In this document: positions 1 through 29,960 of the stretch, piece by piece | How the letters are laid out: every line of letters begins with the position of its first letter | Numbering within the stretch: position 1 is the first letter of the stretch | Source of the DNA: a virus | Virus record (IMG/VR): IMGVR_UViG_3300033145_000512 | Location: 1-29,960 of that record | Direction: 5' to 3' (one strand) | Length of the DNA: 29,960 nt | Position numbers and translations under genes: made by a program | Notes under the pieces: generated by a model | The model's database searches: none | Told to the model about the DNA's origin: nothing | What the model saw: the letters and a program-made list of their open reading frames with translations, nothing else

Positions 1-1
1 C

Positions 2-247
2 GCCAACGGCAAAGGTGTCGCGGTGAACGGCATCACACTGGTAGCCGGCGAGCGGATTCTACTTCGCGGCCAACCGCGCCTGCGCGTCAGACTGTGGCGA
101 CGGGTCGCGAACTGGTGGCGCGGCGTGCGCGGCAAACCAGCGCGCAACTACGACTGCAACGGGGTCTACACAATCACGAGCATTGGCTCTGCCGGCGTGC
201 CGTGGGTGGCCGACAGGGGGCAGGATTGGGATGCGAGCGGTGAGTGA
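2..247 (+). CDS. Partial tail-fibre-type module protein (3' end only)
   Basis: The frame is open from the window edge, so the gene starts upstream. It carries the two halves of a module common in phage fibre and appendage proteins: a 'GERILLRGQ' strand (compare 'ERFLAKNQ' and 'RVLVKNQ' in two other genes here) and 'NGVYTI...GVPWVADR'. Between the halves, where the other two copies have only a few residues, sits an unusual basic, Trp-rich insert of about 27 residues with alternating Arg and Trp. The protein stops shortly after the module, so it either ends a long fibre or is a remnant. Assignment to a fibre-like structural protein is by resemblance to the copies at about 11857-12174 and 23609-23980; the function of the insert is unknown. 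Confidence 0.5.
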   Translation, partial: ANGKGVAVNGITLVAGERILLRGQPRLRVRLWRRVANWWRGVRGKPARNYDCNGVYTITSIGSAGVPWVADRGQDWDASGE

Positions 248-380
248 GAACGGCAAAGGCGACGCACGCCGCGCGCAACAGGTCAGCCGCGACGAGATGG
301 CCGAGCGATGGGCGCGGACTTACGACTGGCCGCGGTTTCGGCTGCGGGCTTTTCGGTGGCTGACGAAGAACGGAGGGTGA
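231..380 (+). CDS. Small basic hypothetical protein (49 aa)
   Basis: I do not recognise this gene. The ATG at 231 is preceded by G-rich sequence and lies inside the end of the previous gene; a GTG at 240 would be an alternative start. The product is short and very basic, rich in Arg and Trp, with a C-terminal 'FRLRAFRWL' patch that could bind nucleic acid or membrane. It fits the tight same-strand packing between the module protein and the next small gene, which is the main support for it being real. Confidence 0.4.
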   Translation: MRAVSENGKGDARRAQQVSRDEMAERWARTYDWPRFRLRAFRWLTKNGG

Positions 381-382
381 CG

Positions 383-586
383 ATGAATGATAGGGAGCGA
401 ATAAGGCGCGCGCTGGACATGGCAATCCGCTTTGGCGGCATCGACGGCGCCCACCACAAGACATGGGTGATTGACCAGATGTGTCGCGAGCTGGCTGGAG
501 ATGAATACGCTGCCATGGTTGCGTGTGCATGCGACGGCGAAGACGGTCCAGAGACGTACGATTGGGACGAAGGGATTGCACCATGA
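383..586 (+). CDS. Conserved small phage protein of unknown function (67 aa)
   Basis: The ATG at 383 has a GGAGGG ribosome-binding site at about 372-376. The protein contains 'GGIDGAHHKTWVIDQM' and 'LAGDEY', then ends in 'TYDWDEGIAP'. From memory this pattern (an N-terminal helix, 'GAHHK.WVIDQM', then 'Y.W..GIAP') recurs in small phage and prophage proteins with no known function; this was not checked. It overlaps the next gene by ATGA, indicating coupled translation. Confidence 0.75.
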   Translation: MNDRERIRRALDMAIRFGGIDGAHHKTWVIDQMCRELAGDEYAAMVACACDGEDGPETYDWDEGIAP

Positions 587-1572
587 GCAGCCAATGCCCG
601 CAATGCAACGCCAAAGGCCGCCAAGTAAGCATCACCCGCAGCGGCGTCCCAAGATACAGCGGAGCCAATCTGCACGGCTGCGCTCGCTGTCGACGGGGGT
701 GGTGTGGCGCAGTGGTCGGCAACAGAAACAAGCATTGGGACCATGCCACCGGTGGCGGTGGCGCAACCATGCACCTCACCAAAGACAAGCACAGCGGCGT
801 GGTGGAGGTTGAGTTCACTTGCACGTCATGGGACCCCGAAACCGGCGACCGCGGACCGCAGACGACCGAGGTCTATGCTGTTGATACGTCCAAGGGGGCG
901 GTGACCCTCAACCTGCCGCCCTCAACCGGCGACATCCGCCTACCAAGCAGCGGCACCATTGTTGGCCGACCCCCAGCCGACGCAGCGAGCCACGAGGACC
1001 AAGAGCGGCGGCGAGTGGCCGGCAAGGCGGCGCGCGACGCGGGCTACTGCCTTGACAAGCACACCACCGACGCCGGGGCTGACTGTTGGTGCAGGGAACA
1101 GCGCGGCCACAGCGGCGACCACTATGACCCGTGTATCGGGCTGAGTGGTGTTGAGTGGCCCCAAGAGCCCGCCAAGCCCGAGCCGGCGAAACCGGGTGAC
1201 GTCTTCCGAGCCGCAATGGACAAGGTCCCGCTTTCGGCCTGGTCGAACAGACTTCCCAAGCCGGAGCAGCCGGGCCGCGACATGCCGCCCATCATCGGGA
1301 GGCTGGATGAGTACACGGCGCTTGGTCAAGTGCAGAAGATGGCTCACCGGCACGACTTGGAGCCAGAGCCGGGAGAGGGCTACCGCAGCCTGCGCGGCAG
1401 ACTGCGCGAGCATGTCAATCGGTACACCGGCATGGCATCCAATGAGCCAGGCGCAGATGTCTACCTGGGAATGGTGCGGACTTTTGACTCGCGCTGCCAC
1501 TACCGCCGCGACGACACCGGCAGATGGCGGTTGCGGACTGAGGACGACAGCGGGTGGGAAGACGAGCGATGA
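583..1572 (+). CDS. Cys-rich protein with N-terminal zinc-ribbon-like domain (329 aa)
   Basis: The start is the ATG at 583, which overlaps the previous stop. Residues 5-41 hold CxxC and a later CxxC plus Cys (C5, C8, C33, C36, C41), a zinc-ribbon pattern. A second Cys/His cluster lies at about 156-184 (C156, C168, C170, H176, H180, C184). Residues about 65-118 look beta-rich. Residues about 200-245 are rich in Pro and Lys, and the last 90 residues are helical and charged. No catalytic signature is visible. Two probable zinc sites suggest a nucleic-acid-binding or assembly role, but this is inference. The modular, partly low-complexity composition could reflect a mosaic gene. Confidence 0.65.
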   Translation: MSSQCPQCNAKGRQVSITRSGVPRYSGANLHGCARCRRGWCGAVVGNRNKHWDHATGGGGATMHLTKDKHSGVVEVEFTCTSWDPETGDRGPQTTEVYAVDTSKGAVTLNLPPSTGDIRLPSSGTIVGRPPADAASHEDQERRRVAGKAARDAGYCLDKHTTDAGADCWCREQRGHSGDHYDPCIGLSGVEWPQEPAKPEPAKPGDVFRAAMDKVPLSAWSNRLPKPEQPGRDMPPIIGRLDEYTALGQVQKMAHRHDLEPEPGEGYRSLRGRLREHVNRYTGMASNEPGADVYLGMVRTFDSRCHYRRDDTGRWRLRTEDDSGWEDER

Positions 1573-1766
1573 CCGAGCACAGCAAACCAGAAGGCCCACC
1601 GGGCCGACAATGCAACGGCGACGGCACGTGCCTACCGGCGCGACTGCACCGTCGCGGCGTTCAATGCCCGTGTGGCTGCGGCTCGTGGGACCACGACACC
1701 GACACGGCTGACGAGGCGTATTGTCTTGACTGCGGGAAGGACTATGATGGTGGGGATGATGAGTAA
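1569..1766 (+). CDS. Small Cys-rich, zinc-ribbon-like protein (65 aa)
   Basis: The ATG at 1569 overlaps the stop of the preceding gene (ATGA). Seven cysteines (C15, C21, C33, C35, C37, C52, C55) form a CPCGCG knot followed by CLDC, consistent with one or two bound zinc ions. The C-terminus is acidic. I do not recognise the family. It belongs to a set of small Cys-rich genes scattered through this window. Confidence 0.6.
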   Translation: MTEHSKPEGPPGRQCNGDGTCLPARLHRRGVQCPCGCGSWDHDTDTADEAYCLDCGKDYDGGDDE

Positions 1767-2001
1767 TCTAGGGATTGGCGTGATGATTGGGATGCTGTCG
1801 AGCAACGAAAGCACCGTTGATGCCATCAAGAGCAGCCTCGGCAAGACCATTCGCGAGGTGACGCTTTCGGATGAGCAACTGCGGGTTGGGCTTGACGGCG
1901 GGAGCGTCTTGGTGCTGTGGGACGATGGGCAGTCGTGCTGCGAGGAGCGCTACATGCGCACCGATGACGATCTGCCGTACTACTCGGACGCGCAAGGGTG
2001 A
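1744..2001 (+). pseudogene. DUF7448-like protein, N-terminal part (85 aa, apparently interrupted)
   Basis: The ATG at 1744 has GGGAAGG about seven bases upstream; further ATGs at 1747, 1756 and 1759 are possible starts. Residues 31-71 read 'LGKTIREVTLSDEQL' followed by a beta strand and 'SCCEERYMRTDDDL'. From memory this resembles the start of phage DUF7448-type proteins, in which a Cys-Cys pair is followed by an acidic stretch. Members I recall continue after 'TDDDL' and finish with 'HNEHNGYYGGF'. Here the frame stops at 'SDAQG', and the expected ending lies in the +1 frame just downstream (2009-2089). I read this as an internal deletion that also broke the frame. Two separate short proteins are the alternative. 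Confidence 0.6.
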
Positions 2002-2008
2002 CCTCGTC

Positions 2009-2089
2009 ATGTCGAATCACAACGTACACAACGGCTACTACGGCGGGTTCCTGGTGTGTGCCAAGTTGGAGGGAACGCGCGATGCATGA
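2009..2089 (+). pseudogene. DUF7448-like protein, C-terminal fragment (26 aa)
   Basis: This short reading frame, in a different phase from the preceding one, encodes 'MSNHNVHNGYYGGFLVCAKL'. It matches the typical C-terminal signature ('HNEHNGYYGGF' then a hydrophobic strand) that I recall for DUF7448-type phage proteins. Codons just before its ATG ('KGDLV') also fit the family, supporting the view that this is the tail of the upstream gene moved out of frame. The ATG at 2009 has a weak AAGGG about ten bases upstream, so a free peptide could still be made. It overlaps the next gene by eight bases. Confidence 0.55.
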
Positions 2090-2726
2090 CGAGAAGCCGA
2101 TTGAGTGGACGGAGCCACGCGAGCCCAAATTGGTGCAGTTGCCTCCGTGGCAGATGCGCTTGGCGGTCAGTGTTAGACCGGCGCTTGCGGAACAGGGGGC
2201 TACCTATCGCACAGCAACCGTCGCCGACCTGCGCTTGGCTTGCAACGCTGCGGGGTTGTCGCTGTGCAGCGAGGAGCGGGACTGCGACGAGGGCTGCACC
2301 AGCACCGAGCAAGGCGGCGTGACATGCGACATCGCGCTCAGCAGCTCGAAGGACATCTATGCTCAGCAAAACGCACAGATTGAGCGGTTGCGGAGTGAGC
2401 GCGACGAAGGGACGGAGATCGTTGCAGAGATGAAGGAAACCCAGAAACAGCACCACGCCACGATTTACGACTTCAACTGCGAGGCGAGCAGGGCTCGCGA
2501 GCGCATCCGCCACCTCGAGTCTGCGCTGGAGCAGAGCGAGGCGGCGCGGGCTGAGTTGGGGGACAGGCTGGCAGGGGCGGCCAGTTACGGCGTCTGGTCG
2601 GCCCGGTGCGTCGCGCTAATCAACGACGCGCCTGAGTGCGAGGACGCGATGGACTACGTGATAGAAGCCGTCGAGTTGGCCGGCGCCATGAACGGGGAAG
2701 ATTCTCGTCAGCACAAACCGTGCTGA
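2082..2726 (+). CDS. Coiled-coil protein of unknown function (214 aa)
   Basis: The ATG at 2082 has GGAGGGA at about 2068-2074. Residues 93-165 form a long, charged heptad-like helix typical of a coiled coil. Before it lie five cysteines (C54, C62, C68, C72, C82), a possible metal site or disulphide cluster. The C-terminus (about 170-205) is a compact helical piece. I do not recognise the family. The stop codon lies inside a perfect 8-bp hairpin (2707-2727). Confidence 0.65.
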   Translation: MHDEKPIEWTEPREPKLVQLPPWQMRLAVSVRPALAEQGATYRTATVADLRLACNAAGLSLCSEERDCDEGCTSTEQGGVTCDIALSSSKDIYAQQNAQIERLRSERDEGTEIVAEMKETQKQHHATIYDFNCEASRARERIRHLESALEQSEAARAELGDRLAGAASYGVWSARCVALINDAPECEDAMDYVIEAVELAGAMNGEDSRQHKPC

Positions 2727-2727
2727 C
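2707..2727 (+). other. Perfect hairpin spanning a stop codon
   Basis: GTCAGCAC (2707-2714) and GTGCTGAC (2720-2727) pair over eight bases with an AAACC loop, and the stop codon TGA is at 2724-2726. No T-run follows directly, so it is not a canonical intrinsic terminator. A second small hairpin (2744-2757, GTCTG/CAGAC with a TGCG loop) follows, and a T5 run lies at 2804-2808. The set could slow transcription or protect mRNA ends between the accessory genes and the regulator region. Confidence 0.5.
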
Positions 2728-2843
2728 CAACAGGAGCGCGTACGTCTGTGCGCAGACTCGGCGGCGCGGGCGGCATGGTGCTCCTCGCGTCGCCGGGGTT
2801 GCGTTTTTCCTCAGGGTGTGCTATGGGTAGCACCGGAGGCTGA

Positions 2844-3257
2844 ATGTACGATATGACGCGGCTCAGGGCTGAGGACGATTTAGATTGGATGTACTCGGTC
2901 GCCCCGACGCTGCTGGACCTCGGCGCCAACCCGATGGATCCAGACGCCGGTGGCGGCAAGGGGTGGGAATACACCGACCGGCAGATAGCGGCGGCTGAGC
3001 GGGCTCGGCCCATCCGGCGGGCGCTCATGCTGCTGAGCAACCGTGAGCAACTCGTGATTCGCCTCCGCTTCGAGCCGTGTGCCTACTCAGGGCCGGCAGC
3101 GGTGGACTACCTCATGGCGTACGGACCGAAGCTTGCGGCCGTTGTGCGGCGGTTCAGACCCGAGGGCGGCAAGGCTGAGCGGCGGCTCCGGGCTGAATGT
3201 TGGGTGGCTGAGGCCGTGGCGGCGTACGTGGCGGCGACGATGGCGAGGGCGGCATGA
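2844..3257 (+). CDS. Possible transcription regulator with sigma-region-4-like patch (137 aa)
   Basis: The ATG at 2844 has GGAGG at 2835-2839, following the largest gap in this part of the window. The centre reads 'RALMLLSNREQLVIRLRFEP', resembling the start of sigma-70 region 4 and related regulators, where a Leu-rich helix precedes a helix-turn-helix. A clear recognition helix is not obvious. The C-terminal third is basic and Ala-rich. It is coupled by ATGA to a helix-turn-helix gene and lies upstream of the late genes, a usual place for a late-gene activator. The function is inference. Confidence 0.5.
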   Translation: MYDMTRLRAEDDLDWMYSVAPTLLDLGANPMDPDAGGGKGWEYTDRQIAAAERARPIRRALMLLSNREQLVIRLRFEPCAYSGPAAVDYLMAYGPKLAAVVRRFRPEGGKAERRLRAECWVAEAVAAYVAATMARAA

Positions 3258-3514
3258 GCAAAAGAGCATACTCCACGCCGAAACTACGCCGCCTCTACTC
3301 GGTGACACAACTCGGTGAGATGGCAGGTCTGAGCCGCTGGGCGGTGGACAGGCTCATCAAGCGCAACAGAATCGAGTGCGTCTGGATCGGCCGAAAGAGG
3401 CTGATCCCCATGTCTGAATTGGTGGAAAAGATTCCAGGCTTGATGCTTTCTGATAGGTATGCGAAATTGTTTGAAAGATTGGCCGAGCTTGACGCCATGC
3501 CTGGCGATGCTTAA
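3254..3514 (+). CDS. Excisionase/MerR-type helix-turn-helix DNA-binding protein (86 aa)
   Basis: The start overlaps the previous stop (ATGA). Residues 15-55 fit the 'helix_turn_helix_17'/excisionase fold: 'YSVTQLGEMAGLSRWAVDRL' as the two helices, then 'IGRKRLIP' as the wing. Proteins of this type act as excisionases or small repressors/activators, binding DNA as dimers. No integrase is visible in the window, so a regulatory role is as likely as excision. Base composition falls towards AT at its 3' end (23 G/C in 60 bases at 3421-3480), unlike its neighbours. Confidence 0.8.
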   Translation: MSKRAYSTPKLRRLYSVTQLGEMAGLSRWAVDRLIKRNRIECVWIGRKRLIPMSELVEKIPGLMLSDRYAKLFERLAELDAMPGDA

Positions 3515-3565
3515 GTGTGTACTGTAGCGTATTGTGCGGTATGAGCAAAGAAGGGGTATAGGGGT

Positions 3566-3868
3566 TTGGATCAGCAGGAGACACGCGGGGTGAGGGTAAG
3601 AGGGTTCAGGCTCCCATCGTCGGAGAACCAAAAGAGGCGCAACGAGTCGCACCCAGATCGGCAACAGGCGCGCGCCCTGGTGGCTCACATGGTGAGAACC
3701 GGGCACTTGGTCAAACCTGACCGCTGCGAACATTGCGGAAGGCGCGACAAGATACAGGCGCACCACTACGCCGGCTACGACATCGAACACGCCCACATGG
3801 TTGAGTGGCTGTGCTCAGATTGCCACTGGGACGCGCACTTCTGGATGCGCCACAGCCGGGCGAGTTAG
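3566..3868 (+). CDS. HNH-type zinc protein / putative HNH endonuclease (100 aa)
   Basis: The frame begins at a TTG (3566) after a short G-run; a stop at 3542 bars any longer form, and a GTG at about 3590 is an alternative start. Residues 54-91 contain CxxC (C54, C57), 'AHH' (H66, H67), then CxxCH (C83, C86, H87) and H91. This is the pattern of small phage HNH or treble-clef proteins, where Cys residues hold zinc and the His pair is the active centre. It sits just upstream of the terminase genes; HNH proteins next to terminase assist genome cleavage in some phages (HK97 gp74 is known). The role here is inferred from motif and place. Confidence 0.65.
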   Translation: MDQQETRGVRVRGFRLPSSENQKRRNESHPDRQQARALVAHMVRTGHLVKPDRCEHCGRRDKIQAHHYAGYDIEHAHMVEWLCSDCHWDAHFWMRHSRAS

Positions 3869-4086
3869 ACTTCACGGCGGCCACATGCCGTGCGTCCGGT
3901 GACGACCGGGTTGCGCTGAAACTGTGGCGACCCTGTCAACGTCGGCGCTAGCGCTTTCACTGCCGGGGTGCTTCTCAGCCCCGCAAGGCGCGGCCGGTGT
4001 GCCAAAAGCTCACCGCATGGCAGTTCGATTCTGCCGGTTGGGACCGGTTGCGACCACTGCCACGCACGCCGTAACCGCCCTCTATC
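3869..4086 (+). promoter_or_regulatory. 218-bp non-coding, hairpin-rich segment before terminase (candidate packaging or control region)
   Basis: This is the longest stretch without a convincing gene. It holds a 10-bp palindrome (3945-3954, GCGCTAGCGC), a hairpin 3964-3969/3978-3983, a hairpin CGGTG/CACCG (3995-3999/4011-4015), a perfect tRNA T-arm-like hairpin (4019-4035) and CCGGT/ACCGG (4034-4038/4043-4047). Its place directly upstream of the small terminase gene is typical for a pac/cos site or a late promoter. No clear sigma-70 promoter was found. The function is inference. Confidence 0.4.
4019..4035 (+). other. tRNA T-arm-like hairpin
   Basis: GGCAG, TTCGATT, CTGCC form a 5-bp stem with a 7-base loop matching every conserved T-arm position (G53, T54, T55, C56, purine 57, A58, C61). 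The seven bases after it (4036-4042) have no complementary acceptor strand 60-90 bases upstream, and no 5+7 anticodon arm is found, so this is not an intact tRNA gene. It may be a tRNA remnant or chance. Confidence 0.35.
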
Positions 4087-4503
4087 ATGCAGAGTGTAGC
4101 CAAAAACGAGCGAGCCGCCATGGTGTTGGCCACGGCCTCGGTTGTTGGCGACAGGGCTGCGGCCAGGCACCATGGTGTCACCACCCGGAGCGTCCGAAGG
4201 TGGCGAGAACAGTGCGAAACTGATGACGGCCTGTCCGCTTGTGTCCATGAAGCGCGCGCGATGGTTCGGGCCAAGTGGCAGGACGAGCTTCCGAGGGCCA
4301 TCGCCGCTGCCGCCGACTTCATCGCTCGGTCTGCCGAGCACCTGGACATGACCAAGCCGGGCTCAGTGACCGCCATGGCGGAGGCGTTGCAGATGCTGAC
4401 CAACGCGGCGCTTGCCCAGCGGGTACTTGATGATCGATTGTCTGCGGCAACTCGAAACGCTGGAGCGCAACCTATCGCATTGGTTGCCTCAAAGGCCGGC
4501 TGA
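4087..4503 (+). CDS. Terminase small subunit (138 aa)
   Basis: Residues 14-41 form a helix-turn-helix ('VVGDRAAARHHGVTTRSVRRW'-like spacing) as in terminase small subunits that recognise the packaging site. The rest is helical and would form the oligomerisation region. The gene lies directly before, and overlaps by 74 bases, the large terminase gene in another frame, the usual pairing. The ATG at 4087 has no strong ribosome-binding site; the ATG at 4120 is an alternative. The C-terminus is longer than the HTH needs and may contact the large subunit. Confidence 0.8.
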   Translation: MQSVAKNERAAMVLATASVVGDRAAARHHGVTTRSVRRWREQCETDDGLSACVHEARAMVRAKWQDELPRAIAAAADFIARSAEHLDMTKPGSVTAMAEALQMLTNAALAQRVLDDRLSAATRNAGAQPIALVASKAG

Positions 4504-5797
4504 CCAGACCGTCGCCGTCCCTGAGAGCCTCCTAGACTTCGTTCCGTGGCTGACCCCTAGCTGGGACCGCCCGGACCACCTAGAGCCGATTGCGTTCGCC
4601 TTCGAGAAAGCGGCTGCCGGTGTCGAGTTGCGGTCCTGCGTCAGCACGCCGCCACAGCACGGGAAAACCCAGCTCATCATTCACGGGCTGGTACGGCTGC
4701 TCATGGCCGACCCGACCAAGCGGCACGCGTACGTCACCTACTCGGCGGACCGTGCCAATCGGGTAGCCAAGCAACTCTGGCTGCTCGCCAAGCGCGCCGG
4801 GCTCCAACCCGATGGCCCCAAGTCGGCGTGGGCGCTCCCCGAGGGTGGCGGCGTCATCCTCTGCGGCATCGGCGGCGGCATCACCGGTGAGCCGATAGAC
4901 GGCGTCTTCATCATTGACGACCCGCACAAGAATCGGCAAGAGGCCGAATCGGTGGCCAAGCGCCGAGACGTTTGGGACTTCTACACGTCCACGGCTGAGA
5001 CGCGGTGCCATCCGGGCGCCTCGGTTTTCGTCGTCCAGACCCGGTGGCATCCCGAGGACCTCGCTGGGCTGCTCATCAACAAGGGCTGGGACGTTATCAA
5101 CCTGCCCGCCATCGATACCGAAGGGGTGGTTCTGTGGCCCACTCACCGCCCGCTGACGTGGCTTGAGGACAAGCGACGCAACTGCACGGAGTACGAATGG
5201 GCGTCGCTGTACCAAGGCCAGCCGCGACCGCGCGGCGCCACGGTCTTCTGCGAAGCGCACTACTACCAACAGGCTCCGACGCGGGGCTATGCTGCCGGTA
5301 ACGGCACGGACCTCGCGTACACCGCGAAGACTCACGCCGACTACTCGGTGGTGGTCTCCCTGCTCCGTGTCGGGGATTTGTACTACGTCGTTGATGTTGT
5401 CCGAAAGCAGGTTGATGCCCCCGCATTCGCACTCACGCTCAAAGCGCAGATCAGCAAGTGGCCAGGCCGCCTCGTGTGGCATGCGTCCGGCACCGAAAAG
5501 GGTGCAGCGCAGTTCATCCGCAAGACGATTGGACCCCGCTTTGAAGTGGCGAACACGACGGTCGACAAGTTTCAACGGGCTTTGCCTGTTGCCGCAGCGT
5601 GGAACGATGGGCGCGTGCTGCTCCCCTCCTCGGCACCGTGGCTTGATTCGTTCCTTGCAGAGGTGTGTGCGTTCACCGGCGTCGGCGACCTCCACGACGA
5701 TCAGGTGGACGCGCTCGCCTCTGCGTTTTATGCACTCGACCGCCCCGCCACCGGGTATCGGGACATGCGGCGGATTGGCCCCTCGCGCCGCATGTGA
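4430..5797 (+). CDS. Terminase large subunit (ATPase/nuclease), 455 aa
   Basis: This is the motor that pumps and cuts phage DNA at the portal. The N-terminal ATPase has Walker A at residues 73-80 ('TPPQHGKT'), Walker B at 158-164 ('GVFIIDD') and the coupling motif at about 200-207 ('FVVQTRWH'). The C-terminal RNase H-like nuclease has acidic residues around D294 and D304 and a closing 'HDDQVDAL' (422-429). The length is normal. The ATG at 4430 is preferred; a TTG at 4412 would add six residues. The gene overlaps the small subunit by 74 bases. The 'PPQHGKT' form resembles terminases of Mu-like and related phages. Confidence 0.95.
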   Translation: MIDCLRQLETLERNLSHWLPQRPADQTVAVPESLLDFVPWLTPSWDRPDHLEPIAFAFEKAAAGVELRSCVSTPPQHGKTQLIIHGLVRLLMADPTKRHAYVTYSADRANRVAKQLWLLAKRAGLQPDGPKSAWALPEGGGVILCGIGGGITGEPIDGVFIIDDPHKNRQEAESVAKRRDVWDFYTSTAETRCHPGASVFVVQTRWHPEDLAGLLINKGWDVINLPAIDTEGVVLWPTHRPLTWLEDKRRNCTEYEWASLYQGQPRPRGATVFCEAHYYQQAPTRGYAAGNGTDLAYTAKTHADYSVVVSLLRVGDLYYVVDVVRKQVDAPAFALTLKAQISKWPGRLVWHASGTEKGAAQFIRKTIGPRFEVANTTVDKFQRALPVAAAWNDGRVLLPSSAPWLDSFLAEVCAFTGVGDLHDDQVDALASAFYALDRPATGYRDMRRIGPSRRM

Positions 5798-5841
5798 GGG
5801 CTGTCCGCTTTGGGGTTACTACTGCAATCCGTAGGAGGAAC

Positions 5842-6252
5842 ATGACCGCAACCACGACCGAGCGCGCTCCCAAGCGCACCGTCCACACGCACCTTGCCGA
5901 GCAGCGAGCGGCGCAAGAGGCGAGGGCGCAGGCCCCCGTGAGCAAGGGCGCGTTCAGACGCGTTGCCGAGCAGTGCCGATGTATCAACCGCGATTGCGTG
6001 TCGCCCGGTATCCGCGCCGGCAGCGATTGTTTCATGTTCCTAGACGGCTCGGTGGAATGCGCCGAGTGCCATCCGCCGGGTCGCCCCGCAGTGGTCGAGG
6101 TGGTGGACCGCGAGTGCAAGGTGTGCGGCTCACGCTTTCAGTTCATGGGCGAGGACGACGACGACAGCACGGGGCTGACCTGTGGCCGCAAGTGCCGCCG
6201 CACGCTAGACCGCCGCAACAGCAAGAGCGCCAATCGGGCCGATCAGGACTAA
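5842..6252 (+). CDS. Cys-rich zinc-binding protein between terminase and portal (136 aa)
   Basis: A strong AGGAGG (5833-5838) precedes the ATG at 5842. The first 40 residues are basic and Ala-rich. Ten cysteines follow in two groups: C45, C47, C52, C63, C73, C76, then C92, C95, C114, C118, the latter a zinc-ribbon-like pair-and-pair. A run of five acidic residues lies between the last two pairs. I do not recognise the family. Its place between terminase and portal suggests a packaging or head-assembly accessory role, or merely an inserted accessory gene. Confidence 0.7.
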   Translation: MTATTTERAPKRTVHTHLAEQRAAQEARAQAPVSKGAFRRVAEQCRCINRDCVSPGIRAGSDCFMFLDGSVECAECHPPGRPAVVEVVDRECKVCGSRFQFMGEDDDDSTGLTCGRKCRRTLDRRNSKSANRADQD

Positions 6253-6259
6253 CCCACAC

Positions 6260-7843
6260 ATGCCCAGCGCCAACCAAAGGATAGTCTACGTCCCTTGGAC
6301 GCCTGGGCTCCAACCGTCGTGGACCGTGGCCGGCGTACGTGGCGCCCTGAGCGACCATGAGGCTGGGCAATTCAATCGCTCCTCGATGCTGATTGACGCC
6401 CTTGGCAGGGACGACAGGCTCGCGGCGGTGACCAACACGCGCCTCGCCGGGCTGTTCTCGCGTGACTTCGGGGTTGACCCTGCCGGTGGCGAGGAGTCAG
6501 ACGACCGCGCCAAGACCATCGCCGTGGACCTGGACGCCGCTTGGTGGGACATGTTCCCCGAGTCGGACCTGATGGAGCTTTGGCGGTGGTACCTGTTCGC
6601 CGGCTTCGCCATCGGCGAGCTACAGTGGTCGCGGACCGGCGTCGCGTGGATGCCGCGGCTCAAGGTGTGGAACCCGCAATTCGTCTATGCCGATGAGGAT
6701 GCCGGACACTACGTCCTGCAAACGCAGCAGGGCGAGGTCACCATCCCGTTTGGCGGCGGCGATGGTAAGTGGATCGTCCTCGGTCGCGGTGAGCGCCCTT
6801 GGATGAACGGGCTTGTGCGGGCGCTAGCCGTCCCGTGGCTCGTTGCGCAGTTCGCCCTTCGTGACTGGGCGCGCTACTCGGAGCGGCACGGCATGCCGCT
6901 TGTGAAGGCGATGGTGCCGGCTCGCAGCGACGAGGGCGACAAAGAAGCGTTCATCGACGATATCCGGACGCTGAGCACCGAGACCACGGTGCAGCTCCCG
7001 ACCGGTATCAACGAAGACGGCAGCGGCTTCGACATCGAGCTCCTAGAAGCCACCGACCGCAGTTGGGAAGGCTTCGAAGGGCTGCTGACCCACTGCCACA
7101 ACACGTACGCCATCGCGCTGACGGGAAATAATCTGACAACGCTCATTGAGGGTGGCTCCTACGCGGCGGCGAAGGAAGCTGGCGGAGTGCGGAACGAATA
7201 TGCGCAAGCCGATGGCGAGGAACTGTCCACGCAACTGCGCGAGCAGGCGGTCACGCCGTGGGCGATGGTCAACTACGCCGATGCTGTCGACCGCATCCCA
7301 TGGCCGAAGTGGGACACTGACCCGCCCGAGGACCTGAAACTCGGCGCTGAGACCATCAAGATGCTGGGCGAGGCGCTCGGCGCGCTGAAGACCGGCGGCG
7401 CCAAGGTGGCCGATGTCGCTGAGCTTGGCGAGAAATATGGCGTGACGCTTGAGGAACACGAGCCGCCCCCTCCGCCCCCGATGATTCCCGGCGTCAACCC
7501 GTTTGCCCCCAAGGGCAAGCCTGACGACGACGAGGACCCGTTGACTGCTAGCGTCAAACTCGCATCCGGCGACGACCCCTCGGTGGCTCCCGGCTTCATC
7601 GCTGGCCAACTGTACGTGGACGATGTGACCGAGGACGGCATACGTCGCAGTCGACGCCACACGGGCATTGACCTGCGCTCAATCCTGCGCGTCATCGAAA
7701 CGAGCGAGGGCTACCCGGACATGAGGGTGCGCCTGCGCCAAGCATTCAGCGACATGGACCCGGAGCCGTTCGCGCGGCTCATGGAAAAGGCGCTCATCCT
7801 GTCCGAGCTATCCGGGCAGCACGCGGCGCTTGAGGACCTGTAG
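6260..7843 (+). CDS. Portal protein, Mu gp29-like (DUF935), 527 aa
   Basis: Portal proteins form the 12-subunit ring at one head vertex through which DNA passes. The protein has the DUF935 features: an N-terminal stretch with 'RDDRLAAVTNTRLAGL', a 'DLMELWRWYLFAGFAIGEL' core, the central 'RYSERHGMPLVKA' motif, and 'ALTGNNLTTLIEGGSYAAAK'. The C-terminal region contains a proline-rich linker (about 405-425) and 'EGYPDMRVRLRQAF...ILSEL', also typical. Length (527) is within the usual range. The ATG at 6260 lacks a strong ribosome-binding site and lies seven bases after the previous stop. The next gene starts at the last base of its stop. Confidence 0.93.
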   Translation: MPSANQRIVYVPWTPGLQPSWTVAGVRGALSDHEAGQFNRSSMLIDALGRDDRLAAVTNTRLAGLFSRDFGVDPAGGEESDDRAKTIAVDLDAAWWDMFPESDLMELWRWYLFAGFAIGELQWSRTGVAWMPRLKVWNPQFVYADEDAGHYVLQTQQGEVTIPFGGGDGKWIVLGRGERPWMNGLVRALAVPWLVAQFALRDWARYSERHGMPLVKAMVPARSDEGDKEAFIDDIRTLSTETTVQLPTGINEDGSGFDIELLEATDRSWEGFEGLLTHCHNTYAIALTGNNLTTLIEGGSYAAAKEAGGVRNEYAQADGEELSTQLREQAVTPWAMVNYADAVDRIPWPKWDTDPPEDLKLGAETIKMLGEALGALKTGGAKVADVAELGEKYGVTLEEHEPPPPPPMIPGVNPFAPKGKPDDDEDPLTASVKLASGDDPSVAPGFIAGQLYVDDVTEDGIRRSRRHTGIDLRSILRVIETSEGYPDMRVRLRQAFSDMDPEPFARLMEKALILSELSGQHAALEDL

Positions 7844-8055
7844 TGGATTTTTCAGATTGTCTAACGGTCGCTGGCAGTACTCGCTCTGATGATGGCATCG
7901 TGGTCCACATGAAGGTGCGCCGCGTTCGGCTCGCGCTGTATGCTGCGGTTGAGGTGTGGGACCTGGTGTCGTTCCTGCCGTGGTACAAGCGGTGCCCGCT
8001 GTGGGCATACGTTGCTCTGCGCCGTGCGCTGCCGTGCCTATGGCGCAGGTTCTGA
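7843..8055 (+). CDS. Small hydrophobic/basic hypothetical protein (70 aa)
   Basis: A GTG at 7843 shares one base with the portal stop and has GAGG at 7832-7835, suggesting coupled translation. A shorter form could start at the ATG at 7909. The C-terminal half alternates basic and aromatic/hydrophobic residues with one candidate membrane-like stretch (about 31-46). I do not recognise it. The codon pattern and position between portal and F-like genes give moderate support only. Confidence 0.4.
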   Translation: MDFSDCLTVAGSTRSDDGIVVHMKVRRVRLALYAAVEVWDLVSFLPWYKRCPLWAYVALRRALPCLWRRF

Positions 8056-8056
8056 C

Positions 8057-8281
8057 ATGAAACTGACGCCCAAACAGTGCGTGGCCATTGATGAGCGCTA
8101 CACGAATGGCAACTACGGCGTGATGCTCGGCTTTCAGGAGACCGTGTGCGCCGACTGCGGCGCGACGATGCACCCGCTTGAGCCGCAGGGTAGCCGCGGT
8201 ATCAGCGGCAATAGATTTGCGTCTGTGATGATTTGCATCGCATGCCTCAGGGAAGCCGTAACGGCTGACATTGTGGCGTGA
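8057..8281 (+). CDS. Small zinc-ribbon-like protein (74 aa)
   Basis: The ATG at 8057 follows the previous stop by one base. Two CxxC pairs (C31/C34 and C60/C63) about 25 residues apart are a classic single zinc-ribbon arrangement. The family is not recognised. It ends immediately before the F-like gene, so it is part of the head operon. Confidence 0.6.
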   Translation: MKLTPKQCVAIDERYTNGNYGVMLGFQETVCADCGATMHPLEPQGSRGISGNRFASVMICIACLREAVTADIVA

Positions 8282-8282
8282 C

Positions 8283-8984
8283 ATGGGCCTCGGCGTCACC
8301 GCGAACCTGTCCCGCTTCGAAGAGGCGCTGCGGTTCTTCCTCCAACGCGTCATCCTGACCGATGATGAGTTGGACGCGCTCAACAGCCGGGCGCGGATGC
8401 AGTCGTGGTGGTTCTCGGGCGGCGACGAGTTGCGGCTTGTCCAGGACGTGTTCGATGAGATTGCCAAGGCGCTGAACACGGGCGAGGCGTTCGGCGATTT
8501 CAAGAAGCGGGTGAGCGCCAAGCTCGCCTCCGCATGGGGCGGCGCCAATCCGCACCGGGTGGAGACCATCTGGATCAACGCCATGCAGCGGGCCTACTCG
8601 GGCGGGCGGTATCGGCAGCTGACTAAGCCGGTGATGAAGCGCATGCGGCCGTTCTGGGAGTATGACGCTGTGCTTGATGGCCGCACCACGACCATCTGCA
8701 AAGAGCGAGACGGCAAGGTGGTGGCGCAGGACGACCCGTGGTGGGACAGCAACTACCCGCCGCTGCATCACCGCTGCCGGTCCGGGGTACGCGCCCTGAC
8801 CAAGCGACAGGCGAAGCGCAAGGGCATCACGACCGGCCCCAACTTCGACGAAAGACCACAGGACGGGTTCGGCGCCAGTCCCAAAAACGACATGAGCGCC
8901 ACCGTCAAACCCGACATGCGCAAATACGATGCGCAGCTAGCCGACAAGATGCGCGACAAACAACGCGCGGCAGGCATTGAATGA
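8283..8984 (+). CDS. Minor head/morphogenesis protein, Mu gpF-like (233 aa)
   Basis: The C-terminal part carries the Mu F/head-morphogenesis signature: 'AVLDGRTTTICKERDGKV', then 'WWDSNYPPLHHRCRSGVRAL', where the Cys/His residues are conserved. Such proteins bind near the portal and take part in head assembly; some enter the cell with the DNA. The ATG at 8283 is one base after the preceding stop. The N-terminal half is helical. The length is shorter than Mu F itself, matching the compact versions in many Mu-like prophages. It overlaps the protease gene by four bases. Confidence 0.9.
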   Translation: MGLGVTANLSRFEEALRFFLQRVILTDDELDALNSRARMQSWWFSGGDELRLVQDVFDEIAKALNTGEAFGDFKKRVSAKLASAWGGANPHRVETIWINAMQRAYSGGRYRQLTKPVMKRMRPFWEYDAVLDGRTTTICKERDGKVVAQDDPWWDSNYPPLHHRCRSGVRALTKRQAKRKGITTGPNFDERPQDGFGASPKNDMSATVKPDMRKYDAQLADKMRDKQRAAGIE

Positions 8985-9985
8985 AGAAACTGCAAGCCTA
9001 CAATCACGACGGGGCCCTGTGTCTCGCCTTGGATGCGCCCCCGGGTGACCCGCCGGGCTCGTTCGTCATCCTTGCGGCCGGCACTACTGACACGTCCAAG
9101 GGTGCCATTCTCTTCGATCAAGAAGCAGCGTCGTCCGTTGTGTCAGCATTCAGCGACCACGGACAGGGGCAGCTCCCTGTCGATTACGAGCACGGCATGC
9201 TCGGCCTCATCTCCACGCCCGAGAGCGGGAGCGCAGCCGGGTGGTTCACGCCGTCTGTGAATGTGGGCGGCGACCTTGTGGCCAACGACGTGCAGTGGAC
9301 GCCACGAGCCGCACAGAAGCTGCGTGAGCGCGAGTACCGCTACTTCTCGCCGGCGCTGCACGTCGACCCTGACACGGGCCGCGTCGCCAAGCTGGTGAAC
9401 GTGGCATTGACCAACCTACCAGCGACCAAGGACCAAGTCCCGCTGGTCGCCAATCAGAAGAACACAGCGCCCGGCACGAACGGGCAGGAGCAAGACGAGA
9501 TGAAGAACCTTCTCAAGCTCCTCGGCGCCGACAATGAGGCCGAGGCGATGACCGTTGCCACCGAGTGGAACAAGACCGGGCAGGAGCTGCTGACGCTCAC
9601 CGGGACCAAGACGCTCACCGAGGCGCTGGTCGCCATCGAGGCCAATGCGAAGCTGCCAACCGAGGTGGCCAAGTTGAGCGCCGCCATCGCCGAGCGCGAC
9701 AAGGCTGACGCCGGTCGTGACCGCGACGCGCTCATCGTGACGTTGAGCGAAGCCGGCAAGTTGCCGCCCGCGCTGCACGACTGGGCCCGCACTCAGACCC
9801 TGGACAGCCTCCAGGCGTTCGGCGAGTCCGCGCCCGAGATGGCCGGTGGCGAGAACCACGACCCGCCCGAGGGTGGAGTCAAGACCGTGAGCCTCAGTGA
9901 TGAGGATCGCAAAGTGATGAAGCAGATGGGCGTGAGCAAAGAGGACTTCCTCAAGGTGCGCGCCGATGAAGGGAAGGCTAGCTAA
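8981..9985 (+). CDS. Head maturation protease with scaffold domain, Mu gpI-like (334 aa)
   Basis: Residues about 1-160 match the Mu I-like protease: 'LPVDYEHGM', 'AAGWFTP', 'VQWTPRAAQKLREREYRYFSPAL' (shown in parts) and 'VNVALTNLPATKD'. The second half is a charged helical region rich in Glu, Lys and Ala, as expected for a scaffold that is later cleaved. An internal in-frame ATG at 9500 with CAGGAG upstream could start a separate scaffold, as gene Z does within I in Mu. The start overlaps the F-like gene (ATGA) and the stop shares a base with the capsid gene start. Confidence 0.92.
   Translation: MKKLQAYNHDGALCLALDAPPGDPPGSFVILAAGTTDTSKGAILFDQEAASSVVSAFSDHGQGQLPVDYEHGMLGLISTPESGSAAGWFTPSVNVGGDLVANDVQWTPRAAQKLREREYRYFSPALHVDPDTGRVAKLVNVALTNLPATKDQVPLVANQKNTAPGTNGQEQDEMKNLLKLLGADNEAEAMTVATEWNKTGQELLTLTGTKTLTEALVAIEANAKLPTEVAKLSAAIAERDKADAGRDRDALIVTLSEAGKLPPALHDWARTQTLDSLQAFGESAPEMAGGENHDPPEGGVKTVSLSDEDRKVMKQMGVSKEDFLKVRADEGKAS
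9485..9502 (+). promoter_or_regulatory. Internal ribosome-binding site and start for a separate scaffold protein
   Basis: CAGGAG (9485-9490) lies nine bases before an in-frame ATG (9500) within the protease gene. Translation from here would give only the helical scaffold half, beginning 'MKNLLKLLGADNEAEAM'. This mirrors the known Mu I/Z arrangement, where the scaffold is made from an internal start. Use of this start is inferred. Confidence 0.55.
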
Positions 9986-10899
9986 TGGCCATGCTCACAA
10001 GCGCAGCGATTCAAGCGTTGCAGACGAGTTTTGACGCACGCTACCGGCAGGGCTGGGGCGATGCACAGTTGCAAACCGACGTTTTCTCGACCGTGATTCC
10101 GTCCTCGGTGCGAACTAATACGTACGGCTGGATGGCTCGCCTTCCCAGCATGCGTCAGTGGGTCGGACCCCGGACCATCCAGAACCTCACGAACCACGAC
10201 TACACCCTGACCAATCTCCCCTACGAGTTGACGGTCGGCGTGGATCGTGACGACTGGGACGACGATATGCTGGGCGTGTACTCACCGCTGTTCGAGGAGA
10301 TGGGCCGCGCGGCTCGTTTGCTCCAGGACCAGCGCGTTGTCATAGCGCTTCAGCTCGGCGATACTGCCGGCCTGGGCTTCGATGGCGTCACGTTCTTCAA
10401 CGACGCTCACGCGGCCCTCGGGGCTGGCGGCGCTGCCATCGACAACAACTTCGCCGGCACCGCGCTGACGTTGGCCAACTATGCAGCCGTTCGTTCGGCC
10501 ATGGGAACCTACGTGGGCGAAGACGGCGAGCCGCTCGGCATCGTGCCGACGCATCTCATCGTTCCGTCGCAACTGGAAGGCGCCGCGCGTACCATTCTCA
10601 ATGCTGAGATCGTTCCCTCCGGGGCCGGTACCGCCAGTGAGACGAACGTGTGGAAGGGCACCGCGCAGATCGTGGTCATGCCGCAGCTCAACAACGAGGC
10701 CACCACGTGGTACCTCGCGGACTGCTCCCGCGCCATCAAGCCGATGATCTGGCAGAACCGTCGCAGCCCCGCTCTGGTGAGCATGGCTCGGCCCGATGAC
10801 ACCAACGTCTTCAACGACCGCCAGCTCCTCTGGGGCGTTGACGGCCGCGGAGCCGCCGGTTACGGACCGTACTTCCTGATGGCACGCGCGATTGCGTAG
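9985..10899 (+). CDS. Major capsid protein, Mu gpT-like (304 aa)
   Basis: The sequence follows the Mu-like major head (gpT) family: an N-terminal 'IQALQTSFDARYRQGW', 'LPSMRQWVGPRTIQNL', 'ELTVGVDRDDWDDDMLGVYS', the central 'DGVTFFNDAH' and 'IVPTHLIVPSQLEGAAR', and 'ADCSRAIKPMIWQNR' near the C-terminus. About 300 residues is the usual size. It forms the icosahedral head shell with an HK97-like fold. The ATG at 9985 overlaps the previous TAA by one base, with GGGAAGG upstream. This gene is probably the most highly expressed in the operon. Confidence 0.95.
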   Translation: MAMLTSAAIQALQTSFDARYRQGWGDAQLQTDVFSTVIPSSVRTNTYGWMARLPSMRQWVGPRTIQNLTNHDYTLTNLPYELTVGVDRDDWDDDMLGVYSPLFEEMGRAARLLQDQRVVIALQLGDTAGLGFDGVTFFNDAHAALGAGGAAIDNNFAGTALTLANYAAVRSAMGTYVGEDGEPLGIVPTHLIVPSQLEGAARTILNAEIVPSGAGTASETNVWKGTAQIVVMPQLNNEATTWYLADCSRAIKPMIWQNRRSPALVSMARPDDTNVFNDRQLLWGVDGRGAAGYGPYFLMARAIA

Positions 10900-10917
10900 C
10901 ACAACCGAGGCGCAGCA

Positions 10918-11355
10918 GTGACGCAATACGGATCAACCACCGACCTGTCTCAGATCGGATTGCCCACCGCTGCGCTGACCAACGTAACGGTGCCCGTTCA
11001 GACGGCGCACCTCGTCAAAACCGGCGGGCGGATGGACACATACCTCCGCTCGCAGCACACCTTCCCATTCCCTTCGCCGTACCCTGACGAGTTGATCGAA
11101 TGCAACTGCGTCATGGCTGGATACACGATTCTGACGTCGCACCGGGGCTACAATCCCGCGGACGTAGATGACCAATTCCGGCTACGGTATGAGGACTGCC
11201 TAGCCTGGCTCCGCGACATCGGGGCTGGGCGGGCTGCGCTGGCGTCTGACGCCGACGCCACAGCAAACACTAACGAAGGCGCTCCGGTCGTTGTGACCGG
11301 CGGCGCCAATCGCGCCCATGGAACGGGCGACGTCGGCGAGTCGCGCGGCTGGTAG
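10918..11355 (+). CDS. Head-tail connector, Mu gp36-like (DUF1320), 145 aa
   Basis: The GTG start at 10918 has GAGG a few bases upstream. The protein has the DUF1320 layout: an N-terminal strand, 'GGRMDTYLRSQHTFPF', a helix with 'IECNCVMAGYTILTSHRG', then 'DQFRLRYEDCLAWLRDIGAGRA'. Such proteins lie at the head-tail interface as adaptors. The last 45 residues are low-complexity and probably disordered. It follows the capsid gene directly, as in Mu-like phages. Confidence 0.8.
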   Translation: MTQYGSTTDLSQIGLPTAALTNVTVPVQTAHLVKTGGRMDTYLRSQHTFPFPSPYPDELIECNCVMAGYTILTSHRGYNPADVDDQFRLRYEDCLAWLRDIGAGRAALASDADATANTNEGAPVVVTGGANRAHGTGDVGESRGW

Positions 11356-11385
11356 CCGCTAGCCGCCACTCAGGAGATACACGCA

Positions 11386-12783
11386 ATGACCCTCGCAGCT
11401 CTTCGGAATACCGAACAAATCGACGCCGCGGCCATCCCGACCATCTATGAGCCGGTTTGCGCGACTGACATCCTTTACGCCGGCGGCATGGTCTGCCTCA
11501 CTGCGGCCGGCCTGGCGGCTCCCGCTGCCTCTGTTGCCGGAATGACCGCAGTGGTGGGACGCGGCGAGCGCACCGTGGACAACACCGCAGCCGGCACCCC
11601 GACCATCAAGGTCATGCCCGGCCAGTTCAAGTACGACAACAACGGCGACTCGATTGTTGCCGCTGACGTGGGCTCGCTCTGCTACGCCGTTGACGACGAG
11701 GCCGTAGACATCTCCAACGCCGGTGGCCGACCGATTGCCGGTCTCATCACCCGCGTCGACGGTGATGGCGTCGTGTTCCAAACGCAGTTCCACATTGCTG
11801 GCATCGTCGCCGCAGTTGGCGCAGCGGCCGGTGGCGATTCTGCCCCCGTCTATCACGTGGACGTCGCGTCGACCGCCGACGTGGCCAACCTGGCGGCCTT
11901 CGTGGTGACCCACGACGGAATCGTGATGGTCGAAGGCGAGCGTTTCCTTGCGAAGAACCAGGCAGCGCCAGCCGAGAACGGCATCTATGTCGTCGGTGTG
12001 GTCGCTGGTACCGCTCCGCTGACGCGTGCCTTGGACTTCGATGATGGCTCCGAGTTCATCAGCAACAGCGTGGTTGTCGTCGAGCGCGGCACCGCCAACG
12101 CCGACACCGCTTGGGGCGTCACCACGGATGGCGACATTGTGGTTGGGACCACCGGCACCGTGTGGGCTGAGGTTGCTTTCGGCTACGGCGCCGCGGGCGC
12201 CATGGTCGACCAGACCATCGCTGCCGATGACGCCGGTGTGGCGCTGACTGCCGCCCGCATCGACCACAATCACAACTTCACCGCAGCCGCCGGTGCTGAT
12301 ACCCACCTGACGGGTGCAGAAGGCGCCGCGGCATCGTTCTCCCGCAGCGACCACACTCACGTGGTGCTCGGCGTCCCGACCGTGCTGCGAACCGTCACCC
12401 TCACCAGTGCCGACCTGACGGCCGCTGGCGTGGCGCAGACCATCAACATCGGCGCTGTGCTTTTGCAGACGGACATCGTTCTCGGCTATCGCATCGACCT
12501 GGTCGACGCCTTCGACAATGGTGCCATGGCGAACATCGCGCTTGAGGTTGGGCACAGCAACGACCCGGACGCCTACGAAGACGGCTTCGACGTGTTCACC
12601 GGTTCCGCGCTTGAGGGTGACGGGCTCACCTTCACCACGCCCGGCCCCGGAATCGGCTTGCCAGCGTTCGATGGCACCTCGGTTGGCCAGTGCGTCGCCG
12701 TGTTCACCGCCAACGCTGACCAGTTGCTGAACTGCACCAACGGCGAACTGCAAATCGACATCATCGGTTGTTCCCTGGTCTAG
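11386..12783 (+). CDS. Head decoration protein fused to fibre-type domains (465 aa)
   Basis: AGGAG at about 11370-11374 precedes the ATG. Residues 1-135 look like a small capsid cement/decoration protein ('YAGGMVCLTAAGLAAPA', 'MTAVVGRGERTVDNTA', then 'GRPIAGLITRVDGDGVV'). Residues 158-263 are a fibre module ('VEGERFLAKNQAAPAENGIY'). Residues about 290-326 carry 'DHNHNF' and 'RSDHTH', His motifs common in phage fibres. The last 140 residues form another predicted beta domain. I read it as a decoration protein with an outward appendage, but a short tail-fibre role is possible. It lies in the head operon, which favours the head. Confidence 0.7.
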   Translation: MTLAALRNTEQIDAAAIPTIYEPVCATDILYAGGMVCLTAAGLAAPAASVAGMTAVVGRGERTVDNTAAGTPTIKVMPGQFKYDNNGDSIVAADVGSLCYAVDDEAVDISNAGGRPIAGLITRVDGDGVVFQTQFHIAGIVAAVGAAAGGDSAPVYHVDVASTADVANLAAFVVTHDGIVMVEGERFLAKNQAAPAENGIYVVGVVAGTAPLTRALDFDDGSEFISNSVVVVERGTANADTAWGVTTDGDIVVGTTGTVWAEVAFGYGAAGAMVDQTIAADDAGVALTAARIDHNHNFTAAAGADTHLTGAEGAAASFSRSDHTHVVLGVPTVLRTVTLTSADLTAAGVAQTINIGAVLLQTDIVLGYRIDLVDAFDNGAMANIALEVGHSNDPDAYEDGFDVFTGSALEGDGLTFTTPGPGIGLPAFDGTSVGQCVAVFTANADQLLNCTNGELQIDIIGCSLV

Positions 12784-12789
12784 TCGCCA

Positions 12790-13227
12790 GTGTTCACACT
12801 AAAGGGCGATACGCGGCAGCTCAAAGAGTTGCAGCGGAAACTCGCTGGCGTCTCGGCGGAACTGCTGCCGGTCGTCAGCGAGCAACTCGCCGAAGAATCG
12901 CTCAACTTCGCCCGCGAGGGCTTCGACAAGAGCCGCGACCCGTATGGCGCCAAGTGGAAGTCCCGCAAGCGAACCACGCGCAAGAACAGCGGCAAGGCTC
13001 TACTCGTTGCGTCCGGCGTCATGCGCAAAAGCCTGAACGTGGCCGCCAACGCCGCCGGCTTCGTGCTTGGCTTCGCCCAATCGTACGCCACCTTCCACCA
13101 AAGCGGCACCAAGCGGATGGTTCAACGCATGCTCGTTCCGACTGCTGCCAAGGGGCTGCCCAGTAAGTGGGCGCGTGAGTTTAAGGCGGTAGTGCAAGAC
13201 GTGTTTGAGGAACTGCTAGGTGGCTGA
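12790..13227 (+). CDS. Virion morphogenesis protein, Mu gpG-like (145 aa)
   Basis: The protein begins at a GTG (12790) six bases after the decoration stop. It shows the gpG/virion morphogenesis pattern: 'LAEESLNFAREGFDKSRDPYGAKWK', shown here in part, followed by a basic stretch, 'LLVASGVMRKSL', and 'YATFHQSGTKRM'. The family acts in tail or head-tail assembly in Mu and P2-type phages. In Mu, G follows F; here it lies after the connector and decoration genes. It overlaps the next gene by eight bases. Confidence 0.85.
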   Translation: MFTLKGDTRQLKELQRKLAGVSAELLPVVSEQLAEESLNFAREGFDKSRDPYGAKWKSRKRTTRKNSGKALLVASGVMRKSLNVAANAAGFVLGFAQSYATFHQSGTKRMVQRMLVPTAAKGLPSKWAREFKAVVQDVFEELLGG

Positions 13228-13735
13228 CAATCTCGACACCCTACAGCTTGCCGTCCACGCCGTGCCCCGCATGGCTGGCCTCATCGGTAGCACGGCGAAG
13301 CTCGAAGTGGAGCGCCTCGGCGAGTACCCGCGTATCGTGTGGGTGAGCGAAGGCGGCAGCATTGACGCCATCGACGACGTGGGAGCCGGTGTCGTTGGCA
13401 CCACGCGGCAGCGTTCCGTGCGTACCGATGCGATGGCCGTGCAGTGGCACATCTGGGGCGCGGACCGCGAGGCGGCGCGCGACATGATGCACTTGCTCAT
13501 CTACACGTGCTGGGAGCAAGCATACGGCTCGGTGGAGTTCGGCTCATACCGCTTCATCACCGAAGAGGATGCCCGCGGCGAGTTCGCCACGCACGGCAGC
13601 AAGATTCTGCTAGAGGGCGCTTTCCGCGTTCCCGTGACCGAGGGTGCCGACACGATGACAACCATCGTTGCCCAGTCGCACACTACCGATTTCGTCAGCG
13701 ACCTTGACGGGTCAACGGAGACCATTTGTCCATGA
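13220..13735 (+). CDS. Tail completion/terminator-type protein, Mu gp37-like (171 aa)
   Basis: The GTG at 13220 lies inside the end of the G-like gene. An alpha/beta protein with 'RIVWVSEGGSIDAIDD', 'DAMAVQWHIWGADREAARDM' and 'SYRFITEEDARGEFATHGSK' fits the small proteins that cap the tail where it meets the head. Its place between G-like and sheath genes is where Mu has gp37 (DUF1834). Direct family identity is less certain than position. It ends in an ATGA overlap with the next gene. Confidence 0.6.
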   Translation: MADNLDTLQLAVHAVPRMAGLIGSTAKLEVERLGEYPRIVWVSEGGSIDAIDDVGAGVVGTTRQRSVRTDAMAVQWHIWGADREAARDMMHLLIYTCWEQAYGSVEFGSYRFITEEDARGEFATHGSKILLEGAFRVPVTEGADTMTTIVAQSHTTDFVSDLDGSTETICP

Positions 13736-14061
13736 GCAAGGATAGTGAAAAGCGGATCAACGTGAGCCCGCCGAAGGCCGACAAGAAGCCGCCGGAGGTG
13801 TGGTGCTTCGAGCTGGGGCTGCACAGTAAGCCGCGCCTGTCACGAAACAAGGCCCTGCGACTGTCGCCCGCTGTCCCGTGCTGGCAGCATGGCGCCGCGT
13901 CTGGACTGCACTGCTGGGAGCTTCACGAGCACCACGCAGGCGGGCCATTGATGCTCACCGAATCAGACTACCTCGCCGCGCTCAAAGCGGCCGAAGGCCC
14001 CCAATACAAGCCGCACGCCGCGGCACTGTCTCCCCATGCCCCCTGGGCACCAAAGGACTAG
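13732..14061 (+). CDS. Small hypothetical protein before the tail sheath (109 aa)
   Basis: The ATG at 13732 overlaps the previous stop (ATGA). The N-terminus is basic and Lys-rich; the middle holds two cysteines and several His/Trp residues ('CWQHGAASGLHCWELHEHH'). A C-terminal 'LTESDYLAALKAAE' helix is followed by a Pro/His-rich tail. Mu has a short gene (gp38) at this position, but sequence similarity cannot be claimed. No function is assigned. Confidence 0.55.
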   Translation: MSKDSEKRINVSPPKADKKPPEVWCFELGLHSKPRLSRNKALRLSPAVPCWQHGAASGLHCWELHEHHAGGPLMLTESDYLAALKAAEGPQYKPHAAALSPHAPWAPKD

Positions 14062-14064
14062 ACC

Positions 14065-15495
14065 ATGCCCATCCCCGGCCAAACTCTGACCATCCTCGAC
14101 CCCGGCCTAGGGCTGGTCGAGCCCGCCGTCAACACGCCGCTTGTCATTGGCGTTTCCTCAACTGGCACCGCTGACACCCTGGTGAGTGTGTCCTCCATGG
14201 CGCAAGCCCGCGCCGAGTGGGGGCAGGGCCCGTTGCCCGAGGAAGTGTGCCGTTGCCTGAGCGAGGGTGGCGGACCAGTGCTCGGCATGCGAACCGATGC
14301 CACCACGGCAGGCGCCGCGGGCGCAGTGACGCCGGGCGGCGGCAACGTCGGAACCGGAACCGTCACCGTGGCTGGCGCCGCGTTCGACCTCTACGAGGTG
14401 ATGCTTGAGGTGACCACGACCGGCGACGCCGGCATCGGCGCCTTCATCTATTCGCTCGACGATGGCCGCACCTACTCCGAGGAGCTGACCATTCCGGTCG
14501 GCTTGACCTACACCATCCCGGACACGAACCTCGTGCTGACCTTCGTTCCCGGCGCTGGCCCGGTGGAGTGGTCCGATGGTGACACCCATTGGTTTGACTG
14601 CACCGCCCCGATGTACACGACCGCCGACTTGGCTACCGCCATCACGGCGCTGACTGCCGACACGACCGAGTGGGCCTTCATGATTGCCACCGGCACCCAT
14701 GCCACGGGCGCCGCGGCTGCCACGATGTTCGGCGCGCTGGAAACGCATATGGCCACTTTCGCCTCCGCGTTCCGCTACGTGCGCTGCATCATGGACGGCG
14801 GCGACGAGGCGGGAGCCGCGGTCAATACCGCGCTGGACGCCGTGAGTGATAACCGAATCCTCGTTGCCTATCGCACCGCCGACACGACGAGCGCCAAGGC
14901 CCACGCTGGATTCGGCGCCCCGAAGATTCCGCTTGCCCACAACATCGGCGCGCGGGCTCACGCCTCGCTCATCTCGACGGACTTGGCCCGCGTGGCCTCC
15001 GGTTCGCTGACCGGCGTGCTTGCGATTGAGCACGATGAGCGGCTGACCGAAATTATGGACAGCCACCGTATCAGCACGGCGCGTACGTTCATTGGCCGCC
15101 CAGGATTCTACTTCACCAATGGCCGCCTCAAGTCCGCCCCCGGCAGTGACTTCCGCTATTGGCAGCACGGCCGCATCATGGACCTTGCATGCCGCACGGT
15201 CTACTTGCAGCAGCAAGTCTTCATCGGCATGGGCATCCGCACCAACGCGACTGGCACCATTGACGAGCGCGACGCCGTCCGCCTGGAGACGATTGTCCGC
15301 GAGGCGCTCAACGAGCAGCTGCTGCGGCCCAGCAATGCCGAGGGCGTTTCCGGTCACGTGTCGGCGCTGAATTACACGATTGACCGTACCAACAACGTGG
15401 AGACCACCGAGACGCTTCTGAGCGACGTGGCCATCCGGCCCCTCGGCTACGCCAAGTTCATCACCACGACGCTCGGCTACAGCTTGGCCGTCTAG
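14065..15495 (+). CDS. Contractile tail sheath protein, Mu gpL-like (DUF2586), 476 aa
   Basis: The sheath contracts to drive the tube through the host envelope. The protein starts 'MPIPGQTLTILDPGLG' and has the sheath core with 'AYRTADTTSAKAHAG', 'AHNIGARAHASLISTDLARV', 'TFIGRPGFYFTNGRLKS', 'YWQHGRIMDLACRTVYLQQQ' and the C-terminal 'VRPLGYAKFI'-like strand ('AIRPLGYAKFITTTLGY'). Residues about 88-190 form an inserted beta domain that probably faces outward. The length is normal for the family. It identifies the phage as a myovirus. Spacing to the tube gene is eight bases. Confidence 0.93.
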   Translation: MPIPGQTLTILDPGLGLVEPAVNTPLVIGVSSTGTADTLVSVSSMAQARAEWGQGPLPEEVCRCLSEGGGPVLGMRTDATTAGAAGAVTPGGGNVGTGTVTVAGAAFDLYEVMLEVTTTGDAGIGAFIYSLDDGRTYSEELTIPVGLTYTIPDTNLVLTFVPGAGPVEWSDGDTHWFDCTAPMYTTADLATAITALTADTTEWAFMIATGTHATGAAAATMFGALETHMATFASAFRYVRCIMDGGDEAGAAVNTALDAVSDNRILVAYRTADTTSAKAHAGFGAPKIPLAHNIGARAHASLISTDLARVASGSLTGVLAIEHDERLTEIMDSHRISTARTFIGRPGFYFTNGRLKSAPGSDFRYWQHGRIMDLACRTVYLQQQVFIGMGIRTNATGTIDERDAVRLETIVREALNEQLLRPSNAEGVSGHVSALNYTIDRTNNVETTETLLSDVAIRPLGYAKFITTTLGYSLAV

Positions 15496-15503
15496 GAGCA
15501 ACC

Positions 15504-15971
15504 ATGGCACTCACCTATCCGCTCATCAACGGCGTCAAGTTCGACTGGGCCACCATCGAAATCACCCTTGGCAGTGCCGGCATCTTCATCGGCATCACGG
15601 AACTGACCTACAGCGACAGCAACGACAAGGGCATCGTCCGCGGCACCGGCGTCGAGAAGCTTGCTCGCACCAAGGGAGAATACGACTCCGAGGGCAGCCT
15701 GACGATGTACAAGAAGGACTTTTCCGACTTCATCGCTGCGCTGACCAACGATGGCGAAACCGGCTACTATGATACGCCCTTTGACATCACCGTGATGTAC
15801 AGCGCGCCCGGTGGCGATGGCACCGTGACCGATCGCCTCATCGGCTGTGAGCTGAAGTCCACCGAGGGCGGCGGCTCGCAGGGCACCGACCCGTCAGCCG
15901 TGACGTTCGACCTGGACATCATGCACCTGGAGCTTGATGGCATCTTGCCTTTCACCAACATGCTGGTCTGA
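15504..15971 (+). CDS. Tail tube protein (155 aa)
   Basis: It directly follows the sheath gene with AGGAG seven bases upstream of the ATG. The beta-rich sequence includes 'KFDWATIEITLG', 'ITELTYSDSNDKGIVRGTG', 'GSLTMYKKDFSDFIAAL' and 'LIGCELKSTEGG', the pattern of Mu gpM/P2-type tube proteins. The length of 155 is typical. It forms the inner tube of stacked hexamers around the tape measure. Confidence 0.88.
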   Translation: MALTYPLINGVKFDWATIEITLGSAGIFIGITELTYSDSNDKGIVRGTGVEKLARTKGEYDSEGSLTMYKKDFSDFIAALTNDGETGYYDTPFDITVMYSAPGGDGTVTDRLIGCELKSTEGGGSQGTDPSAVTFDLDIMHLELDGILPFTNMLV

Positions 15972-16004
15972 CCATAGACCGGCCATAGCGACTGGAGACC
16001 CGCT

Positions 16005-16340
16005 GTGCCAAAGACCGAGACGACCGGAACCGAAGCCGAGCAACTCGACGCGCTTGCCAAAGAGCATGGTGAGCTGCACATCTACCGCACGCCGCACGGT
16101 GTGCTTGCTCTCAAGGCGCCCAGCCCGGGGGACTTCCAACGGTTCACCGACAAGCTGACGAGCGACAAGGGCAGCAAGTATGCAACCATGCGGGAGATCG
16201 TTCTCGCCTGTCGCGCGTACCCCGACCGCGAGGCGGCGCTGGAATTGGTCAAGCGGTACCCCGGCTTGGTGCTCCAGGCGGGCACCGCAATCAATGAACT
16301 GGCCGGCACCGAGTTTGAGGCCGAAGTAAAAAAAGGGTAG
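16005..16340 (+). CDS. Tail assembly chaperone, short (zero-frame) form (111 aa)
   Basis: A GTG start (16005) gives a 111-residue helical protein between tube and tape measure genes, the classical site for tail assembly chaperones, which bind the tape measure until the tube is built. It has 'IYRTPHGVLALKAPSPGDFQ' and 'YATMREIVLACRAYP'. Near its end the slippery A_AAA_AAA occurs two codons before the stop, giving a longer frameshifted form. Confidence 0.85.
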   Translation: MPKTETTGTEAEQLDALAKEHGELHIYRTPHGVLALKAPSPGDFQRFTDKLTSDKGSKYATMREIVLACRAYPDREAALELVKRYPGLVLQAGTAINELAGTEFEAEVKKG

Positions 16341-16522
16341 AAGGATGGCATAGCGCCCAGCGGGACCTTTGGAAGGCCGCTCGGGCGCTATTGGCGTTTC
16401 AGCGCTGCGAGTCAACCGACGCCGGTGGGCCCACGGAGCTGGCGATTGAGGGCGCGCTACTCATTGCGGAGCAGCACGACACCATCCGAGCATTCGGGAA
16501 AGCGTATCTGAAGACGAAGTGA
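16005..16522 (+). CDS. Tail assembly chaperone, -1 frameshift fusion (about 172 aa)
   Basis: The zero frame reads gta-aaa-aaa-ggg-tag at 16326-16340. A -1 slip on A_AAA_AAA (16328-16334) continues with agg-gta-gaa-gga-tgg and stays open for 62 codons to the TGA at 16520-16522, three bases before the tape measure start. The extension includes 'LWKAARALLAFQRC' and 'AIEGALLIAEQHDTIRAFGK', an ordinary coding composition. No separate start would make this segment alone. Lambda G/GT and Mu-like phages use the same scheme. The fused form is thought to bridge chaperone and tape measure. Confidence 0.85.
16328..16334 (+). other. -1 ribosomal frameshift slippery heptamer A_AAA_AAA
   Basis: Seven A bases are phased as A AAA AAA in the chaperone frame, the most slip-prone bacterial heptamer type. 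GAGG (16317-16320) lies a few bases upstream and could act as an internal Shine-Dalgarno stimulator. A strong stem-loop follows from 16351. The zero-frame stop is at 16338-16340. Confidence 0.85.
16351..16390 (+). other. Stem-loop downstream of the slippery site
   Basis: TAGCGCCC (16351-16358) pairs fully with GGGCGCTA (16383-16390). Inside, AGCGG (16359-16363) pairs with CCGCT (16377-16381), leaving C16382 bulged. Further in, CCTT (16366-16369) pairs with AAGG (16373-16376) around TGG. Together this makes 17 base pairs with two small bulges. Such structures stall ribosomes and stimulate -1 slippage. The gap from the slippery site (16 bases) is longer than the usual 5-9. Confidence 0.7.
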
Positions 16523-16525
16523 CCC

Positions 16526-18403
16526 ATGGCCAATTCAGCTGAATACGTAGTCAAACTCACCGACAAGGTGAGCGGACCTGCGAAAAAAGCCATGGCTGGG
16601 GTTGAGAAACTCACCGCATCCACCGTCAGATTCAACAAGGCGGGGCGAAGGGTAGACGCCGTAACAGGGAAATTCGTCAAGATTGGCGCAGCGGCTCAGA
16701 CCGCCGGGATTAGATTCAACAAGGCCGGTCGTGCAGTGGACGCCGTTACCGGCAAGTTCGTTAGTATGGGAGGCGGCGCCGGCCAAGCGGCCGTTGGGGT
16801 TAACAAACTAGGCGGCGGCATCGGAGCAATGCTGTCTAAGCTGGCGGCAATCGGCTTCGTGGTTGGCATCGCCCAGCGGGCCTTGGCGCTATTGCAGCAA
16901 GGCGTGGTGGCGCTAGCATCGGCGTTCATCAAATCGATAGCGGCCGCCGAATCGCTCCAGTTCTCCCTCACCCGCTTCCTTGGCAGTGGCTCCAAAGCCA
17001 CAGCTGCGCTCAAAAGGGTGAGCAACATAGCCAACACGCTCGGGCTTGACTTCCAAACCGCGGCGGGCAACTTCAAAAACTTCATCTCAGCGGGCTTCAC
17101 CGAGCTGGAATCCGAGAACCTGCTGAAATTCAAGGCCGACCTGTTGGCCCTTGGCGACGGCAGCGACACGGCGCGGCAGCGAATCGAGGAAGCCTTCGTC
17201 CAAGTCGAAAAGGCGATGGCCACCGGGCGCATTGAGGCGGATCAGTTCAACTCGATTCTGGCAAACCTGCCCGTCACGAAGATGCAGGTGCTGCAAAAGC
17301 TGGCTGACAAGACCGGGCAGAGTGTAGAGGCGCTCGCCAAAATGGACGTCACCAAACTCCCGGTCAAGGCGCTGATGCAGGCGTTCCAAGAGGCGACGCT
17401 TGCCGCAACGAACACGGGCAAGCTTGGCGATGCAGCGATGCAAAAGATGTTCTCCACCGTGAGCGGCGCGGCGGGCTTCATCAAGACGCGGTTGGTCAAC
17501 GTCCTAGACGACCTGGCTCGCCGCGTTGGCCCCGCCATCGGCGCCAAACTGCTGCCGGTGTTCGAAAAGCTCATCACCTTTATGCAGTCGCCCGCCTTCG
17601 GCGACTTCATCACGAATATCGCAGACAAGATTGTCGACGCGCTGGACTCGGCGATCGACTCGGCGATCGAATTCATCGAGATGTTCGACACTGACGATCC
17701 GTCGCTCATCAAGGACCTGGCCGTCACGTTCTGGGAAGTCCACGCTGCGGTCAGCGCCGTCACCGACGTGTTTGGCATGGTGAAGGCCGCCATCGCCGCG
17801 ACCTTCCCGCCGTCAAGCATCGTCGTTCAGGTGCTCCGACTCATGGCACAGGTGTGGCTCGTCGTCGCCAAGGCCATCCTGGGCGTCGTCAGCATCATCA
17901 CCGGCGCGCTCGGCCAAGCGCTGTCCTTCGTCATCGAGAAGATCGCGTGGCTAGTGGAAACGATCACCGGTATTGAGATTGACACGTCCAGCGTAGGGTC
18001 AAGCATCATCAGTGGTATCGTGAGCGGCATCCTGGCCGGCGCAAGCGCCGTGGTCGAAGCGCTCGGCGGTGTCGTGGACGCTGCCATCTCTTCTGTCAAG
18101 TCCAAGCTCGGCATCGCTTCCCCGTCCAAGGTGTTCGCCGGCATCGGCAAGATGACCGCCGTGGGTTACGCGCAAGGCGTGGAAGCCGAGGGCCCGACCG
18201 TTGCCGCAGCGTCCGCCGGCATGGTCACGCCGAAGGCCCCAGCGGGCGGCGGACCGGTCACCGTGAACCAAACGAACAACAGCGACATCACGGTCAACGA
18301 GGCCGAGTCGGCGTCAGCCACAGCCAAGGAAGTCAAGAAGCAACAGGCGCTCGCATTCGCTGACGCCATGGAACGGCTGGCACTGGAGATGGGCACGGTA
18401 TGA
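16526..18403 (+). CDS. Tail tape measure protein (625 aa)
   Basis: This long helical protein sets tail length and fills the tube; by the usual 1.5 angstrom per residue it predicts a tail of about 90-95 nm (inference). It has a duplicated N-terminal unit ('FNKAGR.VDAVTGKFV' at residues 34-51 and 62-79), hydrophobic segments around 95-132 and 430-460, and a tape-measure core with 'VEKAMATGRIEADQFNSIL' and 'LAKMDVTKLPVKALMQAF'. The C-terminus is a charged helix. It starts three bases after the frameshift product and ends in an ATGA overlap. Confidence 0.92.
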   Translation: MANSAEYVVKLTDKVSGPAKKAMAGVEKLTASTVRFNKAGRRVDAVTGKFVKIGAAAQTAGIRFNKAGRAVDAVTGKFVSMGGGAGQAAVGVNKLGGGIGAMLSKLAAIGFVVGIAQRALALLQQGVVALASAFIKSIAAAESLQFSLTRFLGSGSKATAALKRVSNIANTLGLDFQTAAGNFKNFISAGFTELESENLLKFKADLLALGDGSDTARQRIEEAFVQVEKAMATGRIEADQFNSILANLPVTKMQVLQKLADKTGQSVEALAKMDVTKLPVKALMQAFQEATLAATNTGKLGDAAMQKMFSTVSGAAGFIKTRLVNVLDDLARRVGPAIGAKLLPVFEKLITFMQSPAFGDFITNIADKIVDALDSAIDSAIEFIEMFDTDDPSLIKDLAVTFWEVHAAVSAVTDVFGMVKAAIAATFPPSSIVVQVLRLMAQVWLVVAKAILGVVSIITGALGQALSFVIEKIAWLVETITGIEIDTSSVGSSIISGIVSGILAGASAVVEALGGVVDAAISSVKSKLGIASPSKVFAGIGKMTAVGYAQGVEAEGPTVAAASAGMVTPKAPAGGGPVTVNQTNNSDITVNEAESASATAKEVKKQQALAFADAMERLALEMGTV

Positions 18404-19047
18404 GCGACGCAACCATCTTCACCGGCTTGCAGTTCTTCGGCGGCGGGGAACTTGACTCATACGAGTGGGACTACCTGTACCTCGCCGGGCAGCAATGGCC
18501 GGGCATCTGTGAGGTGACGGGCTCGGGTGTGAGCCGGCGCATCGATGCGAAGGCCACCAAGGGCTCAGACGGCGCCGTGCTCAAGGATAACGGCATGGAC
18601 CTAGCGAAGCTCACGCTCAAGCTGACGCTATGGGACGCCGACCAGTGGGCCAACGTGCAGGCGCTGTTGCCCACGGTGCATCCTCGCCGAGCCGGTGGCG
18701 CGCGCAACCCAACGAGTATCAGCACGCCATACACCAAGCTCCTCGGCATCAATAACATCTACATCAAGTCGATTGGCATTCCGCAGCTGGACAAGACGAA
18801 GCAAATCCTCACGCTCACCATGCAGGCCATCGAATGGGTGCCCGCGCCCAAGCCGGTCAAGCACGCGGCGGGCGGCGGCTCCTCATCGGGCACCGACTGG
18901 GACAAGCTCGGCAATGCGGTCGACCAGATTGGCGACGCGGCAGCCGACGCTTACGACGACAGTCCAGCGGAGCATGCGGTTGACGGCGTGACTGGCATCG
19001 CCGGTGACATCGTGGATGGCTTCCTCGACAACATCGGGCTCGGTTGA
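18400..19047 (+). CDS. Baseplate/tail protein after tape measure (215 aa)
   Basis: It is coupled to the tape measure by ATGA. Residues 1-155 are beta-rich ('TIFTGLQFFGGGELDSYEWD', 'LAKLTLKLTLWDADQW', 'LLGINNIYIKSIGIP', 'LTLTMQAIEW'). A Gly/Ser linker leads to an acidic, helical C-terminus. In Mu this position is filled by gpN, and in many myoviruses by a baseplate protein at the tube's end. The exact family is not recognised; a role in joining tape measure and hub is inferred from place. Confidence 0.6.
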   Translation: MSDATIFTGLQFFGGGELDSYEWDYLYLAGQQWPGICEVTGSGVSRRIDAKATKGSDGAVLKDNGMDLAKLTLKLTLWDADQWANVQALLPTVHPRRAGGARNPTSISTPYTKLLGINNIYIKSIGIPQLDKTKQILTLTMQAIEWVPAPKPVKHAAGGGSSSGTDWDKLGNAVDQIGDAAADAYDDSPAEHAVDGVTGIAGDIVDGFLDNIGLG

Positions 19048-20246
19048 TGGCGTCGTCGTACACCCTCAACGGCGCATCGCTGATTGACGCGCAGGTGTAC
19101 GAGCCGCGTGTTGGATGCTGGACCGCTGACGTTGAGGTGGACAGCGACGAGACTTTCGCCGGCTCCGTCACACTCGCGCTCGGTTCGGTCTCGCTTGTCG
19201 GTACCGTGTTCCGCGGCGGGCTCGAGGGCGGGCGCTGGGTTGGCCGCATCGTCGGCGGCGCAGGCGGGCTGAGCGCCACCCTCCCGCCGAAGAACTACGC
19301 GGGTGCCACGCTCCAGCACGTCGTGGACGACATCATTCGCGAATCGGGCGAGACGCTTGCCGCCGCTTCCGCGTCACTGACCGGCGAGGTCCGGGTCAAC
19401 TGGCACCGCACGCGCGGACCGGCTGGCCACGCGCTCCAGGCGGTCGCTGACGAGCTTTCAGTACCGTGGCGCATGACGAGGGCGGGGACCATCCTGCTCG
19501 GCGCTCAGACGGCTACTGAGCTTGACACGGAGACGGTTGAGATTCTGGAGCGGCCCGACGTTGGGGCCATGGTCGTTGCCCCGGCAGAGGACCCCGAACT
19601 CCTCCCGGGCGTTCTGTTTGGTGGTCGCGAGGTGTCGTATGTGGCAACCGTCGTGGAAGCCGGCAAGCTGCGGCAGGAACTGTGGTTTGACGACACCCCC
19701 GGCAGCGTGACCGGGCGCATCAAGGGCAGCCTGCTGCGGTTCATCGACGCAGCGGTAGGGCGCAAGCTGCTCTATTCCTACCTGTGGCCATGCACCGTGG
19801 CGACTCAGGTGGGCGGCGCGCTTGAGGTGGTGCCAGACGATGCGGAGATCCGCGGCGGCGGGCTCGGCGTGGTCTACATCCGACACGGTCAACCGGGCTA
19901 CGAAACCACGGTTCCCGCCGGGGCGCGCTGCCTCGTTGGCTTCGAAGCGGGCGACCCGAAGCGGCCATACGTTGCGCAGTGGCTCGCCGGTACCGCCGTA
20001 ACCGAGGTGGAGTTTGATGGCGGCTCGCTCGACATGGCGCGCGATACCGATCCGATCATCGCCGGACACATGCTCTGGGATGCCACGATCCCGGTGATCT
20101 ACTGGGCGCCCGACATTCTTGGCGTGCCCGGTGCCTACGCGCCGATCCAGACCGTCTCCAACCCGGGCAACCCGCCCAATCCTGGCGACGCCGGCACGGC
20201 GCTCACCGGTACCATCACAGGCGGAAACCCGAAACTGAAAGCGTAA
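19047..20246 (+). CDS. Baseplate hub protein with C-terminal OB-fold-like region (399 aa)
   Basis: The ATG at 19047 shares a base with the previous stop. The N-terminal half resembles hub proteins of the Mu gpP/T4 gp27 type, including 'AGATLQHVVDDIIRESGE', a strand-rich region and 'ALQAVADELSVPWRM'. Residues about 250-315 end in 'PAGARCLVGFEAGDPKRPYV', the closing part of the OB fold seen in spike/baseplate assembly V proteins. So hub and spike base may be combined. The last 60 residues are Pro/Gly-rich. No separate spike gene is seen nearby. Identity as a hub is by sequence feel and gene order. Confidence 0.65.
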   Translation: MASSYTLNGASLIDAQVYEPRVGCWTADVEVDSDETFAGSVTLALGSVSLVGTVFRGGLEGGRWVGRIVGGAGGLSATLPPKNYAGATLQHVVDDIIRESGETLAAASASLTGEVRVNWHRTRGPAGHALQAVADELSVPWRMTRAGTILLGAQTATELDTETVEILERPDVGAMVVAPAEDPELLPGVLFGGREVSYVATVVEAGKLRQELWFDDTPGSVTGRIKGSLLRFIDAAVGRKLLYSYLWPCTVATQVGGALEVVPDDAEIRGGGLGVVYIRHGQPGYETTVPAGARCLVGFEAGDPKRPYVAQWLAGTAVTEVEFDGGSLDMARDTDPIIAGHMLWDATIPVIYWAPDILGVPGAYAPIQTVSNPGNPPNPGDAGTALTGTITGGNPKLKA

Positions 20247-20247
20247 C

Positions 20248-20664
20248 ATGGCAGCAGACCTCGGCAGCGACTTCGCCTGCATTGACGACCTGGACGCAAA
20301 TCTGTCCGTGGTTGAGGGCCGCGTCGGGCTCGCACATGCTGCGGTGCGCCGAATCAGCACGCCACAGTTCGGATTGCACTACGATGGCAACTACGGATAC
20401 GACGTCCGCGACGAACTCGGCAAGCCGCAAGGGCAGCCCAACCGGCTCGCCGCGCATCGCATCGAATCCGAGGTGCTGAAAGACGAGCGGGTCGCAGACG
20501 TCGGCGCGAAGGTCGAGTTTGTGGCCGTGGCCGACAGCCCCGATAGGGCCAATGATGAGTTGGATATTACCATCTCGCTGACCGACGATGATGGTCCGTT
20601 TGAATTGACGGCGGCGCTGAGCGCAACCGGAATCACCGTGGAACTACTACAGGACGCCACCTAA
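20248..20664 (+). CDS. Baseplate wedge protein, gp25-like (Mu gp46-like), 138 aa
   Basis: The sequence has the T4 gp25/Mu gp46 features: an N-terminal region ('DFACIDDLD'), 'LAAHRIESEVLKDERVADVG' (the conserved 'DeRv' helix) and a final beta hairpin. Such proteins join the baseplate ring to the sheath start and help trigger contraction. The length is usual. It starts one base after the hub stop and shares a base with the next gene. Confidence 0.85.
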   Translation: MAADLGSDFACIDDLDANLSVVEGRVGLAHAAVRRISTPQFGLHYDGNYGYDVRDELGKPQGQPNRLAAHRIESEVLKDERVADVGAKVEFVAVADSPDRANDELDITISLTDDDGPFELTAALSATGITVELLQDAT

Positions 20665-21809
20665 TGCCGCTCACGCTTGACCAACTACGTACGCCGGTAA
20701 CCGAGGCGCAGGCGCTAGACGTCATCTTTGACGAGCTGGAATCGCTCGGGTTCAACACCACATCGTGGCAATCGGGCTCGGTGCAGCGCACATTCTGCCA
20801 GATGTTCGCCCGCGTCTATGCCGACTGGACGACGTACGTGGACTACATCGCCCGCTTCGCGTTCAACGAAACCTCGTCGGACGGCGCGCTGACCGAGTTT
20901 AGCGACAGCCACTATGATAATCAGCGGGTGGTCACGGTCAAGACCGCCGGCACCTACACGCTGACCGGCGGCGCGGTCGGGCCGCCGCACGTTGTGGCCA
21001 TCGGCAGCCTAGTGGTAGCCAACGCTGCGGGGCTGACGTTCCGCAACACAACCGGCGGCACCGTTCCGGCGAGCGGCACCGTTGTTGTGATCGTTGAAGC
21101 GGAGACGGCCGGCGCTGCCGGCAACGTGGCAAACAACACGCTAGACGTAATCCAAACCCCGCTCGCGGGTGTCACCGGCAACAACCCGCCCATCGCCCCG
21201 GCGGCAACATGGATCACGACGCAGGGCCTGGACGCAGAGGCTGACGCCACCCTGCAAGCGCGCAACACTTCCAAGTGGTCGACGCTCAGCTACGCATCGC
21301 CGGCAGAGGCATACGTCAACTGGGCGCTGACCGCTGACACCGACATCTCTCGGGCGCTAGTGGACGACACCAACCCGCGCGGGTCCGGCACGCTGGACGT
21401 GTACATCGCTCGCAACAACGGCGCCGCCATCGGCGCTGACGTGACCACGGTCCAGGCGTACATTGACGACCGCCGACCCGTGACCGCCGACCCCGAGGTG
21501 ATTGCCGCTAGCGCCGCGGTCCAGGCGTTCACCGCGACCATCTACGTCACCGCGGCGCTGAACAACGCGACCAAGCAAGCCGAGATTGAAACGGCGCTTG
21601 CGACCTACATCAACGGGCTGCCCATCGGCGGCACCGTCCTGCCGGGCGGCACACAGGGCTACATGCTGCACACCGAGTTGACGCAGGCAATCAGCGAAGT
21701 GGTCGGCGTCGAGAACATCGCGTGGACCACACCCGCTGCCAACGTCAACATCACCGCGACAGCCGTCATGACCGTGGGCGTCGTCACGTTCACCTACACC
21801 GATATCTAG
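20664..21809 (+). CDS. Baseplate J-like protein (Mu gp47-like), 381 aa
   Basis: Baseplate_J proteins build the wedge arms. Present are an N-terminal helical domain with 'SVQRTFCQMFARVYADW', 'SDSHYDNQRV', a beta region with 'AAGLTFRNTTGGTVPASGTV', 'IEAETAGAAGNV'-type strand ('VEAETAGAAGNVANNT'), then 'DAEADATLQARNTSKWSTLS' and 'VYIARNNGAAIGADV', the J-family signature. The C-terminal 'TAVMTVGVVTFTY' strand closes the domain. Order after the gp25-like gene is the standard one. Confidence 0.9.
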   Translation: MPLTLDQLRTPVTEAQALDVIFDELESLGFNTTSWQSGSVQRTFCQMFARVYADWTTYVDYIARFAFNETSSDGALTEFSDSHYDNQRVVTVKTAGTYTLTGGAVGPPHVVAIGSLVVANAAGLTFRNTTGGTVPASGTVVVIVEAETAGAAGNVANNTLDVIQTPLAGVTGNNPPIAPAATWITTQGLDAEADATLQARNTSKWSTLSYASPAEAYVNWALTADTDISRALVDDTNPRGSGTLDVYIARNNGAAIGADVTTVQAYIDDRRPVTADPEVIAASAAVQAFTATIYVTAALNNATKQAEIETALATYINGLPIGGTVLPGGTQGYMLHTELTQAISEVVGVENIAWTTPAANVNITATAVMTVGVVTFTYTDI

Positions 21810-21810
21810 C

Positions 21811-22779
21811 ATGGGAAACTTCCGCGAATTCGTCGCCAATATCTCGCCGCCGTGGTTGCGCCGCGCCAACGGTGAGCGGTTCGTCGGGATGACCATCGGT
21901 CTCATGTCGGACCTCGTGTCCGAGGGCGCCGCGCAGGCGCTCAAAGCGTCGTGGCTGCTCAGCGACACGTCGCCGCCCGACGCGCTGCCCGAGATTGGCA
22001 CCGAGCGCAGCATGCCGCGGTACTACGCCGACAGCGACGACACATATCGGGCCCGGCTGCATGCGGCGTGGGCTGCCTGGCAGTTCGCCGGCAACGAAGA
22101 GGGTACCGGCGGGCTCGGTATCGTGGCGCAGTATGTCGCCATGGGTCTGCCGAACGTGTCAATCGTGCCGGCAGAGAACGCGGACCATCGCCCCGAGCGC
22201 CGGTCATGGCGGTTCGAACTGGTGCCCACCATCGTCGTCGATGACGCCGGCCTGACGTATGTCGCCAACTACCTCGCCTTGGGTGACTCGGCCATCATAA
22301 TCCCGGCCGGCTACGACTTCGCCACCGCCGGCTTTGAAGCTGGGCGCACGGTGACCATCATCGGAACATCGCTGAATGATGGCACGCACGACATCACGTG
22401 GGCCGGTAACGTCCTGATCCTCGACGGCATCGTGCTGTCAGACGAGGGCCCGGTAGCGGGCTCATGGATAGACGGCACCGAGTTCTCCCGCTTCGCTGTG
22501 GTCATCGAAGAGGGGCACCCGTGGGTGCCGTGGACCTATGGCAGCGGCGCAGTGTACGGCTCCGATGACGCGTCTCCCACGTATGGCAGCACGGCAACGG
22601 TCGGCGAGGTGCGCAGCGCCAAGGCAATCGCACGCAAGTGGTCGCCCGGTCACGCCATCAACCCGTACATCTACATCATCTTCGACGGCGAGTACTACGG
22701 CGACCCCGATCGGCTGTACGGCGACGCCGCCTATGTCTACGGCACCGGCACCAACATCAAATGGGCCCACCAAGTTTGA
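21811..22779 (+). CDS. Baseplate/tail protein, Mu gp48-like, with C-terminal beta domain (322 aa)
   Basis: The start is one base after the J-like stop. Residues 1-110 carry 'FREFVANISPPWLRR', 'PPDALPEIGTERSMPRYYAD' and 'YRARLHAAWAAWQFAG', as in Mu gp48/P2 gpI-type wedge-tip proteins that carry the fibres. A beta-rich insert (about 140-235) is followed by a Tyr/Gly-rich 'YGSGAVYGSDD...YGST' stretch and 'ARKWSPGHAINPYIYI', a motif I recall from tail proteins of this kind. The adhesin genes follow directly. Confidence 0.7.
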   Translation: MGNFREFVANISPPWLRRANGERFVGMTIGLMSDLVSEGAAQALKASWLLSDTSPPDALPEIGTERSMPRYYADSDDTYRARLHAAWAAWQFAGNEEGTGGLGIVAQYVAMGLPNVSIVPAENADHRPERRSWRFELVPTIVVDDAGLTYVANYLALGDSAIIIPAGYDFATAGFEAGRTVTIIGTSLNDGTHDITWAGNVLILDGIVLSDEGPVAGSWIDGTEFSRFAVVIEEGHPWVPWTYGSGAVYGSDDASPTYGSTATVGEVRSAKAIARKWSPGHAINPYIYIIFDGEYYGDPDRLYGDAAYVYGTGTNIKWAHQV

Positions 22780-22788
22780 GGAAACACA

Positions 22789-23430
22789 ATGCCAGCGAAT
22801 CTAGTTCCGGTCGACACGTGGCCCGCAAACTTCCAGGTGGCCGCCGATGGTGATGCCGTGTCGCAGGCGACGCGCACCAACGTCATGCAGGAGTACGCCG
22901 ACGCGCACACCTACCTGCGCAACCGCAGCCCGGCGGCCGTGGCTGGGAACTATCAGATCCCAATCGCGCCGACGAATCAGCCGGCTGCCGGTTGGGTGCA
23001 GCGGTGGGCATGGGACATTGCCGGCCCCAACGGCTGGACGAATATCAGCGTTGCCGGCGTGGATGAGATACAGATCCCGCTTCCCGCGTTGAAGGATTGC
23101 AGTTTCTCAAGCGTGAGTATGGTCCTGCACGGTGACGGAGCCGGCGCCGGTCCGCACGTTGGCGCAGTCGGTACTATGCCGCTGCTGTCGCTATACAAAA
23201 TCGACGGCGCCGGTGCGGCTGGCACTACTCTTGTCGGCAGCCAGATCGACACGACCGTAGCGCCGGCCACGTACGACGTCCTGCACACCGTCACCTATAC
23301 CCCGGGCGCCCCGCAGACGATTGACGAGACCACACAGTACGCGCTCAGTATCCGCGGCGAGGCTGGCGCCAACAGTATCGCAAACGCGCTGATTCTGTTC
23401 GGCCTGTATATGACCATCGTTCCCACCTGA
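22789..23430 (+). CDS. Tail fibre-associated protein of unknown family (213 aa)
   Basis: It starts nine bases after the gp48-like gene, with GAGGAA upstream. The N-terminus ('VPVDTWPANFQVAADGDAV') resembles starts of short fibre proteins in phages of this type. The rest is a beta-rich jelly-roll-like domain ('ISVAGVDEIQIPLPALKDC', 'YDVLHTVTYTPG') suitable for receptor binding. No catalytic motif is seen. Assignment rests on position and composition. Confidence 0.55.
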   Translation: MPANLVPVDTWPANFQVAADGDAVSQATRTNVMQEYADAHTYLRNRSPAAVAGNYQIPIAPTNQPAAGWVQRWAWDIAGPNGWTNISVAGVDEIQIPLPALKDCSFSSVSMVLHGDGAGAGPHVGAVGTMPLLSLYKIDGAGAAGTTLVGSQIDTTVAPATYDVLHTVTYTPGAPQTIDETTQYALSIRGEAGANSIANALILFGLYMTIVPT

Positions 23431-23440
23431 TAGGCTCCAC

Positions 23441-25690
23441 ATGACGAACTGGATCAGAGACCTTCTTGGCCAACGACTGCACCGCGACGGCACCGAGTTG
23501 CTGCCGACCAAGAAGGATTGGAACTTCGTCGGCGGGCTCAACGCGTCGTACAATTCCGCCACCGATCGGGTTGACATCACGCTAGCGGATGGCGGCAAGG
23601 ATTGGCAGGAGTCGTGCCGCGTCGCCACCACAGTCAACCTCGTCGCGACCCGCACCGGCAACACGCTGACCGCGACCGGCAACGGCAACATCAACACGCT
23701 CGGCGGCATTGACACCATCAACACCATCGCGCTGAATGACCGCGTGCTGGTCAAGAATCAGGCTATCGGCGCTGACAACGGCATCTTCATCTTCACCGAC
23801 CTTGGCACCGTGGGCACGCCGTGGGTTCAGGAGCGCGACATCCTCGCAGACGAGACCGGGGAAATCACTCCCGGCATGCGGACGGTCATCGAAGAGGGCG
23901 CCGCCAGTCAGCACTTTGTCTACCAATGCACCAACACCGGCACCGTGACGATGAACGCAACGGCGCTGACGTTCGCCACAGCGGGCTCGTTGCTCGCCTT
24001 GGTCACGCAGATCACAAGCGGAGCGGTCAACGCCACCGGTGCAACCGCAAACGCCATCCTGCAAGCCGGCGCCCCCACGGTCGGCGGTGCATGGGAAACG
24101 GCGCTCAAACTCGGCACGACGCCCGCGACGGCTGGAGACATCCGCGGCCACGACACGGTTACTTTCACCAAGTGGGGCACCGGTCCTGTCGTCGTGCCAA
24201 TTATCGAAGGGCACACGAACGACGATGTGTCATTCGGCCTCGGAACAGCAGCCGGCGCCAATCCGCCAAACATAAACGTCGGAGCAAATTCTGGAATTCT
24301 GAGCTACATCAACGGTAACGTCAGAATGGTTCAGGCCGACGCCTATCTGGAGTTGGGCCAGGCCAGTGTCAGATTCGAGGAGTCTGTCGCGTCGCCGGCA
24401 ATTACCCACCGCGACGACGCCACGCCCGGCGTCAGCGGCGACCTGATGACCTGGGAAGCGCAAGGCGTCACCGATCCCGCCGGCGCCGCAACGTCCGGCG
24501 ACAGTCTCATTCGCGGCGGACGTGGCACCGTTCACGGAGGAAACCTCGACGGAAACGTCGCCGTTCACGAGCAATGCGGCAACTATCAGAGCGGCGAGGA
24601 AGTCGTCTTCATCTCGGACGCTGTGACGGCTCCCGTTGCTGCGGCTGCGGCCGGGGCGTTTTTGTGGTCGGAGGGGGCGCTGCTGCATGCGTACCATTAC
24701 GCCACGCCGGCGACCGGTTATGCGCGGTTCGGCCTGGTTGCTGGTAGCGGAGTCGGAGTCAGTGCCGCATCCCAGGGACACATCCGGCTTCAGGACGATG
24801 GTGCGATCATTGGGCGCCGCTCCAACGACGCGGGCGACCGTTCAATGCTCTGGATTCTTACGGATAATGTCTATTTCGGCGGGCAATTCGGCACTGCCAC
24901 TCGCCCCGCGGACATCATCATCGACGCCCAGACCGATGTTCTGCTTCAGGTTGCGAGCAACAACATCCTGTCCGTTTCAGCGTCCGTTATTGAATTCGGC
25001 CTACCGACCGCCAGGTTTGACGTTGCAGTTGTTTCCCCGTCACTGGGGCAGGAATTGGATCCGGCCGCAGGCGTAACGGGCGACGACCTGACAGCCGAGG
25101 CGCAGGGCGTCTCTGACCCCGCGGGCAATGCGGACGCTGGCGATTTTGGAATCACAGGCGGAAAAGGCACCGTCCACGCGAACAACCTCGACGGAAACGT
25201 CTGGGTCCACACCGCGCCCGGCGGCCCCGGTTGGAACGCGATGGAGATGGGCGTCTTCGTCGGGGACTGCGTCACCCCGCCGGCGGGAAACCCCGCAGCG
25301 GGCGGCTTCCTGTTCTCCAACTTCGAAGGCGTCACCGGTCTGCTCGGTTGGCACAGCCCCGACGGCGCAACGTCCACGGTCGGCCCGGCCATCTATCGCA
25401 AGCGCACCGTCGTCAACTTCGGAATGACGCCGTACGCGGTGGCCACCACTGACTATCTGCTCGGCGTCACGACCGCGGGCGGCGCGTTGCAGATCAACTT
25501 GCCAGCGGCAGCCGGCATGACGGACCGGCATCTATTCATCAAGGACGAAGGTGGCGTTGCGGGCGGCGCTGCCATCACGATTGACGCCAACGGCGGCGAG
25601 TTCATCGACGGCCAGTTGACCGCGATTTTGAACGCCAACTACGCGTCGATTCACCTCTACTGCGACGGCGTCGGCTGGTTCATCTACTAG
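23441..25690 (+). CDS. Large tail fibre protein (749 aa)
   Basis: This is the largest gene here. Residues 1-50 are a possible baseplate-binding start. About 57-180 is the fibre module with 'NDRVLVKNQAIGADNGIFIF'. About 315-420 and 530-640 are two diverged copies of one domain, sharing 'AQGV.DPAG' and 'GTVH..NLDGNV.VH'. The last 85 residues ('TTDYLLGVTTAGGALQINLP', then 'IDANGGEFIDG' and 'GVGWFIY') are a very common fibre C-terminal beta domain. It probably forms trimeric fibres binding the host surface. No chaperone or intramolecular peptidase motif was seen. Confidence 0.85.
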   Translation: MTNWIRDLLGQRLHRDGTELLPTKKDWNFVGGLNASYNSATDRVDITLADGGKDWQESCRVATTVNLVATRTGNTLTATGNGNINTLGGIDTINTIALNDRVLVKNQAIGADNGIFIFTDLGTVGTPWVQERDILADETGEITPGMRTVIEEGAASQHFVYQCTNTGTVTMNATALTFATAGSLLALVTQITSGAVNATGATANAILQAGAPTVGGAWETALKLGTTPATAGDIRGHDTVTFTKWGTGPVVVPIIEGHTNDDVSFGLGTAAGANPPNINVGANSGILSYINGNVRMVQADAYLELGQASVRFEESVASPAITHRDDATPGVSGDLMTWEAQGVTDPAGAATSGDSLIRGGRGTVHGGNLDGNVAVHEQCGNYQSGEEVVFISDAVTAPVAAAAAGAFLWSEGALLHAYHYATPATGYARFGLVAGSGVGVSAASQGHIRLQDDGAIIGRRSNDAGDRSMLWILTDNVYFGGQFGTATRPADIIIDAQTDVLLQVASNNILSVSASVIEFGLPTARFDVAVVSPSLGQELDPAAGVTGDDLTAEAQGVSDPAGNADAGDFGITGGKGTVHANNLDGNVWVHTAPGGPGWNAMEMGVFVGDCVTPPAGNPAAGGFLFSNFEGVTGLLGWHSPDGATSTVGPAIYRKRTVVNFGMTPYAVATTDYLLGVTTAGGALQINLPAAAGMTDRHLFIKDEGGVAGGAAITIDANGGEFIDGQLTAILNANYASIHLYCDGVGWFIY

Positions 25691-25703
25691 GAGCAACGCA
25701 GCA

Positions 25704-26459
25704 ATGGCATACAAGTTTGGCCAACCCGCGGGCATCACGCCCATCTCGTTCGCGTTCTCTTCGGTGGACGTCGGCTCGGGCACGAACTACGCGGCGGGCT
25801 TCTACAAGCACGCCGGGACCGCAAACGACTTCAATCCACAGGTCACGCTCGGCACCGCCGACAATGCCTATGGCGCCAACGTGTATCTCGTCAGCGCAGC
25901 CGGCGACGGGGCGGGGGATACCACAATCCGCATCACCGGCACGTCATGGGTACCGGCCACCGGAACGCGAACGGGTGGCGACACCGAGGATCTCGTGATT
26001 GCGCAGTCCGAGGCGGCCAACACCTACCACGGCTCCACGAAGGCGTGGATTGGCCAGGTGGCGCTGAACAAGGTCGGCGGCAACGACGTGATGTGCAACT
26101 ACGGGTTCTACAACACCTGGACCCACCTCCACGTTGATTGGATGCTCAAAGGCTTTCGCGCGACGTGGCAGGGTGACGGCAACGACGCCGGCACGGACGT
26201 GATTCTCTATCACCACAAGTCCGCCGGCTGGACGTACCACGCCGGTGCCCCCGCTGACCCGCCGATCCTGTACGACATGCAGACCGACTACGACACCGAG
26301 TTCGAAAGCAACAACGACGAGTTCGGCGTGTACAGCCGTGAGAACCTGTCGACCATGGTGTGTGCGAGTTGCGGCGAGGGCATCATTGCCGCGATGATTC
26401 AGTCCGGCTCAAGACCATTCGGCATCGGTACCATGATGCTCGGCGTTTACAACCTATAG
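25704..26459 (+). CDS. Structural protein following the fibre, possibly appendage tip (251 aa)
   Basis: AGGAG (about 25689-25693) precedes the ATG. The protein is rich in Gly, Asn and aromatic residues and looks beta-rich throughout, including 'YAAGFYKHAGTANDFNPQVT' and 'YNTWTHLHVDWMLKGF'. A late 'CASCGEG' gives two nearby cysteines. No known enzyme motif. Position after the fibre and tight spacing suggest a virion surface protein or an adhesin. The family is not recognised. Confidence 0.6.
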   Translation: MAYKFGQPAGITPISFAFSSVDVGSGTNYAAGFYKHAGTANDFNPQVTLGTADNAYGANVYLVSAAGDGAGDTTIRITGTSWVPATGTRTGGDTEDLVIAQSEAANTYHGSTKAWIGQVALNKVGGNDVMCNYGFYNTWTHLHVDWMLKGFRATWQGDGNDAGTDVILYHHKSAGWTYHAGAPADPPILYDMQTDYDTEFESNNDEFGVYSRENLSTMVCASCGEGIIAAMIQSGSRPFGIGTMMLGVYNL

Positions 26460-26468
26460 GACCAACCA

Positions 26469-26834
26469 ATGGCGTATCGTAGAAAGAACATCGCACCCAC
26501 CATCGCCGAGTACAACCGCCAATGCGCTGAGGCTATCGACGTCGAGCCGGTCACGACCGGCAGCGGCAAGTCCGAAAAGGTCGACAAGGCCAAGACGAAA
26601 ACCAAGGCTGCCAAGGCGCTCGTCGACCTGCGCAAGCGGTGGGAAGTGCCGATGCAATCGTGGCAGGACCTGTACGACACGTGGCCGGAGCATGAGAAGG
26701 CGGCCAAGAAGTCGCAAGCGGTCAACCACTTCGCCGACAGCGATGCCGACGCCGATGGCGAACTGGACGTCAAAGAGTGGACCATGGCAGACAAGGCGCG
26801 CAAGGCCGCCGAGAAGGCCGAGCCGACGCCGTGA
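26469..26834 (+). CDS. Helical protein with EF-hand-like calcium-binding loop (121 aa)
   Basis: Residues 92-103 read D-A-D-A-D-G-E-L-D-V-K-E, which fits the 12-residue EF-hand/dockerin loop (D at 1, 3, 5, G at 6, L at 8, D at 9, E at 12). The N-terminal part is basic and Lys-rich with a helix around 45-60; a Trp-rich patch (58-72) precedes the loop. A single loop suggests binding as a dimer or a structural calcium site. It overlaps the next gene by four bases. Confidence 0.6.
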   Translation: MAYRRKNIAPTIAEYNRQCAEAIDVEPVTTGSGKSEKVDKAKTKTKAAKALVDLRKRWEVPMQSWQDLYDTWPEHEKAAKKSQAVNHFADSDADADGELDVKEWTMADKARKAAEKAEPTP

Positions 26835-27169
26835 CGGAACAAGAGCAGAAGCGCTACTACGCCCAAGCGCTTGAGAGCCTGTCCGTCATCCGCCGTGACG
26901 TCGCGTGGCTCGTGCCCGCCGTGGCTCGCATCGAAGAGCGCGACTGTGCCACCGAGCGCCGCCTTGGCGTGGTTGAGACGTGGTGCAGCGACAAGGACGA
27001 CGAGGTGTCGGCCACCGGTCAGCATCGCATCGCCGCGGTTGAGGACACCATGCGCCGCATGGCCGAGCAGCGGCGACACTACACGAGATACGCGATTGCC
27101 ACCGGTGTTGGCTTGGTCACGTCCGGCCTGTTGACGTGGGTAGGCATCGCGCTTGCCGGCTGCGGGTAG
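26831..27169 (+). CDS. Coiled-coil protein with C-terminal membrane segment, lysis-associated (112 aa)
   Basis: The GTG at 26831 overlaps the previous stop. Residues about 1-85 are charged helix with heptad spacing; residues about 90-110 ('YAIATGVGLVTSGLLTWVGI') form one membrane segment near the C-terminus. This layout, coiled coil then membrane anchor, is that of haemolysin XhlA-type proteins and other holin partners. It lies just before a holin-like gene. The role is inferred from shape and place. Confidence 0.6.
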   Translation: MTEQEQKRYYAQALESLSVIRRDVAWLVPAVARIEERDCATERRLGVVETWCSDKDDEVSATGQHRIAAVEDTMRRMAEQRRHYTRYAIATGVGLVTSGLLTWVGIALAGCG

Positions 27170-27198
27170 GTGTGCTAGAGTCCAGTTGGAGGTATCCC

Positions 27199-27549
27199 AT
27201 GAAGCCAATATACAAATCCCGCAAGGTTCAGATCGCTGTCGTGGCGCTGCTCGCCATCATCGTGGCGCGGTACACCGGCAGCGCCGAGATTGCCAACGCC
27301 GTGCTCGTGCTCGGAACGGCGCTCGTTGCCGCGTTTGCCGCACAAGACTTTGGGAAAGAGGCCAAGGCTGCCGAGTTGAAGGTCAGCAAGCAAGCAGACG
27401 TCATCGCGGCTTTGCAGGAGATGTTCGACGCAACCGAGGACCTGAACGACGACGATCCGATTGACAGCTGGGACGACGATCCGATTGACAGCTGGGACGA
27501 CGATCCGATTGACAGCTGGGACGACGTGAACGGGGAGCCGGGCGAGTGA
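27199..27549 (+). CDS. Holin-like membrane protein with acidic tandem-repeat tail (116 aa)
   Basis: GGAGG (27188-27192) precedes the ATG at 27199. Residues 10-26 and 31-47 are two membrane segments, and a short charged helix follows. Residues 84-107 are three exact copies of the 8-residue unit DDDPIDSW, then acidic residues to the end. Two membrane segments, small size and position next to lysis genes suggest a holin, the pore that releases endolysin. The acidic tail is unusual for holins, which more often end in basic residues. Confidence 0.6.
   Translation: MKPIYKSRKVQIAVVALLAIIVARYTGSAEIANAVLVLGTALVAAFAAQDFGKEAKAAELKVSKQADVIAALQEMFDATEDLNDDDPIDSWDDDPIDSWDDDPIDSWDDVNGEPGE
27448..27519 (+). 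repeat. Tandem repeat, 24 bp x 3, in holin-like gene
   Basis: Three identical 24-base units (27448-27471, 27472-27495, 27496-27519) plus six bases of a fourth encode DDDPIDSW repeats. The copies show no differences, which points to recent expansion or contraction by slipped replication. The unit is a multiple of three, so copy changes keep the frame. Confidence 0.95.
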
Positions 27550-27989
27550 TTCGCCATCTGCTCGCCGCGCTGCTAGTTGTTCTTACGCTGTCCGCCGGGC
27601 TGACCGCCCTCGTCGCATGCCATCCGCCGGGCGAGGCTGTTGCCGCCGATGCTGTGGTTGCCGAGGCCGTAGCGGCCATCGCAGACGCTGCCATCGTCGA
27701 CCTTGTCGCCGGGGTGCAAGCCGAGGGCGAGGCGGCCATCTACGGCGCCGAGACGCCCGGAGAGTTACTAGTCGCGCTCCCCACCGTCAAGGGGCGCTGG
27801 AAGGGCGTGTGGGACGCGCTACGGGCCTTCGCCGTCATTCACGACGCATGGGCCACGGCGCTAGAGCGAGGCGACAGGGGCGACGTAGCGGCCGTCCAGG
27901 CGGCATGGTGCGAACTGCGGGCGTTGGCTGACGAGCGCGGGGTGGCGTTGGGCGACTTTCCGGTGCTGATTTGTGGGGAGGGTGAGTGA
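27546..27989 (+). CDS. Predicted lipoprotein, possible o-spanin-like lysis protein (147 aa)
   Basis: The GTG at 27546 overlaps the holin-like stop. Residues 1-25 are a lipoprotein signal: two positive charges nearby, a hydrophobic stretch and the lipobox L22-V23-A24-C25. The mature part is Ala-rich and helical, with two more cysteines near the C-terminus. Phage outer-membrane lipoproteins in lysis clusters are often o-spanins, but those are usually shorter, and no separate i-spanin is certain. It implies a Gram-negative host. Confidence 0.55.
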   Translation: MIRHLLAALLVVLTLSAGLTALVACHPPGEAVAADAVVAEAVAAIADAAIVDLVAGVQAEGEAAIYGAETPGELLVALPTVKGRWKGVWDALRAFAVIHDAWATALERGDRGDVAAVQAAWCELRALADERGVALGDFPVLICGEGE

Positions 27990-28192
27990 TGACGGATACG
28001 TTCAAGATCGACTACTGCGACCGCGAGACGTGCCCGTTCTACAGCGGGTCGCTGGTCTCCAGCAACGACGGCTGCGAGCCGCCGAGCGGAGATAGCTTCT
28101 ACTTCGACGAGTGCGGAAGGGAGGGCGGCTTCCCGACCAAGTGCCCGCTACGAAATGGCCCCGTTACGGTGGCAATGGCGGACAAGCCATGA
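27989..28192 (+). CDS. Small Cys-rich hypothetical protein (67 aa)
   Basis: GGGGAGGG (about 27975-27982) precedes the ATG at 27989, which shares a base with the previous stop. Five cysteines (C10, C15, C29, C42, C52) are spread along an acidic and aromatic sequence, suggesting a small metal-binding fold. Not recognised. It overlaps the next gene by ATGA. Confidence 0.5.
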   Translation: MTDTFKIDYCDRETCPFYSGSLVSSNDGCEPPSGDSFYFDECGREGGFPTKCPLRNGPVTVAMADKP

Positions 28193-28500
28193 CCGACGCC
28201 GCCCTGCTCCGCAAGCTGTCAACCGCCGTGGGCGTCGGCAGCAAACTGCTCCCCGGCGCCGGCTCGGTCGTTGGCGCCATCATCGCCGAAGGGCTAGCGT
28301 TGGCCGCCGACTTCGCCAAGGCTGGCAAGGATCCTGTCAAGAGCATCCGGCGCATTCGCAACATTGACCCGCTGCTAGTCGCCGTCGACCAAGCGTGGCA
28401 AGCGGCGATGGTCAAACGCGGGCTCCAGATTGCCGCGCATGTGCCGCCGGACAGTAGCGAGAATATTTACGAGGACCTGGACAGGCTAGCCGACAACTAA
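28189..28500 (+). CDS. Small helical hypothetical protein (103 aa)
   Basis: The ATG at 28189 overlaps the preceding stop. Residues about 14-42 form a Gly/Ala-rich hydrophobic stretch ('LLPGAGSVVGAIIAEGLALA'), which could be a membrane segment or an amphipathic helix. The remainder is basic then acidic helix. It is the last gene before an intrinsic terminator. No family is recognised. Confidence 0.55.
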   Translation: MTDAALLRKLSTAVGVGSKLLPGAGSVVGAIIAEGLALAADFAKAGKDPVKSIRRIRNIDPLLVAVDQAWQAAMVKRGLQIAAHVPPDSSENIYEDLDRLADN

Positions 28501-28522
28501 CCGCCACCCCCAACACCACCCT

Positions 28523-28547
28523 GCGCCGCTTAGCCGCGGCGCCTTTT
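28523..28547 (+). terminator. Rho-independent terminator
   Basis: GCGCCGC (28523-28529) pairs perfectly with GCGGCGC (28536-28542) around the loop TTAGCC, followed by one C and TTTT (28544-28547). It lies 22 bases after the last gene of the preceding cluster and before the next start, so it probably ends the late structural transcript. Confidence 0.85.
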
Positions 28548-28561
28548 CTGTCTGAGGCATC

Positions 28562-28816
28562 ATGAGACTAGCAGATAAAGTGAAGGTGTGGCGCGAGCCC
28601 GGCTCCAAGGTTGCACACGTGGAGCCGGTTATCGGCGGGCGGTGGGCCGGTTCGTTGCGTGTGCCAAACAGGATAGCGGCATTCGTGGCCGACGCGCTCA
28701 TGTGCGACGATGAAAACGCAGATGCCGAGGTGACCATATCCCTGTTCAAACCCGGTCGCGACGGCGAAGGAAGCACCTGTGACACTTGGGAATGGTCGCA
28801 CCCGGAGAAGGCATGA
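28562..28816 (+). CDS. Small hypothetical protein before endolysin (84 aa)
   Basis: GAGG lies a few bases before the ATG at 28562, just after the terminator. The sequence is a mixed alpha/beta small protein with 'VIGGRWAGSLRVPNRIAAFV' and an acidic 'DDENADAEVTI' segment. It overlaps the endolysin gene by ATGA. No family is recognised. A promoter would be expected between the terminator and this gene, but none is clear. Confidence 0.5.
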   Translation: MRLADKVKVWREPGSKVAHVEPVIGGRWAGSLRVPNRIAAFVADALMCDDENADAEVTISLFKPGRDGEGSTCDTWEWSHPEKA

Positions 28817-29960
28817 CAGAGCACAGATGGGCCACAATCACCGTCGCAGGCGAGCAGTGGGAGGTTTCTGCCGATGCCGTCAAAGTGGGTAATCTCCGTA
28901 TAACTATGACCTATCGCGATGCGCTGGACTGGGCTGAGCGACTCGGCGCCCAACTGCCGACGCCCGCTATCCTCGACGCGCGATGGGAAGCGGCGGACCT
29001 GCACAACGAGCCGCACACCCAACGGCTGTGGGAGGGTGAAAATAGTGCTTCTTTGCACTCTTCTCTGATTGATTCCGACGTATCTAAGCATATTTCCCAG
29101 CACGGGAGCGTCAACATCTGCGGCAACGTGGGCAAGCATTGGGTCGAAGCTGAGCACGGTGGCTACCCGCTTTACGGCTGGCATGTCGACACCGACCTCC
29201 CGTCATGGCGCGGCATCAAACTGCACCCAACGAGCGACGCCACCGAGGCGCAGGTCATCCAGCCGTACTCACCGCGGTCGCATGGCGAGAACCACAAGGA
29301 CTACAGCATGACGTGCGTTCTGTGCCGCCCGTTACGCAAAGCGCACACTCCGCGCGAAAGCGACGCTGCGCCACCCAAAGACGCGGGCATCGTAACGCCG
29401 CCGCGCATCACGGACCCGGGCGACGGCGACGCGTGGGCAGTCCGTGAGTGGCAGCAGTGGCTCGGCGTCAAGGTCGACGGCGACCATGGCCCGCTGACGG
29501 AAGCGGCCACCGTTGCTTGGCTGAAAGAGCGAGGAATCGCGCGACCGGAAACGCGGGGATCATCGCAGCCGCCCGACACGATTCCGGGGCCGCCGCCAAC
29601 GCTGCTGACCGAGCCGATTGACGACTACATCCAAGCTCGGAACTACACGCGCGGCAAACGGTCGCTCGACAGCATCCGCCTCATCGTCATGCACAGCACC
29701 GAAAACGACATCCGCCCGGGAGTGGCTCGCAACGTGGCCAAGTGGTTCGCCGGGTCGCATGCACCAAGGGCGAGCGCGCACTACAACGTGGGACCAGACG
29801 AAACGGTCGGCGGCGTCAAACCGTGCCACGCTGCATGGGCGGCGCCCGGTGCGAACGCCGATGGCGTACAGGTTGAGCAGGTCGGGCGGGCCATGTCCAC
29901 GGACTGGCTCGGCGAGGGGCTGCCGGTGGTTGAGCGGTCCGCAGGGCTTGTCGCGTGGCT
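28813..29960 (+). CDS. Endolysin: unknown N-terminal domain, peptidoglycan-binding domain, Amidase_2 (partial, runs off window)
   Basis: The gene runs past the window after 382 codons. Residues 1-175 are a domain of unknown function containing 'LPTPAILDARWEAADL', 'VGKHWV', 'YGWH' and 'ENHKDYSMTCVLC'; I recall similar domains in other phage proteins, with no known activity. Residues about 205-242 look like a peptidoglycan-binding domain ('VREWQQWLGVKVDGDHGPLT'). From about 288 is an N-acetylmuramoyl-L-alanine amidase (Amidase_2) core: 'LIVMHST' with zinc ligand H294, 'ASAHYNVG', and 'CHAAWAAPGANADGVQVEQV' with probable catalytic E355. The start is the ATG at 28813, coupled to the previous gene. 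A patch at 29041-29100 has only 24 G/C in 60. Confidence 0.85.
   Translation, partial: MTEHRWATITVAGEQWEVSADAVKVGNLRITMTYRDALDWAERLGAQLPTPAILDARWEAADLHNEPHTQRLWEGENSASLHSSLIDSDVSKHISQHGSVNICGNVGKHWVEAEHGGYPLYGWHVDTDLPSWRGIKLHPTSDATEAQVIQPYSPRSHGENHKDYSMTCVLCRPLRKAHTPRESDAAPPKDAGIVTPPRITDPGDGDAWAVREWQQWLGVKVDGDHGPLTEAATVAWLKERGIARPETRGSSQPPDTIPGPPPTLLTEPIDDYIQARNYTRGKRSLDSIRLIVMHSTENDIRPGVARNVAKWFAGSHAPRASAHYNVGPDETVGGVKPCHAAWAAPGANADGVQVEQVGRAMSTDWLGEGLPVVERSAGLVAW

Follow-up and report, generated by a model that had tools for sequence, protein, structure and literature searches.

The tail region of the analysed window (the whole stretch of 29,960 bases, with a GC content of 63.9%) contained, in order, the genes for a DUF2586 sheath, a tube, a putative chaperone and a tape measure protein, the chaperone gene lying between those for the tube and the tape measure (Table 1). 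The zero frame of the putative chaperone gene (product G) opened with GTG at 16005 and ran for 111 codons to a TAG at 16338-16340. Its last codons, GTA AAA AAA GGG TAG, placed a run of seven A in the phase A_AAA_AAA, and no other run of seven A or T occurred in the 29,960 bases. The first base of the TAG lay 4 bases, and its last base 6 bases, past this heptamer. The -1 frame was open from 16319 to 16522, which gives an extension (T) of 62 codons counted from 16334, with its stop codon at 16520-16522 and the ATG of the tape measure gene at 16526. The original prediction had described the phased heptamer, a zero-frame stop six bases further on and a 62-codon -1 extension ending three bases before the tape measure gene, and all three were present as claimed.

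Table 1. Features of the tail region and of the putative frameshift site (positions in the window).
Feature	Position	Strand	Evidence
Tail sheath, DUF2586, PHROG 907	14065..15495	+	Pfam PF10758 E 3e-30; phrog_907 E 3e-24
Tail tube protein	15504..15971	+	phrog_4579 tail protein; 58-61% identity to L002, L003, L004, L020, L021
Putative tail assembly chaperone G, 111 aa, read in the zero frame from GTG to TAG	16005..16340	+	ORF; homologues 39-62%; AlphaFold model
SD-like GAGG	16317..16320	+	same spacing in 8/8 distinct near-family sequences
Slippery heptamer A_AAA_AAA	16328..16334	+	no other A7/T7 run among the 29,960 bases
Slip-region core A_AAA_GGG_TAG	16331..16340	+	A_AAA_GGR_TAR in 8/8 distinct sequences
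-1-frame extension T, 62 codons + TGA	16334..16522	+	frame open from 16319; identity to relatives; -1-frame third-position substitutions
Complete downstream structure as predicted, weak lower stem included, from 8 nt past the heptamer	16343..16399	+	minimum-energy fold, -32.8 kcal/mol
Inner 17-pair hairpin	16351..16390	+	-25.8 kcal/mol, 40 nt
Tail tape measure protein TMP_3	16526..18403	+	PF20155 E 4e-15; phrog_58; start 3 nt past the T stop codon

Neither G nor T of the window had a match in Pfam, and among the family members the only Pfam match was to DUF6848, found in 7 of 8 with a best E of 1.6e-5. The AlphaFold model of G (pLDDT 84) had its best PDB matches, ahead of unrelated chains, in Geobacillus RBSTP2171 (3fgx, Z 10.9), Bacillus YqbN (3klu, Z 5.8) and the HK97 tail chaperone (2ob9, Z 5.4). 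The nearest solved structure, 3fgx, is of a protein uncharacterised at its release and shared 22% identity with G; YqbN has a similar fold at a very low identity (11%). The Z values of YqbN and 2ob9 are of a size that may reflect a common arrangement, and the match to the named chaperone, with its middling Z, is supportive rather than decisive. Taken with gene order and homology, the model identifies the predicted zero-frame product as a probable G-type tail assembly chaperone.

Relatives were recovered by alignments and with the tube protein as query; the chaperone query alone returned none among viral contigs, searches of genome contigs returned none, and a plasmid search with the sheath gave no matches. 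The near family comprised ten related IMG/VR contigs, and eight distinct sequences when the window is included. Group A (L030, L032, L034 and L031, L033) shared 62% identity with the window in G and read GT(G/A) AAA AAA GGG TAG, while group B (L002, L003, L004, L020, L021) shared 39-45% and read CGA AAA GG(G/A) TA(G/A). An open -1 frame in related phages had been named as the point on which the proposal could fail, and the T extension was found in the same -1 frame in all ten contigs. Identity between T of the window and T of its relatives was 55-61%, and the block AARALLAFQ was invariant. Substitutions at the first, second and third -1-frame codon positions numbered 3/2/17 between L030 and L031, 10/2/18 between L003 and L004, and 19/16/33 between the window and L030; this concentration at third positions indicates that the extension is translated.

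The slip element common to the eight distinct sequences was A_AAA_GGR_TAR (8/8), and the A7 heptamer was not conserved, the run being A6 in L030 and A4 in all five group B contigs. As far as these sequences go, the full A7 is optional in the slip signal of this chaperone family. IS elements use A_AAA_AAA as one of their two most frequent heptamers (PMC4066793). In E. coli this heptamer is much less shift-prone than A_AAA_AAG (PMC5009743), and the A_AAA tetramer is there the weakest of six active ones and requires a strong stimulator (PMC4066793). The perhaps high shift rate that had been suggested for this site was not supported, given the modest heptamer and the presence of just the weak A_AAA in group B.

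A programmed -1 frameshift producing G and a G-T fusion, the tail assembly chaperone of a contractile-tailed phage, very probably accounts for these sequences, and the shift originally proposed in the tail chaperone gene is well supported by the ten contigs, synteny, coding-type substitutions and fold. Three other explanations were weighed against it. RNA polymerase could slip on the A7 and add one A to some transcripts, whose normal translation would give the fusion; the run is a candidate for such slippage, and the avoidance of A7/T7 runs by E. coli genes may have this cause (PMC4066793). The same A7 in a metagenome contig is also error-prone, and a true A8 would fuse the two frames, in which case the frame break would be a sequencing or assembly error. 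Both explanations are opposed by the frame arrangement being kept with A4 (CGA AAA GGG in group B) or A6 (L030). In addition, polymerase slippage in the bacterial cases that a review describes occurs on runs of about nine (PMC5009743), and the same break recurs in ten related viral contigs, most of them with shorter A runs. Polymerase slippage is accordingly very unlikely, and a homopolymer error scarcely credible.

G and T might instead be two separately initiated proteins, as suggested by the two CDS given for them in the GenBank records of the phages MMP7, Riverbug, Mx4 and Mushu. However, ATG, GTG and TTG were all absent from the -1 frame of the window ahead of codon 19 of T, a codon within the AARALLAFQ block; the full T domain can thus not arise by separate initiation. 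No start codon for T was conserved in the relatives, and conservation began at the slip site itself. Separate initiation is thus highly improbable, less so than an error in the contig and more so than polymerase slippage.

An SD-like GAGG had been proposed as a possible aid to the shift. It lay 7 nt 5' of the heptamer and 10 nt 5' of the A_AAA core, and was fixed exactly 10 nt before A_AAA in 8 of 8 distinct sequences; published distances for SD-like elements stimulating -1 shifts are 9-14 nt (PMC5009743). The 10-nt spacing thus fits a -1 stimulator, but GAGG also encodes a conserved glutamate, so that its invariance does not by itself prove a role.

Downstream of the slip site, the 17-pair nested stem-loop described from 16351 was confirmed, with pairs 16351-58/16383-90 (8 bp), 16359-63/16377-81 (5 bp) and 16366-69/16373-76 (4 bp). 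Only 11 of 29,920 segments of 40 nt were at least as stable, at 4 places including the hairpin's own, and the chance of such a stable segment starting in a given 25-nt stretch was 0.4%. The minimum-energy fold of 16335-16400 (shuffle z -3.3) added a predicted lower stem, pairing 16343-47 with 16395-99 and 16349-50 with 16392-93. The 16-base spacer given in the original prediction is probably not real: this weak lower stem was likely overlooked, and the spacer would then be 8 nt. Structural spacers for -1 shifts are 5-9 nt, and a lower part of a structure that goes unrecognised is, as a review warns, counted as spacer (PMC5009743).

In the relatives, a fold occurred in the same place and started about 5 nt after AAA. 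Group B possessed an 11-bp stem from 5 nt past AAA together with an inner stem, with 97% of cells pairing and two-sided changes in 3 of 20 pairs; the group B helix arms also showed an excess of unchanged codons that is only suggestive (p = 0.075). Group A folded at the same place in a different pairing register. The best local structure was compared with that of synonymous recodings preserving the T peptide, which gave p = 0.05 for the window, p < 0.004 for L030, p = 0.007 for L031, p = 0.01 for L003 and p = 0.03-0.07 for L004, L020 and L021. The downstream structure in every lineage was thus more stable than most synonymous recodings, and a downstream stem probably belongs to the family's shift signal. 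For the window's own stem, 5-13% of recodings matched its stability, and with another segment and codon pool its p value was 0.13, unremarkable among coding segments; as part of the signal this predicted hairpin is marginal once the peptide is fixed, and not proven. The window's better heptamer may relax the need for a well-placed stem.

Covariance of the stem in related phages, put forward earlier as a check, was slight: a stable hairpin was found in each lineage, with the two-sided changes within group B, but the pairs were not conserved between lineages. No strict covariation was detected across the three lineages, whose pairing register differs. A single stem conserved across lineages was rejected, the consensus structure of all eight sequences being poor (-10.7 kcal/mol), and Rfam had no family at this site.

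The slip site of phage lambda is G_GGA_AAG. The window resembles lambda in having the gene between tube and tape measure, a -1 shift predicted close to where G ends, a T domain read in the -1 frame and a putative G-type chaperone, and differs in its slip sequence (A_AAA_AAA / A_AAA_GGR), in the presence of an SD-like element and a stem, and in its contractile-tail module with a DUF2586 sheath; moreover, neither Pfam nor PHROGs gave a match to lambda-type chaperone families. The dnaX cassette of E. coli, which shifts at A_AAA_AAG with about 50% efficiency and has its stop in the new frame, shares with the window an A-rich slip site, an upstream SD-like element and a downstream stem-loop, whereas the stop in the window is in the zero frame. 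The IS1- and IS3-family motifs also include the A_AAA_AAA heptamer and the A_AAA tetramer, with strong stimulators needed (PMC4066793), but in transposase fusions rather than tail proteins. The lambda G/G-T frameshift (Levin 1993; Xu, Hendrix and Duda 2004, 2013, 2014, summarised in PMC5009743) gives a G:G-T ratio of about 30:1 (PMC5009743).

On the frameshift model, most ribosomes would stop at 16338 and release G, while a fraction would slip one base back on A_AAA_AAA, or alternatively on the final A_AAA that precedes GGG, presumably aided by pairing of the upstream GAGG with 16S rRNA and by the downstream stem-loop. The slip would yield a fusion protein, G-T, about 172 aa long, in which, by analogy with lambda, G may coat the tape measure and T may recruit tube subunits. 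The G-T shift is an ordinary, well-known mechanism among tailed phages, and the contractile-tailed group concerned here is poorly described.

More distant relatives (MMP7, Riverbug, Mx4, Peternella and Mushu) had a sheath, tube, chaperone and tape measure order identical to that of the window. A -1 extension was associated with other motifs in Myxococcus phage Mx4 (GAA AAA AAA GAC), Winogradskyella phage Peternella_1 (A_AAA_AAG) and Mushu (A_AAT_TTG). Mx4, in which G and T are annotated as two genes, read GTC GAA AAA AAA GAC CTC TGA (A8; L025:3260-3490) with a very stable downstream fold of -41 kcal/mol over 80 nt, and the extension of Peternella_1 (L026:3203-3487) was unannotated and overlapped the tape measure start. 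In two contigs (L043 and L044) the sole evident slip site for the -1 extension was U_UUC, which in L043 (2460-2640) read CTT TTC GAA near the zero-frame stop. In Meiothermus phages MMP7 and MMP17, related contigs and Thermus phage Riverbug, a homologous T lay in the +1 (= -2) frame at TTT_C (L007:3260-3310, L028:2760-2810, L008:3250-3330 and equivalent places in L013 to L019). The motif there was GAW TTT CGS CCG CTC TAR, or CGA TTT CTG in Riverbug, preceded by GAGGAG.

Within a single family of homologous G-T genes the predicted direction of the shift was therefore seen to change; that directions are mixed among tailed phages was already known (PMC5009743). One tentative reading, which we consider possible though on balance doubtful, is that the signal has been rebuilt repeatedly in this family, with selection preserving the G:G-T ratio through changes of slip site, stem and even direction. 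In the window a weak lower stem would then accompany a stronger heptamer, in group B a long stem 5 nt away would accompany a weak A_AAA tetramer, and the Meiothermus and Thermus phages would use a +1 (or -2) shift at TTT_C. Literature on DUF2586 phages, Meiothermus phages and Mx4, mostly without subscription papers and hence weak evidence of absence, gave no link to this frameshift. The comparison provides a firm G/G-T annotation for the little-described DUF2586-sheath phages, for which several GenBank records list two genes or miss T, and relatives with interchangeable slip sites, stems and directions form a ready-made set for testing how phages keep the chaperone ratio constant.

Two minor observations concern other proteins of the window. 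The N-terminus of the tape measure protein (16628-16770) contained a duplicated segment, RFNKAGRxVDAVTGKFV, encoded by two 59-nt copies 84 nt apart and 75% identical. The structural proteins encoded at 11386-12783 and 23441-25690 both matched phrog_11518, 27782 and 30390, which are tail-fibre/virion PHROG families, suggesting that a head protein and a tail protein may share a surface domain.
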